The position numbers were made by a program, and so were the translations under genes. The notes beneath the pieces were generated by a model. That model saw only the letters and a program-made list of their open reading frames with translations, ran no database searches and was not told where the DNA came from. Positions 1 to 64,000 of a stretch of 64,000 nucleotides of DNA are shown here, piece after piece. Origin of the DNA: Diaphorobacter sp. HDW4B (GTDB lineage Bacteria > Pseudomonadota > Gammaproteobacteria > Burkholderiales > Burkholderiaceae_C); contig NZ_CP049906.1 of NCBI RefSeq assembly GCF_011305535.1, positions 372,001 to 436,000 on the forward strand. Reading direction: 5' to 3'. How positions within the stretch are numbered: the first letter of the stretch is position 1; the number at the start of each line of letters is the position of its first letter.

Positions 1-68
1 CAATTTCAACATTTTCGAGCACTAAGAATGCAAAATTCAACAACCAATCAGAGACAAGGGCGCATCCG

Positions 69-1361
69 ATGAGTCAGGCTATGTCCAAGCAGCCTTCAAA
101 GCACGCCGAGCCATCCAATGCCCGCAAGATCGCAGCTGGCAGCATCGGCAATGCGGTGGAATGGTTCGACTGGACCATTTACGCATCGTTCGCGGTGTTC
201 TTTTCCGGGCAGTTCTTTCCCAAGACGGATGAGACAGCATCTCTGCTGGCAACGTTCGCCATTTTCGCAGTCGGTTTCTTCATGCGTCCCGTCGGGGGCT
301 GGGCCTTGGGTATTTTTTCCGATCGAATGGGCCGCAAGGCGGCGCTGTCCGCTTCCATTCTGTTGATGGCAGGGGGATCGCTGATCATTGGCCTCACGCC
401 CACCTACGAAAGCATTGGCCTGGCTGCGCCGATTCTGTTGGTGATTGCGCGGTTGCTTCAAGGCTTGTCGCTGGGTGGTGAGTACGCTTCCGCATCGACG
501 TTTCTGGCCGAGATGGCGCCCAACCATCGTCGGGGCTTCTTCTCCAGTTTTGCGTTCTTCAGCTCGGCGGGCGGCATTCTGATTGCTTCGGCGATCGGCT
601 GGGTGCTGACCACCCACCTGACGCCTGAGCAGATGCGGGAATTCGGCTGGCGCATTCCTTTCCTGTTGGGTGCGCTGGGTGGCATTGCGGGGATGTGGCT
701 GCGCACGTCCATTCCCGAGACGGAAGCGTCTGCCAAGCAGCTCAAGGAGCAGCCCGTCAAGCAGCCACTGCGCACCTTGCTGCGTGAGTATCCGCGCGAG
801 ACTCTGCGCATCATCGGCTTCTCGGTTCTCACGACGTTTGCGTTCTACCTTTTTGTGGCCTATGTACCCACGTACGCGATTCGTGCGCTGCATGCCGATT
901 CCAAGGTTGCTTTCGGCGCCAACACCATTGCGATGATCGTGTTCATGCTGGTGCATCCGTTCTTCGGCATGCTGTCCGACCGATTTGGCCGCAAGCCGCA
1001 GTTGATCGTGTTCGCAGTAGGTTACCTGCTGTTCTTCTATCCCGCCATCACCAGCATGCAGCCGACGTTCGCGTCCATTCTGGCGGTGGAGCTGTTCGGT
1101 CTGGTGCTGTATGCGCTGTACACGTCGATCGCACCAGCCATCATGTCCGAGCAGTTTCCAACCCGCGTGCGCGCGGTCGGCATTGGCGCTCCGTACAACC
1201 TGATGGTGGCGCTGCTCGGCGGAACGACTCCCTACCTGCTGACCTGGCTGCAAAGCATTGGTCAGGAGCGTTGGTTCTTCTACTACGTTCTGGTCGGTGC
1301 GGTCATCACGCTGATCACGTTCATCCGCATGCCTGAGACCAATGGCAAGCCACTGAACTGA
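69..1361 (+). CDS. MHS-family MFS transporter (organic acid/proton symporter type)
   Basis: A 430-residue inner-membrane permease of the metabolite:H+ symporter branch of the major facilitator superfamily. The N-terminal half shows the usual NAVEWFDW segment in TM1 and a loop 2-3 signature (GIFSDRMGRK); a second copy of the loop motif (GMLSDRFGRK) opens the C-terminal half, so twelve membrane segments are expected. Length is normal for the family. The ATG at 69 is chosen because a purine-rich stretch (GAGACAAGGG) lies just upstream; a second Met follows six codons later. The substrate cannot be read from the sequence. The amidase and aconitase-like genes downstream suggest a carboxylate or amide. 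A hairpin-plus-T-run terminator follows the stop. Confidence 0.9.
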   Translation: MSQAMSKQPSKHAEPSNARKIAAGSIGNAVEWFDWTIYASFAVFFSGQFFPKTDETASLLATFAIFAVGFFMRPVGGWALGIFSDRMGRKAALSASILLMAGGSLIIGLTPTYESIGLAAPILLVIARLLQGLSLGGEYASASTFLAEMAPNHRRGFFSSFAFFSSAGGILIASAIGWVLTTHLTPEQMREFGWRIPFLLGALGGIAGMWLRTSIPETEASAKQLKEQPVKQPLRTLLREYPRETLRIIGFSVLTTFAFYLFVAYVPTYAIRALHADSKVAFGANTIAMIVFMLVHPFFGMLSDRFGRKPQLIVFAVGYLLFFYPAITSMQPTFASILAVELFGLVLYALYTSIAPAIMSEQFPTRVRAVGIGAPYNLMVALLGGTTPYLLTWLQSIGQERWFFYYVLVGAVITLITFIRMPETNGKPLN

Positions 1362-1380
1362 GCTCACTCGACTTTGATTC

Positions 1381-1418
1381 GCCCGCGCTTTTTTGGAAGC
1401 CGCGGGCTCACTTTTTTT
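1381..1418 (+). terminator. Intrinsic terminator after the MHS permease
   Basis: GCCCGCG (1381-1387) pairs with CGCGGGC (1401-1407). The stem extends inward through CTT/AAG with one bulged C, and seven Ts (1412-1418) follow. It ends only eleven bases before the amidase start codon. Confidence 0.8.
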
Positions 1419-1429
1419 CAGCGATACCC

Positions 1430-2878
1430 ATGCGAGAAACACCCACGCCCCTCCATTTTCAGAATGCCCTGCAGATCGCCCATCTGATCGCCAGCGGAGA
1501 AACCAGCTCTCGCAAGGTCACCGAGCACTTTCTGGAGCGCATCGCACGTGCTCCCGAACTCAATGTCTTCACGCAAGTGTTTGCCGAGCAAGCCTTGGCC
1601 CAAGCCGATGCTGCCGATGCGGCGTTGCTTGCAGGGGGGGGCGGTCCGGCCAGCGCGCTGCATGGCGTTCCGGTGGCGATCAAGGACAGCATTGAAGTGG
1701 CGGGCAGCATCGCGTCCGCTGGTTCGCTCAGCCGTCTCGCAAGCATGAGCACTGCTACATCGGCCGCTGTGCAACGCATGTGCGATGCGGGGATGGTCGT
1801 TCTCGGCAAGACGCACATGACCGAGTTCGCGTTCGGCCTGGCTGGGCAAAATCCCACGCGCGGCACGCCATGGAATCCGTGGGATGCCGACACCCATCGC
1901 GCTCCGGGGGGCTCTTCTTCGGGTTGTGGCATCGCCGTTTCCGCAGGGCTGGCGCCCATCGCGTTGGGTGGTGACACGGGAGGCTCCGTGCGCGCACCAG
2001 CAACACTCAATCATCTGGTGGGCTTCAAGCCCTCCAGCGGAATCATCAGCGGCGCGGGCGTCGTGCCACTGGCTCCGACATTGGACGTGCTCGGCCCCAT
2101 CGCGCGCAGCGTTGCCGATGCACATGCACTGGTCGCCATTTTGACGGGGCCTGACAGCGCCGATCCACTGACCCAAAAAATCCCGCCCGACATCAGCGAA
2201 GGCCTGCGCCAAGCGCTGCCAACCATCACTGGCGGTACGTTGCCCGTATTGCACGTGCTGGACCCGCAAAGCTTTCCCTGCATGCTGTCGGATGGCGCAC
2301 AACGTGTCTGGGATGAAGCTCTTGAGCGACTCACGAAGGCAGGGTGGACGTTGAAGTTCTGGATGCCTTCGGAACAGCTGAATATCGGCGAGCTGTCCGA
2401 AGAGAATTCACTCATCCTGGGCTACGAGGGTTTTCAGCTCTACGGCGATTGGGCCCGCGATGCCACCCAGCCCATCTGGGAGGTGGTGCGCCAGCGCATC
2501 CTGGCTGGCGGCAACACCACGCGTGCCCGATATGAACAGGCGATGGCGCGCCGCAAGCCAGCCATCGAGCGTTTTGCGGAAGTCATTGGCGACGGCGGTG
2601 TCCTGCTGATGCCTGCCACCGGTCATGGCGCTCTGCCACTGGATTCCGAAGATCGCGCCCATGCCAGCATTGGCCACTTTTGCCGTGCCGGTAATTTTTT
2701 GGGAGCGCCCGCCATTGCCTTGCCCGCAGAGTTCGATGACAACGGCATGCCGGTTGGAGTGCAACTGATGGCCTCGCCATTGGCGGATCGACAGTTGCTG
2801 ACCGTTGCTGCAGCGTTGGCACCGACACTGCGCGCCTCTGGAAAAGAGACGCCAGATCTTCAGCGGTGGAAGCTGTAA
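1430..2878 (+). CDS. Amidase (amidase-signature family, GatA/AtzF-like)
   Basis: A 482-residue cytoplasmic amidase-signature hydrolase that would cleave a C-N amide bond. The Ser-cisSer-Lys triad is visible: Lys in GVPVAIKDS (about residue 85), cis-Ser in PGGSSSG (about 161) and nucleophilic Ser in GDTGGSVRAP (about 185). Length fits stand-alone amidases rather than the GatCAB subunit, and no gatB or gatC lies nearby. The ATG at 1430 has only a weak upstream Shine-Dalgarno and sits directly after the terminator hairpin. Context between a permease and an aconitase-like gene suggests hydrolysis of an imported amide, but the substrate is unknown. Alternatives are mandelamide hydrolase-like or aryl acylamidase activity. 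Confidence 0.88.
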   Translation: MRETPTPLHFQNALQIAHLIASGETSSRKVTEHFLERIARAPELNVFTQVFAEQALAQADAADAALLAGGGGPASALHGVPVAIKDSIEVAGSIASAGSLSRLASMSTATSAAVQRMCDAGMVVLGKTHMTEFAFGLAGQNPTRGTPWNPWDADTHRAPGGSSSGCGIAVSAGLAPIALGGDTGGSVRAPATLNHLVGFKPSSGIISGAGVVPLAPTLDVLGPIARSVADAHALVAILTGPDSADPLTQKIPPDISEGLRQALPTITGGTLPVLHVLDPQSFPCMLSDGAQRVWDEALERLTKAGWTLKFWMPSEQLNIGELSEENSLILGYEGFQLYGDWARDATQPIWEVVRQRILAGGNTTRARYEQAMARRKPAIERFAEVIGDGGVLLMPATGHGALPLDSEDRAHASIGHFCRAGNFLGAPAIALPAEFDDNGMPVGVQLMASPLADRQLLTVAAALAPTLRASGKETPDLQRWKL

Positions 2879-3156
2879 TTCTTTGGGCGAGAAATGGCAT
2901 CTCAATGCGGGCGGAGGGCTGAACGTCTCGTCGGCACACAGTCGTTCAAAGCCGCCTGCACAACTCAATGAGATGCTGCCGAAACCAGCTCACCCAGGCG
3001 TCATCGCAAGGGTAGACCGGAAACGTGGGTACGCGCAGCGCGAATGGTGTAACGCAGGTCGTTGAGTCGTCATTTGGACGGATGCGCCCCATTACTGCAT
3101 TCGCCGCAAGCAGGGATTTGGGCAAATTTTCTTGCAAAGCAGCTAGGATGCTCATC
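2879..3156. other. Intergenic stretch, no gene recognised
   Basis: Together with the remnant at 3157-3231, this roughly 410-base gap separates the amidase from the LysR gene. Open frames here have no recognisable motif apart from the ParD-like remnant. I see no clear terminator after the amidase. Confidence 0.5.
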
Positions 3157-3231
3157 ATGAGCACGATGAAAATTTCTTTGTCCGAGACACTCAAGTCCTC
3201 TGTCCAAGAGGACGTCGATTTGTTGGCATGA
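3157..3231 (+). pseudogene. Remnant of a ParD-type antitoxin N-terminus
   Basis: The 24-residue frame starting at ATG 3157 begins MSTMKISLSETLKSSV, which resembles the ribbon-helix-helix start of ParD/CopG antitoxins (MxTMNVSLPxxLKxFV). It stops after DVDLLA. The rest of the antitoxin and any ParE toxin are missing. A weak AGGATG precedes the start. Similarity is from memory of the family. The piece is short enough that chance cannot be excluded, but the order M-x-I-S-L-x-x-x-L-K-x-x-V is characteristic. Confidence 0.4.
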
Positions 3232-3287
3232 TCTGCATTGCACAGATGCTTTCGCATCTCGCCTGAGTTGTTCAACGGAGTGCCGCT

Positions 3288-4175
3288 TTGACCAGACGTC
3301 TTGATACCTACAGCCTTCGTCTCTTTGTCGCGGTGGCTCGGACGGGGTCGATTGCTCGCGCTGCGGAGCAGGAGCATATTGCTTCGTCGGCTCTAAGCCG
3401 CCGGTTGGCGGATCTGGAGCATGCGTTCGATACGGCGCTTTTGGTGCGCTCTCCGCGCGGTGTGACGTTGACAGATGCTGGGCAAATCGTTTTCGAGCGG
3501 GGTGTTCAGCTCGATGATGAGGTGCAGGGGCTGATTCGTGACGTGCAATTGCACAGCGAAGAAGTGCGTGGCACCGTGCGTCTGTATGCCAACATGTCTG
3601 CGGTGGTGGGCTTTCTGCCGGAGCGGCTCAAGGCATTCAAGGCCCAGTATCCGGGGGTGAATATTTCGCTGCATGAAGCGGATACGCGCGATGTGATTCG
3701 TGCCTGCCTGGATGATCGCGCGGATATCGGGATTGGCGTGTTGGGGGATGTTCCATCGGGCCTGGATTCTTGGCATTTCGCGGACGATCCGCTGCAAGTG
3801 ATCGTGCCCGAAGGGCATGAGTTGAGCCAGTTGAAGGCCGTGGATTTTGCAAAGGTGCTGGAGTTTCCGGTCATCGGCATCCATCAGGGCGGAGCGCTGG
3901 ATCAGACCTTGCATGAGCGCGCGGCGGCCTTGCAAATCGCCTTTGCGCCGGAAGTTTCGGTCAGCTGTTTCGATGCGGTATGCAGAATGATCGAGGCGGG
4001 GATGGGCATTGCGGTGATTCCTCAAAGTGCTGCTTCGGCGTACGCTGGCAATTCGAGGTTTGTTCGTCGTCCATTGGCTGACCTCTGGGCGGAGCGCCAG
4101 CTGCAGCTCTATGCGTTGCGTCGGACGCCGCAACTGCGTTCTGTTCAGGCGCTCATAGATGCCCTGCGCGGGTAA
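3288..4175 (+). CDS. LysR-family transcriptional regulator
   Basis: A 295-residue LysR-type regulator with an N-terminal winged HTH (residues about 5-65, including SIARAAEQEHIASSALSRRL) and a periplasmic-binding-like effector domain (about 90-290). The start is a TTG at 3288 with GGAG seven bases upstream; no in-frame ATG precedes the HTH. It has the same orientation as the aconitase-like operon that starts 79 bases downstream, so it may control that operon or the amidase upstream. The family usually autoregulates and needs a small-molecule inducer. The effector is not predictable. Confidence 0.9.
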   Translation: MTRRLDTYSLRLFVAVARTGSIARAAEQEHIASSALSRRLADLEHAFDTALLVRSPRGVTLTDAGQIVFERGVQLDDEVQGLIRDVQLHSEEVRGTVRLYANMSAVVGFLPERLKAFKAQYPGVNISLHEADTRDVIRACLDDRADIGIGVLGDVPSGLDSWHFADDPLQVIVPEGHELSQLKAVDFAKVLEFPVIGIHQGGALDQTLHERAAALQIAFAPEVSVSCFDAVCRMIEAGMGIAVIPQSAASAYAGNSRFVRRPLADLWAERQLQLYALRRTPQLRSVQALIDALRG

Positions 4176-4254
4176 CTACGGATATCGATTTAGGCGCTAT
4201 CCCCCGTGCCGTCTTGGCGCTACCCAAAGAAAGTTGGCAGATGGATGATGGGGC

Positions 4255-6237
4255 ATGCCCATCCAGTCCGCTCCTGCACTCCAGTTCTCTTCGCGAATTC
4301 TCTATCTGAGCCAATCACCCGACGTGGTGAAAAAGTGCTTGGCCGGGGAACGCGTGACGTTGGCCGATGCGCTGCCGCTGCGGGACGATGTCTCGACGGA
4401 CGAGATAACGCCGATCGCGATCCTCACGCACTTCGATGAAAAGCTGGGACGCTACCCGTACTCCGGTTTCAAGGCAGGTGCCGAGACACCTGTGCCCGTT
4501 GATGCGGTGCGGCTCAGTGGCATGCAAGTGGTGGTGGCCGGCAAGCGATACGGCAAGGGCTCGTCCAGAGAGCACAGTCCGGCGGCGGAAAAGCTTGCGG
4601 GCATTCGTTTGGTGATTGCCGAAAGTTTCGAGCGGATTTACCGGCAGAACGCGGACAACATCGGGCTCATCACTTCGACGGATATGAGCCTGATCCCCCG
4701 GATCGAGGCGGGCGAGGCGATTCCTTGGGATGAGTTGCTGGCTGGACGAGAGCAGTTGGCTGCAGCGGTTCTGCGTGGTGGCGGTCTGCTGAGATTCGGT
4801 CAGGCACATCTGGGAGAGACTGCGCGGGCGCAGCAGCATGTCAGTTCAGGCGGCAAGACGCTCTTCGAAAAAATCGTGGCGCGCCATGCGCTGGACACGA
4901 GCGTCACTCCCCGCCATCCGGGTCGAGGCGATGGAGTGTTCGTGCGTGCGGACTGGCGATTCATTCACGAGTACTACACCGGCATGGCGGCCCACATGCT
5001 TCACTCGACCTTTGGCTCGCCGCTCAGCCTCAAGGACAAGGACTCGATTCTTGTTTTCGAGGACCATACATCCTATGTGGACGAGAGTCCGTCGCACGTT
5101 CGCGGCGGACTGGTGCCGAACGTACAGCGCATGGTCGAGGCACAGCGCGAGTTCGTGGCGCTGTACCAGCTTCGACAGCATCGCACACTCACCGAGTTGG
5201 AAGCCAAGCAGGACGATGGAAGCAATGTCGCGGGGATTTCGCATGCCATGGTGACCGAGCACTACGCGTTGCCGGGTCAACTGGTCGTCGGCACGGATTC
5301 GCACACGCCGCACAGCGGTGCTTTGGGCTGTGTTGCGTTCGGGGTCGGTACCACGGACATGGCGAATGCCTTCGTCACCGGGGCTGTGCGGATGAGCATT
5401 CCCGAGACCTTGCAGATCCGTTTGGACGGCGAGTTGCTTGCGGGCATCACGGCGAAGGATGTGGTGCTGCATCTTTTGGCCCAGCCCTTCATCCGCGCTG
5501 GCGAAGGCGTGGGCAAGGTATTTGAATTCACGGGCCCGGCCATTGCGAAGATGGGCACTGACGAGCGCGCGACGCTCACCAACATGACGGCTGAACTTGG
5601 CGGATTCACGGGCATCGTTGCGCCTGATGAAGAGACCGTGCGTTTTCTTCGCGAACGTCGGGGCATCGATTTTGTGATCGAGGACTGGATGTGCAGCGAT
5701 GCGGATGCCGTCTATGCGAAGACCATTCACATCGATTGCGCGAAAGTGCCTGCGATGGTGGCATCTCCCGGCGACCCGGGCAATGGTTTGCCGCTCAATG
5801 AGGTCGGGCAAAAGATTCGCGTCGACATTGCTTATGGCGGATCGTGCACCGCCGGCAAGCGTGAGGATTTCGACCGCTACCACGAAGTGCTGCGCTGGGC
5901 TGCGGATCGGGGTCTGCGTGTCCCCGACGGCGTGGAGTTGTTCCTTCAGTTCGGCACGACGGCGGTGCGCGACCATTGCATTGAAGCCGGGTACCTCGAC
6001 GCGTTTGAACGTGTGGGCGCTCGCATGCTTCAGCCTTCATGTGGCGCTTGCGGCAATTGCGGACCGGGCGGCTCCAGCAGGCCCGAACAAATCACGGTGA
6101 GTGCCATCAACCGCAATTTCCCCGGACGAGGCGGCCCCGGCAGCGTCTGGCTGGCCAGCCCACCGACGGTGGCCGCCAGTGCGATCGCGGGAGAGCTGCT
6201 GTCGTTTGACGAGCTCAAGCAGAGATTCCCCACCTAG
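4255..6237 (+). CDS. Aconitase-family hydro-lyase with N-terminal swivel domain
   Basis: A 660-residue single-chain member of the aconitase/isopropylmalate isomerase superfamily. The order is inverted relative to aconitase A: the swivel domain comes first (residues about 1-190, with DDVSTDEITP and GKGSSREHSP), then the catalytic domain (about 200-655, with GTDSHTPHSG). Cluster cysteines are visible in GGSCTAGK and in PSCGACGNCGPG, so a [4Fe-4S] enzyme that dehydrates and rehydrates a 2- or 3-hydroxy tri- or dicarboxylate is expected. IPM isomerases split these domains onto two proteins. The Bug and RraA-family genes follow closely (19 and 6 bases), suggesting one operon. The substrate is unknown; a citrate, homocitrate or citramalate analogue is plausible. 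Confidence 0.85.
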   Translation: MPIQSAPALQFSSRILYLSQSPDVVKKCLAGERVTLADALPLRDDVSTDEITPIAILTHFDEKLGRYPYSGFKAGAETPVPVDAVRLSGMQVVVAGKRYGKGSSREHSPAAEKLAGIRLVIAESFERIYRQNADNIGLITSTDMSLIPRIEAGEAIPWDELLAGREQLAAAVLRGGGLLRFGQAHLGETARAQQHVSSGGKTLFEKIVARHALDTSVTPRHPGRGDGVFVRADWRFIHEYYTGMAAHMLHSTFGSPLSLKDKDSILVFEDHTSYVDESPSHVRGGLVPNVQRMVEAQREFVALYQLRQHRTLTELEAKQDDGSNVAGISHAMVTEHYALPGQLVVGTDSHTPHSGALGCVAFGVGTTDMANAFVTGAVRMSIPETLQIRLDGELLAGITAKDVVLHLLAQPFIRAGEGVGKVFEFTGPAIAKMGTDERATLTNMTAELGGFTGIVAPDEETVRFLRERRGIDFVIEDWMCSDADAVYAKTIHIDCAKVPAMVASPGDPGNGLPLNEVGQKIRVDIAYGGSCTAGKREDFDRYHEVLRWAADRGLRVPDGVELFLQFGTTAVRDHCIEAGYLDAFERVGARMLQPSCGACGNCGPGGSSRPEQITVSAINRNFPGRGGPGSVWLASPPTVAASAIAGELLSFDELKQRFPT

Positions 6238-6256
6238 AAAACACAGGAGACAGACA

Positions 6257-7240
6257 ATGAACACTTCACGATGCAAACGCCGAAGCATGGCAGGCCTGGG
6301 CATGGCGCTGTTGGCCGCTCCACTCCTCGCCTTTGCGCAGCCAGCGATGTCGGACAAACCCATCCGCATGGTCGTTCCGCTCGCTGCAGGCGCCACTGTG
6401 GATGCCGTGGCCAGAGCGCTGGCGCCCAGTTTCGGGCGGAACACGGGACATCCTGTGGTGGTCGAGAACGTGGTGGGTGCTGGCGGCATCCCCGGCACCT
6501 CGCAGATCGTGAAGGCACCCAAGGACGGTCTCACGCTCGGGATGATCTCGTCGAATCACGTCATCAACCCCGGCATCTACAAATCGATTCCTTACGACAC
6601 ACTCAAGGACATCACGCCGATTGCGGTGTTGGCGACGGTGCCGTTGGTGCTGACGGTCAATGCGAAGCTCCCCGTCAAGTCCGTTCAGGAACTGGTCGCA
6701 TACGCCAAATCGCATCCCGGCGCATTGAATTTCGGCTCTGCAGGCAATGGCAGTACCTTGCACCTGGCGGGTGAGTTGATGATTTCCGAAACTGGCATCG
6801 ACATGAAGCATGTGCCGTATCGAGGCACTGGTCCTCTGATCACGGACCTCATTGGCGGTCAAGTGCAATTGGGATTCGTGTCGGTGTCGCAGGTGGCTCC
6901 GCAGATCAAGGCGGGCACCTTGCGCGCGCTCGCTGTCTCGACGTCCACCCGGTCGTCGGCACTTCCAGACGTCCCCACGATGGCCGAGGCTGGCGTGCCC
7001 AAGTACAGCTTCGATGCCTGGATCGCCTTGGTGGCCCCCGCCGGTTTGAGCAAGACCAGCGTGGACAACTATGCGGCTGCCATCAAATCGTCGATGGCAT
7101 CCCCGGAAGCGCAGACGGCGATCACGGGGCAAGGCCTCATGGTGATGGACAAGGGACCCGGCGAAGCGCCTGCATTCTTCCAGTCGGAATTGGCGAAGCA
7201 CCAGAAGCTCGTCAAGCAATCCGGCGCTACGCTCGACTGA
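6257..7240 (+). CDS. Bug/TctC-family periplasmic substrate-binding protein (copy 1)
   Basis: A 327-residue exported tripartite-tricarboxylate-transporter-type receptor. The start at ATG 6257 is chosen over longer in-frame options because AGGAGA lies seven bases upstream and a signal peptide follows (RRSMAGLGMALLAAPLLAFAQ). The family core is clear: DKPIRMVVPLAAGATVD, VVVENVVGAGG and FGSAGNGS. The usual GG before the Asp is GA here. No TctA or TctB membrane subunits are nearby, as is usual for Bug proteins. It lies between the aconitase-like and RraA-family genes, so the ligand is probably the di- or tricarboxylate handled by those enzymes. Confidence 0.9.
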   Translation: MNTSRCKRRSMAGLGMALLAAPLLAFAQPAMSDKPIRMVVPLAAGATVDAVARALAPSFGRNTGHPVVVENVVGAGGIPGTSQIVKAPKDGLTLGMISSNHVINPGIYKSIPYDTLKDITPIAVLATVPLVLTVNAKLPVKSVQELVAYAKSHPGALNFGSAGNGSTLHLAGELMISETGIDMKHVPYRGTGPLITDLIGGQVQLGFVSVSQVAPQIKAGTLRALAVSTSTRSSALPDVPTMAEAGVPKYSFDAWIALVAPAGLSKTSVDNYAAAIKSSMASPEAQTAITGQGLMVMDKGPGEAPAFFQSELAKHQKLVKQSGATLD

Positions 7241-7246
7241 GTCACC

Positions 7247-7756
7247 ATGATGGCAACGACAGCGGATCTCTGCGATCGCTTCGCAGAAGCAGCACAGGCC
7301 TGCGTCGCCAACTGGCGCAGCTACGGTGGCCGAACGGCGCTCTGCGGCACAGTGCAGACGCTTCGGACCTTCGAAGATGCCGCGCTGATTCGGGAGACGC
7401 TGGGCACCGACGGTGCTGGCCGAGTACTGGTGATCGACGCAGGTGGATCACGCAAAGCGGCGGTTCTTGGCGACAACATGGCGCGCTTGGGCATCAAGAA
7501 TGGATGGCAAGGCGTACTCATTTACGGCGTCGTCCGCGACGTGGAGATTCTTCGGGAGCTTGACTTTGGCGTCCATGCGCTCGGGGCAGTCCCTGTGCGG
7601 GGTGGCAAGTCGGGCGTCGGAGAGGTCGGAGCGGAGATCCTCATCGGAGGAGTCGCCATCCAGCCCGGAGACTTCATCGCCATGGATGGAGATGGTGTGG
7701 TCATCATTGCTGCACACCATGCCTCAGAATTTGCGGCAACGCTTTCATTGGCCTGA
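7247..7756 (+). CDS. RraA-family protein / putative HMG-aldolase fold (copy 1)
   Basis: A 169-residue protein with the RraA/4-hydroxy-4-methyl-2-oxoglutarate aldolase fold: VLVIDAGGSRKAAVLGDNMA, GWQGVLIYGVVRDVEI and PVRGGKSGVGE. It is short like classical RraA (about 160 residues) and most resembles that branch. In the aldolases of this fold the RD pair is followed two residues later by Glu or Asp; here that position is Ile (RDVEI). It starts six bases after the Bug stop and so is probably cotranscribed. The operon context favours cleavage or decarboxylation of a hydroxy-oxo-dicarboxylate, but an RNase E inhibitor role cannot be excluded from sequence. Confidence 0.8.
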   Translation: MMATTADLCDRFAEAAQACVANWRSYGGRTALCGTVQTLRTFEDAALIRETLGTDGAGRVLVIDAGGSRKAAVLGDNMARLGIKNGWQGVLIYGVVRDVEILRELDFGVHALGAVPVRGGKSGVGEVGAEILIGGVAIQPGDFIAMDGDGVVIIAAHHASEFAATLSLA

Positions 7757-7928
7757 TCGACCATTTCAGAGCCTGCACGGAAGCCTTCAACGGCTCCATG
7801 TGCATGGCCCACCCACGTTGACGCACTTGCACCACCCATTCGCGCCGCGACATACACGCTCTGCGCCTGATAGTGCGAGGCGTCGGAAGCCTCACCCCAG
7901 CACGTATGCAGCGCGATGTAGGCGGCGG

Positions 7929-8738
7929 CTACTTCATGGAATGTCGATTTCGGCGCAGAACCAAAGCTCCCCATCCCGCAAGTGATGTGCCCAGGAGAAT
8001 CAGCAACCAATTGTCGGTGCTGGGAACCTGTTCTATGCCCGTTCCGGGGCCGACGCAGATGGAGCTGGCAGCAGAGCAATCTGGCCCAGCAGGTCCCATG
8101 GGCCCCATTGCTCCTGCTGACCCAGTCTGTCCATCCGGTCCTGCAGGGCCTTGTGGGCCCACCGGTCCCGCAGGACCAGGCTGAAGCAGCGGATTGTTGT
8201 AGGGCGTGCTGCAGGAGAGGGACTGAAAAACAGGCGCTCCGGGCGTACTGGGATCAGGGTTGGGAACTGTGCCAGCTAGATTGATCCGGATTGGCACCGT
8301 GCTATCCGCGCCGCACAGTACGGCACTGCTTTGTGGCCAGACGATGGGCAATGTGACAGTGCAAGTCTCGTTGATGGTGTTCAGCGAGCCAGAAGAGTCC
8401 ATGCTTGCTGCATCAAAGCCCGTTATCGCAAACAAGTTGCCGCAGCTCGATTCTTTGGTGGCGCCCGGTCCCCATTTCAGCGGCAGCGGAAGCTTGACAC
8501 CCCATGAAAATGGATCAGGGGCGGTGCCATTGTTGGTCTGCGTCACCGTCAGTGTGAGTGTTGCCGTTCCGCCCGGTTGCACATCTGACGGCGAGACGCT
8601 GGAGGTAAACGCATATGTCTTCGGTGTATTGCTTTGGGCCAATGCAGGGAAGACTGTCGTCAGCAGGCCAAGCAGCATCATCGCCTTCGCAACGGAAGGG
8701 GAGGCGCGGAAACCGCGATGCATCATCATTTGGGACAT
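7929..8738 (-). CDS. Secreted collagen-like protein with C-terminal membrane sorting signal
   Basis: A 269-residue exported protein. The start is the ATG ending at 8738; an upstream TTG is possible. Layout: signal peptide (AMMLLGLLTTVFPALAQ), an Ig-like beta-rich domain (about 30-180) with conserved cysteines and a C..W..LCG motif, then about eleven Gly-X-Y collagen triplets (GPAGPVGPQGPAGPDG and on). The end carries PSTDNWLLILLGTSLAG plus LRRNRHS. This Pro/Trp-hydrophobic-ArgArg tail resembles IPTL/PEP-CTERM sorting tags, which are processed at the inner membrane of Gram-negative bacteria. It lies 36 bases downstream of a paralogue and is probably cotranscribed. The triplets should trimerise. 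The role (surface adhesion, matrix) is inference. Confidence 0.75.
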   Translation of the reverse strand: MSQMMMHRGFRASPSVAKAMMLLGLLTTVFPALAQSNTPKTYAFTSSVSPSDVQPGGTATLTLTVTQTNNGTAPDPFSWGVKLPLPLKWGPGATKESSCGNLFAITGFDAASMDSSGSLNTINETCTVTLPIVWPQSSAVLCGADSTVPIRINLAGTVPNPDPSTPGAPVFQSLSCSTPYNNPLLQPGPAGPVGPQGPAGPDGQTGSAGAMGPMGPAGPDCSAASSICVGPGTGIEQVPSTDNWLLILLGTSLAGWGALVLRRNRHSMK

Positions 8739-8774
8739 GTCTCTATCCAATCGCTTCGTGCTCTTGTGGCCGGG

Positions 8775-9437
8775 TCAATTGGAAAGATTCAGCTTGCTTT
8801 TGGTACAGCAATTGCTTGAACCCGCAGGCCCCATCGGACCTGGCGCACCTGCAGGTCCTTGAGCGCCATCTTTGCCCGCTGGGCCTTGTGGTCCCTGAGG
8901 CCCGGGTGGGCCGGGAATGGGGGCAGGCGGAGGCGCAGCGGTGCATGAAAACGGAATGGAAGAGACGGCACCGCTGCCTACGATGGTGACATCCGAGCCG
9001 GCCCCGCAAAGTGCGGCAGCATATTTGGGCCACACAAAGGTCACCTCTGCAGTGCAACTGCCATTGGCCACCAAAGGATCAAAGTCAACGCCAAACGAGT
9101 CTGTGTTGGGCACTGCGGTTGAGGACGCATTCGGGCATGTAGAGGACGCGCCCGGCGTCGTCGACAACAAAAGTGGCGCGGGAAGCGTCAAGCCTGTTCC
9201 CACTCGGCCCGTCCCCGGCGCATTGCCTGACGTCTCCTGCACTGTGATCGTGGCTCGGACCGGATCGGTCGCATTGGCCGAGGCATTGTCAAGGGTCAGG
9301 GTGTAGGAGTAACTCTGAGAGGGAGGTGGCGGTGGGGCGGACTGTGCCTGCGCAGTCTGCGTAAGCAAGAGGGCGGAGCTGCCCAATGCGGCCACTTGTG
9401 CAACCAAGCGCGCCAATGATTGAGTGCGGGATGACAT
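8775..9437 (-). CDS. Secreted collagen-like protein, paralogue without sorting tail
   Basis: A 220-residue exported protein starting at the ATG ending at 9437 (a GTG two codons upstream is possible). After a signal peptide (VAALGSSALLLTQTAQAQ) comes a proline run and an Ig-like domain matching its downstream neighbour, including a C-T-x-x-V-x-x-x-W-P-x-x-x-A-x-L-C-G motif. Then come collagen triplets (about 165-210: GPPGPQGPQGPAGKDG and similar). It ends in SSNCCTKSKLNLSN with no hydrophobic anchor, so it may be released, disulfide-linked, or held by co-trimerising with the anchored paralogue. First gene of the pair. Confidence 0.75.
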   Translation of the reverse strand: MSSRTQSLARLVAQVAALGSSALLLTQTAQAQSAPPPPPSQSYSYTLTLDNASANATDPVRATITVQETSGNAPGTGRVGTGLTLPAPLLLSTTPGASSTCPNASSTAVPNTDSFGVDFDPLVANGSCTAEVTFVWPKYAAALCGAGSDVTIVGSGAVSSIPFSCTAAPPPAPIPGPPGPQGPQGPAGKDGAQGPAGAPGPMGPAGSSNCCTKSKLNLSN

Positions 9438-9443
9438 AGTCAC

Positions 9444-9842
9444 GTTCTTTGGGTTTTCAGCGCTTTTGGCACCGAGTTTGTCGCTCCTGCTGCGATTGAT
9501 CGAGGCAGTTCACATTGCGAATCCATGAAGTGAATCACCTGATTTCACTAGAAGCATGAGTAAATGTATGAAATTGATAAATATACATTTGCCATAGCAA
9601 AATAAGATGAAAATTCTCGGGACATTGCAAAAGATGTTAAAGCGTTCAACTTGGTGTTCTATGGCGCACACCGATAGAACACATCTGAGCGACGTGGCAA
9701 GAATGTTCCCCTCGCGGAATTGGTGATGCCTACGCTGGATTTTCATCCAGCAATGCGCCTTGCCATGCAGATCGATCAAATCGCCATCGCCGTTCTCGGA
9801 GCGTTGCGCAGGCCGCGCATCAAACACTGAGGAATGGTTGGG
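9444..9842. other. Upstream region of the collagen-like operon
   Basis: This AT-richer stretch lies between the end of the LysR gene (minus) and the start of the collagen-like pair (minus). It should hold the promoter for the pair. A 105-residue minus-strand frame (9510-9827) has no recognisable features and I do not call it. A near-palindrome at 9529-9549 is listed separately. Confidence 0.5.
9529..9549. promoter_or_regulatory. Near-perfect palindrome upstream of collagen-like operon
   Basis: AGTGAATCA, CC, then TGATTTCACT form an inverted repeat with one unpaired base, about 90 bases upstream of the first collagen-like gene. It could be an operator or a small hairpin; no T-run follows. Confidence 0.35.
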
Positions 9843-10745
9843 TCAGCGCTTTTGCGAGCGCAGCCACTCCACAGCATGCTCGACCATCGGATGGTGCCTG
9901 TTGGTGCTCCATGCAGCAGCTGCGGTCACCACCATGATTTTTTCATGGAGTGGGCGCAGCACGACATTGCCGGGAGTCAGCTTCTTCATGGAGTTGGGAA
10001 CAAGCGCCACCCCCTGTCCGCAACTCACATAAGCGATCTGCGAAGTGACGGAGCGTACTTCGTGAAGGATGCGCGGTGCCAGGCCATGGGCTCTGCAAAC
10101 GCTCGTGAGCATGTCGAAGTACATGGGGCTGACCTGTCTGGCAGACATCACCAGTTGCTCGGATGCCAAAGACTTGAGCCTGATCCGGGATAGGGAGGCC
10201 AGTGGGTGGCCTGTCGGCAAGGCCACAGCGAGACGGTCTTCCGTGAGTGGCAGCGTTGCGGTGGCATCGCCAGCTTCTGCGTCGAGTCGTGCGAATGCCA
10301 GATCCAGCTCTCCTGATTCCAATCCGGAGATCGCGTCCACGCTGTCAATTTCGCGCACGAAGACCGTCAGTTGCGGATAGGCCTTCTTGAGGTGTTTGAG
10401 AAGCGGTGGCACCGTGTCCAGCATGGCCGAGGTGATGGCACCGATGTGCAGCACGCCAGTCTGCCCGGCAGCGATTTCGCGAACCACGCGCTCCAGATGC
10501 GCTACCTGGTGCGCGAACTGGCGCACAGCGGGGAGCACTGCCACACCTCCCGGGCTGAGCTTCGTGCCTCGACGGGAGCGCTCAAAGAGCTGGATGCCCA
10601 ATGAGTGCTCCAGCACCTTGATCTGTTCGGTCAACGGGGGCTGGGACATGGACAGACGCGCAGCGGCGCGGCCAAAGTTCTGCTCCTCGGCCACGGCAAG
10701 GAACATCCACAGTTGACGGATCAGTCTGAAGTCGATGGTACTCAT
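9843..10745 (-). CDS. LysR-family transcriptional regulator
   Basis: A 300-residue LysR regulator with HTH at about residues 10-65 (AEEQNFGRAAARLSMSQPPLTEQIKVLEHSLG) and a substrate-binding domain to the end. The start MSTIDF uses the ATG ending at 10745; length is normal. It is divergent from the tandem RraA-family genes, whose first start codon is 140 bases away, so it most likely controls them through the shared intergenic region. An ACTGA-N9-TCAGT repeat there is a candidate binding site. The SMSQPPLTEQI helix resembles regulators of the BenM/CatR type, but the effector is unknown. Confidence 0.9.
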   Translation of the reverse strand: MSTIDFRLIRQLWMFLAVAEEQNFGRAAARLSMSQPPLTEQIKVLEHSLGIQLFERSRRGTKLSPGGVAVLPAVRQFAHQVAHLERVVREIAAGQTGVLHIGAITSAMLDTVPPLLKHLKKAYPQLTVFVREIDSVDAISGLESGELDLAFARLDAEAGDATATLPLTEDRLAVALPTGHPLASLSRIRLKSLASEQLVMSARQVSPMYFDMLTSVCRAHGLAPRILHEVRSVTSQIAYVSCGQGVALVPNSMKKLTPGNVVLRPLHEKIMVVTAAAAWSTNRHHPMVEHAVEWLRSQKR

Positions 10746-10800
10746 TGTGGGTGAACTTTGACAATTTTCGGACAGACGCTTCTATTCTTAAAAACGTATC

Positions 10801-10819
10801 ACTGAGATATTTGATCAGT
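10801..10819. promoter_or_regulatory. Candidate LysR operator between regulator and RraA-family genes
   Basis: Perfect inverted repeat ACTGA-N9-TCAGT, centrally placed in the divergent promoter region. Its dyad and spacing fit the interrupted dyads (T-N11-A class) bound by LysR proteins. Assignment is by position only. Confidence 0.4.
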
Positions 10820-10884
10820 ATTTCACATATCAGTTGGAGCAAGAGAACATCGGGGCTTTCCCAAAGCCAAAGGAGCCCCCATCC

Positions 10885-11556
10885 ATGTCCAATACGGATT
10901 CCCTGCTTGAGCGCCTTGGTGCTCTGGATACCAATACCGTGTCCGATGCACTCGATTTTCTGGGCCTCGCTGGCGCAACCTATGGGCTGCGCCCACTCTG
11001 GGACTGTCCCAAGATCGTGGGCCGCGCAAGCACCATTCAGCTTGGAAGAAAAGGTGACACCCAACCTGCAGTCCATTTGATTTCTCCAGTCATTGATGCG
11101 GTGACCACCAGTGACCGTGTGCTGGTGGTCGCGGGCGGCGTGGACGGAATTTCTTGCTGGGGCGACATCCTGGCCAATGCCGCCGTTTCCAGACAGATTC
11201 GCGGCACCGTCATCGACGGCCTGAGCCGCGACATCGAGGGCAGCGAGTCCGTGAACTATCCCGTCTACGGTCGTGGCGTAACGATGATCAGTGCGCGCAA
11301 CCGCGTGATCCAGATCGACTCTGGCAATCCGGTGCAGATGGCTGGAGTCACGGTGCATGAGGACGACTATGTCATCGCAGACCGCTGTGGCACTGTTTTT
11401 GTTCCGTCTGGGCGTATGGAAGAAGTACTGGATCTGGCAGAGCGTATTGCACGACGTCAGGACGGCATGGTGGCGGCGGTCAGGGCAGGGCGCTCGGTTG
11501 CCGAAGTCATGCATGACAAGGAATTCGAAGCGATTTCCGTTCAGGCAAAGCCTTGA
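10885..11556 (+). CDS. RraA-family protein (copy 2)
   Basis: A 223-residue RraA/HMG-aldolase-fold protein. The start at ATG 10885 is preferred over an ATG-less 17-codon extension because AAAGGAG lies ten bases upstream. Core motifs: NTVSDALDFLG near the N-terminus, DRVLVVAGGVDG, CWGDILANAA and VIDGLSRDIEG. The position two residues after RD, acidic in characterised aldolases, is Gly here. Length matches the 220-240-residue dicarboxylate aldolase branch rather than short RraA. It is followed 50 bases later by a second family member in the same direction and faces a LysR gene. A catabolic aldolase or decarboxylase role is inferred from context. Confidence 0.8.
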   Translation: MSNTDSLLERLGALDTNTVSDALDFLGLAGATYGLRPLWDCPKIVGRASTIQLGRKGDTQPAVHLISPVIDAVTTSDRVLVVAGGVDGISCWGDILANAAVSRQIRGTVIDGLSRDIEGSESVNYPVYGRGVTMISARNRVIQIDSGNPVQMAGVTVHEDDYVIADRCGTVFVPSGRMEEVLDLAERIARRQDGMVAAVRAGRSVAEVMHDKEFEAISVQAKP

Positions 11557-11606
11557 ATAAGGCCACTTTTCTCACCCTCCACAAACCACTCAAGAGACAT
11601 TCAAAA

Positions 11607-12287
11607 ATGACGGAAGCACGCCAATCCACTACCGAAGACCGGGAACTTGTCGCACTGTTCCAAGGGCTGGACACGCCCGGCGTCTCCGATGCCATGGACA
11701 AGCTGGGACTGCACGGCCAAGTCTTGGGCATCAAGCCACTGGCCAACTATTCCAAGGCGATCGTGGGACCTGCATTCACGGTGAAGTATGTTCCCGCAAG
11801 CCACCCGCCCGGCACCGTTGGAGACTTCATCGATGACGTGGCGCCCGGCGACATCGTTGTCATCGACAACGATGGCAGGGTCGATTGCACCGTTTGGGGC
11901 GACATCATGACGCAGTACGCTGGTTTGCGAGGCATCGCAGGGACGGTGATTGACGGTGTCTGCCGAGATGTGAGCAAGGCACTGGGTGACGAATATCCCA
12001 TGTTTACAGCGGGCCGATTCATGCGCACGGGCAAGGACCGTGTTCAGGTCGAGTCGGTCAATACCACCGTGGCGATCGGCGCAGTGCGTGTGGCATCGCG
12101 GGACATCGTGGTGGCGGATGCCAACGGTGTTGTCGTTGTGCCTCGTGCTCGCGCCAAGGAAGTGGCGGAGACTGCGCATCGGATCGAAGAGGCTGAACGC
12201 CGTATTCGCGAACAGATCGCGCAGGGCAAGACGTTGGGAGAAGCGCGCGCTGCACTGGGTTATCACAAGCTGCAGACCAGAGAGTGA
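11607..12287 (+). CDS. RraA-family protein (copy 3)
   Basis: A 226-residue RraA/HMG-aldolase-fold protein with TPGVSDAMDKLG, GDIVVIDNDGRVD, VWGDIMTQYAG, VIDGVCRDVS and DIVVADANGVVVVP. The ATG at 11607 is chosen because the alignable core starts soon after it; the Shine-Dalgarno is weak (CAAGAGAC). The residue two after RD is Lys, not acidic. It differs substantially from the gene upstream, so the pair is not a recent duplication. The two proteins may form separate activities or a mixed oligomer. Confidence 0.8.
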   Translation: MTEARQSTTEDRELVALFQGLDTPGVSDAMDKLGLHGQVLGIKPLANYSKAIVGPAFTVKYVPASHPPGTVGDFIDDVAPGDIVVIDNDGRVDCTVWGDIMTQYAGLRGIAGTVIDGVCRDVSKALGDEYPMFTAGRFMRTGKDRVQVESVNTTVAIGAVRVASRDIVVADANGVVVVPRARAKEVAETAHRIEEAERRIREQIAQGKTLGEARAALGYHKLQTRE

Positions 12288-12495
12288 TTTCGCTGCGAAC
12301 TGCGTCTATTGGTTTTTGCAAGGTTTCTCAGGCCCCGGTTGTCCTGTTATCCGCGCATCTAAAGGTGCTTGAATTGAAGCTCAGGCCGTGCCTGGAGGCG
12401 ATCCTTATCACCTGATCGACCAGAGATCTCACATTTCGCAATTCCCATGATGCGACAAATCCAGCAGAATGTGAGACCTCCAACACATTGCAACT

Positions 12496-12942
12496 ATGGC
12501 AAATCTTGCAGTCACACTCAAATCCGAAATCTCCCGTGTAGCCCGTAAGGAAGTGCGGGCGGAAACGGATGACCTACGCAAGCTGGTCTCTGCACAGCGC
12601 TCTGCCATCGCCGCGCTCAAGCGCGAATTGGCCGAGTTGCGCAAGGAGATCAAACAAAGCCACTCTCCCAAGAAGCAGCCAGCAGTGAATTTTGAGGCCG
12701 CACCCCATCAGGACGTGCAGCGTCGATTCAGCGCTACCCGACTTGCTGCACATCGCAAGAAAACGGGGTTGTCAGCGGCCGACTATGGCGCATTGGCTGG
12801 CATTTCAGACCAGAGCATCTATCACTATGAACAGGGCAAGGCACGTCCCCACGCGGATGTGGTGCGCAGACTGTCCATGCTCAAGGAGCTGTCTCAGAAA
12901 CAGCTGATCGCTCTTTCCAACGAGCAAAAAGCGGCCAAGTAG
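12496..12942 (+). CDS. XRE-type HTH protein with N-terminal coiled coil
   Basis: A 148-residue probable DNA-binding protein. Residues about 15-60 are charged heptads (ALKRELAELRKEIKQ) typical of a coiled coil. Residues about 80-125 form an XRE/Cro-type HTH (LAAHRKKTGLSAADYGALAGISDQ then YHYEQGKARP). It stands alone, with a flanking convergent DUF883 gene. The layout suggests a dimeric or oligomeric housekeeping regulator, not tied to the catabolic operons. I do not recognise a named gene. Confidence 0.75.
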   Translation: MANLAVTLKSEISRVARKEVRAETDDLRKLVSAQRSAIAALKRELAELRKEIKQSHSPKKQPAVNFEAAPHQDVQRRFSATRLAAHRKKTGLSAADYGALAGISDQSIYHYEQGKARPHADVVRRLSMLKELSQKQLIALSNEQKAAK

Positions 12943-12968
12943 TTTTTCTTCAGCCGCGCAAGTTGAAA

Positions 12969-12986
12969 CGCCCTCCGAAGAGGGCG
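12969..12986. terminator. Hairpin between convergent HTH and DUF883 genes
   Basis: CGCCCTC-CGAA-GAGGGCG is a perfect seven-base stem with a stable CGAA tetraloop, placed in the 63-base gap between convergent stop codons. There is no strong T-run on either side, so termination is likely but not certain. Confidence 0.55.
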
Positions 12987-13005
12987 CGATATCTGGCTGG
13001 CTTGC

Positions 13006-13314
13006 TCAGCGACGGCCGAGCAGGAATCCCAGAACAACGCCCGCAGCCAAGGCACCGCCGACGATCTGCCAAGGCTCGTCGTGGACGTACTCGTTGGTGG
13101 CACGCGCGGCGTGACGCGCATGGCGCTTGGCCTCGTGGACCACGTCAATGGCGGAGTCCTGAACTTCGCTGAGACCCTCGTCCAGCCGTTTGCGAAGCTG
13201 GAGCACTTCAGGAATATTGTCCAAATCCGCGTTGGCCAAGAGTTCGCGCAGACGGCTCACGGACTGCTCAAGCTCATCTTGTGCATTGACGACTTTGCGT
13301 CGACCGAATCCCAT
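13006..13314 (-). CDS. DUF883 / ElaB-YqjD-type membrane-anchored protein
   Basis: A 102-residue protein. The start at the ATG ending at 13314 follows AAAGGAAAAAGT; longer starts would add a non-conserved leader. A long charged amphipathic region (residues about 10-70, QDELEQSVSRLRELLANADLD) precedes DEPWQIVGGALAAGVVLGFLLGRR. That ending is the C-terminal membrane anchor plus GRR typical of ElaB/YqjD/DUF883 proteins. In E. coli such proteins bind ribosomes in stationary phase; here the role is inferred. It looks like a core gene. Confidence 0.8.
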   Translation of the reverse strand: MGFGRRKVVNAQDELEQSVSRLRELLANADLDNIPEVLQLRKRLDEGLSEVQDSAIDVVHEAKRHARHAARATNEYVHDEPWQIVGGALAAGVVLGFLLGRR

Positions 13315-13406
13315 ACTTTTTCCTTTCGAGAAAAACAGAAAACGGATCAAGCATAGTCGATTGGCGAGGGGGTAGCGCCGTCTTCCTTCGTGTCAACCGA
13401 TCAAGG

Positions 13407-14129
13407 TTACAGCAGGTCACCCAGAATCTGCTCCAGATCGGCTTCGTCCGAGTCGGCTTCCAGGCGCAGACTGCCCTGAATGTGGTTGAGGTGATTGAGC
13501 ATGATTTGCTCGGCTTCTTCGCTTTTGCCTGCGGCAATGGCGGTGACCACGGCCTCGTGTTCGTCCACCAGGCAGCAGGTGTTGACGGCCGATTCGTAGA
13601 GCGAGATCGTCAGGCAGGTGAGGGTGGAGAGTTCGCGCATGCTGCGCAGCAGCGCCGAGTTGCCCGCCAGTTCGGCCAGCAGAACGTGGAATTCACCCGA
13701 CAGGCGCACGGTGGCGCGTTTGTCGCCGCTCTCGCGTGCCTCGCGTTCGAGCTTGATGTGGGCCTGCAGTCGGCGCATCTTGGCGTTGTCCATGCAGCGC
13801 ACCAGACGTTGCACAACGCCGGGCTCGATCAGGCGGCGGGCCTCGAAGACGTCCAGTGCCTGTTCAATGCTGGGTTTGGCGACGAAGGCACCACGTTGAG
13901 GGAACAGCTCCACCATCTGGTCGCGGGCCATGCGGGCCAGAACTTCGCGCACGCGGGCGCGGCTGGTGTTGAAGATGCTGGCCAGCCGGTCCTCTCCCAG
14001 CTTGGTGCCGGGCAGCAGGCGGTGTTCGTGGATGGCGGTGGCGATGCGGGCCGCCATTTCATCCACGGTGATTTCGGATCGGGAGGAACTGCTTTTGTTG
14101 TTCACTTTTGCGGCGGTTTTTGTCGACAT
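13407..14129 (-). CDS. GntR-family regulator, FCD subfamily
   Basis: A 240-residue regulator. The wHTH lies at about residues 20-90 (LPGTKLGEDRLASIFNTSRARVREVLARMARDQMVEL), followed by an all-helical FCD ligand domain (about 95-230). In it an Asp/His metal site is partly visible (FEARRLIEP, GEFHVLLAELAGN, DEHEAVVTAI). The start MSTKTAAK (ATG ending at 14129) is chosen; a longer form is possible. It is the last gene of the minus-strand racemase/hydantoinase/permease group, and GTCAACA repeats in the promoters at 17.9-18.1 kb are plausible binding sites. Typical ligands are small carboxylates. Confidence 0.88.
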   Translation of the reverse strand: MSTKTAAKVNNKSSSSRSEITVDEMAARIATAIHEHRLLPGTKLGEDRLASIFNTSRARVREVLARMARDQMVELFPQRGAFVAKPSIEQALDVFEARRLIEPGVVQRLVRCMDNAKMRRLQAHIKLEREARESGDKRATVRLSGEFHVLLAELAGNSALLRSMRELSTLTCLTISLYESAVNTCCLVDEHEAVVTAIAAGKSEEAEQIMLNHLNHIQGSLRLEADSDEADLEQILGDLL

Positions 14130-14200
14130 GCTGATGGATTCTAGTGTCGTGCTGCATGCTGACAAGCCAATGTGGGGCATGAGGCTTTCCCGTAGTCCGC

Positions 14201-14947
14201 TCAACGCAGATTCTCGAACAGCCGTGTGAGTCCCGGTGGCAGGTTCTTGAAGTCCTTGCGTGGAGGCTTGGCGAAGCTGCCTGCGCGGGCCGGGGTGGGA
14301 GCGAGCGACACCAGGCTTTGCGCGTGGTTGACGGCGCTGGAGACGCCATCGACCGCCGGAACAGGCAACTGGTGCTTGATGGAGCGCGCCAGGCCTGCCA
14401 ACGGTGCGCCGGCGATGATCAGCACATCCGCGCCATCGTCGCTGACGGCGGCCTCGCACAGTGCCTGCAGGCGCGCGGCATGGTCATCCTGCACGCTGCC
14501 GATGTCGCGCAAAGGCTCGTCAAGGCAACGGATGCTGGCGAGCCGATCGATCAGACCATTGCGCTCGACCATGTCGCGGTACCAGGCCGTGATGCGACGC
14601 GAGATCGCGATGATCGAAAAGCGCTTGCCCAGCATGCAGGCACTCATGAGCGCGGATTCGGTCATGCCCAGAACAGGGATGTCGAGCGCTTCACGCAGTC
14701 CTTCGAGACCCGGATCGCCAAATGCCGCCAGGATCACGGCGTCGTGCTTGTGCGCATGTTCTGCGGCGAGCTCGGCCACGGCGTAGGCTGCGATCAGGGC
14801 TTCGAAGCGGGTCTCGATGTAGGCCACGCCCATGGGTGCGGTCAGCATGGTGATTTCCGTGCCGGGCGCGGCTGCCAGTCTGGCCTCTTTCTCGATGAGG
14901 GCGGTGACGCTCTCGGAGATGTTGGGGTTGATGATGAGCAGTTTCAT
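14201..14947 (-). CDS. Asp/Glu/hydantoin racemase-family protein lacking both usual cysteines
   Basis: A 248-residue cytoplasmic protein of the Asp/Glu/hydantoin racemase fold, starting MKLLIINPNISESVT at the ATG ending at 14947. The first catalytic motif, normally CFGDPG or CYGDPG in hydantoin or allantoin racemases, reads ILAAFGDPGLEGL (Ala75 in place of Cys). The second, normally GCAGM-like, reads IIAGAPLAGLA, with no Cys. So classical two-Cys racemisation is doubtful. C104 (SACMLG) is the only Cys near a conserved segment. It lies 20 bases downstream of a hydantoinase gene, which supports a hydantoin or related ring-opening pathway. Confidence 0.8.
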   Translation of the reverse strand: MKLLIINPNISESVTALIEKEARLAAAPGTEITMLTAPMGVAYIETRFEALIAAYAVAELAAEHAHKHDAVILAAFGDPGLEGLREALDIPVLGMTESALMSACMLGKRFSIIAISRRITAWYRDMVERNGLIDRLASIRCLDEPLRDIGSVQDDHAARLQALCEAAVSDDGADVLIIAGAPLAGLARSIKHQLPVPAVDGVSSAVNHAQSLVSLAPTPARAGSFAKPPRKDFKNLPPGLTRLFENLR

Positions 14948-14967
14948 GGTGTGGCTGTGCTGGGGTT

Positions 14968-16401
14968 TCAGAACCGGGACTGGTGGCGCTTGGGCAGCAG
15001 CGTGGGGGCGCTGCGTCGCAGAAAGCGGCCGCCGCCTGCCCGGGCGTGAAACAGCTCTCCGTCCCAGACCACCTGTCCGCCGGACAAGGTCAGGCAGGGC
15101 CACGCCTTGAGCTGTTGGCCTTCATACGGTGTGTAGTCCACATTGTGGTGCAGATCACGATTGCTGATGGCGCGCTCGCCTTCCTGCCAGACCACAAGAT
15201 CGGCGTCCGAGCCGATGGCGATACTGCCCTTGCGCGGGTGCAGGCCGTAGACCTTGGCGGGGTTGGTGGAGGTCAGCTCGACAAAACGGTTGATCGTCAT
15301 GCGGCCCGCGAGCACGCCGTGGGTGTAGAGCAGGGAAAGGCGGGTCTCGATGCCGGGAATGCCGTTGGGGATATGGCCAAAGGAGACTTCCTCGCCATTG
15401 GGCTTCTTGCCCTCGGGCGAGTCGTAGTTGAACGGCGCGTGGTCGGACGAGAACACGGTGAACAGTCCGTCGTTCAGACCGTTCCAGATCACTTCCTGAT
15501 TGGCCTGATTGTGCGGCGGCGGGCTGCACACGCACTTGGCACCGTGGTAGCTGTCGTCGATGCCCAGGTCTTCGGCGGTGAGGAACAGGTACTGCGGGCA
15601 GGTCTCGGCCATGATGTTCATGCCGTGGGCGCGCGCCCAGCGGATCTGCTCGACGGCCTCGCGGCCCGAGACATGGACGATGAGGATGGGCACGTCGGCC
15701 AGCTCGGACAGGGCGATGGCGCGGTGCGTGGCTTCGCGCTCCACCAGCATGGGGCGAGAGACGGCGTGGTAGCGCGGTGCCGTGCGGCCGCTGGCTTCGA
15801 GGCGCTTGGTCAGCCACTGAATGCAGTCGGCGTTCTCCGCATGGATCATGGCGGTGGCATCGTGTTTGCGGGCGACATCCAGCACGTCCAGAATCTGACC
15901 ATCGTTGAGCTTCAGATCGTCATAGGTCATGTAGATCTTGAAGGAGGTGTAGCCCTCGCGGATCAACTGAGGCAGCTCGTTTTCGAGCACCTCGGGCGTG
16001 GGGTCGCTCACGATCATGTGAAAGCCGTAGTCCACATGGGCCTTGCCTTCGGCGCGGTGGTGATAGTCCGCCACGGCCGCGCGCAGCGACTGCCCCTTGG
16101 CCTGCGCCGCAAACGGAATCACGGTCGTGGTGCCGCCACAGGCCGCCGCGCGGGTGCCGCTGTCGAAGTCGTCCGCCATGCGCACGGGCGGCTCCATGGG
16201 CTGGTCCAGATGGCAATGGGCATCGATGCCGCCGGGCGTCACCACACGGCCTTGCGCGTCGTATTCGCGCTCGCCTGCTGGCAGATGCGTGCCCAGTTGA
16301 ACGATCTTGCCGTCGCGGATGCCGATGTCGGATTCGAATACATCGCTGGCGGTGGCAACGCGCGCGTTGCGGATGACGAGATCAAAGTCGCTGGATTTCA
16401 T
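14968..16401 (-). CDS. Dihydropyrimidinase / D-hydantoinase-type amidohydrolase
   Basis: A 477-residue cyclic-amide hydrolase that would open hydantoin- or dihydropyrimidine-like rings to N-carbamoyl acids. Binuclear-metal features are present: GGIDAHCHLDQP with the HxH pair near residue 62, the carbamylated Lys in YTSFKIYMTYD (about 154), His in MIHAENAD and VHVSG, and Asp in FSSDHAPF. Length is typical of the family. There is no neighbouring N-carbamoylase. The gene is followed by the racemase-family and GntR genes and preceded by a permease on the same strand, so it is the core enzyme of this cluster. Allantoinase-like activity is an alternative. Confidence 0.9.
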   Translation of the reverse strand: MKSSDFDLVIRNARVATASDVFESDIGIRDGKIVQLGTHLPAGEREYDAQGRVVTPGGIDAHCHLDQPMEPPVRMADDFDSGTRAAACGGTTTVIPFAAQAKGQSLRAAVADYHHRAEGKAHVDYGFHMIVSDPTPEVLENELPQLIREGYTSFKIYMTYDDLKLNDGQILDVLDVARKHDATAMIHAENADCIQWLTKRLEASGRTAPRYHAVSRPMLVEREATHRAIALSELADVPILIVHVSGREAVEQIRWARAHGMNIMAETCPQYLFLTAEDLGIDDSYHGAKCVCSPPPHNQANQEVIWNGLNDGLFTVFSSDHAPFNYDSPEGKKPNGEEVSFGHIPNGIPGIETRLSLLYTHGVLAGRMTINRFVELTSTNPAKVYGLHPRKGSIAIGSDADLVVWQEGERAISNRDLHHNVDYTPYEGQQLKAWPCLTLSGGQVVWDGELFHARAGGGRFLRRSAPTLLPKRHQSRF

Positions 16402-16565
16402 GTTGGGTTTTGGAGTTTGGAGAAGTCAGCCACTGCTTTGCCTGAATCCGGGGTTCCGGAACATGTTGTCAGGGCCAGGCCAAGGGCCGTGATGCAGGCG
16501 AAAGCAAGTGCTGGAAGAAAAGGGGCCTGCATGTCGTGCTCTTGGCGCAGCTCTTGAAATCGATC

Positions 16566-17870
16566 TCAGACAGGAATCTTCTTGCTGTAGTCGATCAGCA
16601 GCGACGAGCAGATGAAGAGGCCTGCGCCTGCTGCTGCGAAGAGCATCATGGCCATGTCGTAGGAGCCAGTGGCCTGCACGATGATGCCCACCAGAATGGG
16701 TACGCCGATGCCGGCGCAGTTGCCGCCGAGGTTCATCACGCCACCCAGAAAGCCCACACGGTTGCGGGTGCCCAGAATCGATGGAACGCACCAGAACAGA
16801 CCGCACCAGCGTAGGAAGAACAGCGTCACCGACAGCAGGATCACGATGGTCACGGGGTCCTTGAAGCGGGCCACGTTGTAGATCGCGACGGTGGCGATCA
16901 CCGAGGCGATGCCGAACAGGGTGCGCAGCACCTTGGCTTGCGATGCACCGGCGGCCTTCCACTTGTCAGCGATCCAGCCGCCGACCATTTCACCGACGAA
17001 GCCGGAGAAGAACATGATGAACACGGCACCGCCCATCTGCTTGATGTCCATGCCGTGCACCTTGGACAAGTACGAAGGCATCCAGGTCAGCAGACCGTAG
17101 AACAGGGCGTTGAAGCACATCCAGCCAAAGAACATGCCCCAGACCGAGCGGTACTTGAAGAAGTCCATCACCTTGCCGCTGGCATGGGTCGGCTCGGCTG
17201 CCAGGTCGGCTGCGTGGGATTGCTCGATGAAAGCGGCTTCGGCTTCGTTGACGCCAGGATGTTGGCGCGGATGGTTGCGGATGTACCACCATGCGAAGAA
17301 GCCCGCGATCATGGTTCCCACGCCTGCCACGACGAAGGAGATGCGCCAGGAGTCGAAGTGCGTCAGCAGTCCGGCAATGATGAGCGCGCCGAGTGCTGCA
17401 CCCAGTGGTGCGCCGCCGTCCAGCAAGGTGGCACCGCGACCGCGTTCGTTCTGGGTCATCCAGATGCCGTTGAGCTTGCCGCCTGCGGGATAGATGGGGG
17501 CTTCGGCCGCGCCCAGACCCAGACGGGTGATCAACAGCGACACCCAGCCAGTGGCGACCGCAGCGATGGCCTGGAAGAAGCCCCAGCCCAAGGTGGACCA
17601 GACGATGACGACACGCGGACCAAAGCGGTCGGCCAGCATGCCGCCGGGAATCTGCATGAAGGCATAGGTCCAGAAGAAGGAGCTCATCAGCAGGCCCTGA
17701 GTGGCGGGGCTGAGATCGAACTCCTTGGCAATCATCGGCATGGCCACGGAGAGTGATGCGCGATCGATGTAGTTGATCGCGATCAGGAACAACATCATCA
17801 GGAAGATTTTCCAGCGCACCTTGGTGGGTGCTTCCGCATGGGCGGTGGGAATGGTGGTTGAGGCTTGCAT
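16566..17870 (-). CDS. MFS transporter, anion:cation symporter (ACS) family
   Basis: A 434-residue permease with about twelve membrane spans. The start MQASTTIP (ATG ending at 17870) follows GAGCGAGACACGAG. ACS-family marks are the TM1 segment NYIDRASLSVAMP, the loop ADRFGPR and the C-terminal ending KKIPV. Members carry organic anions such as glucarate, galactonate, phthalate or pantothenate. Its placement upstream of the hydantoinase genes on the same strand implies uptake of the ring compound or a related acid. Repeated ATGTCAACAA half-sites occur just upstream, matching a palindrome before the divergent gene. Confidence 0.9.
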   Translation of the reverse strand: MQASTTIPTAHAEAPTKVRWKIFLMMLFLIAINYIDRASLSVAMPMIAKEFDLSPATQGLLMSSFFWTYAFMQIPGGMLADRFGPRVVIVWSTLGWGFFQAIAAVATGWVSLLITRLGLGAAEAPIYPAGGKLNGIWMTQNERGRGATLLDGGAPLGAALGALIIAGLLTHFDSWRISFVVAGVGTMIAGFFAWWYIRNHPRQHPGVNEAEAAFIEQSHAADLAAEPTHASGKVMDFFKYRSVWGMFFGWMCFNALFYGLLTWMPSYLSKVHGMDIKQMGGAVFIMFFSGFVGEMVGGWIADKWKAAGASQAKVLRTLFGIASVIATVAIYNVARFKDPVTIVILLSVTLFFLRWCGLFWCVPSILGTRNRVGFLGGVMNLGGNCAGIGVPILVGIIVQATGSYDMAMMLFAAAGAGLFICSSLLIDYSKKIPV

Positions 17871-17923
17871 CTCGTGTCTCGCTCCATCGGTTGGTTGTTT
17901 GTTGATGCGAGATTGGAATTTAT

Positions 17924-18078
17924 ATGTCAACAACAATGTCAACAATATAGTAAACACCTAGATGGCTTCATGCGCGATGAGATCGCTCTGTAGGACGCCT
18001 GTAGGACACCCCGTGAAAGTCATTTCTGTAGGGATTCAATTGCGTGTTATCGAATTTATTGTCAACACTATTGTTGAC
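17924..18078. promoter_or_regulatory. Divergent promoter region with GTCAACA operator sites
   Basis: Two direct ATGTCAACAA repeats (17924-17933 and 17937-17946) lie on the permease side. A perfect inverted repeat GTCAACA-CTAT-TGTTGAC (18061-18078) lies on the side of the plus-strand gene starting at 18150. The same heptamer on both sides suggests one regulator for both transcription units, most simply the FCD-GntR protein encoded at 13407-14129. Confidence 0.6.
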
Positions 18079-18149
18079 GTAATGTTCGATGGGGTGAACA
18101 ATGCCGGGCAAACAGTCGGCCGATGGGCCATTCAACGGAGACCAACACG

Positions 18150-18881
18150 ATGCCTGCCACCACCACCTGCCTTGGCGTGCTCACGCCTTCTTCCAACACG
18201 GCGCTGGAGCCATTGACCAGCGCACTGGCGCAAAGCGCGGGCCACTGTTCGGCCCACTTTTCCCGTTTCAAGGTCACCGAGATCTCGCTGGCCGAGGGTG
18301 CCTTGAACCAGTTCGACGACAGCAAGATTCTTGCGGCGGCCGAACTGCTGGCGGATGCCAAGGTGGACGTCATCGGCTGGAGTGGAACGGCCGCCGGTTG
18401 GCGTGGCTTCGACACCGACCTGAAACTGTGCGAGCGCATTCAGGAGCGCACGGGCATCAAGGCCACGACGGCCATCCTGGCGCTCAACGAGCTGATGCAG
18501 AAGCTCGCCGTGAAAAAGCTGGCCATCGTCAGCCCGTACACGGCCGATGTGCAGCAATGCATCATGAACAACTACCGGGCCGCCGGTGTCGACACCACAG
18601 CGGAGCGGCATCTGGACATCTCGGTCAACCACAGCTTCGCGCTGGTGCGGCCCGAGCAACTGCTGGACCTCATCGGCGAGGTGATCGAAGAGGGCAAGCC
18701 CGATGCGGTCGTCACCTACTGCACCAATCTGCATGCCGCGCAACTGGCCGTGGAGGTGGAGTCGCGCTGGGGTGTGCCGTTGCTCGACACGGTGAGCACG
18801 ACGGTCTGGGGCATGTTGCGTGCGGCCGGGCGCGACCCTTCTGCGGTTCAGGGCTGGGGCCGCTTGTTCAATGTGGCTTGA
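18150..18881 (+). CDS. Maleate isomerase / arylmalonate decarboxylase-family protein
   Basis: A 243-residue protein of the Asp/Glu racemase superfamily. The start at ATG 18150 is preferred because ACGGAG precedes it. The N-terminal LGVLTPSSNTALEP matches the maleate isomerase/AMDase signature. The second catalytic Cys is present (TYCTNLHAAQ, about residue 192). The first position reads GWSGTAAGW and lacks Cys, as in arylmalonate decarboxylase, where that site is Gly, and unlike two-Cys maleate isomerase. A decarboxylase or single-base enzyme acting on a malonate or maleate derivative is therefore possible. It faces the hydantoinase-cluster permease and is followed by a broken FAH-family gene. 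Confidence 0.75.
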   Translation: MPATTTCLGVLTPSSNTALEPLTSALAQSAGHCSAHFSRFKVTEISLAEGALNQFDDSKILAAAELLADAKVDVIGWSGTAAGWRGFDTDLKLCERIQERTGIKATTAILALNELMQKLAVKKLAIVSPYTADVQQCIMNNYRAAGVDTTAERHLDISVNHSFALVRPEQLLDLIGEVIEEGKPDAVVTYCTNLHAAQLAVEVESRWGVPLLDTVSTTVWGMLRAAGRDPSAVQGWGRLFNVA

Positions 18882-18930
18882 TGCGCGGCGCTGACGTCTG
18901 AACCAAGCAATCCCTGAAGAAAGAACGACC

Positions 18931-19788
18931 GTGAAACTGGTGAGATTTGGAAGCCCGGGAGCTGAGCGCCCCGGCATATTGAACGCTGACGGCGTGCTGC
19001 TCGATGCCGCTGCGCTCGTGCCCGATTGGGGTCCGAGGCAGCTGAGTGCGGATGCGCTGGAGCGATTGCGCCATGCGGACCTGAGCCGTCAGCCCCGGGT
19101 GGAAGGAACGCCGCGTCTGGGCTGCCCGGTGGCGCAAGTGGGCAAGCTGGTCTGTGTGGGGCTCAACTACGCAGACCACGCAAAAGAGGCCGGGTTGCCG
19201 CCACCGCCTGAGCCGATTCTTTTCATGAAAGCGGTGACCGCGATCTGCGGGCCGGATGACGAGATCCAGATTCCTCCGGGCGCCAGCAAAGTGGACTGGG
19301 AAGTGGAAGCGGGCGTCGTGATCGGCGCGCGAACGCAACGTGTGAGCGAAGCGGGTGCAATGGCGTAGGTAGCGGGATATGTGCTGGCCAACGATGTGTC
19401 GGAACGTGCCTGGCAGACCGAGCGCGGAGGCACCTGGGACAAAGGCAAGAGCCACGACAGCTTCGCGCCTTTGGGACCATGGCTGGTGACCGCCGATGAG
19501 ATCGATGACCCGCATCGCATAGCGCTCACGCTGGACGTCAACGGCCAGCGCATGCAGGACAGCAACACGGCGCATTTCATTTTCGGGATACCTCAGCTCA
19601 TCAGCTACATCAGCCAGTTCATGACGCTGGAGGCTGGCGACGTGATTCTCACGGGAACGCCCGCCGGTGTGGGGATGGGACAAAAGCCTGCGCCTGTCTA
19701 TCTCCAGCATGGCGATGTGCTGCAACTGTCTGCCCAAGGCCTGGGACAGCAACGCCATGTGTGCGTGCAGGTACGTGCAGGTGCGTGA
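18931..19788 (+). pseudogene. Fumarylacetoacetate hydrolase-family gene interrupted by one amber codon
   Basis: The full frame from the GTG at 18931 would encode 285 residues of FAH-family hydrolase, a divalent-metal C-C bond hydrolase. The start MKLVRFGSPGAERPG, CVGLNYADHAKEAG, the metal-site region (VDWEVEAGVVIG), NDVSERAWQ, GKSHDSFAPLGPW and ILTGTPAGVG are all in one frame. A single TAG at 19366-19368 interrupts it, in a position where relatives usually have Tyr or His before VAGY. One base change from TAC would give this. No frameshift is needed. Either the gene is newly dead, the stop is read through, or it is a sequencing error. It would be the third step of the 18.1-kb transcription unit. 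Confidence 0.85.
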
Positions 19789-19914
19789 GACGCAGTGAAA
19801 TCGCGTCGCATGGCATGGATGCAATTCGGATTACATATGTTGGACAGACCTGTCAGAATACGGACGTCTCCAAGACTTCTGCCCATGCTTGTCGCGCCGT
19901 AGGTTCCACCGCTC

Positions 19915-20913
19915 ATGAACGAAATTCCCCATTCCAGCGTGCTTCTCGACCGATGGCTGAACGCGTGCACCGCTGAATCCAGGCGTTCCATCGGCATCGG
20001 GGGGGACGAGTCGTACCGGTATTTCTGGAACACCTGGAACAAGTACCTGATGACGGCAGACCTCGGGGGCAATCTCGACGAGCATCCATGGACCCGTGCC
20101 ACCAGCGCCACGGTGCTCCATTTTCTGAATTCGGGCACCAGCCCGCGCAAGAAAGCGGAAGGCGTCAGCGCGATCACAAGGCGCAGATACTGGCGCTTGT
20201 TGGAGCGCATCTACGACTTCGCTTTGTCGAACCAATGGGTTCAATCCAACCCGGCGACGGCACTGCAGGATTGGGAAAAGCCCAAATCGGAAAACCCCAA
20301 GGGTGCCATCCTGTCGCCCAAGCAATGGGAGCAGGGCATCAGGCTGCTGATGGACCCGGACGCCAAGCCGCAAGCGGAGGATGACGTCGGCCCGCGCAAC
20401 AGGGCGATCTTGCTGTGTCTCTACGAGCTGGGAATCACGCCGCTTGAACTGCGTTCACTGACACTGGATTCGCTGGAGCGTGCTCCCAAGGGCAAGGCCT
20501 TCACGCACCTGCAAGTGGACGGAAGCGGTGTGAATCAGCGCCGTCGATTCACTCTCTCGCCCGCCTTGTCTGCAGCCTTGTCGCAATGGATGTCCGAGCG
20601 CGGCGAAATGACCAAGTCCGACAAGACAGACCATCTGTTCTGCTCCACCCACGGCAAGATGATGGGCCCCGACAACCTGCACCTGCTGGTGCGCGAGCAT
20701 CTGCTGCAGGCCGCGTCGGCGTCCAAGAGCGACCCTGCCATCCGCCTCGGCCCGCAGGTCATCCGCAACACCTGTCTGGTGCGTTGGGTCAATCAGGGCA
20801 TGTCGCCCGCACAAGTAGCGGTCTGGGCGGGACTCAAGGACGAGAAGGGGCTGTATCACCTCTCGGATCACTTTGTGCGAGACGACAGGCCTGAGGTGCC
20901 GAAGAAGCAGTGA
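19915..20913 (+). CDS. Tyrosine recombinase/integrase-like protein
   Basis: A 332-residue protein with the two-domain layout of lambda-type integrases: a SAM-like N-terminal core-binding region (about 10-125) and a catalytic-like domain (about 140-325). The first catalytic Arg is visible (LGITPLELRSLTLD). The box II equivalent reads GPQVIRNTCLVRW, with Gln where His is usual. The terminal Tyr is uncertain (GLYHLSDHF). Activity may be altered or lost. No att site, transposase or phage genes were seen nearby, so it is a solitary gene next to a nitroreductase remnant. It could also be a conserved non-mobile family of this lineage. Confidence 0.65.
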   Translation: MNEIPHSSVLLDRWLNACTAESRRSIGIGGDESYRYFWNTWNKYLMTADLGGNLDEHPWTRATSATVLHFLNSGTSPRKKAEGVSAITRRRYWRLLERIYDFALSNQWVQSNPATALQDWEKPKSENPKGAILSPKQWEQGIRLLMDPDAKPQAEDDVGPRNRAILLCLYELGITPLELRSLTLDSLERAPKGKAFTHLQVDGSGVNQRRRFTLSPALSAALSQWMSERGEMTKSDKTDHLFCSTHGKMMGPDNLHLLVREHLLQAASASKSDPAIRLGPQVIRNTCLVRWVNQGMSPAQVAVWAGLKDEKGLYHLSDHFVRDDRPEVPKKQ

Positions 20914-20935
20914 CGCAGATGCTGCGTGTTCTGCT
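20906..20935 (+). terminator. Hairpin overlapping the end of the recombinase gene
   Basis: ACGCAG-ATG-CTGCGT forms a perfect inner stem, flanked by AGCAG and CTGCT as an outer stem. It starts inside the last codons. No T-run follows, so its role as a terminator is tentative. Confidence 0.35.
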
Positions 20936-20953
20936 CCGCTTGGCTCCACTCAT

Positions 20954-21121
20954 TCATGAATGGAACACGACGCTCTCGTCGAGCGCCACGCGTCCCACGT
21001 CGAGCCGATTGACGAGCGCGTGAGGGTCGGCGTATCCAAACGAGATACCGAACAGCATCTTGGAGTCATTGCGACTGTCGAGCGCCTGGTGAATCTTTCT
21101 TGGAGCAGGAGCCCAGATGTC
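20954..21121 (-). pseudogene. C-terminal remnant of a nitroreductase
   Basis: On the minus strand, one frame ending at a TGA (20954-20956) reads DIWAPAPRKIHQAL, then MLFGISFGYADPHALVN, then RLDVGRVALDESVVFHS. This matches the C-terminus of NfnB/NAD(P)H-dependent nitroreductases, where FGISFGYAD near the end is characteristic. A TGA precedes the segment in frame and nothing upstream matches the FMN-binding N-terminus, so only about 55 residues survive. It is a decayed gene, not an active enzyme. Confidence 0.6.
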
Positions 21122-21546
21122 GCTTTGTCAGTTCGCATTCCAGACGGTGCCTGCCTTTCGGAAACTGCATATCGTTTTCCGATTTTCTTCTTTGATGCCG
21201 CGGCCTTTTGTCCATACGATTCGCTGGTTGAACATGTATTGAATGACTTGCTGGGCAATCAGCGGGCGGCGTGTTCTCACTTGGGCTGAGTGTGTCAACC
21301 ACTCGTTGCCAGCCGACTGTGTATCGGCGGCAGTCCGAATCTTTCAGCGAGAAGCCCTGGATTGAAGCTCCGCCAACCTGAATTGGTGTCCTGTCGGGAT
21401 TGGCGTTGTCATCTCTTCCGGATGAGGCATCCCATGGGCTCTCGTCTTACCTATTGTGTTTTCTATGTATTGCCTATATTGTTGGAACAAAATTTTAATT
21501 GTCCGGTTAATTAAATTGATTTGTACGGTCTAAAAGGAGCAGGGGA
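21122..21546. other. Intergenic region upstream of the ABC importer operon
   Basis: About 425 bases with no recognisable gene. The last 100 bases are AT-rich (TTAATTAAATTG near 21505) and should contain the promoter of the branched-chain-type transporter operon. AAAGGAG at about 21533 is the ribosome site for the first gene. Confidence 0.5.
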
Positions 21547-22710
21547 ATGTTGAAATTTTTGGGAAAAAGTCTGTTCGCCATTGGCTTGGTCTCGGTGGCC
21601 TCCGCAGGATTTGCGCAGGAAACCTTGAAGTTGGGCGTGTTGGGCGGTATGACGGGGCCAGGTGCTCCATGGGGGCTTGCCATCGATGGCGGGGTGAAAG
21701 TCGCGACTGATGAGATCAATCAGGCTGGTGGTCTCAAGGTCGGCGACAAGACCTACAAGATCGAAGTGGTCTCCTACGACGATCACTACAAGGCCGCAGA
21801 TGCTGTGACCGCGGTGAATCGATTGATCGATCAGGACAAGGTGAAGTTCATCCTGGGCCCGATCGGCTCGGCCTCGCTGCTCGCGATCAAGCCAATCACG
21901 GAAAAGAGCAAGGTCGTATTGCTCTCCAATACCTATACGACGGAAGCGTTGAATGCCGAGACGCGCTACATGTTCCGTGTTCTTCCGACCACGAACGAGT
22001 ACGACGGGCAACTGATCGGATGGCTCAAGCAGAATCGCCCTGCCATCAAGCGCGTTGCCATCATTTCTCCCAATGATGCAACGGGCTGGAGCACGCAGAA
22101 GGGCAAAAAGAAAGTGTATGAAGGCGCTGGGTTCGAAGTTGCCGATGCCCGTTTCTTCGAGCGCTCTCAGAACGACTTCCGTACGCTGCTTGCAGGCATC
22201 CTGGCCAAGAAGCCGGATCTCATCGAGCTGGATGTGGTGCCTCCTGCACAGGCGGGCCTCGTGATTCGTCAGGCACGCGAGATGGGCTACAAGGGACCGT
22301 TCACGAAGTTCGGTGGCAACAACGTGGCTGAGACCGTGAAGGCCGCAGGGGCGGAAAACGCCGAGGGCACCTTGCTGTACTTTTCTGCAGATCCGGCGAG
22401 CGATGCCTTTGCCAAGCTGAGCAAGGCTTATGCGAAGTACCACGCCAATGCCATGGATGACTTCACTTTCTACTTCTACGATGCCACGAAGCTGCTTTTC
22501 TCTGCAATGCAGAAGGCCGGCACTGTCACGGACACGGATGCGGTGGTGAAGTCTATTGAGTCCAGCAAGAGCTTTGATGGTGTGCAGGGCAAGATCGTCT
22601 GGGGTGGCAAGGAAACTTATGGCATCGATCACCAGATCGCCACGCCTGCTTATCTGGGGGTGATCGAAAACGGCAAGGGCAAGGTCATCGTCAAATTCGA
22701 GGCGCGCTGA
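21547..22710 (+). CDS. Branched-chain-amino-acid-type ABC transporter substrate-binding protein
   Basis: A 387-residue periplasmic receptor of the LivJ/HAAT family. A signal peptide (SLFAIGLVSVASAGFAQ) precedes LKLGVLGGMTGPGAPWG and the mature two-lobed domain. AAAGGAG precedes ATG 21547. It is the first gene of an operon with both LIV permeases, both ATPases and an acyl-CoA ligase. In such clusters these receptors often bind aromatic or alicyclic carboxylates instead of amino acids. The ligand cannot be read directly. Confidence 0.92.
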   Translation: MLKFLGKSLFAIGLVSVASAGFAQETLKLGVLGGMTGPGAPWGLAIDGGVKVATDEINQAGGLKVGDKTYKIEVVSYDDHYKAADAVTAVNRLIDQDKVKFILGPIGSASLLAIKPITEKSKVVLLSNTYTTEALNAETRYMFRVLPTTNEYDGQLIGWLKQNRPAIKRVAIISPNDATGWSTQKGKKKVYEGAGFEVADARFFERSQNDFRTLLAGILAKKPDLIELDVVPPAQAGLVIRQAREMGYKGPFTKFGGNNVAETVKAAGAENAEGTLLYFSADPASDAFAKLSKAYAKYHANAMDDFTFYFYDATKLLFSAMQKAGTVTDTDAVVKSIESSKSFDGVQGKIVWGGKETYGIDHQIATPAYLGVIENGKGKVIVKFEAR

Positions 22711-22814
22711 TTAGGTACTCACGACCCTCGCGGTGGTCTCTGGCTGGGTTGGCTCTTCCTTGATTGAGGAGGATCGTCAACCCCCTCTGTTTCTTCTTGG
22801 CAAGGTGCGGTCCT

Positions 22815-23672
22815 ATGCAGATTGCAATACAGATTTCTGTCATCGCTTTGATGACGGCATTCGTCTACGCCTTGGTGGCGCTGGGCTTCACGCTGGTGTT
22901 CGGCATCATGCGCGTGGTGAACTTCGCACATGGCGAGTTCTACATGTTGGGTGCTTACAGCGTCTATGTGTTCTACGGAATACTCGGTTGGAACTTTGGC
23001 TTGGCACTGGTGGTTGGTGCGCTTGTCGTGGGGCTGAGTGGGCTTCTCGTCGAGCGTCTGCTGTTCAGGCGTTTTGCGGGCGACGAGATGGGCGGGATGA
23101 TTGTTTCTCTGGCCCTGGCCGTGTGTCTGCAGGAAGCGGTGGCGTTGATCTTCTCTGTGGATGACCTGACCGTGGAGCGCCCCGTTCAGGGTGTGTTGGA
23201 GATCGGTGGTGTGTTCATCGCGTTGGACCAGTTGGTGGTGGTTGGTGTCACATTGCTGGTGCTCGTCGCCTTCTACTTGCTGATTGAAAAGACCCGTGTG
23301 GGTATCACCATTCGCGCCGTGGCGCAGGACAGTGAAGTGGCCCGACTGCAGGGGGTGCGTTCGTGGCGCATGACAGCGCTGACTTTCGGGTTGAGCTGCT
23401 TGCTTGCAGGCATCGCAGGGGCACTGATGGCACCTGTCTACACCATCAATCCTCACATGGGCGAGATGGTGGTTGTGAAGGCCTTCATCATTGTGGTGCT
23501 GGGCGGTTTGGGCAGCCTGCCGGGTGCAGTGGTCGCCGCTTTGATCCTGAGCTTCACCGAGGCGATTGCCTCCACTTTCTACAACGCGACCGTGGCGACG
23601 ATGCTGTCGTTCCTCATCGTGATGGCGGTGCTTACGTTCCGCCCTGCAGGCCTGATGGGGAGGTCGCGATGA
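22815..23672 (+). CDS. livH: ABC transporter permease, LivH type
   Basis: A 285-residue inner-membrane permease with about eight spans. The start at ATG 22815 removes a 17-codon unconserved leader and gives the usual MQIAIQ N-terminus. Family segments are GFTLVFGIMRVVNFAHGEFYMLGAY near the start and VVVLGGLGSLPGAVVAAL near the end. It would pair with the LivM-type protein encoded next; the stop overlaps that start (ATGA). It forms the translocation pore for the ligand delivered by the receptor at 21547. Confidence 0.92.
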   Translation: MQIAIQISVIALMTAFVYALVALGFTLVFGIMRVVNFAHGEFYMLGAYSVYVFYGILGWNFGLALVVGALVVGLSGLLVERLLFRRFAGDEMGGMIVSLALAVCLQEAVALIFSVDDLTVERPVQGVLEIGGVFIALDQLVVVGVTLLVLVAFYLLIEKTRVGITIRAVAQDSEVARLQGVRSWRMTALTFGLSCLLAGIAGALMAPVYTINPHMGEMVVVKAFIIVVLGGLGSLPGAVVAALILSFTEAIASTFYNATVATMLSFLIVMAVLTFRPAGLMGRSR

Positions 23673-24646
23673 GTTCACCGTATCTGCTCTCTAGTGGATC
23701 TCGCCTTGGCAGGGTCAGCGAATGCGTGGTGGCGGCAGTGCTGCTGGCTTGGCCACTTGTGCTGCATGACTCGAAATTCCTGCTGCATGTTGGCGTGATG
23801 ATTGCCCTCTACGCCATCATCGCCATGAGCATGAACCTGATGCTGCGCATCGGGCAGCTGTCTCTCGCGCATGGTGCGCTCTATGGTGTCGGGGCCTACA
23901 CATCGGCCATTCTCACGCGCGATCTGGGTCTGGCTTTCCCGTGGGCATTCGCATTGTCCGGATTGGCATCTGGCGCAGTGGCGTTGATTACCGGTCCCAT
24001 CTTCATGAGGCTCAAGGGTGTTCATTTCGCATTGCTGACCTTTGCCTTCGGAGAAGTCATCGTGCTGTGCTTCGTGGAGTTTGTCGACCTCTTCGGTGGC
24101 AACAGTGGATTTGGGCAGATTCCGCCCATTCGTCTCTTCGGGCAGGAATTGGGAAAGCAAGGGTGTTATCTGCTTGCGATGTCGCTGGCCATCGCGTGCT
24201 ATTGGGTGCTCAAGGCCTTGTATCGGCGCGAGCTGGGTATCTTCTCTTCGGCATTGCATCAGGATGAAGTGCTGGTCACGGCTTGCGGCTTCGAGGCCTT
24301 GCGTTTTCGAATCGCTGTCTTTGGTCTCAGCGCGGCTCTCGCGGGATGGGCAGGCAGTCTGTTTGCACACTATCAAGGTTATATCTCGCCTGATTCCTTC
24401 GGGTTCTGGACTGCCGTGAACGCATTGATCATCAATGTGCTGGGTGGTGTGAGTGCTCTGGCTGCCGTGATCATCGCGTGCTTTGTGTTGATTCCGTTAC
24501 CTGAGTTCCTCCGCGACATGCAGCAGTACCAGCGGCTGTTTTATGGACTGGTGCTGATCGCACTGTTGTGCTTCATGCCCAAAGGTATTGCGGGCCTGTG
24601 GACGCGTCTCACTCGGCGCGCCAAGCCTGAAGGGGGAGCGTCATGA
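23669..24646 (+). CDS. livM: ABC transporter permease, LivM type
   Basis: A 325-residue permease starting at ATG 23669 with a four-base overlap with the upstream gene, implying translational coupling. LivM marks are AMSMNLMLRIGQLSLAHGALYGVGAY, the segment LKGVHFALLTFAFGEV and NVLGGVSALAAVI near the C-terminus. The C-terminal tail LTRRAKPEGGAS is cytoplasmic. Second half of the pore. Confidence 0.92.
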   Translation: MSSPYLLSSGSRLGRVSECVVAAVLLAWPLVLHDSKFLLHVGVMIALYAIIAMSMNLMLRIGQLSLAHGALYGVGAYTSAILTRDLGLAFPWAFALSGLASGAVALITGPIFMRLKGVHFALLTFAFGEVIVLCFVEFVDLFGGNSGFGQIPPIRLFGQELGKQGCYLLAMSLAIACYWVLKALYRRELGIFSSALHQDEVLVTACGFEALRFRIAVFGLSAALAGWAGSLFAHYQGYISPDSFGFWTAVNALIINVLGGVSALAAVIIACFVLIPLPEFLRDMQQYQRLFYGLVLIALLCFMPKGIAGLWTRLTRRAKPEGGAS

Positions 24647-25416
24647 GAGCCACATTGACGGTGGAGCACATCCGTCGCGCATTCGGCGGCATTCGTGCGG
24701 TGGACGATGTTTCCTTCCAGACCAACGGCAGCGGCATCACCGGATTGATCGGCCCCAACGGGGCAGGCAAAACCACGCTGCTCAATCTGATTGCGGGATC
24801 GACCAAGGCGCAGTCCGGGCGCGTCCTGTTTGCAGATAAAGACATCACGGGGCGGTCTGCGGCCGCCATCGCTCGCGGCGGGTTGTGCCGCACGTTTCAG
24901 ATGACGCATGTTTTTCCTGGACTGAGCGTGCGTGAGAACCTCTATCGATCGGCGTTGTTGCGACAGTTGCCGACGCCGTGGTCCTTGCTTCGCCCAGGCG
25001 TAGTGCGTGCTGGACGCGAGCAGGCCATGGCGCATGCGCAGGCCACGCTGGGGCTGCTGGAGATGAACCATCTGGCGGACGCCGATGCGGGCGCGCTGGC
25101 CTATGGTCTGCAGAAGATTCTGGGAGTGGGTATGGCCCTCACCACGCAGCCACTCATGCTGCTGATGGACGAGCCAGCAGCGGGCCTCAATCCTAACGAG
25201 ACACAGGAGATGACCGCACTGATCGAACGCATTCACCGCGAAGCGGGGATCTCTGTCGTGCTGGTGGAGCATGACATGAAGATGGTGATGCGACTGTGCG
25301 AGCAATTAGTGGTTTTGGTCAATGGCCGCTTGTTGGCTGCTGGCTCCACGGAGAGCGTGCGCGACAACCCGGCGGTGATCGAAGCCTATCTGGGAGCGGA
25401 TCTCGAAAATGCTTGA
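24643..25416 (+). CDS. livG: ABC transporter ATPase, LivG type
   Basis: A 257-residue cytoplasmic ATPase overlapping the permease stop by four bases. Walker A is GPNGAGKTT (residues about 37-45), Walker B LLMDEPAAGLNP, and the H-loop Asp/His lies in LVEHDMKMV. The ABC signature is degenerate (LAYGLQKILG), as is common in LivG. The C-terminal NPAVIEAYLGADL is the family hallmark. Confidence 0.93.
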   Translation: MRATLTVEHIRRAFGGIRAVDDVSFQTNGSGITGLIGPNGAGKTTLLNLIAGSTKAQSGRVLFADKDITGRSAAAIARGGLCRTFQMTHVFPGLSVRENLYRSALLRQLPTPWSLLRPGVVRAGREQAMAHAQATLGLLEMNHLADADAGALAYGLQKILGVGMALTTQPLMLLMDEPAAGLNPNETQEMTALIERIHREAGISVVLVEHDMKMVMRLCEQLVVLVNGRLLAAGSTESVRDNPAVIEAYLGADLENA

Positions 25417-26113
25417 CGTACAGAATTTGTCCGTGGCCTATGGCCCGATCGCTGCCTTGCGAGATGTGTCGTTCCATGTGGCTGAAGGCAGTGTGTGCGC
25501 GGTTGTGGGATCGAACGGAGCGGGAAAATCGACGCTCATGAAGGCACTGTGCGGGCTGGTTCCCCTGCAGGCTGGGTCGCTGCGGATGGACGGAAATGAC
25601 ATCACGGCACTTCCCACGCACGAACGCACCGCGCTGGGTTTGGCGCTGTCGCCGGAAGGGCGGCGTTTGTTTCCTGAACTCACGACCTACGAGAACTTGT
25701 TGATGGGAGCCTATCTGCGCAAGGACAAGGCAGGCATCCGATCGGACATCGACAGGGTGTATGGCTACTTTCCACGACTTTCCGAGCGCTCGAATAGTCA
25801 GGGGCGACATCTCTCGGGAGGTGAGCAGCAGATGTGCGCCATCGGACGCGCGCTCATGTCGCGGCCCAGGCTGTTGCTGCTTGATGAACCTTCGCTGGGG
25901 CTGGCACCCAGCGTGATTCTGGATGTGGCCAAAGCGATTCGCCGCATCAGCGAAGACGGCACCACCATTGTGCTGGTGGAGCAGAACGCTCGTCTGGCGC
26001 TCAAGCTGTCGCAGCACGCCATCGTGCTCGAGACGGGTCGACTGGTGTTGCAAGGCAATTCCAGCGATCTGATCCATGACCCCTATGTGACGGCCGCCTA
26101 TCTGGGCGGCTAG
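25409..26113 (+). CDS. livF: ABC transporter ATPase, LivF type
   Basis: A 234-residue ATPase overlapping livG by eight bases. Walker A is GSNGAGKST, signature LSGGEQQMCAIGRAL, Walker B LLLLDEPSLGLAP, and the H-loop region LVEQNARLAL has the Gln-Asn variant usual in LivF. It ends with the family ending DPYVTAAYLGG. With LivG it powers import. Confidence 0.93.
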   Translation: MLDVQNLSVAYGPIAALRDVSFHVAEGSVCAVVGSNGAGKSTLMKALCGLVPLQAGSLRMDGNDITALPTHERTALGLALSPEGRRLFPELTTYENLLMGAYLRKDKAGIRSDIDRVYGYFPRLSERSNSQGRHLSGGEQQMCAIGRALMSRPRLLLLDEPSLGLAPSVILDVAKAIRRISEDGTTIVLVEQNARLALKLSQHAIVLETGRLVLQGNSSDLIHDPYVTAAYLGG

Positions 26114-26136
26114 TCAAGAAACTGGTAGTTGTCTTC

Positions 26137-27660
26137 ATGCCGAATATTTATCAAACCGCCATGTTCCACGCACTGCGCAGCCCGCAGAGTGTCGCTTTGT
26201 CCGACGATAGTGGGTCGCTGGGATTTGCGGATCTCTGCGCGCGTGCCCGCGCTTTGTCAGTGCACTTGGATGAGCTGGGTGTGCGCCGTGGCGATCGGGT
26301 GGCAGTGTTCATGAACAACAGCATGGACTATCTGGCGCTGATGCACGCCACGGCCTACAGCGGCTTCAGCATCGTGCCTGTCAACACGAGGTACAGCGCG
26401 CACGAACTGGCATTTCTGGTGAGCGATTGCACGCCTCGAGTGTTGGTCTACGACACACAGTTTGCGACCATCGTGAGCGAGATGTGCGACATGGTTTCCG
26501 AGCTGGACCGTCCCGTCTGCATCAGCGATCTTGAGCCCGGTCTGCACAAGGCTGCGGCGTCGGATGATCCCGTGATGCTGCAGACTGGGGTGGTGGACGA
26601 CGACGATGTGGCCATCATCATGTACACCTCGGGAACGACCTCATCACCCAAGGGTGCCATGCTCACTCATGGCAATCTGGTGTGGAACTCGGTCAACTAC
26701 ATTCTGGAGTTGGGGCTTGATGCCCAATGCCGATCGCTCATGGCCACGCCCTTGTTCCACATCGGTGGATTCGGTGTGCTCAATGGACCGATTCTCTATG
26801 CCGGAGGCGGTCTGCATGTGGTGCCGCGCTTTGACGCCCAAACCGTCATTGATGATCTACAGACCGTGCAGCCCACGCATGTGTTTCTGCTGTCGGCCAT
26901 GTGGGTCTCCATCACGGATCATCCAGGGTTTTCCAGTCTGCGCATGCCCGAGGTGCGTTACGTGCAGACTGCGGCCGCTCCGCTTGGTGAATGGCGACAG
27001 GAGTTGATCCGCAAGGTGTTCCCCAACGCGGAGTTCGGCTGGGGCTTTGGCATGACGGAGAGCTGCGTCACCACCATCAAGAACCGTTACTCACGTGAAA
27101 TTCTTGAACATCCCGGGTCCGTCGGCTTCTTCTGGCGGCATATCGCTCACCGGTTGGTGGACGAAGAGGGCGTGACGCTGTCGAACCAGAATGGGCCGGG
27201 CGAGCTGCAAGTGAAGGGCCCCACGGTGTTCAAGGGTTACTGGAACCAACCTGAACTCACGGCAGAAACCATCACCGCCGATGGGTGGTTGAAGACTGGC
27301 GATCTGTTCCGTATCGATGGCGAGGGCTATGCCTATTTTGTCGGTCGCAGCAAGGACATGGTCAAGACTGGCGGAGAAAACGTTGCGGCACTCGAAGTGG
27401 AAAACTGCCTTGCTGCTCACGAGGATGTGCGCGAGGCGGCAGTCTTTGGCGTGCCGAACGAGAAGTGGGGTGAGGAACTGGTGGCAGCCGTGGTGCCCAT
27501 TGCAGGCCGCACTCCTGACGCGGAAGCCCTGCGCACGCATTGCCGACAGCGCCTTTCGGGTTTCAAGGTGCCCAAGCGTATTGTTCTGGTCGATAGCCTT
27601 CCGCATTCCTCGTCCGGCAAGATCCAGAAATTCAAACTCAAGCAAGGATTCACGGCATGA
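26137..27660 (+). CDS. AMP-dependent acyl-CoA synthetase (ANL superfamily)
   Basis: A 507-residue enzyme that would convert an imported carboxylate to its CoA thioester using ATP. The P-loop-like A3 motif is IMYTSGTTSSPKGAMLTHGN (about 165-184). The A5 equivalent is GWGFGMTESC, A7 is WLKTGDLFRIDGEGY, A8 is GRSKDMVKTGGENV and the catalytic Lys is in SSGKIQKFKLKQG at the end. Length is normal. It lies 23 bases after livF and overlaps the next gene by four bases, so import and activation are coupled. Relatives include crotonobetaine/carnitine- and long- or medium-chain-type ligases. Confidence 0.92.
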   Translation: MPNIYQTAMFHALRSPQSVALSDDSGSLGFADLCARARALSVHLDELGVRRGDRVAVFMNNSMDYLALMHATAYSGFSIVPVNTRYSAHELAFLVSDCTPRVLVYDTQFATIVSEMCDMVSELDRPVCISDLEPGLHKAAASDDPVMLQTGVVDDDDVAIIMYTSGTTSSPKGAMLTHGNLVWNSVNYILELGLDAQCRSLMATPLFHIGGFGVLNGPILYAGGGLHVVPRFDAQTVIDDLQTVQPTHVFLLSAMWVSITDHPGFSSLRMPEVRYVQTAAAPLGEWRQELIRKVFPNAEFGWGFGMTESCVTTIKNRYSREILEHPGSVGFFWRHIAHRLVDEEGVTLSNQNGPGELQVKGPTVFKGYWNQPELTAETITADGWLKTGDLFRIDGEGYAYFVGRSKDMVKTGGENVAALEVENCLAAHEDVREAAVFGVPNEKWGEELVAAVVPIAGRTPDAEALRTHCRQRLSGFKVPKRIVLVDSLPHSSSGKIQKFKLKQGFTA

Positions 27661-28028
27661 CAGTGACCTCTCCTCGCATTCTCGATGACCGGTTCCTGCA
27701 GCAACTGGCGCAGCGCGCGCAGGCCGATGCCTTCGTGGCACGGCACCGCACTCTGGCCGATGTGACCATAGGCGTGCGACTGAGCGGCAGCACCGATGCC
27801 ATATGGCTGCACGTGACACCGGATCAGGTGGAAAGCGGGCGCGGTGACCGGGCCGCCTTCACCTTTGTCGGTAATGAAGCCGCCTTGCAGGACTTGTCTG
27901 ACGGCTTTCCGTTCAATCGCCTGGTGCGCCAACATCGCTTGACGGTGGAGGGCGATCTGCGCCACTGCGTGCAGAACTGGTTGCTGATCCATGCCGTGTT
28001 GCGGCTGTGCCATTCCGGGAGCGAGTGA
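27657..28028 (+). CDS. Small protein, possibly SCP2-like lipid-binding domain
   Basis: A 123-residue protein without signal peptide or membrane segment. The central region (LHVTPDQVESGRGDRAAFTFVGNEAALQDL and GFPFNRLVRQHRLTVEGDLRHCVQNW) has the pattern of an SCP2/sterol-carrier domain: a beta-sheet followed by a hydrophobic helix after a G-D/N-x-x-A-L-x-x-L segment. This is a weak resemblance read by eye. It is locked in the operon by overlapping start/stop with the ligase and by a one-base gap to the hydrolase. It may bind the acyl-CoA or its precursor. No named gene recognised. Confidence 0.55.
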   Translation: MTVTSPRILDDRFLQQLAQRAQADAFVARHRTLADVTIGVRLSGSTDAIWLHVTPDQVESGRGDRAAFTFVGNEAALQDLSDGFPFNRLVRQHRLTVEGDLRHCVQNWLLIHAVLRLCHSGSE

Positions 28029-28029
28029 T

Positions 28030-28842
28030 ATGCCTTATGTGACAACGGCGGATGGGATCCGCGCCTACTTTGACGTTGCTTGTAACCCCGCGAGCGGTGC
28101 AACTCCGCTGGTGATGGTCCATGGGGCGAGTCAGGACAGCCTCTCGTGGAAGCACAATCTGGAGGCATTCGGCGCGGACTACACCGTGTACGCGCTGGAC
28201 CTTCCCGCGCATGGCAAGAGCAGCACACCGATCGGGGGACCGCACAACGAAAGCATGCGCAATGCGCGCTATCTGGTGCAGGTGCTGGAAGCGCTTGAAT
28301 TGCCACCGGCGGTGCTGATGGGGCATTCCATGGGGGGTGGCATCGTGGCTGCGGCTGCCACGTTGGCTCCCGAGCGCGTGCGTGGACTCGTTCTTGTGGA
28401 CGGAGCATCCGTCAAGGTGGTCAAGAGCTCCGGATACAACCCCGCCATTCTGGACATGGCGCGCATCAACCCGGGTGACTGGTTCGAAGTCACTTTCCGC
28501 ACACTCATGGGCAGCGCTACCGAAGCGGATCGTGTGGAAGACGTCGTGATGGATGCACGGCGTTGCAATCCTTATGTGGCTTTTGCCGATATCTGCGCTT
28601 TTGGTGGGTTTCGCATGGAGACGTTGCTGGAGCACATCCATTGCCCTTGCGTCATTGTGGAGGGGGCGGAGGACTGGTCCGTACCTCCGGAGTCGGCCAA
28701 GCAGGTTCATGCGGTGCTTCAGCAACGATCGGTGCCTTCCGTCTATTTGGAGTGGCCGGGCGTGGGACACTTCCCGCATAGCGAACAACCACAGCGCTTC
28801 AATGCGGACACCCTGGCCGCCATGAAGAGCCTGAATTTATGA
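28030..28842 (+). CDS. Alpha/beta hydrolase
   Basis: A 270-residue alpha/beta-hydrolase-fold enzyme starting MPYVTTADGIRAYFDV at ATG 28030. The nucleophile elbow is GHSMGGG (Ser about 99), the acid probably lies in VEGAEDWSVPP (about 218), and His is in GVGHFPHSEQP (about 247). The oxyanion segment is MVHGASQDS. Candidate reactions are ester, lactone or C-C bond hydrolysis of a ring-cleavage product or thioester. It overlaps the next gene (ATGA). Confidence 0.88.
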   Translation: MPYVTTADGIRAYFDVACNPASGATPLVMVHGASQDSLSWKHNLEAFGADYTVYALDLPAHGKSSTPIGGPHNESMRNARYLVQVLEALELPPAVLMGHSMGGGIVAAAATLAPERVRGLVLVDGASVKVVKSSGYNPAILDMARINPGDWFEVTFRTLMGSATEADRVEDVVMDARRCNPYVAFADICAFGGFRMETLLEHIHCPCVIVEGAEDWSVPPESAKQVHAVLQQRSVPSVYLEWPGVGHFPHSEQPQRFNADTLAAMKSLNL

Positions 28843-29603
28843 AGCCCGAAGAGTCCAAATCCAGCCGCAACACTTTGCACCGTCGTCTGAGCGATGAACT
28901 GCTCGGCATGATTCGAAGCGGGGCCTATCCTGTAGGCTCGAATTTGCCCACCGAGGCCGAACTGTGTGAACGATTCAAGGTGAGTCGACATACCGTGCGC
29001 GAAGCTACGCGCAGGTTGCTCGACATGGGGCTGGTCGTGCGCAAGCCGCGTGCGGGCACGACCGTCATTCGGCAGGATACTCAGCCGCAATTCGGTCTGG
29101 GGCTGGAGAATACGGAGCAGCTCACTCAATATCTGGAGAACACCGCACTGAGCGTGCACAAGGTGGTCTCCCCTTTGACGGCTCACCCGCCTGAAGCGCA
29201 GCTTGAAGGTGCTCCGAGCGACTGGATCAAAGTCAGCACGTTTCGTTGCCTACCGGGCACCGACCGCCCCATTTCCTGGACCGACATCTACATCCGCAAG
29301 GAGTACGAGGCCGTGGTGGAGCATATCGGCAGTCAGCCAGGCGGTGTCTACCCGCTCTTTGAGCGCCTTTGCAACGAGACGGTCGGGACGATCGATATGG
29401 AGATTTCTGCGGCGACCTTCCCCGCAGCCATCGGCAAACGACTGGGCTATACCAAGAGCGACCCGTCGCTTCTGATGATTCGCCGCTTTCGCAATAACGC
29501 CAGCAAGCTGCTGGAAATCGCGATCAGTTATTACCCGCCTTACACGTTCCGCTACATGACCCGGCTTTCACGGGTGGATGGGCGCTATCACACCTCTGCA
29601 TGA
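28839..29603 (+). CDS. GntR-family regulator, HutC/UTRA subfamily
   Basis: A 254-residue regulator with an N-terminal wHTH (about 12-80; LPTEAELCERFKVSRHTVREATRRLLDMGLV) and a C-terminal UTRA ligand-binding domain (about 95-250; ISWTDIYIRKEY and LLEIAISYYPPYTFRY). It is translationally coupled to the hydrolase and so is probably the local repressor of the ABC importer operon, expressed from within it. The effector may be the acyl-CoA or the free acid. Confidence 0.88.
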   Translation: MKPEESKSSRNTLHRRLSDELLGMIRSGAYPVGSNLPTEAELCERFKVSRHTVREATRRLLDMGLVVRKPRAGTTVIRQDTQPQFGLGLENTEQLTQYLENTALSVHKVVSPLTAHPPEAQLEGAPSDWIKVSTFRCLPGTDRPISWTDIYIRKEYEAVVEHIGSQPGGVYPLFERLCNETVGTIDMEISAATFPAAIGKRLGYTKSDPSLLMIRRFRNNASKLLEIAISYYPPYTFRYMTRLSRVDGRYHTSA

Positions 29604-29621
29604 TCCTAAGGAGACAACCCC

Positions 29622-30401
29622 ATGAAGCAGCAATATGGAAAAGCCGTCACCACCAGTGTGGAAGGCCCTGTAGCGGTGGTCCGCTTCGATCGCGGGGTGA
29701 ACCGCAATGCCATCGATCAGGACACCTTGCTGGCATTGACCGAAGCAGTGCGTGATCTGAGCGACGAACTGGACATTCAGGTGGTTGTCTTCACTGGAGC
29801 CAAGGACATTTTCTCGGCGGGGATCGACCTCAAGGATCCCGCCAAATGGAATGAGGACAACGCCAGTCTGCTGCACCGCAGAAGCATTGCGCAACGCGGT
29901 GCCAGGTTGTGTCAGGCGTTGGAGAATCTGCCCCAGATCACGATCGCAGCCATCGAGGGCCTGGCGGTAGGCGGCTCGGCGGCCTTGGCACTGGCGTGCG
30001 ACTGGCGTGTGGCATCCAACAGCTCCGCCATTTATCTTCCCGAAGTCAAAGTGGGCCTGAACATGGGCTGGGGAGCCATTCCGCGCTTGACCACTCTGGT
30101 GGGGCCAGCGCGAGCCAAGCGAGCCATCATTCTTGGCGAAAAGCTCGATGCGCAGATGGCGTTGGATTGGGGACTGCTCGACGAACTGGCTGAACCTGGT
30201 CAGGTACTTGAAGCGGCACTTGCACTGGCTCGCAAGACTTCGCAGACGCCTGCCGCGTTGCTGCGGATGAGCAAAGAAGCGGTCAACGCAAACGCCAACG
30301 TGCTGCATCGCTCAACGATATACATGGATGCAGATCAGGCGCTGGTATGCCGCGACAGCCAGGAAGGTCAGTCGGCGCGACAGCGGTTCGCGGGAGCCTG
30401 A
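29622..30401 (+). CDS. Enoyl-CoA hydratase/isomerase (crotonase family, copy 1)
   Basis: A 259-residue crotonase with the oxyanion-hole motifs FSAGIDLKD and IEGLAVGGSAAL and one candidate catalytic Glu in YLPEVKVGL. AAGGAG precedes ATG 29622. It is the last gene of the importer/ligase operon and would hydrate or isomerise the enoyl-CoA product. It shares a distinctive C-terminus (MSKEAVNANANVL, YMDADQALVC) with the crotonase at 33568, so the two are paralogues of one subfamily. Confidence 0.9.
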   Translation: MKQQYGKAVTTSVEGPVAVVRFDRGVNRNAIDQDTLLALTEAVRDLSDELDIQVVVFTGAKDIFSAGIDLKDPAKWNEDNASLLHRRSIAQRGARLCQALENLPQITIAAIEGLAVGGSAALALACDWRVASNSSAIYLPEVKVGLNMGWGAIPRLTTLVGPARAKRAIILGEKLDAQMALDWGLLDELAEPGQVLEAALALARKTSQTPAALLRMSKEAVNANANVLHRSTIYMDADQALVCRDSQEGQSARQRFAGA

Positions 30402-30403
30402 TC

Positions 30404-30431
30404 AAGTCATCGCCAAGAATTGGCATGACTT
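30404..30431. terminator. Bidirectional hairpin between convergent genes
   Basis: AAGTCAT pairs with ATGACTT, and GCCAA-GAA-TTGGC forms the inner stem with one bulged C. It fills the 29-base gap between the crotonase stop and the end of the IclR gene. No T-run is present; function inferred from placement. Confidence 0.55.
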
Positions 30432-31240
30432 CACAACAGCCCACGCAGATTGTCCAGCTCATGGCGCAGCAATCGGGCAGTCTCAGCCTGGCGCTTGATC
30501 GGCATGCGGTCGGTGATCGCGCTCACGCTCATTGCGAGCACGGGTGTTCCATCGTCGCGGGTGAGGGCGCATCCCACGCCCAGAGCGCCACTGACCGCAT
30601 AGTTCTGCATGACCGCATAGCCGCGTTGGCGGGTGTTGATGCGCAGGCGGTGAATCATTTCGGGGGAGATTCCGCCGTATTCCTCAAGACGGGGCGAATT
30701 GGCCTTCACCACTGCTTGGGCTTCTTTGTCCGGCAAGGCCGCAAGCAGGGCCATGCCCGCCGAGCCCACGCCAAGGGGGTGCCGTTTGCCTGGAAAGCTC
30801 GCCAGAATCTGCATCGGATAGTCGCCGATCTCTCGGTGGAGGCCGACCGACTCGTTGGCATCTCTGCCGATCAGAAATACTGCGTCACCCAACTGCTTTG
30901 CCAGTTTGCGCATTCCTTGCATGGCGGCCAGTATCAGCTCCTGACTGATGTCGGGAGGCGTCCAAAGTCGAGAACCTATGGCTTCGGCATCGTCGCCCGA
31001 GAAGAACCGCTTGCCGGCTTTGTCACGACGCACCCAGGCACTGCTTTCCAGCGCGAGAAAGAGGCGCTGAACATTGACTCGTTCGATGCCCGTTCGTCTG
31101 GAAACCTCCGTGGCCCCCAACCCTTCTGGCCATACTTCCTTCAACAGGCTCAGCACCTTCAAACCCTTGAGCAAGGTACTGGGACCGGCGGATTGGTCCT
31201 GTGCATCTACCAGACTCGTTTTGCGATTTTTGGTGTTCAC
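30431..31240 (-). CDS. IclR-family transcriptional regulator
   Basis: A 269-residue IclR regulator with wHTH (GLGATEVSRRTGIERVNVQRLFLALE, about 30-60) and a C-terminal effector domain (about 100-265; HPLGVGSAGMALLAAL and GGISPEM). The GTG ending at 31240 is chosen because upstream codons would overlap the divergent promoter; a longer form starting further upstream is possible. It is divergent from the Bug/CoA-transferase/crotonase/Bug operon and most likely controls it through the 77-base shared region, which holds TGTG-GAT-CACA at 31264-31274. Confidence 0.87.
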   Translation of the reverse strand: MNTKNRKTSLVDAQDQSAGPSTLLKGLKVLSLLKEVWPEGLGATEVSRRTGIERVNVQRLFLALESSAWVRRDKAGKRFFSGDDAEAIGSRLWTPPDISQELILAAMQGMRKLAKQLGDAVFLIGRDANESVGLHREIGDYPMQILASFPGKRHPLGVGSAGMALLAALPDKEAQAVVKANSPRLEEYGGISPEMIHRLRINTRQRGYAVMQNYAVSGALGVGCALTRDDGTPVLAMSVSAITDRMPIKRQAETARLLRHELDNLRGLL

Positions 31241-31317
31241 TATGTGTACAGATAATTTAGATTTGTGGATCACATTTTGTACTATTTCCTGAGTTGCAGT
31301 GCATTCAGGAGACGAAT

Positions 31318-32313
31318 ATGAAAATGACTTGGGTTGGCAGCATTTCACGGTCATCGTGGAGGCCCGCATTGGGCATCGCGTTGGGACTTGCGGGGTCGGT
31401 GAATCTGGCTCATGCGGCTTATCCCGATCGTCCTATCACTCTGGAGGTGGGGTTTGCTGCAGGTGGCCCGACCGACGCCATGGCGCGCGTGATTGCGACC
31501 GAGATGGGGGCCGAACTCAAGCAGTCCGTCGTCGTGGACAACAAGCCCGGTGCGGGCAGCAACATCGCGGCGGTTCAAGTGGCCAGAGCCAAGCCGGATG
31601 GATACACCTTGCTGATGGTGGCGGTCACCAGCGCCATCAACCAGACGCTGTATGCCAAGCCCGGCTTCAATCTGAGTACCGACTTCGAAGCCGTGGGCTT
31701 GGTCGGCACGATTCCCAGCATGCTGGTGGTGAATCCGCAGTTGCCCGTCAACAGCGTTCAGGAACTGGTGACCTATGCGAAGGCCAATCCCGGCAAGCTG
31801 ACCTTTGGTTCCTCCGGCAATGGCACCTCCATCCACATCGCCGGAGAGCTGTTCAAGAGCGCGGCCAACATCGATGTGACCCATGTCCCTTATCGCGGCA
31901 GTGCACCGGCGGGCGCTGCGGTAGTGGCGGGGCAGATCTCGTGCATGTTCGACAACGTACCCACGGTCGCTCCTTTTGTGCAGGCGGGGCGCATGCGTGC
32001 GCTGGCGGTGACGACCAAGGAGCGCATTGCCACCGCGCCAGCTGTCCCGACCATGGCCGAGTCCGGGTTTCCGGACTTCGATGTCTCATCCTGGTATGGG
32101 TTGATCGCACCTGCCAAGACGCCTCCTGAGGTGATTGCGACGCTCAACAACGCGCTTCAGAAAGTGCTGTCGCGTCCCGAGTTTCTGGAGCGCATGAAGG
32201 GCATGGGTGTCATCGTGAAGCAGGGCACTCCGGATTCATTTGGCAAGTTCATGAAGTCCGAGACCGAGCGCTGGGCACCGATCGTCAAGGCGTCGGGCGC
32301 AAAGATCGATTGA
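31318..32313 (+). CDS. Bug/TctC-family periplasmic substrate-binding protein (copy 2)
   Basis: A 331-residue receptor. AGGAGACGA precedes ATG 31318. The signal peptide ends at NLAHA before AYPDRPITLEVGFAAGG. VVDNKPGAGSN and FGSSGNGTS complete the family core. First gene of a four-gene operon whose enzymes handle CoA thioesters, so the ligand is probably a carboxylate that the following CoA-transferase activates. Its stop falls 20 bases before that gene. Confidence 0.92.
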   Translation: MKMTWVGSISRSSWRPALGIALGLAGSVNLAHAAYPDRPITLEVGFAAGGPTDAMARVIATEMGAELKQSVVVDNKPGAGSNIAAVQVARAKPDGYTLLMVAVTSAINQTLYAKPGFNLSTDFEAVGLVGTIPSMLVVNPQLPVNSVQELVTYAKANPGKLTFGSSGNGTSIHIAGELFKSAANIDVTHVPYRGSAPAGAAVVAGQISCMFDNVPTVAPFVQAGRMRALAVTTKERIATAPAVPTMAESGFPDFDVSSWYGLIAPAKTPPEVIATLNNALQKVLSRPEFLERMKGMGVIVKQGTPDSFGKFMKSETERWAPIVKASGAKID

Positions 32314-32333
32314 TGCAGAAGAAGGCAGGCGAG

Positions 32334-33527
32334 ATGAATTCCGCAATCAGCAAATCAGCCCTGAACGGCGTGGTCGTTCTGGATCTCTCCAGAGTATTGG
32401 CAGGCCCATTCGCCGCACAGATGCTGGGGGACCACGGGGCCGAAGTCATCAAGCTGGAGTCCTATGACGGCGATGACACACGGGCCTATGGTCCGCCGTT
32501 CGTCGATGGCGATGCGCCGTACTACATTGGCCTGAACCGCAACAAGCAGGATCTGGCGGTGGATCTGTCCACGCCCGCTGGCCGCGAGATTCTTTTTCAG
32601 TTGCTGGACAAGGTGGATGTGCTCGTCGAGAACTACAAGCTCAGCACCTGGCAGAAGTGGGGCATAGACAGTCCCACCGAGCTGGCCCGCAAGTTTCCGC
32701 GACTCATCCATTGCCGTGTTTCCGGCTTTGGCGAGGAGGGCGAGTTTGGCGGGCTGCCAGGTTATGACGCTGCGGTGCAGGCGCTCTCGGGTCTCATGTC
32801 AATCAACGGTGATCCGGCTCTCGATCCCGTGCGTATCGGCATTCCGCTGGTGGACACCACCACCGGGATGAATGCCGTCATAGGCGTGCTGCTTGCCTTG
32901 TACGAACGCGAGAAGTCGGGCAAGGGACAGTCCATCGAAGTCACGTTGTTCGACACTGCGTTGGGCATGCTGCATCCGCATACGAGCAATGCACTCAATG
33001 GCGGCAAGTCGGCGCGTACCGGCAACGGGCATCCCAACATCGTCCCTTACGACCTGTATCCCACGAAGACCGAAAAGCTGTTCGTCGCCATCGGCAACGA
33101 CAGGCAGTTTGCGCAGCTCTGCGACGTGCTTGGAAAACCCGAAATCGCCACCGATGAACGCTTTCGCAAGAACCGCGATCGAGTCGTTCATCGCGACGCT
33201 CTGCGCGCAGAACTGGTTGCCTTGCTCAGCCAATTCGACGGAAAGCAGCTGTTCCATCAACTGATGGGCTTGGGCGTCCCCTGCGCGCCGATGCTGAGTG
33301 TGGAGGAGGCGCTGGCGCTCGATCACACGGCCACGCGCCAGATGTCGGCAACGCTCGGAAAGTACGAAGTCACCGGTATTCCCGTCAAGCTCGATCGCAC
33401 GCCAGGAAGCCTGCGCTTGCCGCCTCCGCAGATTGGCGAACACACGGATGCAGTGCTCAAGCGGTTTGGATTCAGCGAGGCCGAGATTGCTGCTGCGTTG
33501 AATGCTGGCGCCGTCAAGCAGGCCTGA
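32334..33527 (+). CDS. Class III CoA-transferase (CaiB/BaiF family)
   Basis: A 397-residue enzyme that moves CoA between an acyl-CoA donor and a carboxylate. The start at ATG 32334 follows AAGGCAGGCGAG; an ATG at 32313 overlapping the upstream stop is possible. Family marks: VLDLSRVLAGPFAAQMLGD, VIKLESYDGDDTR, YYIGLNRNKQDLAVDL and the catalytic-Asp region around YDAAVQALSGLMS. Length is typical. With the Bug receptor before it and a crotonase after it, it would give an ATP-independent activation step. Confidence 0.92.
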   Translation: MNSAISKSALNGVVVLDLSRVLAGPFAAQMLGDHGAEVIKLESYDGDDTRAYGPPFVDGDAPYYIGLNRNKQDLAVDLSTPAGREILFQLLDKVDVLVENYKLSTWQKWGIDSPTELARKFPRLIHCRVSGFGEEGEFGGLPGYDAAVQALSGLMSINGDPALDPVRIGIPLVDTTTGMNAVIGVLLALYEREKSGKGQSIEVTLFDTALGMLHPHTSNALNGGKSARTGNGHPNIVPYDLYPTKTEKLFVAIGNDRQFAQLCDVLGKPEIATDERFRKNRDRVVHRDALRAELVALLSQFDGKQLFHQLMGLGVPCAPMLSVEEALALDHTATRQMSATLGKYEVTGIPVKLDRTPGSLRLPPPQIGEHTDAVLKRFGFSEAEIAAALNAGAVKQA

Positions 33528-33567
33528 GGTGAAAGACCAAGCAAACGAAAAGACAAGGAGCGTTCCA

Positions 33568-34320
33568 ATGATCAAGGTAGAAGAATTCGGCGCAGTAGCC
33601 GTCGTGACGTACGACCGTGGTGAGCGCCGCAATGCGCTTTCGCTCAAGGCGATGAATGAGCTCATTCGCGTGGCCGACAGCTTTCAGGATCGCTTTGACA
33701 TCTCGGCCGTGGTGCTCGCGGGAAGCCCGCAGGCGTTCTCTGCTGGAGTCGATCTCAAGGATCCGGATCGTTGGGCCATCGATGACAAGCCACTAGACGA
33801 GCGCCGCCATATCGCGTCGACGGGCGCGCGCATGTGCAAGGCATGGGAAAGTGTTCCGCAACTCACCATTGCTGCGATCGAAGGCGTGAACGTGGGTGGC
33901 GGCATCGCCCTCACGTTGGCCTGCGACTGGCGGGTGATGGCGGACAACGCGTTCCTTTACGTGCCCGAGGTCCAGATCGGCATTCCGCTGGTGTGGCACA
34001 CCGTTCCAAGACTCGTGAACATGGTGGGTGCCTCGCGTGCCAAGCAGATCATGTTGCTGGGCGAAAAGATGTCCAGCGACGTCGCCAAGGAATGGGGCCT
34101 CGCGGACTGGCTTGTGCCCCAAGGGCAAGCCACCGAACACGCCAAGGTGCTGGCGGCCAAGGTGGCCCAGTCGCCATCGCATGTGGTGAAGATGAGCAAG
34201 CAAAGCGTGAACGCACATGCGAACGCGTTGAACTACGTGAGCACCTACATGGACGTCGACCAGGCCTTGGTCTGCGGCCAAAGCAACGAGGCCCGCGAAG
34301 CTCGCAACAACTTCAAATGA
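33568..34320 (+). CDS. Enoyl-CoA hydratase/isomerase (crotonase family, copy 2)
   Basis: A 250-residue crotonase. AAGGAG seven bases upstream fixes ATG 33568; a longer frame lacks a ribosome site. The oxyanion-hole motifs are FSAGVDLKD and IEGVNVGGGIAL, with Glu in YVPEVQIGI. Closely related to the crotonase at 29622, including MSKQSVNAHANAL near the C-terminus. It probably acts on the CoA thioester made by the CoA-transferase. Confidence 0.9.
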   Translation: MIKVEEFGAVAVVTYDRGERRNALSLKAMNELIRVADSFQDRFDISAVVLAGSPQAFSAGVDLKDPDRWAIDDKPLDERRHIASTGARMCKAWESVPQLTIAAIEGVNVGGGIALTLACDWRVMADNAFLYVPEVQIGIPLVWHTVPRLVNMVGASRAKQIMLLGEKMSSDVAKEWGLADWLVPQGQATEHAKVLAAKVAQSPSHVVKMSKQSVNAHANALNYVSTYMDVDQALVCGQSNEAREARNNFK

Positions 34321-34366
34321 ACGGACGGTTCAGTCCATCACCAGCAAGATGCAGGAGACCCACCCC

Positions 34367-35350
34367 ATGATGATCAAGCGCCGCTTTCTTCCCATTCTCT
34401 CGTTGACCGCACTGGGTTGGGCCGGACTCGCCCATGCGGAGTTTCCGGACAAGCCCATCACATGGGTCGTCCCCTTCGCCGCGGGCGGACCGATGGACAT
34501 CGTCTCCAGACCTGTGGCAAAGAAGATGAGCGAAATTCTGCGCACCCCCATCGTCGTGGAAAACCGTCCGGGTGCCGGTGGTGCAATGGGCATGGACTAT
34601 GTGGCAAAAGCCAGGCCGGATGGCTACACCATCGGTATTGGCAGTGTGGGAACGCAGACCATCGTGCCCAACGTGAGCAAGTCGATCAAGTACGACCCGA
34701 TTCAATCGTTCACCAATGTGGGACTGTTGGGACGCTACACCAATGTGCTGCTGGTGAACCAGAAATCGCCCATAACGAAGGTCTCGGAGCTGGTGGAACT
34801 GGGCAAGAAGCCCGATGCCAATGTCACTTTCGGATCGGCAGGCAATGGCTCGTCCAATCACCTTTCCGGAGAGTTGCTGCACGCGCTGACCAACACCAAG
34901 ATGACGCATGTGCCCTATCGCGGAAGCGCGCCTGCACTGACCGACTTGCTGGCAGGCAACACCACCTTCATGTTCGACACCGTCAACACAACGATGTCGC
35001 GCATCGAGAACGGAAGCCTGCGTGCGCTTGCCGTCACCAGTCCCAAGCGCTCCCCGTTCCTGCCCAACGTACCCACCATGGACGAGGCCGGGGCGAGCGG
35101 CTACGCCGATGCGGGCGGTGAGCTCTGGTGGGGTGTGGTAGGCCCCGCCAAGATCCCGCAGGCTACCCTCGACAGACTCAACACCGCCCTGCGCGAAGCC
35201 TTGAGCTCTCAGGAAGTCCAGTCCCAACTGAAGAACCAGTATGTCGAGATCTGGAGCAGCACATCAGAAGAATTCGCCAAGGTCGTTCAGTCCAGCTTCC
35301 AGAAATGGAACAAGCTGGTGCGTGAGGCGAAGATTGAGGCGACGGATTGA
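34367..35350 (+). CDS. Bug/TctC-family periplasmic substrate-binding protein (copy 3)
   Basis: A 327-residue receptor. AGGAGA nine bases upstream selects ATG 34367 over the ATG six codons earlier. The signal peptide ends GLAHA before EFPDKPITWVVPFAAGG. VVENRPGAGGAMG and FGSAGNGSSNH follow. It closes the IclR-controlled operon, which therefore has a receptor gene at each end. The two receptors diverge enough to suggest different ligands. Confidence 0.92.
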   Translation: MMIKRRFLPILSLTALGWAGLAHAEFPDKPITWVVPFAAGGPMDIVSRPVAKKMSEILRTPIVVENRPGAGGAMGMDYVAKARPDGYTIGIGSVGTQTIVPNVSKSIKYDPIQSFTNVGLLGRYTNVLLVNQKSPITKVSELVELGKKPDANVTFGSAGNGSSNHLSGELLHALTNTKMTHVPYRGSAPALTDLLAGNTTFMFDTVNTTMSRIENGSLRALAVTSPKRSPFLPNVPTMDEAGASGYADAGGELWWGVVGPAKIPQATLDRLNTALREALSSQEVQSQLKNQYVEIWSSTSEEFAKVVQSSFQKWNKLVREAKIEATD

Positions 35351-35689
35351 GTGCGTGCGGATGGGGGATCTACCTGCCAGAACGAAAGAACATGTCCATG
35401 GCAGGTCGAGCCATCGGTCTGTTTGCAGAATGGGCCGTACGCAAAACGTTCCAGAAATATCGGTAGATCGCCCGGTCATGCAGTGTTTCTTCGTGTCTGA
35501 TCGGCCCCCAGTCCGCTGCATGTGCGGCCAGCAGAATATCTGAAGCGGTTGCGATATCTTCGGCTGTCGGGAGCATTGCATTCACGATGGGTTGAATCTG
35601 CGCATCACATCGAAGCACAAAGCTCCATGATGGCTGCTGACAACTCCATGAGTCCGAGGTCCAGAGTTTCGACGCTTTCCAGTGCCGCT
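35351..35689. other. Non-coding stretch with a possible regulator fragment
   Basis: An 82-residue minus-strand frame (35370-35618) contains LLAAHAADWGPIRHEETLHD, vaguely like part of an FCD-type GntR ligand domain, but no complete motif. I treat it as unproven debris. No other gene signal is seen here. Confidence 0.4.
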
Positions 35690-36007
35690 ATTTTTTGTAC
35701 GTCTCGCAAGGCATCATGGGATTCAATCAGGAGGTCTGTGGATGCTGCCGCCAAGGCGGCCAACGTTCGATTGAATGCTCAATACGAAGTGCAGCAAATG
35801 CAGACCTTGATCGTCATGGCAGCGCAAGGACTGGGTATTGGCATTGCTCCAAGAATCGCTGCTGGCGCTGCGGTTCAGTAGCCTTTGAAAATCATCAATC
35901 TGTCTGACGAGGGACTGACGCGCGATATCAGCATCATCAATGCAAGAGGGAGAAGTTTGTCGCCCATTGCTGTGCAACTGCTTTCGTATTTGCGCGCTGC
36001 CATGTGA
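35690..36007 (+). pseudogene. C-terminal remnant of a LysR-type regulator
   Basis: One plus-strand frame reads SVDAAAKAANVRLNAQYEV, then MQTLIVMAAQGLGIGIAPRI, a TAG (35879-35881), then PLKIINLSDEGLTRDISIIN and LSPIAVQLLSYLRAAM before TGA. This is the ending of a LysR effector domain: the glycine-rich GLGIGIAP segment, then the R-D-I-x-I-I-x and terminal L-x-x-x-L-R-x helix. The N-terminal HTH half is absent and an internal stop splits the rest. It is dead. Confidence 0.6.
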
Positions 36008-36273
36008 AATTGGATGCCGGACCACTTCGTGTCTCCAAACCGTGTTGGTTGTTGGAGGAAAGTCTAGGCAGGCCTTGGATTTTCATTGGCGCGAAATGCT
36101 GAGCGATTGCTCAGATTTGCTGAAGAGTGGGGACGTTTTTAGGTTCCCCATCTGAGTTGAGACGATGAGCGTGAGACGTGGCTCATGGGACGCATTTGCT
36201 CTCGGGCCGCCCGTGGATTGACATGCCAGACTTTGCGAATGCGTTGCAGCAGATCCAGCGTCCACCTTGCGCA
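36008..36273. other. Intergenic region, nothing recognised
   Basis: About 265 bases between the LysR remnant and the end of the IclR gene. No gene, repeat or clear terminator was found. Confidence 0.45.
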
Positions 36274-37113
36274 TCAGGACGGAATGACTGCCTTCGTCCA
36301 TCCGGCCACGGCGGAGATGGATTGCGCTTTTTCAATCAGCACGCGAGCTGTTTCCGAGTCGATGTCATCGTCGAACGAGCCTACCGGTCCCATCACGGTA
36401 ATCGCGGCTTTCATTTCTCCGAGCATGTCGAAGATCGGCGCGGACATCGAGGTGAAATGGGGTAGCAAAGCATCGCGGCATCGGCTCAGGTGATGAGAGA
36501 GAACCTCGTCGCGCATGGCTTCCACATCACGCATGGAGTACTTGTTCACTCCATCGCTCTTCTTCATGCTGGCGAGTTCCTGCTCGAGCAGATCGCGCGT
36601 GTTTGCGGGTGGCAAGTGCGCGAGAAAATTGCGGCCCAATGCAGAGGAAAGCAGCGGCAGAACACTGCCCACGCGCAGCTCCAGCAATGGGCGGCTGCGA
36701 CTGCCTTCCACACGGTAGACGATGGTCGGTCCCTTGTTGCCCCAGACACCCAGAAAGACGGTTTGCCCAGTGATGGCCGCCAGCTCGGCCATGACGGGTC
36801 GAGCTGTGGTGAACACATCGAACTGCTCCAGCGCCGCCAATCCAAGGCGCAGCGCGTAGGGTCCCAATCCATAGAAGCCCGTATCGGCCTGTTGATGCAC
36901 GAGGCCCACTTTTTGAAAACTCACGAGGTAGTAGTGAACGTTGGGCACGGTGAGTTGACTTGCTTCGGCCAACTCCTTGAGTGGCAAAGGTCGCCCCGCT
37001 TGCCGGATGACATCGAGGATGCGGAAGCCCACTTCAATGGACTGGATGCCGCGCCGGGGGCTTGCTGACTTCGGTTCGTCACTCTTGTCAGTCTTGGTTG
37101 CTTGTCTCGCCAT
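36274..37113 (-). CDS. IclR-family transcriptional regulator
   Basis: A 279-residue IclR regulator starting MARQATKTDK at the ATG ending at 37113, with AAGGAAAACGAAGA upstream. The wHTH is at about residues 25-75 (RPLPLKELAEASQLTVPNVHYYLVSFQKVGLV), the effector domain to the end (LPLLSSALGRNFLAHLPP). It is divergent from the MHS permease/nitrilase operon and most likely its regulator; a 32-base palindromic structure lies between them. Confidence 0.88.
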   Translation of the reverse strand: MARQATKTDKSDEPKSASPRRGIQSIEVGFRILDVIRQAGRPLPLKELAEASQLTVPNVHYYLVSFQKVGLVHQQADTGFYGLGPYALRLGLAALEQFDVFTTARPVMAELAAITGQTVFLGVWGNKGPTIVYRVEGSRSRPLLELRVGSVLPLLSSALGRNFLAHLPPANTRDLLEQELASMKKSDGVNKYSMRDVEAMRDEVLSHHLSRCRDALLPHFTSMSAPIFDMLGEMKAAITVMGPVGSFDDDIDSETARVLIEKAQSISAVAGWTKAVIPS

Positions 37114-37220
37114 TCTTCGTTTTCCTTGTATCGATTTGGGGACGAAGTTTATCAGTGCGCTTGGTGACACGAAGACAAGTTTTCAGGGTTATCCCTAGTG
37201 CTGAAAAGATGTCTTTCAAT

Positions 37221-37252
37221 TTGATAATAGTTAACTGATACAGCATTATCAA
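37221..37252. promoter_or_regulatory. Candidate operator: long inverted repeat before the permease/nitrilase operon
   Basis: TTGATAAT (37221-37228) and ATTATCAA (37245-37252) are perfect inverted copies around a central AGTTAACT (37229-37236), 26 bases before the permease start. Position between a divergent IclR gene and its likely target suggests an IclR operator or an extended promoter dyad. Confidence 0.5.
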
Positions 37253-37277
37253 TTTATCTGCATGGGAGTGCACCGGT

Positions 37278-38930
37278 ATGGAAGCAGGTTTGGCGAGGCA
37301 AAGTTCAGGTGAAGAGATCACCTTGAGTCGCAAAGAAGAGCGACAGGTGGTACTGGCATCGACGTTGGGAACACTCTTCGAGTGGTATGACTTTTTCATC
37401 TACGGCTCGTTGGCCGTGTTCATGAGCCAAGTGCTGTTTCCGCAGGACAATCCAACGGTTTCGCTGTTGGCCGCACTGGGCGCACTCGCGGTTGGCTTCA
37501 TCATTCGGCCGCTGGGGGCCGTGATGTTCGGCTATCTTGGCGACAAGTGGGGTCGCAAGTACACCTTCCTCATCACCGTGGTGATGATGGGTGGCGCCAC
37601 TGTGCTGATTGGCTGTCTGCCCACCTATGAATCGGTGGGGCACCTGTCCTGGATCTTGCTGCTCACACTGCGCGTGGTTCAGGGATTGGCCGTCGGTGGC
37701 GAATATGGCGGCGCGGTGATCTATGTGGCCGAGCACTGCGAGCCCAAGCGCCGTGGTCTGCTCACCGGCTGGATTCAGATCACCTCGTCGGCAGGTCTGA
37801 TCCTGTCGTTGATCGTGATTCTGCTCACGCAGGCTTCCATGAGTGCGGAAGACTTTCGCCAGTGGGGCTGGCGTCTGCCCTTCATTCTGTCGATCGTGAT
37901 GCTGGCCATCTCCGTCTATGTGCGAGCCAAGTTGCACGAGTCGCCGGTGTTCACACGCATGAAGCAGCAAAACCGTCTGTCCAAGAATCCGGTGAAGGAG
38001 ACCTTCGGTCAGTGGTCCAGCCTCAAGCTGGTGATTCTTGCACTCGTCGGGGTGACGGCAGGCCAGGGTGCCACGTACTTCACGGGGCAGTTCTACGTGA
38101 TGATCTTCATGCAGCAGGCTGTGCAGATCGACCAGAAGACGGTGTATGAACTGATCGTCTGGGGCTTCATCATCGGTGCGCCGACCTTCGTGTTGTTCGC
38201 ATGGCTGTCGGACCGCATTGGCCGCAAGTGGATCATGATGACTGGACTGTTCATCGCAGCCATTGGTTATCACTCGATGTTCGGTGCGCTGCTGAAGGCG
38301 GGCAATCCAGAACTTGCGCAAGTCATGCAGACAACTCCGGTGCGCATCCACGCGGATACCAGCGGTGGCGCCTGCGACTTTGGCCTTCAGGCCTCTCTGG
38401 TGAGCGCTCACCCTGATCACAAGAAGGTGTGCGTGCAGGCCAAGAAACTGCTGGTTTCCAAGGGCATCAATTTCGAGTATGCCGCGCCGTTGGCGGGGCA
38501 GGAAATTGCGATGTCGGTGGGAGACACCACCGTCAATGGGTTCGATGCCAAGGCCTATTCGCGCGCTCTGTCCGAAGCGGGCTATCCGCAACGCGCGGAT
38601 CCAGCTCGCATCGACAAGGTGACCATTGTTCTGATCCTCATCCTCATGACCGCTGTCGTCGCCATGGTCTATGGACCGGTAGCCGCCTATCTGGTTGAAC
38701 TGTTTCCTGCTCGCATTCGCTATACGGCGCTGTCCTTTCCGTATCACATCGGCGCAGGCATCTTCGGAGGCATCGTTCCTTTCACTGCCACTTATCTGGC
38801 ACAAGCCAGCGGCAACATCTTCGGGGGCTTGATGTATCCGGTAGTGGTGACGGCTGTGGTGGGCGTGATCGGTTCACTCTTCCTGCCCAACACGCGAGCC
38901 AAGGCGATCGACGAAGAGCACACACACTGA
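37278..38930 (+). CDS. MHS-family MFS transporter with large central insert
   Basis: A 550-residue permease. N-terminal marks are STLGTLFEWYDFFIYGSLA and GYLGDKWGRK, with a second loop AWLSDRIGRKW around 310. About 100 extra residues (roughly 343-447, containing GGACDFGLQASLV, HKKVCVQAKKLL and VNGFDAKAYSRAL) separate the spans of the C-terminal half, making it about 120 residues longer than the MHS protein at 69. Similar long MHS proteins are known, but the insert has no assigned role. It precedes the nitrilase gene by 20 bases, so a nitrile, amide or acid substrate is likely. Confidence 0.9.
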   Translation: MEAGLARQSSGEEITLSRKEERQVVLASTLGTLFEWYDFFIYGSLAVFMSQVLFPQDNPTVSLLAALGALAVGFIIRPLGAVMFGYLGDKWGRKYTFLITVVMMGGATVLIGCLPTYESVGHLSWILLLTLRVVQGLAVGGEYGGAVIYVAEHCEPKRRGLLTGWIQITSSAGLILSLIVILLTQASMSAEDFRQWGWRLPFILSIVMLAISVYVRAKLHESPVFTRMKQQNRLSKNPVKETFGQWSSLKLVILALVGVTAGQGATYFTGQFYVMIFMQQAVQIDQKTVYELIVWGFIIGAPTFVLFAWLSDRIGRKWIMMTGLFIAAIGYHSMFGALLKAGNPELAQVMQTTPVRIHADTSGGACDFGLQASLVSAHPDHKKVCVQAKKLLVSKGINFEYAAPLAGQEIAMSVGDTTVNGFDAKAYSRALSEAGYPQRADPARIDKVTIVLILILMTAVVAMVYGPVAAYLVELFPARIRYTALSFPYHIGAGIFGGIVPFTATYLAQASGNIFGGLMYPVVVTAVVGVIGSLFLPNTRAKAIDEEHTH

Positions 38931-38950
38931 AATCAAGGTAGAGAGTACAT

Positions 38951-39907
38951 ATGAGCAAGTCATTCAAGGTGGCCGTCGTTCAGGCTGCATCCATTCCCGA
39001 GGACAGCGTGGCAACCGCACGCAAAGCAGTCCAATTGATCCATGAGGCATCCAAGGAGGGAGCCAAGGTCATGGTGTTTCCCGAGGCTTATCTGGGGGGG
39101 TATCCCAAGGGCAACTCGTTTGGTGCGCCGATTGGCATGCGCAGGCCGGAAGGCCGCGATGCATTCGCACGCTATCACGGTCAAGCCATCCGTCTGGATG
39201 GAGAGGAGGTGTCCCTGATCGAGCAGGCGGCGCAGGAAACGGACTCGGTCGTGGTCATCGGTTGCATCGAGGCGGATGGCGGAACGCTGTATTGCACGGT
39301 GTTGTACTTCAACGGAAAGCAGGGATTCGCCGGCAAGCACCGCAAGCTGATGCCCACCGCTGGAGAGCGTCTGATCTGGGGCTTTGGTGACGGTTCCACC
39401 ATGCCCGTGATCGATACGCAATATGGTCGCGTAGGTGCGGTGATCTGCTGGGAGAACTACATGCCCATGTTGCGCATGTACATGTACAGCCAAGGCGTTG
39501 CGATTTATTGTGCGCCCACGGCAGATGACCGCGACAGTTGGGTTCCAAGCATGCGGCACGTTGCGCTAGAAGGCCGCTGCTATGTGCTTACGTCTTGCCA
39601 ACACCTTCGTCGCGATGCGTATCCTCAGGACTTCGAATGCGCCTTGGGTGATGCGCCAGACACCGTTCTGATGCGCGGTGGCAGCGCCATCATCAGTCCG
39701 TTGGGAGAGGTGCTGGCGGGCCCGGACTTCAACGGAGAGACCATCCTCTATGCGCAGATAGATCCCAACGAAATTTTGCGTGGCAAGTTCGACTTTGACG
39801 TCTCTGGTCACTACGCTCGTCCGGATGTCTTTCAACTGCATGTGGACATCCGCGCCAAACAAGCGGTGGTTCCACTGCAATCAGTTCAGGTGGCACAGGA
39901 GAGCTGA
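38951..39907 (+). CDS. Nitrilase (carbon-nitrogen hydrolase family)
   Basis: A 318-residue nitrilase that would hydrolyse R-CN to the carboxylate and ammonia in one step. The Glu-Lys-Cys triad is clear: Glu in MVFPEAYLGGYP (about 44), Lys in KHRKLMPTAGE (about 131), Cys in GAVICWENYMP (about 165). This is the true nitrilase branch 1 pattern, not an amidase. Length is slightly short of the 330-360 usual for branch 1. The gene sits between a permease and a flavin-reductase-domain gene, three bases from the latter. An arylacetonitrile- or 2-hydroxynitrile-type substrate fits the downstream genes. Confidence 0.93.
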   Translation: MSKSFKVAVVQAASIPEDSVATARKAVQLIHEASKEGAKVMVFPEAYLGGYPKGNSFGAPIGMRRPEGRDAFARYHGQAIRLDGEEVSLIEQAAQETDSVVVIGCIEADGGTLYCTVLYFNGKQGFAGKHRKLMPTAGERLIWGFGDGSTMPVIDTQYGRVGAVICWENYMPMLRMYMYSQGVAIYCAPTADDRDSWVPSMRHVALEGRCYVLTSCQHLRRDAYPQDFECALGDAPDTVLMRGGSAIISPLGEVLAGPDFNGETILYAQIDPNEILRGKFDFDVSGHYARPDVFQLHVDIRAKQAVVPLQSVQVAQES

Positions 39908-39910
39908 TTC

Positions 39911-40537
39911 ATGTTTTTCGATTTTGCGACGCTTCCTGCGCAAACCATGTACAACCTGCTGACTGCCAGTGTCACCCCGCGTCCGATCGCTTGGGTGACG
40001 ACAAGGTCAAACGCCGGAGTGTCGAATGCCGCGCCGTACAGCTTCTTCAATGTGATGGGACACCAACCGCCGACGGTGGCGCTGGGCATGATGCGTCACA
40101 CCCGTGGATCGCTCAAGGACACAGCGGCCAACATCATGGAGAACGGAGAGTTTGTAGTGAATCTTGTGCCGGAGCGTTTGATTTCGCAGATGAACCAGAC
40201 TTGCGCTGACTATGCTCCGGACGTTGATGAGCTTGAACAAGCGGGGCTGGTTGCATTGCCATCAAAGCAAGTGAAACCAGCACGTATCCAGGGGTGCCCT
40301 GTGTCTCTGGAGTGCGTCAGCATTGCTTCTGTGGTCACGGGTCCGCTTCAGACCATTGTGATCGGCCGTGTAGTTGCTGCTCATGTCGACGACGCGTTGG
40401 TTCTGGATGCCGAGCAGGGCTTTCTGAACACACCGGAGTTGGGCCTGGTAAGCCGTATGCATGGCGGTGGATGGTATGCGAGAAGCACCGATCTGTTTCA
40501 GGTGGCAAGACCAGCGACGGCAGAGTTGAAGTCCTGA
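39911..40537 (+). CDS. Flavin reductase-like domain protein (DIM6/NTAB family)
   Basis: A 208-residue FMN-binding split-barrel protein. ASVTPRPIAWVTTRSNAGVSNAAPYSFFNVMG near the N-terminus is the standard flavin-site segment; NIMENGEFVVNLV and GCPVSLEC follow. Usually a dimeric NAD(P)H:flavin oxidoreductase or a partner of a flavin monooxygenase; no such partner is obvious here. Last gene of the operon, with a strong terminator 29 bases after its stop. Confidence 0.85.
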   Translation: MFFDFATLPAQTMYNLLTASVTPRPIAWVTTRSNAGVSNAAPYSFFNVMGHQPPTVALGMMRHTRGSLKDTAANIMENGEFVVNLVPERLISQMNQTCADYAPDVDELEQAGLVALPSKQVKPARIQGCPVSLECVSIASVVTGPLQTIVIGRVVAAHVDDALVLDAEQGFLNTPELGLVSRMHGGGWYARSTDLFQVARPATAELKS

Positions 40538-40565
40538 CGCAAACTTGGTTGGACCTTAGATGATG

Positions 40566-40603
40566 AAGAGTCCTTGTCGCAGTTTTGCGGCAAGGACTCT
40601 TTT
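40566..40603. terminator. Strong intrinsic terminator between convergent genes
   Basis: AAGAGTCCTTGTCGC and GCGGCAAGGACTCTT form a 15-base stem (one G-T pair) around the loop AGTTTT, ending in TTTT. The A-rich mirror on the other strand makes it work for the minus-strand quinone-oxidoreductase operon as well. Confidence 0.88.
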
Positions 40604-40623
40604 GTCGTTCGCGTCTTCAGCGT

Positions 40624-41598
40624 TCAGGGGCGCAGGACAATGGTTTTTGTACGTTGGCGGTTTTCCAGTTCCTTATGGGCAGACGCTGCATCACGCAGTG
40701 GAAATTCCAGACTGTCGCCGATATGCAGATCTCCTTGGAGGTAGATCTCGAAGAACTGTGAGGCTGCATTGCGCAGCAGCTCCTTGGTTCGGATGTGCTG
40801 AAACACGCTTGGGCGCGACACCGAGTTGGATTTTGGAAACAACCGGGATATCTCAAAAGCAGGCACAGGCCCCGACGATTGGCCAAAGTTCGCCAGATGA
40901 CCACAAGGGGCCAGACATTCCAGTGATGCAAAGAAGGTGTCCTTGCCTACGGAGTCATATGCCACGTTGACACCGGCTCCGTCAGTGATTCTCATGACCT
41001 GTGAAACGAGATCGGACGCTTGTGACAACACAGTGCTGTGGCAACCGGCTGCCATGGCCGCATGGGCTTTGGCCTCGGAACTGACGACGCCAATCACACG
41101 TGCGTTCAGACGCGTGGCCCATTGACAGAGCAGTGTGCCCACGCCGCCAGCGGCTGCATGTACCAGTACCCAGTCTCCGGACTGGACGCGGTATACGCTT
41201 TGCACCAGCATTTGGGCCGTCAGGCCCTTGAGCAGGCTGGATGCAGCTACGGTGTCAGATACGTCCTTGGGCAGAGGCACCAGCAAATTCGCATCGAGAT
41301 TGCGACGCTCGGCGTAGGCTCCATACTGCCGCGTGACATAGGCAACGCGGTCGCCACGCCGGAATTCAGTCACGCTGGAGCCCACTTCTTCCACAACCCC
41401 TGCGGCTTCCAATCCCGGAATGCCTGGCAATGCCAGTGTTTGATAAAGACCTGAGCGGACGTAGGCGTCGTGAAAGTTCACTCCGATGGCGGTATGTCGG
41501 ATTTGAACCTCGTGTGGCTGTGGAGAAGGAACTTCCACCGATTCCCAGTGCAGAACTTCCGGACCGCCAGGTGAGTGCATGAGGATGGCTGAGGACAT
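40624..41598 (-). CDS. NADPH:quinone reductase-type medium-chain dehydrogenase
   Basis: A 324-residue zinc-free MDR enzyme, starting MSSAILMHSPGGPEVL. Family marks: GIPGLEAAGVVEEVG, GDRVAYVTRQYGAYAE, the nucleotide motif HAAAGGVGTLLCQWA (about 145-160) and YDSVGKDTF. No zinc-binding Cys or His set. It would reduce quinones or alpha,beta-unsaturated carbonyls with NADPH. It lies downstream of the SDR gene on the minus strand by 26 bases, so the pair is probably one operon. Confidence 0.9.
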   Translation of the reverse strand: MSSAILMHSPGGPEVLHWESVEVPSPQPHEVQIRHTAIGVNFHDAYVRSGLYQTLALPGIPGLEAAGVVEEVGSSVTEFRRGDRVAYVTRQYGAYAERRNLDANLLVPLPKDVSDTVAASSLLKGLTAQMLVQSVYRVQSGDWVLVHAAAGGVGTLLCQWATRLNARVIGVVSSEAKAHAAMAAGCHSTVLSQASDLVSQVMRITDGAGVNVAYDSVGKDTFFASLECLAPCGHLANFGQSSGPVPAFEISRLFPKSNSVSRPSVFQHIRTKELLRNAASQFFEIYLQGDLHIGDSLEFPLRDAASAHKELENRQRTKTIVLRP

Positions 41599-41624
41599 GT
41601 GTCTTTTGTTTGAAGTTGATGCAC

Positions 41625-42428
41625 TTACATCGTGCCGGGGTAGGCCCCGCCATCGATCAGGACGTTTTGTGCGGTGATGTAGGCCGCATGCTGGCTGCAG
41701 AGAAATGCGCAGGTAGCTCCCAATTCGTCAGCATTGCCAAAGCGGCGCGTGGGAATGGCGTCGATGCGTTTCGCCATATAGGGTTGAAGCTCCAGTCCGG
41801 CTTGGTCTGCGCCGGCTTGCAAATTGGATTTCAGTCGGTCTGTATCGAATGTGCCAGGCAGAAGATTGTTGATGGTGACACCGCTGGCCGCCACCTGTCG
41901 TGCGAGACCCGCGACAAAGCCTGTCAGGCCGCTGCGCGCACCATTGGACAGACCCAGATAAGGGCTGGGTGCCTTGACAGCAGTGCTGGTGATGTTGACT
42001 ACCCGGCCCCAGCCACGCGACATCATGCCGTCCAGAGTTGCGCGCATCAGAGCGATCGGCGTGAGCATATTGGCCCCAAGGGCTTGCTGCCACACAGTTT
42101 CGTCCCAGTCACGAAAATCGCCAGCGGGCGGGCCTCCTGCATTGGTGATGAGGATGTCGTACGCACCGTAGGTGGATCCCGGCAACGATGCGGCGGCTGC
42201 TAGTGCTGCTTCACGGCCTTCGGCGGTGGTGATGTCGGCCGCTACGGCTTCAATGACGGAGCCTCCTGCGAGGCGCAGTCGTGCAGCGGCTTCTCGTAGT
42301 GGTGCTTCATTGCGGGCCACTATGACCAGATGGGCACCGGCTTGCGCCAACGCTTTGGCACAGGCGTAACCCAGTCCTTTGCTCGCAGCGCAGACCAATG
42401 CGCGCTTTCCCGAAATGCCCAAGTCCAT
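41625..42428 (-). CDS. Short-chain dehydrogenase family protein with altered catalytic motif
   Basis: A 267-residue Rossmann protein. AGGAG precedes the ATG ending at 42428. The cofactor motif is ALVCAASKGLGYACAKAL and NAGGPP replaces NNAG. The catalytic Ser is in NITSTAVKAP. The expected Tyr-x3-Lys thirteen residues later reads SNGARSG, i.e. Ser and Arg. Such SNxAR SDRs form a recognised subset, often annotated as ketoacyl reductases, but the chemistry may differ. It is divergent from the ThDP-enzyme operon. Confidence 0.85.
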   Translation of the reverse strand: MDLGISGKRALVCAASKGLGYACAKALAQAGAHLVIVARNEAPLREAAARLRLAGGSVIEAVAADITTAEGREAALAAAASLPGSTYGAYDILITNAGGPPAGDFRDWDETVWQQALGANMLTPIALMRATLDGMMSRGWGRVVNITSTAVKAPSPYLGLSNGARSGLTGFVAGLARQVAASGVTINNLLPGTFDTDRLKSNLQAGADQAGLELQPYMAKRIDAIPTRRFGNADELGATCAFLCSQHAAYITAQNVLIDGGAYPGTM

Positions 42429-42643
42429 TTGTATTGCTCCTTTTTGATTGTTGGCAGTCACTGATCTCATGCAGTGCATATGCATCAGGCGAACGCAGAG
42501 TTGCAAGTATCAATCAAAATAAAAATGACTGCTTGTGAAATTTTAATTTCATTATTATGATTTATCCCATATGCTTCGCATGACTGCAAGCAGCACGGGG
42601 TGAACACATCCAGCCTTTCTTTCACAACAACATCAGACAAGCA

Positions 42644-44344
42644 ATGAGCGTCAATCCTTCTGCACAGGCCCGCACTGGCGGGCAGATCCTGGTGGATCAA
42701 CTTCGTATTCATGGCATTGACCATGTGTTCTGCGTCCCTGGCGAGAGCTATCTCGCTGTGCTGGATGCCTTGCACGACGCAGATGTGACCGTCACCGTGT
42801 GTCGCCAGGAAGGCGGAGCCATGATGATGGCGGAGGCTCACGGCAAGCTCACGGGTCGCCCTGCGGCATGCTTTGTGACGCGCGGGCCAGGTGCGACCAA
42901 TGCCACTCCCGGCATTCATATCGCATCCCATGACTCAACGCCTGTTCTGGTATTTGTTGGCCAGATCGAGCGAGGCGTGCGTGAGCGTGGCGCGCTGCAG
43001 GAACTGGACTACCGTGCGGCGTTTGGCCACTTCGCCAAATGGGTGACCGAGATCGATGACGCTCGTCGCATTCCCGAAATCATTTCACGTGCCGTGCACA
43101 CCGCCCTGTCCGGCAGGCCGGGCCCGGTGATGATCGCTCTGCCGGAGGACATGCTGGTCGACAAGGTGGTCTGTGCTGACGCTCAGGCAGCGCAGGAAAT
43201 TCCGGCCACCCCCAGTGCAGCACAGATGGCAAAGGCGCTGGAGTTGCTGTCTCAGGCAGAACGCCCGTTGGTGGTGCTGGGTGGTACGCGCTGGAGTGCT
43301 GAAGCGGTCGAGGATTTCGCTCGTTGGGCGAGGGCGTCGAATGTTCCGGTGACAGTCTCGCTGCGTCGTCAGATGCTGTTTCCCACGTCCAATGAGTCTT
43401 TCGTGGGCGATCTGGGCTTTGGTCCGAATCCTGCCTTGGTGGAACAGGTCAAGCAGGCCGATCTGATTTTGCTGATCGGCAGTCGGATGTCGGAGACACC
43501 GAGCCAAGGCTATACGCTGCTCAACATCCCGGTGCCCAAGCAGAAGCTCATCCATGTATTCCCGGAAGCCACGGAACTGGGACGGGTCTATGCGCCTACC
43601 GTGGGCATCTGCGCTACGCCAGCGGCGTTTGTCGAAGCATTGGTCAATCAGTCGCTGCCCACTTCCGAGTCACGCAGCACCTATGCCGAGCTCCTGCGCT
43701 CCATCTACGAGAAATGGAGTGACACGCAGACGGTAGTCACGCCGGGGCAACTGCAGATGGCCAAGGTCATGGACTATCTCAACGACCGACTTCCAAGCGA
43801 CACCATTGTCTGCAACGGTGCGGGAAACTATGCCACTTGGGTGCACCGCTTCTACCATTTCGATGGCTTCGGAACGCAGCTCGCACCGACGTCTGGCTCC
43901 ATGGGGTATGGCGTGCCTGCTGCGGTTGGCGCGAAGCGAATCTTCCCGGATCGCACGGTGGTCGCGTTCGCCGGGGATGGCTGTTTTCTGATGAATGGTC
44001 AGGAGTTCGCCACGGCCGTGCAGTATCAATTGCCGGTGATCGTCATCGTTGTGGACAACCGCATGTACGGCACCATCCGTATGCATCAGGAGCGCGAGTA
44101 TCCAGGGCGGGTCAGCGCGACTGAGTTGCGCAACCCGGACTTCGCGGCTTACGCGCGTGCGTTTGGCGGTCATGGCGAGCGAGTGGAAAAAACAGAGGAG
44201 TTTGCCCCTGCTTTCGAGAGAGCGCTCGCTTCCGGGCAACCTTCGATCCTGCATTGCATGATCGATCCGGAAGTCATCAGTCCTGCATTCACCCTGTCTC
44301 AGGTGCGAGAAGCGGCGATGGCCGCTGGACGCGGTCGCGTCTGA
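42644..44344 (+). CDS. ThDP-dependent enzyme, acetolactate-synthase-like (2-oxo acid decarboxylase/lyase)
   Basis: A 566-residue thiamine-diphosphate enzyme. The activating Glu is in VCRQEGGAMMMAEAHG (about 55), the diphosphate/Mg motif GDGCFLMNGQEF (about 445) ends in VDNRMYG, and the middle domain has GGTRWSAEAV. The N-terminal active-site pattern RGPGATNAT is that of acetolactate synthase relatives; the His pair of benzoylformate decarboxylase is not seen. In context, with an aldehyde dehydrogenase 21 bases downstream and a 2-hydroxyacid oxidase beyond, decarboxylation or carboligation of a 2-oxo acid is the best guess. Confidence 0.85.
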   Translation: MSVNPSAQARTGGQILVDQLRIHGIDHVFCVPGESYLAVLDALHDADVTVTVCRQEGGAMMMAEAHGKLTGRPAACFVTRGPGATNATPGIHIASHDSTPVLVFVGQIERGVRERGALQELDYRAAFGHFAKWVTEIDDARRIPEIISRAVHTALSGRPGPVMIALPEDMLVDKVVCADAQAAQEIPATPSAAQMAKALELLSQAERPLVVLGGTRWSAEAVEDFARWARASNVPVTVSLRRQMLFPTSNESFVGDLGFGPNPALVEQVKQADLILLIGSRMSETPSQGYTLLNIPVPKQKLIHVFPEATELGRVYAPTVGICATPAAFVEALVNQSLPTSESRSTYAELLRSIYEKWSDTQTVVTPGQLQMAKVMDYLNDRLPSDTIVCNGAGNYATWVHRFYHFDGFGTQLAPTSGSMGYGVPAAVGAKRIFPDRTVVAFAGDGCFLMNGQEFATAVQYQLPVIVIVVDNRMYGTIRMHQEREYPGRVSATELRNPDFAAYARAFGGHGERVEKTEEFAPAFERALASGQPSILHCMIDPEVISPAFTLSQVREAAMAAGRGRV

Positions 44345-44365
44345 GGCCGGAGGGGATACGGAGAC

Positions 44366-45820
44366 ATGGAGACAAACCGATCGGTTCACCGAAATCTCAT
44401 TGGCGGCCAGTGGTGCGAGGCCAGCGATGTCACGCAGAACATCAATCCATCGGACACGCGCGAGACAGTGGGGGTGTACGCGCGAGGGGGAACTGCGGAG
44501 GCCGAGCAGGCCGTCGCCGCTGCACGCGCCGCTTTCCCGGCCTGGTCCTGCACTTCGCCACAACTGAGACATGACATTCTGGTTCGCGCCGCTCAGGAGG
44601 TCATGAGTCGCAAGAACGAGTTGGGGCACTTGCTTTCCAGCGAGGAAGGCAAGACGCTGCCCGAGGGTATCGGCGAGGTGACTCGTGCTGCCAACGTTCT
44701 GGCTTTCATGGCCGGTGAGTCCTTGCGTATTCCGGGCGATCGAACGCCCGGTCTCATGGCTGGCAGCGACACGGAAGTGACGCGCGAACCATTGGGCGTG
44801 GTGGGCGTCATCTCGCCCTGGAATTTTCCGATGGCCATTCCAGCGTGGAAGATCGCTCCAGCACTTGCCTTTGGCAATACTGTGGTGTTCAAGCCCGCTG
44901 AGCTGGTGCCGGGATCGGCGTGGGCTCTGGTAGATATTCTTCAGCGCGCTGGCTTGCCGGACGGGGTGCTCAATCTGGTGATGGGATCTGGCAGCCAGGT
45001 CGGAGGTGTTCTGAGCTCCCACCCTCAGGTGGACGCCATCAGCTTCACGGGGTCCGTGCCCACAGGGCGTCGCATTGCCGTGGATTGTGTGAGCGGACCC
45101 GTCATGAAGCGCATGCAGTTGGAAATGGGCGGCAAGAATCCGCTCGTGATTCTGGACGATGCGGATCTGGCCATTGCCGTGGAATGCGCCGTGCAAGGAG
45201 CATTTTTCAGTACGGGTCAGCGGTGCACCGCATCGTCACGCTTCATCGTCACGGAGGGCATTCATGATCGCTTTGTGGCCGCCGTGATTCACCGTCTTGA
45301 GGGGCTGAAAATCGGGCATGCGCTTGATCCTGCAACCCATATTGGTCCGGTGGTCGACGAGAAGCAATTGTTCGTGGACCTTTCCTACATAGACATCGGG
45401 CGCAAGGAAGGAGCCCATCTGGCTTGGGGTGGGCAACGGTTGGAGTTGGCTGCGCCCGGGTTCTACCTGCAGCCTGCGTTGTTTACCGAGGTGAGTCCGT
45501 CGATGCGCGTCGGACGAGAGGAAATCTTCGGCCCGGTCGCATCAGTCACACGGGTTCGAGATTTCGACGAAGCGCTGCATGTGGCCAATGACACCGAGTT
45601 TGGGTTGGCTGCCGGCATCTGCACCACCAGCTTGCGATATGCGTCGCAATTCAAACGTCATTCACAGGCGGGAATCGTGAAAGTCAATCAGGCCACCAGT
45701 GGTCTCGACTATCACTTGCCGTTCGGTGGTCGCAAGGCGTCCTCTTACGGGCCTCGAGAGCAGGGGCGATATGCAGTGGACTTCTATACGCTCATCAAGA
45801 CGGCCTACACGTCGGCTTGA
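44366..45820 (+). CDS. NAD(P)-dependent aldehyde dehydrogenase
   Basis: A 484-residue ALDH. Motifs: VISPWNFPMAIPAWK (cofactor, about 150), FTGSVPTGR, the general base in LEMGGKNPLVILD (about 253), the nucleophile in STGQRCTASSR (about 287) and EEIFGPVASV. It resembles the aromatic/2-oxoglutarate-semialdehyde group. It would oxidise the aldehyde left by the upstream ThDP enzyme. Operon with that gene and the Bug/FAD-oxidase genes. Confidence 0.92.
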   Translation: METNRSVHRNLIGGQWCEASDVTQNINPSDTRETVGVYARGGTAEAEQAVAAARAAFPAWSCTSPQLRHDILVRAAQEVMSRKNELGHLLSSEEGKTLPEGIGEVTRAANVLAFMAGESLRIPGDRTPGLMAGSDTEVTREPLGVVGVISPWNFPMAIPAWKIAPALAFGNTVVFKPAELVPGSAWALVDILQRAGLPDGVLNLVMGSGSQVGGVLSSHPQVDAISFTGSVPTGRRIAVDCVSGPVMKRMQLEMGGKNPLVILDDADLAIAVECAVQGAFFSTGQRCTASSRFIVTEGIHDRFVAAVIHRLEGLKIGHALDPATHIGPVVDEKQLFVDLSYIDIGRKEGAHLAWGGQRLELAAPGFYLQPALFTEVSPSMRVGREEIFGPVASVTRVRDFDEALHVANDTEFGLAAGICTTSLRYASQFKRHSQAGIVKVNQATSGLDYHLPFGGRKASSYGPREQGRYAVDFYTLIKTAYTSA

Positions 45821-45851
45821 GCGATCAACATCAATTCCAAGGAGACAAGTC

Positions 45852-46823
45852 ATGAAGAAAAAATGGATGATCGGCCTGAGCCTCATATCCGCTGCCGTAT
45901 TTGCAGTATCTGCGCATGCTTCCGACTACCCCCAGCGCAGCATTCGCATCATCGTTCCGTTTGCCGCAGGAGGGATCACTGACGTGATGGGCCGCACCAT
46001 TGCCATGCATCTGAGCACGGAACTGGGCCAGCCCGTGATCGTCGACAACAAGCCGGGTGCGAGCGGCATGATCGGCTGTGAGATGGCGGCCAAGGCGGCT
46101 CCCGATGGCTACACCTTGCTGATGGCCGGAATCGCGCCGTTAGGCACCAATCCGGTGATGTATCGCCAGATTCGCTATGACCCGGTCAAGAGCTATGAGC
46201 ACATCGGGCTGGTAGCCAAGCAGCCTTTGGTGGTTGTCGTAAGCAACAAGATCCCCGTCAACAATGTCCAGGAACTGGCCGCATATCTGAAGAGCAAGCC
46301 TCAAGGAGACATGTTCTACGGGACATCGGGGAGTTCATACCAGTTGATCACGGAGGCTTTCAACGCACAGTTGGGGGTCAAGATGACGCATGTGCCGTTC
46401 AAGGGAACGAGTCCGGCCATCGAAGCGCTGCTTGGCGGACAGATTGGCTTCATGATCGACCCGTATTCCACAATGGGATCGCAGGTCAAGGCAGGAAAGG
46501 TCAAGGCGTTGGCCCTGACTGCTGACAAGCGCTCCGAAACTGCACCGCAACTGCCCACGGTGATCGAGGCTGGATTGGCCGGGTTTGAGGCTTCATCCTG
46601 GCAAGGGCTGCTTGCGCCTGCGGGCACGCCCAAGGACGTTGTTCAGAAGTTGAATACGGCGCTTGTCAAAATTCTCAAATCGAATGAGATCAAGCAGAGC
46701 TTCGCAGCATCCGGCGTGCAGCCATCTCCTTCATCGCCTGCTGAATTCCGCCAATTCATTCAGTCTGAAAACCAGCGTTGGAAAAGCGTGGCGACTGCGG
46801 CGAACATTCAGCCAGAAGATTGA
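45852..46823 (+). CDS. Bug/TctC-family periplasmic substrate-binding protein (copy 4)
   Basis: A 323-residue receptor. AAGGAGACAAGTC precedes ATG 45852. The signal peptide ends FAVSAHA before SDYPQRSIRIIVPFAAGG; VIVDNKPGASGM and DGYTLLMAG follow. It sits between the aldehyde dehydrogenase and FAD-oxidase genes, so the ligand is plausibly the 2-hydroxy or 2-oxo acid these enzymes use. Confidence 0.92.
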   Translation: MKKKWMIGLSLISAAVFAVSAHASDYPQRSIRIIVPFAAGGITDVMGRTIAMHLSTELGQPVIVDNKPGASGMIGCEMAAKAAPDGYTLLMAGIAPLGTNPVMYRQIRYDPVKSYEHIGLVAKQPLVVVVSNKIPVNNVQELAAYLKSKPQGDMFYGTSGSSYQLITEAFNAQLGVKMTHVPFKGTSPAIEALLGGQIGFMIDPYSTMGSQVKAGKVKALALTADKRSETAPQLPTVIEAGLAGFEASSWQGLLAPAGTPKDVVQKLNTALVKILKSNEIKQSFAASGVQPSPSSPAEFRQFIQSENQRWKSVATAANIQPED

Positions 46824-46835
46824 TGGGGCTTGGTC

Positions 46836-48242
46836 ATGCAGTTGTATGAAAACCGTCCCAAGCGGCATTTGAGTGAACAAGGCATCGCGGAGTTCGTCTC
46901 TGAGTTCGGCGAACGGTTCACGCAAAACATGGCGCTGCGTGAACAGCACGGAACGGATGAGTCGCCCTATCCGGTTTGTCCACCCGACGCGGTGGTATTT
47001 GCTTCTTCGACGGACGACGTCGTGCGTGCGGTGCAGCTGTGCCAGCGATGGCAGGTGCCGCTGATTCCCTTCGGAATCGGATCCTCAATGGAAGGGCACA
47101 TCTTGCCCATCGAAGGCGGGGTGACACTCGATCTGTCACGGATGAACCAGATCATCGCAGTGAACGCGGAAGACGCCACCGTGACGGTACAGGCGGGAGT
47201 ATTGCGTCAGCAACTCAATGAAGAAATCCGCCACACGGGGCTTTTCTTCCCGATTGATCCTGGCGCGAACGCTTCCCTTGGAGGGATGGCCAGCACTCGA
47301 GCGTCTGGGACGAACGCGGTGCGCTACGGAACCATGCGTGAGAACGTGGTGTCGCTCAAGGTGGTGACGGCCGAGGGCAAGGTGATTCGCACCAGCAGTC
47401 GTGCGCGCAAGTCATCCGCTGGGTATGACCTGACACGACTTTATGTCGGCAGTGAAGGAACGCTGGGCATTATTGTCGAGGTCACGCTGAGGGTGTATCC
47501 GGTGCCCGAAGCGATCTCCGCGGCGGTCTGCAACTTCGCGACACTGCAGGATGCGGTGAGCAGCGTCATCGACATCATGCAGATGGGTATTCCTGTCGCC
47601 AGAGTGGAGTTCATGGATGACCGAGCGGTACGGGCAGTCAATCGCCACAGTCAGTTGAATCTTCGCGAAACTCCGCTGCTGCTTTTCGAATTTCACGGAA
47701 GCACTGCCGCTGTGGCAGAGCATGCGCAGCAGGCACAGGAGATCACGCAGAGCCATGGAGGCATGGACTTCGAGTGGGCAGAAAAGGCGGAGGAGCGTTC
47801 GCGACTGTGGACTGCACGGCACAAGGCTTACTTTGCCGGACTGCAAATGCGGCCCGGTGCGCGCAGCGTGTCAACCGATGTCTGTGTGCCGATCTCTCGT
47901 CTCGCCGATTGCGTGATGCAGACCGTGACCGATCTGGAGGGTATGCCCTTTCCGTTCAAAATCGTCGGCCATGTAGGTGACGGCAACTTTCATGTGCAGA
48001 TGCTGCTCGATGAACAAAGCGAAAACGAATGGGCACTGTCAGAGGAGGTGAATCATCGCCTGGTCCGCCGCGCCATCCAAATGGATGGCACCTGCACGGG
48101 CGAGCACGGCATCGGCATTCACAAGATGGAGTTCCTCAAGGAAGAGCACGGTGAGGATGCCTTGGATGTGATGCGCAGAATCAAGCATGCACTTGATCCG
48201 GCAAACATTCTCAATCCCGGCAAGATCGTGAGCTGGGATTGA
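46836..48242 (+). CDS. FAD-linked oxidase, D-lactate dehydrogenase/GlcD type
   Basis: A 468-residue flavoprotein of the PCMH/VAO fold. The start at ATG 46836 follows GATGGGG. The FAD pyrophosphate loop region is IPFGIGSSMEGHILP, then GSEGTLGIIVEVTL (about 205); the C-terminal domain ends with VGHVGDGNFHVQM and GEHGIGIHKMEFL. It would oxidise a D-2-hydroxy acid to the 2-oxo acid, passing electrons to quinone or cytochrome. No separate GlcE/GlcF genes are present, so it is a stand-alone Dld-like enzyme. Last gene of the ThDP operon. Confidence 0.92.
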   Translation: MQLYENRPKRHLSEQGIAEFVSEFGERFTQNMALREQHGTDESPYPVCPPDAVVFASSTDDVVRAVQLCQRWQVPLIPFGIGSSMEGHILPIEGGVTLDLSRMNQIIAVNAEDATVTVQAGVLRQQLNEEIRHTGLFFPIDPGANASLGGMASTRASGTNAVRYGTMRENVVSLKVVTAEGKVIRTSSRARKSSAGYDLTRLYVGSEGTLGIIVEVTLRVYPVPEAISAAVCNFATLQDAVSSVIDIMQMGIPVARVEFMDDRAVRAVNRHSQLNLRETPLLLFEFHGSTAAVAEHAQQAQEITQSHGGMDFEWAEKAEERSRLWTARHKAYFAGLQMRPGARSVSTDVCVPISRLADCVMQTVTDLEGMPFPFKIVGHVGDGNFHVQMLLDEQSENEWALSEEVNHRLVRRAIQMDGTCTGEHGIGIHKMEFLKEEHGEDALDVMRRIKHALDPANILNPGKIVSWD

Positions 48243-48256
48243 GGGATGCGTACAGG

Positions 48257-48293
48257 CTGTCCGCGCTGAGCGCTGAGATCAGCGTCCGGACAG
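48257..48293. terminator. Hairpin between convergent FAD-oxidase and IclR genes
   Basis: CTGTCC-GCGCTGA and TCAGCG-TCC-GGACAG pair with a small bulge, filling the 36-base gap and running into the last codons of the IclR gene. No T-run; termination inferred. Confidence 0.5.
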
Positions 48294-49139
48294 CTGTGCG
48301 ATCTGTTGCAGCGCTGGTACCTGCAGTGGCATCAGTCTTGTGCAGGCCAACAGTTCCTTGGAAATGAAGGCGATGGCTTCTTCGTCAAAGCTTTCTGAAT
48401 ATGCGGTGATCGCCAGACAGCCGAGCGCAGTCTTGTCCCAGGAATAGAAGTTGGCAGCGATCGCACTCAGCCCATCGTAGAACTCGTCGCGCACCAGCAC
48501 ATAGCCGTTTTCGGCAGCCAGTTTGAGGTCCGCATCCAGTGCCGCCTTGGTGGTGATGGTCTTGCCGGTGCGCGCCACATAGGGGGGCTTGCCGAGCATG
48601 GCTTCGCGTTTGGTTGGATCGGAAGCCAGCAGAAGTGCTTTGCCAGGACCCGAGGCGTGTAATGGACCGTGCAGCCACGTGGTGTAGTAGGGGTTGAGCG
48701 AGCTGCCTGCCTGCATGACGTCGACCACGACGCGCTCGCCGGCAATGTAGGCAACCAGAACCACGGATTGACTGACCTTGTTGGCAAGACCGCGAACCAG
48801 AGGATCGGCCTGACGACGAAGCTCTTCCAGCGGGTGCTTCAGCGCGAGCGGGCGCAGCGTTGACGGGGAGGCCAGATAGTATTTCCCGTCAGCGATGCGA
48901 ATGACTCTCTGTGCATCTTCAAGTGTGCGCAAAAGACGCAAAGTCGTGCTGAGGTCCAATTTGACGTCGGCAGCCAGCTCGGCAAGTGTCATCGGGTGGC
49001 TGGCTGCGACCAGCGTGTCCAGCAGTGCCAAACCGCGCAGCAAAGTGCCCGCCAACTGCCCATTGGCCTTGGAGTTCTCGGTGGAGGTATCGGCCTCGAC
49101 GGCTGATGTGGGTGCTGATGATTTTCGAGGTCTTGGCAT
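48279..49139 (-). CDS. IclR-family transcriptional regulator
   Basis: A 286-residue IclR regulator starting MPRPRKSSA at the ATG ending at 49139. The wHTH is at about residues 50-100 (PMTLAELAADVKLDLSTTLRLLRTLEDAQRV), the effector domain after it (GPLHASGPGKALLLAS and YYSWDK-like NFYSWDKTALGC). It follows an RraA-family gene on the same strand by 127 bases and faces the ThDP operon end. Its target may be the RraA gene or the divergent Bug/Bug/hydroxyacid-oxidase operon at 50.1 kb. Confidence 0.88.
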   Translation of the reverse strand: MPRPRKSSAPTSAVEADTSTENSKANGQLAGTLLRGLALLDTLVAASHPMTLAELAADVKLDLSTTLRLLRTLEDAQRVIRIADGKYYLASPSTLRPLALKHPLEELRRQADPLVRGLANKVSQSVVLVAYIAGERVVVDVMQAGSSLNPYYTTWLHGPLHASGPGKALLLASDPTKREAMLGKPPYVARTGKTITTKAALDADLKLAAENGYVLVRDEFYDGLSAIAANFYSWDKTALGCLAITAYSESFDEEAIAFISKELLACTRLMPLQVPALQQIAQLSGR

Positions 49140-49266
49140 GATCTGATTAAAAAGCTGGCGAAAAGGGTCGCAAGCCGTTTTGCGCGGTAAAGCTTTGAGG
49201 CACAAGGGGCGTCATGGCTGTCGCCTGACACATGGCACTGTTCCCAATACCCCAGCGGCGCAGGGA

Positions 49267-49941
49267 TCAGAGTTTAGCGAACTTGCGCAGTGCTTCCGTG
49301 AATGCCAGGCCCTTGCGGATTTCTTCGCTGGCCAGACGGTCCTGCTGCTCCAGCTCGGCCGCAAGACGAGCCACTTCAGCTGCCCGTTCATGTGGGACGA
49401 CAACGATGCCACTTGCGTCCCCGATGATGATGTCACCCGGGTGCACAGGCATGCCGTCAATCTTGACTGTGGTGTTGATCTCGATGACTTTCACGCGTGT
49501 CTTTCCGGAAAGTGGCACCACATGACGCGAGAACACAGGGAAGCCCTGCTCAATGATCTCGTCCGCGTCACGTACGCCTCCGTCCACCACCAGACCAGCC
49601 ACGCCATTTTGCGCGGCCGCGACAGATGCGACGCCGCCCCATGTCGACACCTGCTGTCCGCCATTGTCGATCACGACGACATCCAGAGACTGGCACATGT
49701 CGATCACGGTGCCAAGGCCGAACTCGGATGCCTTGTACGCATTTTTGGCTCCCGTCACTTCCTTCACGGTCAGGGCTGCGCCCACGAAACGCATGCCCGG
49801 GGCAACGGGACGCAAGTTCAAACCGATGCTGCCGATGTTCAAGTCATCCAGCACATTGCCGATAGTGCTGGTGGCCAGGCCCTTGAATGCGTCGATCAGG
49901 TCGGGGGACGTTGCTGGGCGGGTACCTTGATGGATGCTCAC
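49267..49941 (-). CDS. RraA-family aldolase candidate (copy 4)
   Basis: A 224-residue RraA/HMG-aldolase-fold protein starting with GTG (ending at 49941), with GGAAAGA upstream. Motifs: STIGNVLDDLNIG, VVVIDNGGQQVSTWGG, LVVDGGVRDADE and IIIGDASGIVVVP. It is the only one of the four copies here that keeps an acidic residue two after the RD pair (RDADE), with a Gly 20 residues before the Arg. That is the fingerprint described for HMG/CHA aldolases. It is therefore the best candidate for a true pyruvate-releasing class II aldolase. Divergent from a Bug gene. Confidence 0.85.
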   Translation of the reverse strand: MSIHQGTRPATSPDLIDAFKGLATSTIGNVLDDLNIGSIGLNLRPVAPGMRFVGAALTVKEVTGAKNAYKASEFGLGTVIDMCQSLDVVVIDNGGQQVSTWGGVASVAAAQNGVAGLVVDGGVRDADEIIEQGFPVFSRHVVPLSGKTRVKVIEINTTVKIDGMPVHPGDIIIGDASGIVVVPHERAAEVARLAAELEQQDRLASEEIRKGLAFTEALRKFAKL

Positions 49942-50127
49942 TTGTTGATCTTTCCGGGTTGTGTGTTGATACGTTGAAAATACAATAAAGAAATAAAACT
50001 TTCAATAGATGAATAACTAATTTCATTAAATAGTTTGCATGTCACACTTCGCGAGTGGCAGCGGGGTGGCGGAGATGGGCTCTGGCGATTGACGGCTGTC
50101 TTGGGAATGGATGAGGAGACACGATTC

Positions 50128-51105
50128 ATGTGGAACAACCGACGGACGGTGCTTTGTCAGCTTTCGGCAGGAGCGCTGGGGGCTGTTGCGCCGATGGCGT
50201 TTGCAACAACGGATTGGCCACGCAAGCCAGTGCGGGTGATCGTGCCTTTCACGCCTGGCGGATCCACGGACATTGCTGCACGGCTGGCGGCCGAGGGGAT
50301 GGGGCGAAAGCTCGGGCAAACATTTGTAGTCGACAACCGTCCTGGGGCGGGTGGCAATCTGGGGCTGGAGGCATTGGCGCGTTCCGAAAACGACGGCTAC
50401 ACCATCGGCATTCTGACGACCGCTCATCCGATCAACAGTTGGCTCTACAAGAAACCTGGGTATGACCTGAAGACCAGTTTTTCTCCAATCGGCTTTCTGC
50501 AGGAGGGACCGATCATGTTGGTGGTCCACCCGAGTCTGCCGGTCAACTCGGTGGCCGATTTCATAGCCTATGCGAAGGCGAATCCCGGCAAGCTCAACTT
50601 TGCAACCTCGGGTACGGGAAATTCCACGCACATGGCGGGTGAGTTGTTCTGCAATCGCGCGCAGATCAAGATGACTCATGTTCCTTACAAGGGCAGTGCT
50701 CCCGCCATCGCAGACACGATTGCGGGGGTCTGTGAATTGAGCTTTGACACCATGATCTCGGCCTTGCCCCATGTGAAGGCCGGAAAGCTCAAGGCCCTCG
50801 CCATCACCACAGGCAAGCGCTCGTCAATGACGCCGGACGTGCCCTGCATCGCGGAAACCTTGCCTGGTTTTGATGTGTCCGCATGGAACGGGATGGTGGC
50901 GCCGGCGGGTACTCCCAAGGACATCATCGGCAAGCTGCACGCAGCCATGGTGGATGCGTTGGCTTCGCCGAACGTGACCAAGCGATTCACCGAAATGGGC
51001 GTCACGCCCCGTGCCATGCAGCCCGAGGAGTTCCACAAGTTCATTCTTCAGGAGGCTGAGATGTGGGGTAAGACGGTGCAGGCGGCAAAGATCACGATCG
51101 ATTGA
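50128..51105 (+). CDS. Bug/TctC-family periplasmic substrate-binding protein (copy 5)
   Basis: A 325-residue receptor. GAGGAGACACG precedes ATG 50128. The signal region NNRRTVLCQLSAGALGAV has a twin-Arg near the start and could use Tat, although the motif is not perfect. DWPRKPVRVIVPFTPGGSTD and VVDNRPGAGGNLG give the family core. First of two adjacent receptor genes before an FMN-dependent hydroxyacid dehydrogenase gene. Confidence 0.92.
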   Translation: MWNNRRTVLCQLSAGALGAVAPMAFATTDWPRKPVRVIVPFTPGGSTDIAARLAAEGMGRKLGQTFVVDNRPGAGGNLGLEALARSENDGYTIGILTTAHPINSWLYKKPGYDLKTSFSPIGFLQEGPIMLVVHPSLPVNSVADFIAYAKANPGKLNFATSGTGNSTHMAGELFCNRAQIKMTHVPYKGSAPAIADTIAGVCELSFDTMISALPHVKAGKLKALAITTGKRSSMTPDVPCIAETLPGFDVSAWNGMVAPAGTPKDIIGKLHAAMVDALASPNVTKRFTEMGVTPRAMQPEEFHKFILQEAEMWGKTVQAAKITID

Positions 51106-51180
51106 CGTATTCACGGGCTGGCCTGCGCTTTAGGTGCATGCAATGATGACCCACAACCAGAATGATTGAAGGAGACAGAA

Positions 51181-52185
51181 ATGAGTTTTCAGCGACGTTT
51201 TGCCATCAAGGCAAGTCTGGCGATGGCAGTGGCCGCTACAAGTCTATGCGGCCCCGTGGTGCAGGCCAAGGAGGAGGGTGCGGCGGGCTATCCCGCCAAG
51301 CCGATCACCTTCATCGTTCCTTATTCGTCGGGTGGACCCACAGACCTGATAGCGCGCCAACTGGCGCTTGGACTGACGAAACTCTGGGGGCAGTCTGTCG
51401 TCGTGGACAACCGCACCGGGGCAGGCGGGATCGTTGCGTTGACTGCTTTGGCGCGAGCGCCGGCGGATGGCTATACGCTTGGCATCATGGTGTCTCCAGT
51501 GACTGCCATTGCGCCGCTGACTCAGCCCAGCTTTCCATATGACGTCACCAAGGACTTCACGGCAGTATCCGACGTGGTTGACTATGCACTGGTATTGCTG
51601 GCCGGGCCGCAAACCAAGGCCAAGAGTCTGCAGGAATTGGTGGAGTATGCAAAGAAGAATCCAACTGGCGTGACCTACGGATCTTCGGGCTTGGGAGGTA
51701 CCAACCATCTCGCGGGCGAACTGTTTTCGCGCGCGTCCAGTGCTCCGATGCTGCATGTGCCATACAAGGGCAATGCTCCGGCCATCAACGACGTGCTGGG
51801 TGGTCAGATCAGCTTTGTGTTCGCGCAGACAGATGCGGCCATCGGTTTGGCCAAGAGTGACAAGATCACAGCGTTGGGCATCACCTCTTCGTCTCGCAAT
51901 CCTATGCTGCCGAATGTGCCGACGCTGGAGGAGTCCGGGTTCAAGGGAGTGGACGTCGGCGGATGGACGGGGGTCATGGGGCCTGCGAAGCTGCCTGCGC
52001 CGATTCTGAAAAAACTGGAAGATGGCATAGCGGCGGTGAAACAGTCGCCCGAATTCAAAGAGAAAATGGAGTCGCTTGGCTTTGTGATCACTGGCACTTC
52101 GTCTGCTGACTTCAGCCAGCGCGTGCGCAAGGAGCGCGACTTCTGGAAGGCGAAGATCACCGAAGCGAAGATTCAACTCCAATGA
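51181..52185 (+). CDS. Bug/TctC-family periplasmic substrate-binding protein (copy 6)
   Basis: A 334-residue receptor with AAGGAGACAGAA before ATG 51181. The signal peptide ends GPVVQA; the mature core is YPAKPITFIVPYSSGGPTD and VVDNRTGAGG, with NRPG changed to NRTG. It overlaps the FMN-enzyme start by four bases (ATGA), the only receptor here translationally coupled to an enzyme. That makes the hydroxy acid oxidised by the enzyme a good ligand guess. Confidence 0.92.
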   Translation: MSFQRRFAIKASLAMAVAATSLCGPVVQAKEEGAAGYPAKPITFIVPYSSGGPTDLIARQLALGLTKLWGQSVVVDNRTGAGGIVALTALARAPADGYTLGIMVSPVTAIAPLTQPSFPYDVTKDFTAVSDVVDYALVLLAGPQTKAKSLQELVEYAKKNPTGVTYGSSGLGGTNHLAGELFSRASSAPMLHVPYKGNAPAINDVLGGQISFVFAQTDAAIGLAKSDKITALGITSSSRNPMLPNVPTLEESGFKGVDVGGWTGVMGPAKLPAPILKKLEDGIAAVKQSPEFKEKMESLGFVITGTSSADFSQRVRKERDFWKAKITEAKIQLQ

Positions 52186-53345
52186 GACTGGACCAACTAT
52201 TGTCGGTAGGCGATTTCGAGCGCAGGGCGCGCTCCATCTTGCCGCGTGCTGTATTCGGTTATGTCAACGGTGGAACGGAAGATTGCCTGACGCTCGATGC
52301 GAATCGCGAGGCCTTTCGTGCTGTGCAGTTTCGACCGCGCGGCTTGGTGGGAGTGGCGGACAGATCGCAGTCGGTAGAGCTTTGGGGGCGCAAATACCAA
52401 CATCCGTTCGGTATTGCTCCGATGGGGGTGACGGCCATGTGCCGCCATCGTTGCGAGTGGGATCTGGCCAAGGCTGCTGCGAATACAGGGATTCCGTTCG
52501 TGCTCAGCGGCTTGTCCACACTCGCGATGGAGACCGTGCGCGAAGCCGATCCGGACTTCTGGTACCAAGGCTATATCCCGGGCGATAGAGAAGTCATCCA
52601 ACCCTTGCTCAACCGCTTGCAATCCAATGGCGTCAAGGTGCTGGTGGTGACGATCGACACGCCCTTGGGAGCCAATCGTGAAAACAATCAACGCAACGGG
52701 TTCACCATTCCCTTCAAGTTCAGTCAGGGGTTGTTTTGGGATGGCGTACGGCATCCGCGTTGGTCCGCTAATGTGTTCGCACGAACATTGCTGGCGGATC
52801 GTGCGATACCGCGGTTCTGCAATGTGGTTGCGGATCCTCACGGGTATCGAATCACCGAGGAGCCCAAAGGCGGGTTTCGCAGCGGGCGTGATCGACTCGA
52901 TTGGACGCATCTTGCCTGGATGCGTGAAGTCTGGCCGGGACGTATTGTGCTCAAGGGGGTCGCGCATCCTGACGATGCAGCAATGGCCGAGCGCATGGGA
53001 CTGGATGCAGTCATCGTCTCCAACCATGGTGGTCGTCAGCTCGACGGTGCTCAGGGCTCGCTGGACGCATTGCCGGACGTGGTCGCCGCGGTGTCATCGC
53101 AATTCCCCGTAATGATCGATGGCGGCTTTCGCCGTGGCACCGATATCCTGAAAGCCATGGCTCTTGGCGCACGCATGGTGTTTATGGGACGCCCTTTTCT
53201 GTATGGCGCGTCGGTGGCAGGGCAAGAGGGCGTGCAGCGTGTGATCGACATTCTGGGCTCGGAGGTCGATCGGAATCTTGGCTTGTTGGGGTGTCGAGAG
53301 ATGGACATGCTCAATCGAGAATTCATCGTATCCAAAGGACGTTGA
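52182..53345 (+). CDS. FMN-dependent alpha-hydroxy acid dehydrogenase/oxidase
   Basis: A 387-residue TIM-barrel flavoprotein of the lactate/glycolate/mandelate oxidase family, oxidising L-2-hydroxy acids to 2-oxo acids. Substrate and base motif: SNHGGRQLDGAQGSLDALPD (His about 287); FMN phosphate site: IDGGFRRGTDILKAMALGA; N-terminal YVNGGTEDCLTLDANREAF. Length is typical. Lacking a signal or membrane insert, it may be an oxidase or use a quinone. It complements the D-specific FAD enzyme at 46836. Confidence 0.92.
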   Translation: MRLDQLLSVGDFERRARSILPRAVFGYVNGGTEDCLTLDANREAFRAVQFRPRGLVGVADRSQSVELWGRKYQHPFGIAPMGVTAMCRHRCEWDLAKAAANTGIPFVLSGLSTLAMETVREADPDFWYQGYIPGDREVIQPLLNRLQSNGVKVLVVTIDTPLGANRENNQRNGFTIPFKFSQGLFWDGVRHPRWSANVFARTLLADRAIPRFCNVVADPHGYRITEEPKGGFRSGRDRLDWTHLAWMREVWPGRIVLKGVAHPDDAAMAERMGLDAVIVSNHGGRQLDGAQGSLDALPDVVAAVSSQFPVMIDGGFRRGTDILKAMALGARMVFMGRPFLYGASVAGQEGVQRVIDILGSEVDRNLGLLGCREMDMLNREFIVSKGR

Positions 53346-53447
53346 AATTCCGTCTTGGGCGACTCAGGCATGCATGAGATTGGACCTGCAATTGGCAGGC
53401 GGGTCTCAGGGATTCCTCTGATTCATAGGGAGGAGTTTCTAAGGTGA

Positions 53448-53478
53448 AATTGGTTTAACCAATTTGGTTTAACCAATT
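53448..53478. promoter_or_regulatory. Tandem PdhR-type GntR operators
   Basis: AATTGGTTTAACCAATT (53448-53464) exactly fits the AATTGGT-N3-ACCAATT consensus of E. coli PdhR and related FCD-GntR proteins. A second, near-identical copy follows (53462-53478), centre to centre 14 bases. The sites are 38 bases before the GntR gene at 53516. Autoregulation and control of the downstream operon are likely. Confidence 0.75.
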
Positions 53479-53480
53479 TT

Positions 53481-53502
53481 GGAGACGCCTCAGCGCGTCT
53501 CC
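53481..53502 (+). promoter_or_regulatory. Leader hairpin before the GntR gene
   Basis: GGAGACGC-CTCAGC-GCGTCTCC is a perfect eight-base stem-loop ending 13 bases before ATG 53516. The only GGAG in the leader is buried in it, so it may limit translation or be part of the transcript 5' end. Confidence 0.45.
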
Positions 53503-53515
53503 GCGCATCAGCCAT

Positions 53516-54235
53516 ATGGAAACAAGTCTCGTACTGTCACGAATCCTGCCGTTCATTCGGGAGCGCGGCTATCAACCGGGGGAGCGGATCCCATCCGAGC
53601 GTGAGCTGGCCGAGCGCTTTCAGGTCAGTCGCGGCATCTTGCGCGAGGCATTGGCCACGCTGGAGGCGATGCGGGTTCTGGAGCGCCGTCCGCAATCGGG
53701 TATCTATCTGTTGGACGTGGCTACCCAAGCTTCGGTCGATATGGTGGTGTTGGAGTCAGAGCTGGGAATGCCGACGACAACGGCTGAAGTTCAGGACCTC
53801 AATGAATTTCGTTCCATGCTGGAAATTCAGGCTGTCTCGATGGCCTGTGTCCGACGCAAGGACACAGACATCGAGAGGCTGGACTTGATCCTGACGGCCT
53901 CGCGAGCACGGCATGCGACAGGGCAGTCGTTGAGCGATCAGGATGCGCAGTTCCACATGGCGTTGTGCGCTGCCAGTGGCAACAAGCTGATTCAGCGAGC
54001 CGCCAATTCCTTTTGGCTCGCTTCGCGAGCACGCCGGGAACAGTACTTCGCAGATTCGGCCAACGGCAAGCGCTCCATTACGCAGCACACGGCCTTGCGC
54101 AATGCCGTGGAGCAGGGCGATGCGGAAAAGGCGGTGGATGTGCTCAATCTCCATCTGGGCAATGTGGAGCGTTACTGGCTCAAGCATGTGCAGCCTGGTC
54201 TGGCGGCTGCTTCTGTCAAACCGGCAGGAGCTTGA
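53516..54235 (+). CDS. GntR-family regulator, FCD subfamily
   Basis: A 239-residue regulator with wHTH (about 10-75; PGERIPSERELAERFQVSRGILREALATLEAMRVLERR) and a helical FCD domain (about 95-225; LNEFRSMLEIQAVSMA, DAQFHMALCAASGNKL, QHTALRNAVEQGD) with the usual metal-site His/Asp pattern. It is the first gene of the operon containing the NAD-hydroxyacid dehydrogenase, the enolase-superfamily enzyme and two receptors. Consensus operators upstream suggest negative autoregulation. Confidence 0.9.
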   Translation: METSLVLSRILPFIRERGYQPGERIPSERELAERFQVSRGILREALATLEAMRVLERRPQSGIYLLDVATQASVDMVVLESELGMPTTTAEVQDLNEFRSMLEIQAVSMACVRRKDTDIERLDLILTASRARHATGQSLSDQDAQFHMALCAASGNKLIQRAANSFWLASRARREQYFADSANGKRSITQHTALRNAVEQGDAEKAVDVLNLHLGNVERYWLKHVQPGLAAASVKPAGA

Positions 54236-54240
54236 GTTCC

Positions 54241-55227
54241 ATGTCCAAACCCTTGGTTTTGCTGACCAACTCGATCGACCCAGAGGTCGCTCAAGCCTTG
54301 TCTGCGGACTTCCAACTGAAGACGGCGGCTTCGACGGATGCACAGGCGTTGCGTAACGCTGCACAAGATGTGGACTACATCGTCGTCAGAGCCGTATTGC
54401 CGAGCAATATTTTCGATGTGGCGACGAGACTGCGTGCGGTGGTCCGACATGGCGCCGGATTGGACATGATTCCAATGAGCGCTGCGAGCGACCATGGTGT
54501 GGCGGTCGCCAATGTACCTGCAGTCAATGCTCGAAGCGTTGCGGAATACGCTGTTGGGCAGATGCTTTCTCTTGCACGGCAACTCCCGGAAATGGAGCGG
54601 GCACTTCGGCAGGAAGAGTGGAATGCACCGCGCTTGCAGGCCGAAAAGACTTCGGATCTGCACGGCAAGACGGTGGTCATTGTGGGCATGGGTGCCATTG
54701 GGATGGCGCTGGCCCAGATCTGCCGCCATGGCTTTGGCATGCGCGTGTTGGGTGTGCAGCGCCGGGCCATGGAGGCGGCGGATCTGTATGAGTCAACGAC
54801 TTTGGAGTCGGCCTTGCCGCATGCGGATTACTTGGTGCTGGCCTGCCCTTTGAATGACAGCACGTTTCACATGATCGACGCAGCCAGTTTGGCCCTTGCC
54901 AAACCGGGAGTACGGCTGATCAATGTGGCCAGAGGTCCGGTCGTTGACACGGCAGCCTTGATCGATGCGTTGGAGCAAGGTCAGGTAGGTGGCGCGGCGC
55001 TGGATGTGCATGAAACACAGCCATTGCCAGCGGATTCGCCGCTGCGCCGCATGCCCAATGTACGACTGACACCGCATCTGGCGGGCATTACAGCGGACAG
55101 CATGCGGCGCATGAGCGAGTCCGTGATGGCGCAGTTGCGCGAGATGCAAGCCGGTGAATGGCCCAGACATTGGTGCAACCCACAAGCCGAAGAAGCAATC
55201 CGTGCCCGTTGGGCGCGGATTGGCTGA
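54241..55227 (+). CDS. D-isomer-specific 2-hydroxyacid dehydrogenase (NAD)
   Basis: A 328-residue dehydrogenase. CAGGAG about eleven bases upstream fixes ATG 54241. The Rossmann motif is GKTVVIVGMGAIGMALAQI (about 142-160). The active-site Arg is in INVARGPVVDTAAL (about 237), Glu in DVHETQPLPADSPL (about 266) and His in RLTPHLAGIT (about 284). It interconverts 2-oxo acids and D-2-hydroxy acids; the phosphoglycerate-dehydrogenase-like subgroup is likely. It starts five bases after gntR. Confidence 0.92.
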   Translation: MSKPLVLLTNSIDPEVAQALSADFQLKTAASTDAQALRNAAQDVDYIVVRAVLPSNIFDVATRLRAVVRHGAGLDMIPMSAASDHGVAVANVPAVNARSVAEYAVGQMLSLARQLPEMERALRQEEWNAPRLQAEKTSDLHGKTVVIVGMGAIGMALAQICRHGFGMRVLGVQRRAMEAADLYESTTLESALPHADYLVLACPLNDSTFHMIDAASLALAKPGVRLINVARGPVVDTAALIDALEQGQVGGAALDVHETQPLPADSPLRRMPNVRLTPHLAGITADSMRRMSESVMAQLREMQAGEWPRHWCNPQAEEAIRARWARIG

Positions 55228-55268
55228 ACTCTTCGTTATCCATTTCCTTTCTCATTGCAGGATTGAGC

Positions 55269-56435
55269 ATGAAAATCAAAAGTATCCATGCCCGTTGGCT
55301 TCACGTTCCCATTCCCTACGAAAAGCAGCATGTGTCTGACTTCGGGCGGGTCGCCTCGTTTGATTCGGTGCTGGTGCGCATCGAGACAGAATGCGGTCTG
55401 GTCGGGTGGGGCGAAGCCAAGGAAGAGGTGGGCAGCGAGGGCAACAGCCATGGCGTGGTGGCGATCATCAACCATAAGTTCGGACCTGCGCTTGTGGGTG
55501 AAGATCCACGCGACATCAATCGCCTGTGGGAGCTGATGTACAACGGTTGTCGTGGGCACTATGCCTTGGCTCACGGACATGTGTTTCCGATTATGGGACG
55601 TCGTGGAGTGTCGATTGCAGCCATCAGCGGCATCGATATGGCGCTTTGGGACATTCTGGGAAAACATTTGAACGTTCCGGTATGGCGGTTGCTGGGTGGG
55701 CGCAAGGCCGAGCGCATGCCCGCGTATGCCTCTGGTGGCTGGGCAGATGCAGAACACATTGGCGAGCAGTTGCTTGGATACATCGCCAAGGGTGGATTCA
55801 AGTCGGTGAAGATGCGAGTGGGGGTGATTGATGGCGACCCGATTCACTCCGCACGCCGCGTGCAGGCTGCGCGTGATGCCTTGGGCCCGGAAGTGGGGCT
55901 GGCGTGTGATGCACACGGTACCTACACCGTTGCGGAGGCCAAGCGCTTTTGTCGCTTGGTGGAGGACTGCAATCTGCTGTGGTTCGAGGAGCCAGTGACA
56001 GCGGACGACAAGCAAGGAATGGCGGAGGTGCGTAAAAGCACGGCCATCCCCATTGCTGCCGGAGAAAGCGAGTTCAACCGCTTTGACTTCCGCGATCTCG
56101 TGCAATTGCGTGCCGTCGATGTGTTCCAACCGGATCTCGCGATCTGCGGTGGCATCTCGGAAGCCATGCGCATAGGTGCTCTGGCATCGGCATGGAACAT
56201 CAAGCTGGCACCCCATTTGTGGACCGGTGCATTGGCGTTTGCGGCTGGCATGCATGTGGCAGCGGCTTCTCCAGCCGGTTTCATTCTGGAGTACTCGGTG
56301 GGAGCCAATCCCCTTCTGCAGGAGTTGGCTGTGGAGCAGTTCACGGTAGAGGATGGAATGGTGGAGATCCCCGACCGCCCGGGACTGGGGATCACTGTGC
56401 GGCAGGATTTTGTCGATCGCTATGCCGTGACCTGA
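55269..56435 (+). CDS. Mandelate racemase/muconate lactonizing-family enzyme (enolase superfamily)
   Basis: A 388-residue enzyme abstracting the alpha proton of a carboxylate. Mandelate-racemase subgroup residues are present: K-x-R in FKSVKMRVG, metal ligands in CDAHGTY, WFEEPV and AGESEF, the Asp of the His-Asp dyad in FQPDLAICGG, His in APHLWTG and Glu in ILEYSVG. With both a Lys-type and a His base it could racemise or dehydrate a 2-hydroxy acid or acid sugar. The start MKIKSIHARW at 55269 is used; an upstream extension would overlap the previous gene. Operon with gntR, the dehydrogenase and two receptors. Confidence 0.9.
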   Translation: MKIKSIHARWLHVPIPYEKQHVSDFGRVASFDSVLVRIETECGLVGWGEAKEEVGSEGNSHGVVAIINHKFGPALVGEDPRDINRLWELMYNGCRGHYALAHGHVFPIMGRRGVSIAAISGIDMALWDILGKHLNVPVWRLLGGRKAERMPAYASGGWADAEHIGEQLLGYIAKGGFKSVKMRVGVIDGDPIHSARRVQAARDALGPEVGLACDAHGTYTVAEAKRFCRLVEDCNLLWFEEPVTADDKQGMAEVRKSTAIPIAAGESEFNRFDFRDLVQLRAVDVFQPDLAICGGISEAMRIGALASAWNIKLAPHLWTGALAFAAGMHVAAASPAGFILEYSVGANPLLQELAVEQFTVEDGMVEIPDRPGLGITVRQDFVDRYAVT

Positions 56436-56481
56436 TTCACCGAGACATTTCATACAAAACAACCATCAAGGAGACAATGAA

Positions 56482-57480
56482 ATGAAGGACAGGAAACTCA
56501 GGGGTACACGTCGCACGTTGCTCAAAATGTGCGTGGTTGGTACGGCGCTCGTGGCATCGATGACTGGCCATGTGCAAGCAGCCGGCAACTATCCGACCAA
56601 GCCTATCCGCTTGGTCGTGCCATTCGCTGCGGGAGGAACCACCAGCATCCTGGCGCGCATGTTGGCGGATCGAATGGGGGCCTCGATGGGGCAGCCGATG
56701 GTCGTCGACAACCGGCCCGGAGCGGGCGGAAACGTCGGCATGGATCATGTGGCCAAGTCCGAAGCGGATGGGTACACGCTGCTGATGGGCCCCATCGGCA
56801 TGGCGATCAACCCTGCTCTCTACGCTAAGATGACATTCGATCCGATCAAGGATCTTGCCCCGATCGGCCTGTATGCGGGAGTCCCCAATCTGTTGGTCGT
56901 GCATCCATCGGTTCCGGCCACGAATGTGAAGGAGCTCATCGACTATGCCAAGAGCAACCCCGGCAAGTTGAACTATGCATCCAATGGCAACGGCACATCC
57001 AGCCATCTTGCGGCTGAGATGCTCAAGGCCGCCGCGCATGTCGATATTCCTCACGTGCCTTACAAGGGGGGCGGTCCGGCAATGCAGGACTTGATTGGCG
57101 GACAAGTGCAGATGCTGTTTGATCAGATGCCGGCTGTGCTCCCGCAAGTCGATGGTGGCCGGGTAAGGGCACTGGGCGTATCCAGTCTCCAGCGCTCTGC
57201 AGCCGCAAAAGACATCCCCGCGATTTCAGAGACGCTCCCCGGCTTCGACATGACGGTGTGGTTTGGCTTTCTTGCCCCAGCAGGCACACCAGCGGACATC
57301 GTCAAGAAGCTCAATGCCGAAATGCTCAAAGCCATTCAGGCGCCGGATTTTCAGACGCAGCTCGCCAAGATGGGCGTGACGCCCATGCCGGGGAGCCCTG
57401 AAGAATTCGGGAAATTCATCGCTTCGGAAACCAAGCGCTGGGCGCAGATCGTGAAGACATCCGGTGCCAAGTTGGATTGA
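56482..57480 (+). CDS. Bug/TctC-family periplasmic substrate-binding protein (copy 7)
   Basis: A 332-residue receptor with AAGGAGAC before ATG 56482; an ATG five bases earlier terminates at once. RGTRRTLLKMCVVG looks like a possible twin-Arg signal, with processing near HVQA. The motif GGTTSILARM has Ser where the family usually has Asp after the glycine pair. VVDNRPGAGGNVG is intact. It is followed by another receptor 17 bases later. Confidence 0.92.
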   Translation: MKDRKLRGTRRTLLKMCVVGTALVASMTGHVQAAGNYPTKPIRLVVPFAAGGTTSILARMLADRMGASMGQPMVVDNRPGAGGNVGMDHVAKSEADGYTLLMGPIGMAINPALYAKMTFDPIKDLAPIGLYAGVPNLLVVHPSVPATNVKELIDYAKSNPGKLNYASNGNGTSSHLAAEMLKAAAHVDIPHVPYKGGGPAMQDLIGGQVQMLFDQMPAVLPQVDGGRVRALGVSSLQRSAAAKDIPAISETLPGFDMTVWFGFLAPAGTPADIVKKLNAEMLKAIQAPDFQTQLAKMGVTPMPGSPEEFGKFIASETKRWAQIVKTSGAKLD

Positions 57481-57497
57481 ACAAGGAGACAGCAGAC

Positions 57498-58484
57498 ATG
57501 TCATTTCACCGCAGAACTCTGATTCTCAAGACTCTGGCCGCCGTCACTACAGCGCTAGCCTGCTCGGGCGCCTTGGCACAAACGGACTATCCTTCAAGGC
57601 AGATTCGCGTCATCGTGCCGTTTCCTCCAGGCGGGGCATCAGATACTCTGGGCCGCATGGTGGCTCAGCAGCTTTCAACCGCCTGGGGACAGCCTGCCGT
57701 CGTGGAAAATCGTCCCGGTGCAGGTGGCAATATCGGTGCAGAGGCAGGAGCCAAGGCCGCGCCTGATGGCTATACGTTGACGCTGGCAGCTGCGGGGTTC
57801 ATGGCGGTCAACCCGACGCTGTATCCCAAGTTGAACTACGACTCGGCCAAGGACTTTCAGCCGGTCTCATTGCTGGTCAAAGCACCACTGCTGCTTGTGG
57901 TCAACCCCAAGGTTGAAGCCAACAATGTGCGCGAGTTCATTCAACTGGCACAGCGCTCTCCTGGAAAGATCACGATCGGCAACGGAGGCGCGGGCACCGC
58001 GCAGCATCTGGGCGGCGTGAACTTTGGGCTGTCCGCGAATGTGGATGTTGCTCACGTGCCCTACAAGGGCAGTGCTCCAGCTACCAACGACTTGCTGGGT
58101 GGAGTGACGGATGCTCAATTCGACAATTTGGTGACCCTGGTTCCTTTCGTCAAATCCGGAAAATTACGGGCTCTTGGCGTCTCCTCCAAGCAGCGTGTGT
58201 CAGCATTGCCCGACGTGCCGACGCTGGACGAAGCAGGTCTTCCCGGATTCGAGGATGGGACTTGGTATGGCATCGTTGCGCCGAAAGGGACTCCCAAGCC
58301 CATCGTCGACAAACTCAACGCCGAGTTGCACCGCATGCTCGCGCAACCAGAGACCCAGCAAAAGCTGCTGTCGATGGGGCTGGAACCAGCGGGGAATTCA
58401 CCGTCTGATTTTGGTGCGCTGATCCACTCGGAAATTTCGAAGTACCGTGCAGTGATCCAGAAGGCGAATATCAAACTGGATTGA
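57498..58484 (+). CDS. Bug/TctC-family periplasmic substrate-binding protein (copy 8)
   Basis: A 328-residue receptor, AAGGAGACAGCAGAC before ATG 57498. The signal peptide ends SGALAQ before TDYPSRQIRVIVPFPPGGASD; VVENRPGAGGNIG follows. Last gene of the GntR-controlled operon. Its sequence is well diverged from the receptor just upstream, so the pair is not a fresh duplication. Confidence 0.92.
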   Translation: MSFHRRTLILKTLAAVTTALACSGALAQTDYPSRQIRVIVPFPPGGASDTLGRMVAQQLSTAWGQPAVVENRPGAGGNIGAEAGAKAAPDGYTLTLAAAGFMAVNPTLYPKLNYDSAKDFQPVSLLVKAPLLLVVNPKVEANNVREFIQLAQRSPGKITIGNGGAGTAQHLGGVNFGLSANVDVAHVPYKGSAPATNDLLGGVTDAQFDNLVTLVPFVKSGKLRALGVSSKQRVSALPDVPTLDEAGLPGFEDGTWYGIVAPKGTPKPIVDKLNAELHRMLAQPETQQKLLSMGLEPAGNSPSDFGALIHSEISKYRAVIQKANIKLD

Positions 58485-58912
58485 GGTTTTGTGCCGCTGA
58501 AGATCCCCGCTGGATGGACTGCCTGAGGTCGAGTGGGAAAATCCAAGCCTCTCGCGGACAAGCGAGGTTCTACGAGGAGTCTGTACAGGATCTTGCGCAC
58601 ATGCAGGAACTCAACCAGGCCGCGACACGCTTGGTTGATGGGCTAGCGGCGAGGCGTGAAGCTGCTTTTCGCGAAGAAGAACCTCACTGCGGCGCTACCT
58701 GTGAAGGTCGCATCCCCGCCGCTGTGACAAGACCCACTGCGGTACCGCAACACTGCAGATCACCATCGATTGCCGCCATTTTTCCGGTGAACGAATGAGC
58801 ATTTCGTTCGCCCGGCATCGCCATGGATCGCGTCACGCAATCCATTGGCTGACAGTGAAATCCCTAACTCCCTGATCGTTGACTTCGTCCGGGTGTCGTC
58901 TCACACTAATAC
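58485..58912. other. Intergenic region, no gene recognised
   Basis: About 430 bases between the last receptor gene and tetR. A 105-residue frame (58481-58798) has no recognisable motif and is not called. No clear terminator was found. The last 60 bases should hold the tetR/mutase promoter. Confidence 0.5.
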
Positions 58913-58926
58913 CAAACGAACGTTTG
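58913..58926. promoter_or_regulatory. Candidate TetR operator
   Basis: CAAACG-AA-CGTTTG is a perfect six-base inverted repeat nine bases before the tetR start codon, the usual place for a TetR autorepression site. It would block transcription of the whole mutase operon. Confidence 0.65.
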
Positions 58927-58934
58927 CTTTTTGT

Positions 58935-59540
58935 ATGAACACCAGACGAAACACCCAACGATCGCCTCGTTCAGACAACAGACTTCCCGAGCTGTTGAGT
59001 GCGGCCGCGCGGCATTTCGGCAGTCGGGGTTATGCGGCGACGTCGATGCGGGACATTGCAGTGGAGACGGACATGCTGCCGGGGTCGATGTACTACCACT
59101 TTCCTTCCAAGGAAGCCTTGCTGGTGGCGGTCTACAGCCAGGGGGTGAGGGAGCTGGAGTCGGCGACGGCGGTGGTGATCGAGAAGGTGCTTGATCCATG
59201 GGATCGGCTGGAGACGCTGTGCCGCGCGCATCTGGAGACGGTGCTTGGTGACAGCCATTACGCGAACGTGCTGATCCGGGTGCTGCCGGACGATATTCCC
59301 GAAGCGGCGGAGCGGCTGCGGGAGATTCGTGAGGGTTACGAGAGGACTTTCAGACAAGCGGTGGATCAGTTGCCGCTGGTTCCGCGCGCCGATCGGCGCG
59401 CGCTGCGATTGATGTTGATCGGTGCCCTCAACTGGACGGCGCTGTGGTTCAACCCCCAGGGACGCGATTCCCCACGCGCACTGGCGAAGAAGTTTGTGGG
59501 GCTGATCAAGGAGACACAAGATGGCAGTTCGTCCGCCTAG
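58935..59540 (+). CDS. TetR-family transcriptional regulator
   Basis: A 201-residue regulator starting MNTRRNTQRSPR at ATG 58935. No ribosome site is seen, so the message may be leaderless; a 30-codon longer form is unlikely because it would cross the operator. The HTH is LPELLSAAARHFGSRGYAATSMRDIAVETDMLPGSMYYHFPSKEALL (positions about 14-60) and the ligand domain follows. Its last 20 bases overlap the mutase small-subunit gene, so it is cotranscribed with the operon it likely represses. Similar regulators sense acyl-CoAs. Confidence 0.9.
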   Translation: MNTRRNTQRSPRSDNRLPELLSAAARHFGSRGYAATSMRDIAVETDMLPGSMYYHFPSKEALLVAVYSQGVRELESATAVVIEKVLDPWDRLETLCRAHLETVLGDSHYANVLIRVLPDDIPEAAERLREIREGYERTFRQAVDQLPLVPRADRRALRLMLIGALNWTALWFNPQGRDSPRALAKKFVGLIKETQDGSSSA

Positions 59541-59943
59541 GGTGATTGTCACGAAGATTGGATTCGACGGGCATGACCGAGGTAGCCGCGTCATTTCCGC
59601 CACCCTTCGCGACGCAGGTATGGAAGTGATCTACACGCCGCCATGGCAGGAGATCGCCACGGTGGTCAAGCTGGCGACCGAGGAAGACGCCGATGTCATC
59701 GGCATCTCGTCGCTGGCGACCGATCACTTGATCATTCCGCAGCTCATGTCTGCGTTGAAGGCCGCAGGCCTTTCCGATGTGCAGGTCATTGTGGGTGGCA
59801 TCGTTCCGGCCAAGGACGAGGCGATGCTGCTGGAGTCGGGCGTGGCGCGGGTGTTTCACCCGGGTGCGGCACTCGACGATGTGGTCACCGATGTCATCGC
59901 GCTGACGGCCAAGCGTCGTCAACTGCAAGGAGAATCCGCATGA
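59521..59943 (+). CDS. Cobalamin-binding small subunit of an acyl-CoA mutase
   Basis: A 140-residue B12-binding domain protein. The base-off/His-on motif is [12 protein letters not shown] (DxHxxG, about residues 15-20), followed by [10 protein letters not shown] and [12 protein letters not shown]. It matches the separate small subunits of isobutyryl- and 2-hydroxyisobutyryl-CoA mutases, where methylmalonyl-CoA mutase usually has this domain fused. AAGGAG lies about ten bases upstream, within the tetR end. It overlaps the large-subunit gene by four bases, so the two should be made in equal amounts. Confidence 0.92.
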
Positions 59944-61622
59944 GCGCCGACGTGTTGAACCTCAAGCAGGCCGCAGCTCCGGATGGGCTGCGCAAATGGG
60001 AGCGCGAATTCGCGCAGGGCGTGAAGGGCGACGCGACCACGCACAACCGCTCGGGCATTGCGATCAAGCCTTTGTACACGTCGCAGGACTGGTCGGGTGA
60101 TCGGCAGGAGGAGGCACTGGCATATCCGGGTCAGTACCCCTACACACGCGGTATCTACGCGACGATGTACCGTGGCCGCAGCTGGTCGCAGCGGCAATTG
60201 ATCGGCCTTGGCGTGCCGGAGGACTACAACCAGCGGGTCAAGGAAATGCTCGATCTTGGTGCCTCCGCGCTGTCGCTGATTCCTTGCAATTCGGTGTTCA
60301 GAGGCTACGACGCCGACGAGGTTCCTCACGAGCTGCTGGGCACCTGCGGCACCGTCATCAATCATGTGAAGGACATGGACACGGCGCTCGATGGCGTGCC
60401 CATCGGCAATCTGTCCACGGCGATGAACGATCCTTCGCCATTCACCTTGCTGGCCTTCGAGCTGGCCGTGGCCAAGCGGCGCGGCATTCCATGGACGAGC
60501 ATCACCGGCACGTCCAACCAGAGCGACTGCATCTCGCACTTCGTCGCCAACCACATGTTCTTCCGACTGGCGCTGCAGGGCGCGCGCCGGGTGGTGATCG
60601 ACCACATCAAGTTCTGCAATGCCCAGGTGCCGAACTGGAATCCGCTGTCCATCGTCGGCCAGCACATGCAGCAGGCGGGCGCGACGCCGGCAGAGGCGAT
60701 GGCGTTCACGCTGGCATCGGGCATTCAATATGCCGAGGACTGCATTGCCGCGGGCATGGACCCGGACCAGTTCCTGCCTCGCTTCACGTTCTTCTTCGAT
60801 ATTTCCGTGAGTCTGTTCGAGGAAGTGGCCAAGTTCCGTGCGGGTCGACGTGTCTGGGCACGCTTGTGCCGCGAGCGCTTTGGCGCCAAGGACCCGCGCT
60901 CGTGGCGTTTCAAGTTCCACGGCCAGACCTCGGGAGTCGATCTCACGCGCCAGCAGCCGCTCAACAACATTGCGCGTGTCACCACGCAGGCCATGGCCGG
61001 CATTCTGGGCGGATTGCAGTCGCTGCACACCGATGGATACGACGAGGTGTTCTCCACTCCCACTGCGGAAGCCGCGCGCATTGCCGTGGCCACGCAGAAC
61101 ATTCTGCGCGAGGAAGCCCATCTCACCGATGTGATCGATCCGCTCGGCGGTTCGTACTACATCGAGTCGCTCACCGATGACATGGAGCGCAAGATCAACC
61201 AGATCATCGCGATGATCGACGAGGTGGGCGGCATGTACAACGCCGTCGAGAAAGGCATCGTCCAGCAGATGATTGGCGATTCGGCATTGGCCTTCCAGAA
61301 GCAGGTGGATTCGGGCGAGCAGACCGTGGTCGGTGTGAATGCCTACCAGACAGTGGAAGACCCAGCCACCTATCCAACGCTCGAATATCCCGATCCCGCG
61401 CGCATGCAGGGCTATCTCAAGCAGTTGGCGGAATTCAAGAACGCGCGTTCCAAGGATGCGGTGAAGCAGGCGCTGACCGATCTTGCACGATCGACCGAAA
61501 CACGCCAGACCAATGTCTTCGAGCATGTGGTCAGGGCGGCGGAGGCGGGCGCAACGCACGGAGAGATCTGCGGCACCTTGCGCAAGGAACTGGGATTCGG
61601 TCATCCACTCACGGTGGTCTGA
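59940..61622 (+). CDS. Large subunit of a B12-dependent acyl-CoA mutase of unassigned specificity
   Basis: A 560-residue TIM-barrel catalytic subunit of the methylmalonyl-CoA mutase family. Family segments are [25 protein letters not shown] (Arg281), SLHTDGYDE and [13 protein letters not shown] 59940 overlaps the small-subunit stop. Diagnostic positions differ from all characterised types I can recall: Leu87 for Tyr89 of methylmalonyl-CoA mutase (Ile90 of the 2-hydroxyisobutyryl enzyme), Ile114 for Asp117 of the latter, Asn204 for Arg207 or Gln, and Gln241 for Tyr243. His242 is kept. One residue is inserted in TGTSNQ and the FDLPT loop is replaced by IPCNS. A carbon-skeleton rearrangement of a non-dicarboxylic acyl-CoA is inferred. 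Confidence 0.9.
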
Positions 61623-61626
61623 AGCA

Positions 61627-62814
61627 ATGAACACTGCACTCATCAACCAAGCGCTGGAGGGAGATCGCCGGGCCATCGGCAGGGCGATCAGCGCACTGGA
61701 AAACAGTGGCGAGTCCGCCTACGCGATTCGCCAGGCCGTGGCTTCGCGGCAAGGCAAGGCGCATGTCATCGGCGTCACAGGGCCGCCGGGCGGAGGCAAG
61801 TCCACACTGGTGTCGGCCATGATCCGCAGCCTGCGCGAGCGCGGGCTCACGGTGGCGGTGGTGGCGGTTGATCCGTCGAGCCCGTTCACCGGCGGAGCGG
61901 TGCTTGGCGACCGCATCCGCATGGGCGAGCGTCAGTCGGATGAGGGCGTGTTCATTCGCTCGCTCGCATCGCGGGGACATCTCGGGGGCTTGGCCACCGC
62001 GGCTGCGGATGTGATCGATCTGTTCGATGCAGCGGGCTTCAACGTGGTGATTGTGGAGACGGTCGGCGCAGGCCAGTCGGAGGTGGAAATCATCCGCTAT
62101 GCCGACACCAAGATCGTGGTCTGCCCACCGGGGCTGGGCGACGATGTGCAGGCGATCAAGGCCGGGATTCTGGAGATCGCCGACGTGTTCGTGGTCACCA
62201 AGGCCGATCTGCCGGACTCGCGCAAGACGGAGTCCGACCTGCGGGCCATGCTGGCGCTGCGAAAGGACAAGAATGCCTTGCCGCCGGTGCTCAAAGTGGT
62301 TGCCACCAACGGTGATGGCGTCGATGAACTGGTGCAGGTGCTGTGCGAACGGGGCGAGCGAGGTGTTCGCCACCGGGCGGGCAGCGCCATCGAGACCCAT
62401 CAGCAGCTCTCGCGCTTCATCTCCTCGGACAACGTGGCACAGATGCTGGGCATCGAGCTGGTGGCGGCGTCCAAAGGCAGCACGACGCTGCGCATGCAGG
62501 TGCAGCGCAAGCACATCAACTTCAACGGCAAGTGCCATGGCGGAATGCTGTTTTCGTTTGGCGACATGGCGCTCGGGCTGGCGTGCAATTCGCATGGGCA
62601 ACTGGCGACGCTGGTGGATGGGCAGATGAGCATCTCCACCGCGGTGGATGAAGGCGACTGGTTGATCGCGCATGCCAGCGAGGTGAGCCGTTCACGAAAG
62701 ATCGGCAGCTACCAGGTCCGGATTTCTCGGGCCAGAGACGACGCGCACATCGCGCTGATCCACGGAACGGTGTATGTGCTCGATCGACCACCTGTGGGTG
62801 CCAACGATGGGTGA
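61627..62814 (+). CDS. MeaB-type GTPase fused to a hot-dog thioesterase domain
   Basis: A 395-residue two-domain protein starting MNTALINQALEG. Residues about 1-255 are a MeaB/ArgK-type G3E GTPase, the metallochaperone that protects and reloads B12 acyl-CoA mutases: Walker A GPPGGGKST (52-60), VDPSSPFTGGA, ETVGAGQSE (144-152), and TKAD (191-194) where NKxD is usual. The C-terminal dimerisation arm of MeaB is missing. Residues about 265-390 form a PaaI-like hot-dog domain (LGIELVAASKGSTTLRM, KCHGGMLFSFGDMALGLACNS with Asp313). The domain could hydrolyse stray acyl-CoA, or dimerise the GTPase. It follows the mutase by four bases. Confidence 0.9.
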   Translation: MNTALINQALEGDRRAIGRAISALENSGESAYAIRQAVASRQGKAHVIGVTGPPGGGKSTLVSAMIRSLRERGLTVAVVAVDPSSPFTGGAVLGDRIRMGERQSDEGVFIRSLASRGHLGGLATAAADVIDLFDAAGFNVVIVETVGAGQSEVEIIRYADTKIVVCPPGLGDDVQAIKAGILEIADVFVVTKADLPDSRKTESDLRAMLALRKDKNALPPVLKVVATNGDGVDELVQVLCERGERGVRHRAGSAIETHQQLSRFISSDNVAQMLGIELVAASKGSTTLRMQVQRKHINFNGKCHGGMLFSFGDMALGLACNSHGQLATLVDGQMSISTAVDEGDWLIAHASEVSRSRKIGSYQVRISRARDDAHIALIHGTVYVLDRPPVGANDG

Positions 62815-62892
62815 GGTGTGAGGGATGACCGAAGGCGGCGGAAAGTCTTCGTGAGCATTGTCTGAACCAACAAAAACCACGGAGGTATTGCC

Positions 62893-64000
62893 ATGGTGTC
62901 ATCCATCGCCCTGAAGGCCCGGCAAGACCGGAACAGCTCAATGCCCTCGCAGGCAAGCGGTGCCGAAGATCGAACGGCGCTCATGGACAGAAATTCGGTC
63001 AGGGGAGTCGATGTGCAAACCACGTTTCCACGGTTGATGCTGCTGCAGGCCGAGAGCCGCGCCAAGGCTGCGGCGCTGCGCGAGAAGGAGTACGGCATCT
63101 GGCAGACCACCACCTGGTCGGAGCTGTCCCGGCTCGTGCAGGCGCTCGCTTGCGGTCTGCATTTGGCCGGACTGCAGCGCGGCGAGCATCTGGTGCTGCT
63201 TGGCAGCAATCGGCCACGACTGCAGGCGTGCATGCTGGCCGCACAGTCGCTGGGTGCGATTCCGGTGCCGCTGTATCAGGACGCGGTGGCGACGGAGTGC
63301 GTTTTCCCGATCAACAATGCCGAGGTTCGATTCTGTGTGGTCGAGGATCAGGAGCAGGTGGACAAGCTGCTCGAAGTGCGCGAGCGCTGCCCGCAGCTGC
63401 TGCGCATCTGGTATGACGAGCCACGGGGCCTGCGCAACTATGAAGAGACGGGTCTCGCGGCCATCGACACGCTCATTCAGGAAGGGCAGCAGTTTGCACA
63501 GGCCCATCCGGATTTCTTTCGCCAGCAGGTGGAGCAGGGCAGCCCATCGGATGTGGCGGCCATGTTCTTCACCAGCGGAACGACCGGCAATCCCAAGGGC
63601 GTGGTGCACACGCACGCGTCGCTGATAGACCGGGCGCAAGCGGGTGCGAATTTCGACAAGCTGACGAGCTCGGAAGAGGTGCTGGCCTATCTTCCGCCCG
63701 CATGGATCGGGCAGAACATCTTCTCCTACGCGCAGTGGCTGGTCGTGGGCTATGTGGTCAACTGCCCCGAGAGCGCCAGCACGGTGTCCATCGATCTCAA
63801 GGAGGTCGGACCCACGTATTACTTCGCACCGCCCCGAGTGTTCGAGGGCCTGCTCACCAACGTCATGATCCGCATGGAAGATGCTGGGCCGGTCATGCGC
63901 TGGATGTTCCACGCGTGCATGGCGGTGGCCAAGCGCGTGGGGCCTGCGTTGCTCGACCGCAAGCCGGTTGGTCTGCTCGATCGCATCAAGTACCAGATCG
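62893..64000 (+). CDS. AMP-dependent acyl-CoA ligase (FadD-type), cut by window end
   Basis: The first 369 codons of an ANL-superfamily ligase; it continues past the window. GGAGG seven bases before ATG 62893 fixes the start; internal Mets at 62941 and 62983 are alternatives. LMLLQAESRAKAAALREKEYG and TWSELSRLVQALACGL are typical of long-chain ligases. The AMP-binding motif is MFFTSGTTGNPKGVVHTH (about 224-241), and YLPPAWIGQN and YYFAPPRVFE follow. It lies 78 bases after the GTPase-thioesterase gene in the same direction. It would activate the acid that the mutase then rearranges. Confidence 0.9.
   Translation, partial: MVSSIALKARQDRNSSMPSQASGAEDRTALMDRNSVRGVDVQTTFPRLMLLQAESRAKAAALREKEYGIWQTTTWSELSRLVQALACGLHLAGLQRGEHLVLLGSNRPRLQACMLAAQSLGAIPVPLYQDAVATECVFPINNAEVRFCVVEDQEQVDKLLEVRERCPQLLRIWYDEPRGLRNYEETGLAAIDTLIQEGQQFAQAHPDFFRQQVEQGSPSDVAAMFFTSGTTGNPKGVVHTHASLIDRAQAGANFDKLTSSEEVLAYLPPAWIGQNIFSYAQWLVVGYVVNCPESASTVSIDLKEVGPTYYFAPPRVFEGLLTNVMIRMEDAGPVMRWMFHACMAVAKRVGPALLDRKPVGLLDRIKYQI

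Follow-up and report, generated by a model that had tools for sequence, protein, structure and literature searches.

Organization of the mutase locus

The window, i.e., the whole 64,000-nucleotide stretch of Diaphorobacter sp. HDW4B DNA that was analyzed, ends in a cluster of genes encoding a regulator, a two-subunit mutase, a chaperone and an acyl-CoA ligase, all on the + strand. The cluster starts with a TetR-family regulator gene (58935..59540; the ATG at 58935 was picked by eye, the ORF-list start being 58845), whose product shares 47% identity with Xaut_5045, annotated as TetR in Xanthobacter autotrophicus Py2, and has a relative near the mutase in 61 of the 70 loci with flanks. Its 3′ end overlaps the start of the gene for the small mutase subunit, P0001 (59521..59943; 140 aa, B12-binding PF02310, E = 4.7e-24), which contains DGHDRG, corresponding to the DxHxxG motif. 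The latter gene overlaps by 4 bases that of the large catalytic subunit, P0002 (59940..61622; 560 aa, PF01642, E = 2.4e-169), which scored above the cut-offs of PF01642 (564.6 vs. 22.1 bits), TIGR00641 (505.5 vs. 303.8 bits) and TIGR00640 (133 vs. 57.45 bits). With a large-subunit profile match and a DxHxxG small subunit, P0002/P0001 belong to the acyl-CoA mutase superfamily, in agreement with the first-pass annotation, which had recognized a two-subunit B12 acyl-CoA mutase.

The following gene encodes P0003 (61627..62814), a MeaB-type GTPase chaperone (PF03308 at residues 18-242) carrying a PaaI-like hotdog thioesterase as a C-terminal fusion. The C-terminal half (residues 270-383) passed TIGR00369, the broader hotdog model (55.7 vs. 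a cut-off of 36.6), and stayed below the PaaI model TIGR02286 (residues 272-384, 90.3 vs. 118.9 bits); the PDB matches of P0003 were 6cum and PaaI. A literature search on MeaB/PaaI fusions found nothing. This fusion would tie acyl-CoA hydrolysis to mutase upkeep. MeaB motifs and fusions among family loci were counted with simple patterns, proteins truncated at contig ends being included. The acyl-CoA ligase gene (AMP-binding; 62893..64000) continues beyond the window to C2:436974 and is followed, still beyond the window, by LivG, LivH, LivM, LivK and LivF (L004 5972-11125).

Substrate-binding residues of the large subunit

The substrate-residue stretch of P0002 (60198..60665, + strand) was delimited on 91 family rows aligned with named references, and its residues were read on a MAFFT alignment with methylmalonyl-CoA mutase (MCM), 2-hydroxyisobutyryl-CoA mutase (HCM), IcmF and ethylmalonyl-CoA mutase (Ecm) references. 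Tyr89, Arg207, Asp117, etc. are given in the numbering of the reference enzymes, of which they are substrate residues. Leu87 (codon 60198-60200) lies at the place of MCM Tyr89, where HCM has Ile and IcmF has Phe; Ile114 (60279-60281) at that of HCM Asp117; Asn204 (60549-60551) at that of MCM Arg207, where HCM and IcmF have Gln; and Gln241 (60660-60665 together with His242) at that of Tyr243. One extra residue, Asn193 (60516-60518), stands directly before Gln194. The pairing of Asn204 with Arg207 hinges on this insertion, which was placed there by both phmmer and MAFFT and without which Ala203 would oppose Arg207. These substitutions and the insertion had been read in the first-pass annotation and were borne out. 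Its claim that every diagnostic residue was changed went too far, since Gln194 (Gln197) and His242 (His244) are retained in P0002 and in 91/91 family rows. The segment in which IPCNS was said to replace FDLPT does differ from the references, but the pairing was off by one: I-P-C-N-S-V faces A-F-D-L-A/P-T.

MCM shares the fold, His244 and Gln197 with P0002 but has Tyr89 and Arg207, where P0002 has Leu87 and Asn204, and the window encodes two separate subunits. Because Arg207 and Tyr89 are missing, a carboxylated substrate is disfavored. HcmAB (4r3u; Xaut_5021), the best phmmer match of P0002, has in common with the window the two-subunit layout, the fold and the association with a chaperone and a ligase; however, identity is about 36%, and Ile90, Asp117, Gln208 and Tyr243 of HCM are opposed to Leu87, Ile114, Asn204 and Gln241 of P0002. 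As for Ecm (MeaA), characterized by its own clade, a single chain and a carboxylate-binding Arg, P0002 is 28% identical to the Py2 protein and lies outside the Ecm clade. The AlphaFold model of P0002 (pLDDT 77.9), built from a 52-row alignment (52 of the 77 available rows, P0002 included), gave MCM, HCM 4r3u and IcmF as structural matches. The sequence comparison supports the view that P0002 is neither a methylmalonyl-, an ethylmalonyl- nor a 2-hydroxyisobutyryl-CoA mutase. An indoleacetate- or phenylsuccinate-type mutase was also rejected, as substrates with a second carboxylate should keep Arg207, which P0002 lacks.

According to PMC10481361 and PMC9974510, IcmF catalyzes the interconversion of pivalyl- and isovaleryl-CoA besides its own reaction; its PDB entries 5cjv and 5cjw bear isovaleryl-CoA and pivalyl-CoA, respectively, in their titles. 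IcmF also has no Arg207, and one could imagine at this locus an isobutyryl-CoA/n-butyryl-CoA mutase that stands alone and has unusual residues. This is nevertheless improbable: the one IcmF compared, from Ideonella, has Phe at the Tyr89 place and Gln at the Arg207 place, in contrast to Leu and Asn of P0002; identity is low, the Py2 family member being only about 29% identical to IcmF; and at least 4 of 10 genomes also encode an IcmF-sized PF01642 protein (1,104-1,150-aa open frames). Besides, the chaperone is fused to the mutase in IcmF, whereas it is fused to the thioesterase in the window.

The Xaut_5043 family

P0002 is 64% identical over its full length to Xaut_5043, encoded on plasmid pXAUT01 of Py2. 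In a quick tree, the 91 family rows, among them P0002 and Xaut_5043, formed one clade (support 100) with a long stem, and P0002 fell outside the MCM, Ecm and HCM clades. This phylogeny had been proposed as a check in the first-pass annotation and, together with the missing Arg207 and Tyr89, it upholds the suggestion that the enzyme acts on another acyl-CoA. The residue set of P0002 is a family signature: Leu87, Gln241 and the inserted Asn193 were found in 91/91 rows and Asn204 in 90/91. Counts refer to the 91 rows left after removal of the IcmF-like protein of L051, which had been mis-grouped with the family; the tree contained that row as a far outlier and omitted a duplicate Sphingobium row, an Acetoanaerobium row and an IcmF row. 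Only family ORFs longer than 480 aa were used. A diverged MCM or HCM with its ordinary substrate would account for the common fold and PF01642/TIGR00641 membership. Such a reading is hardly credible, given that Tyr89 is absent from all 91 rows, the Asp117 place holds Ile/Leu in all of them, the Arg207 place holds Asn in 90 and Leu in one, and the clade stands apart from MCM, Ecm and HCM.

The Py2 operon matches that of the window, with genes for TetR, small subunit (Xaut_5044, 68% identity), large subunit, MeaB (60%), thioesterase, acyl-CoA ligase (Xaut_5039, 52%) and Liv transporter (LivG 65, LivH 65, LivM 53, LivK 50 and LivF 67%). Genome G269, taken as Py2 because its contig C2 has pXAUT01 coordinates, gave five PF01642 matches, namely MCM alpha, MCM beta, Ecm (a MeaA-like protein 71% identical to Ruegeria meaA), HCM Xaut_5021 and Xaut_5043, the last being the only one without another assigned activity. 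A native pivalyl-CoA mutase from Py2 was reportedly described by Kitanishi, Cracan and Banerjee in 2015. Because the other four matches are assigned elsewhere, Xaut_5043/Xaut_5044 is probably this enzyme, its locus tag being reached by elimination. Hence, the idea of an undescribed mutase class loses ground: P0002 shares its clade, signature residues and operon with a presumed native pivalyl-CoA mutase that has probably been studied. The substrate would be an acyl-CoA other than methylmalonyl-, ethylmalonyl- or 2-hydroxyisobutyryl-CoA, and the class is probably not new.

New with respect to the Py2 enzyme are the MeaB-thioesterase fusion and residue differences at 7 of the 18 positions examined (114, 117, 119, 123, 197, 206 and 208); the substrate could therefore differ. 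In Py2, the thioesterase is a separate gene whose product passes TIGR02286 (129.4 bits) and found no match when used as query against the window, and the operon has an extra PaaK-like ligase, Xaut_5040.

Neighborhoods of the mutase in relatives

Neighbor genes were clustered using a composition score for ORF choice. An HCL-like ligase, 42-46% identical to the ligase of the Py2 HCM operon, lies within about 6 kb of the mutase in five loci (4 of the 51 long loci and L080), all outside the window's clade in the tree. The one tested, from L085, scored 386 bits against 2-hydroxyisobutyryl-CoA synthetase 6hdw and 245 against the best phenylacetate-CoA ligase. An aromatic substrate, as the PaaI and PaaK labels might evoke, was set aside on the strength of this ligase, which is encoded beside a single relative and comes closest to 2-hydroxyisobutyryl-CoA synthetase; in other clades such a substrate is conceivable. 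On two Roseobacter plasmids, which are near-identical at the locus and so count as a single independent case, the mutase operon precedes genes for TetR, an MCC/AccD1-like carboxyl transferase, a hydratase, a biotin carboxylase and an acyl-CoA dehydrogenase whose closest match is other than isovaleryl-CoA dehydrogenase. The full MCC-type operon adjoins the mutase in only 2 of the 68 stretches searched; among the 68 are L097 (the Py2 HCM region) and L060, which gave weaker carboxylase matches.

Hydrolases of one sequence cluster occur near the mutase in L020, L022, L025-L029 and L083. The one tested, from L028, is a BadI-type ring hydrolase (TIGR03210, 468.9 vs. a cut-off of 467.6), accompanied by a BadH-like SDR below cut-off. 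The window genome's member of this cluster is a weaker relative and adjoins a second mutase. These hydrolases evoke a variant with the same family and mechanism in which the window's clade has come to act on substrates that are larger or alicyclic and whose alpha-carbon is quaternary or branched (e.g., longer 2,2-dialkyl acids, 1-alkylcycloalkane carboxylates or aryl-branched acids). The clade would then be a distinct specificity class within the Xaut_5043 family, its bifunctional chaperone-thioesterase editing cofactor and acyl-CoA pool. The residues I-PCNSV-Y-C-M-F of the clade, against L-PCCSG-I-Y-Q-Y in Py2 (114, 115-119, 123, 197, 206 and 208), and the resemblance of the attached thioesterase to PaaI, an aryl-acetyl-CoA thioesterase, point the same way. 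Conversely, the window and Py2 ligases (52%) and LivK (50%) are related, an argument for uptake of one and the same acid; in the gene clustering, the BadI-type hydrolase neighbors the mutase only within part of the Rubrivivax/Caenimonas clade, the window genome having just the weaker relative; and L027 and L083 have ligases outside the Py2-like set. Such a shift is conceivable but rather unlikely.

Proposed function

P0001/P0002 most plausibly form an adenosylcobalamin-dependent acyl-CoA mutase of the pivalyl-CoA mutase type (probability of roughly 0.68). This assignment is favored by the identity to Xaut_5043 and the matching operon, by the HCL-like ligases near family loci, and by Leu87, Ile114 and Asn204, hydrophobic or small residues that replace carboxylate- or hydroxyl-binding ones. 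Indeed, Ile/Leu for Asp117 suits pivalate because the latter is 2-hydroxyisobutyrate with CH3 for OH. The Roseobacter MCC-type genes are those needed for a 3-methyl-branched acyl-CoA, and an MCC-like carboxyl transferase, a hydratase and a biotin carboxylase are also encoded in the window genome, from C1:3184726 onward. A separate MCM of canonical length beside the family member in 9 of 10 genomes, chosen from 80 loci, adds to this; the remaining genome, G108, is a 3.1-Mb MAG whose best PF01642 match was the family member. Counting against it are the seven differences from Xaut_5043, the position of the HCL-like ligase loci outside the window's clade, the scarcity of the full MCC-type operon, the distance of its dehydrogenase from isovaleryl-CoA dehydrogenase relative to other matches, the Py2-like ligase (at least 40% identity) near the mutase in only 14 of the 51 long loci, Py2 itself included, the Py2 thioesterase without a window match, and the BadI-type hydrolase of some relatives, superfluous for pivalate.

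Alongside the established fold, family, operon and residues, we infer how import, activation, substrate, direction and thioesterase would fit together. A short acid whose alpha-carbon is quaternary would enter through the Liv transporter and be converted by the ligase to its CoA thioester. In the mutase, a 5′-deoxyadenosyl radical would abstract a hydrogen from a methyl group, onto whose carbon the CO-S-CoA group would be shifted, converting pivalyl-CoA, or a close homologue, into isovaleryl-CoA or its counterpart. The beta-branched product could enter a leucine/MCC-type route, while MeaB would see to cofactor loading and protection and the fused thioesterase may hydrolyze CoA esters that have stalled or are in excess.

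Beta-oxidation cannot pass a quaternary carbon, and to our knowledge B12 mutases offer one of the few enzymatic detours. By combining import, activation and rearrangement, the cluster is a probable route for burning pivalic acid and other acids that contain a fully branched carbon. With the family named, a route for pivalate and similar compounds becomes open to testing, and the family's residue set offers a handle on substrate choice in B12 mutases. A scan of viral contigs with the Py2 protein gave no match. The family is widespread, the cluster occurring in Burkholderiales, Alphaproteobacteria and one actinomycete, on chromosomes and plasmids; its annotated plasmid records (5/5) label the protein no more specifically than “acyl-CoA mutase large subunit family protein” or “methylmalonyl-CoA mutase.”

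Organization of the mutase operon

The host genome comprises 6.2 Mb in two contigs, C1 and C2, and the mutase operon is located on C2. It begins on the forward strand with a TetR gene (58935-59540, start codon of our choice), followed by the mutase small subunit (59521-59943), the large subunit (59940-61622), whose gene overlaps the preceding one by ATGA, and a fusion of MeaB GTPase and hotdog thioesterase (61627-62814). On the same strand, an AMP-forming ligase then runs past the window end, and LivG, LivH, LivM, LivK and LivF continue the operon 3' of the ligase, beyond the window. Upstream, four related genes (50035-58484) resemble by eye Bug-type (tripartite tricarboxylate) binding proteins.

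Substrate residues of the large subunit

The large subunit matched PF01642 with an E-value of 2.4e-169 and exceeded the TIGR00641 cut-off in profile searches. Hence, its homology to the methylmalonyl-CoA mutase family, proposed in the first-pass annotation, is beyond question. The annotation also held that all diagnostic substrate residues were changed. The protein was aligned with methylmalonyl- (MCM), 2-hydroxyisobutyryl- (HCM), fused isobutyryl- (IcmF) and ethylmalonyl-CoA mutase (Ecm) references, for which the residue numbers and roles (Tyr89, Asp117, Arg207, Tyr243, His244, Gln197) are assumed here. Leu87, Ile114, Asn204 and Gln241 stand at the places of Tyr89, HCM Asp117, Arg207 and Tyr243, and Asn193 is inserted. 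However, His242 (His244) and Gln194 (Gln197) are retained, so that the claim holds for part of the substrate residues and not for all of them. Leu87, Cys116, Asn193, Gln194, Gln241 and His242 are invariant in the 91 aligned rows of the family, named here after Xaut_5043 of Xanthobacter autotrophicus Py2, and Asn204 occurs in 90 of them. An AlphaFold model built from 52 family sequences (pLDDT 77.9, pTM 0.81) had MCM, HCM and IcmF structures as best PDB matches. Because its loops of low confidence include residues 68-72, 77-81, 333-338 and 366-374, the model leaves side-chain positions unsettled.

Phylogeny and distribution

A phylogeny was suggested by the first-pass annotation. In a fast maximum-likelihood tree with 105 rows, all 91 family rows grouped in a single clade (support 100, stem length 3.06), separate from MCM, HCM, Ecm and a second mutase of the host genome. 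According to a program warning, long branches meet near the tree base, which leaves the sister group unsettled. The nearest named relative for the large subunit is Diaphorobacter caeni (93%). Close relatives (E up to 1e-150) occur in 7 of 100 near genomes, including the window's own: five of six in the genus, none of the 54 others in the family and two of the 40 others in the order. In GTDB genomes, 205 relatives were confirmed by a scan. The best 80 of these, which were kept, come chiefly from Burkholderiales and other Betaproteobacteria; the rest are from Alphaproteobacteria and Gammaproteobacteria, from two Actinomycetota isolates and one Acidobacteriota MAG, or from a few MAGs whose labels are surprising. 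Among 425 plasmid records with any match, five reach 60-80% identity. Contigs of MAGs assigned to Desulfovibrionaceae, Propionibacterium, Desulfobulbaceae and Nitrospira (L018, L023, L030 and L050) are nested in proteobacterial clades of the mutase tree, probably through binning errors or gene transfer. Besides, a plasmid of Sphingobium sp. YC-XJ3 bears two copies of the TetR/small/large/MeaB cluster (L093:18911-32959), with identical protein accessions for TetR and the small subunit, and with thiolase and ligase genes; copies of IS6100 and ISSp1 lie between and next to them. The region is mobile and the duplication recent.

Counterpart in Xanthobacter autotrophicus Py2

Xaut_5043, on plasmid pXAUT01 of Py2, is 64% identical to the window large subunit. 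The gene order there is TetR, small subunit, large subunit, MeaB, PaaD-named thioesterase, PaaK-like ligase, AMP ligase and LivGHMKF, and the TetR, small subunit, MeaB, AMP ligase and five Liv proteins are 47-68% identical to those of the window operon. In contrast to the fusion in the window, the Py2 thioesterase has its own gene; as a query it found no match in the window, so the two thioesterases are alike in kind only. The Py2 PaaK-like ligase likewise found no match in the window.

A native isovaleryl-CoA/pivalyl-CoA mutase has reportedly been described from Py2 by Kitanishi, Cracan and Banerjee (2015). The genome taken as Py2 (G269, whose contig C2 has pXAUT01 coordinates) contains five PF01642 matches: MCM alpha, MCM beta, Ecm/MeaA (71% to Ruegeria meaA), Xaut_5021 and Xaut_5043. 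Xaut_5021, in an operon with a ligase and a chaperone, is presumably the HCM, with which its RQIAGF motif, Asp at the 117 place and Gln at the 208 place agree. Since the other four are assigned elsewhere, Xaut_5043 should be the pivalyl-CoA enzyme. Pointing the other way, the window clade differs from it at positions 114, 117, 119, 123, 197, 206 and 208; in an 18-position pattern, the window's exact version occurs in 31 of the 91 rows and the Py2 version in three. The window mutase is real and well conserved, and the records examined give it no more than a general name. Given this counterpart and its like operon, it most likely adds a member to the pivalyl-CoA mutase kind, rather than forming the undescribed class first suggested.

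Neighbouring genes and the proposed reaction

With the subunits, the fold, the retained catalytic His and Gln, the loss of carboxylate- and hydroxyl-binding residues and the operon content established, we infer that the likeliest single reaction is the conversion of pivalyl-CoA to isovaleryl-CoA. The acid would be imported and converted to its CoA thioester; the usual chemistry of the 5'-deoxyadenosyl radical would then shift the CO-SCoA group from its quaternary alpha-carbon onto an adjacent methyl carbon. The beta-branched product would enter a route of the methylcrotonyl-CoA carboxylase (MCC) type, as in leucine breakdown, and the thioesterase would clear stalled esters. Pivalyl-CoA and isovaleryl-CoA are interconverted by IcmF (PMC10481361; PMC9974510), and rearrangements of this kind had earlier been proposed for pivalic acid (PMC2847961).

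On two Roseobacter plasmids, the mutase operon is followed by carboxyl transferase, hydratase, biotin carboxylase and acyl-CoA dehydrogenase genes, as a 3-methyl-branched acyl-CoA would require. As the plasmids are 99-100% identical over these four proteins, they count as one case. The best PDB matches of the carboxyl transferase are AccD1 (612 bits), 9tps (597, named a propionyl-CoA carboxylase beta chain), 9yx0 (596) and MCC beta 3u9r (589), followed lower down by geranyl-CoA carboxylase (428) and other propionyl-CoA carboxylase beta chains (at most 261); the dehydrogenase scored higher against other acyl-CoA dehydrogenases (310 bits) than against isovaleryl-CoA dehydrogenase (231). Of 68 stretches that were searched, two contain the full set, and the total includes the Py2 HCM region (L097), which holds no family member; locus L060 has a carboxyl transferase (40%) and a biotin carboxylase (49%), and L089 a biotin carboxylase (40%). 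The host genome encodes an MCC-like carboxyl transferase, a hydratase and a biotin carboxylase from C1:3184726 on, a stretch in which no dehydrogenase was found; another carboxylase set lies from C1:597441 on, together with a dehydrogenase. Of 51 long loci, window and Py2 counted, 14 have a ligase at least 40% identical to the Py2 one close to the mutase, and 12 have a Py2-like LivK there; their scatter over several clades suggests an old shared pathway.

A further pointer to the substrate comes from five loci (four of the 51 long loci and L080) in which a ligase with 42-46% identity to that of the Py2 2-hydroxyisobutyrate operon is encoded no more than about 6 kb away; the one tested (L085) scored 386 bits against 2-hydroxyisobutyryl-CoA synthetase 6hdw and 245 against the best phenylacetate-CoA ligase. 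2-Hydroxyisobutyrate is handled by HCL ligase and HcmAB in series (PMC7176365). None of these five loci falls in the window's 33-row clade. Pulling the other way, L020, L022, L025-L029 and L083 have a hydrolase of one cluster close to the mutase, a hint that members of their clade break down alicyclic acids: the one hydrolase tested (L028) is of the BadI type (2-ketocyclohexanecarboxyl-CoA hydrolase, TIGR03210 just above cut-off), and its BadH-like dehydrogenase (SDR) scored below cut-off.

The MeaB-thioesterase fusion and a second mutase system

Among 70 loci with flanks, TetR is present in 61, the small subunit in 69 and MeaB in 60; a PaaI-like thioesterase is not universal, since 46 of the 70 loci with sufficient DNA downstream have one within 3.5 kb. 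A simple motif search found the MeaB-hotdog thioesterase fusion in 43 of 74 MeaB calls of the family loci; it is a variation of which a limited keyword search of the literature found no report. The window MeaB has TKAD in place of NKAD as nucleotide base motif. By a crude pattern, 36 of the 74 calls have N variants, 36 S/T variants and two none.

A second acyl-CoA mutase system is encoded 12 kb downstream, beyond the window (C2:443801-448722, or L004:12802-17723 in the extended locus), by genes for an enoyl-CoA hydratase, a large subunit of 541 aa, a small subunit, a CoA transferase that looks CaiB-like by eye, and a MeaB. Unlike the window mutase, it retains the Tyr and the Arg that correspond to Tyr89 and Arg207, whereas the alignment places Gly, Val and Phe at His327, Gln329 and His363 of the window protein. 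It may be the more unusual of the two.
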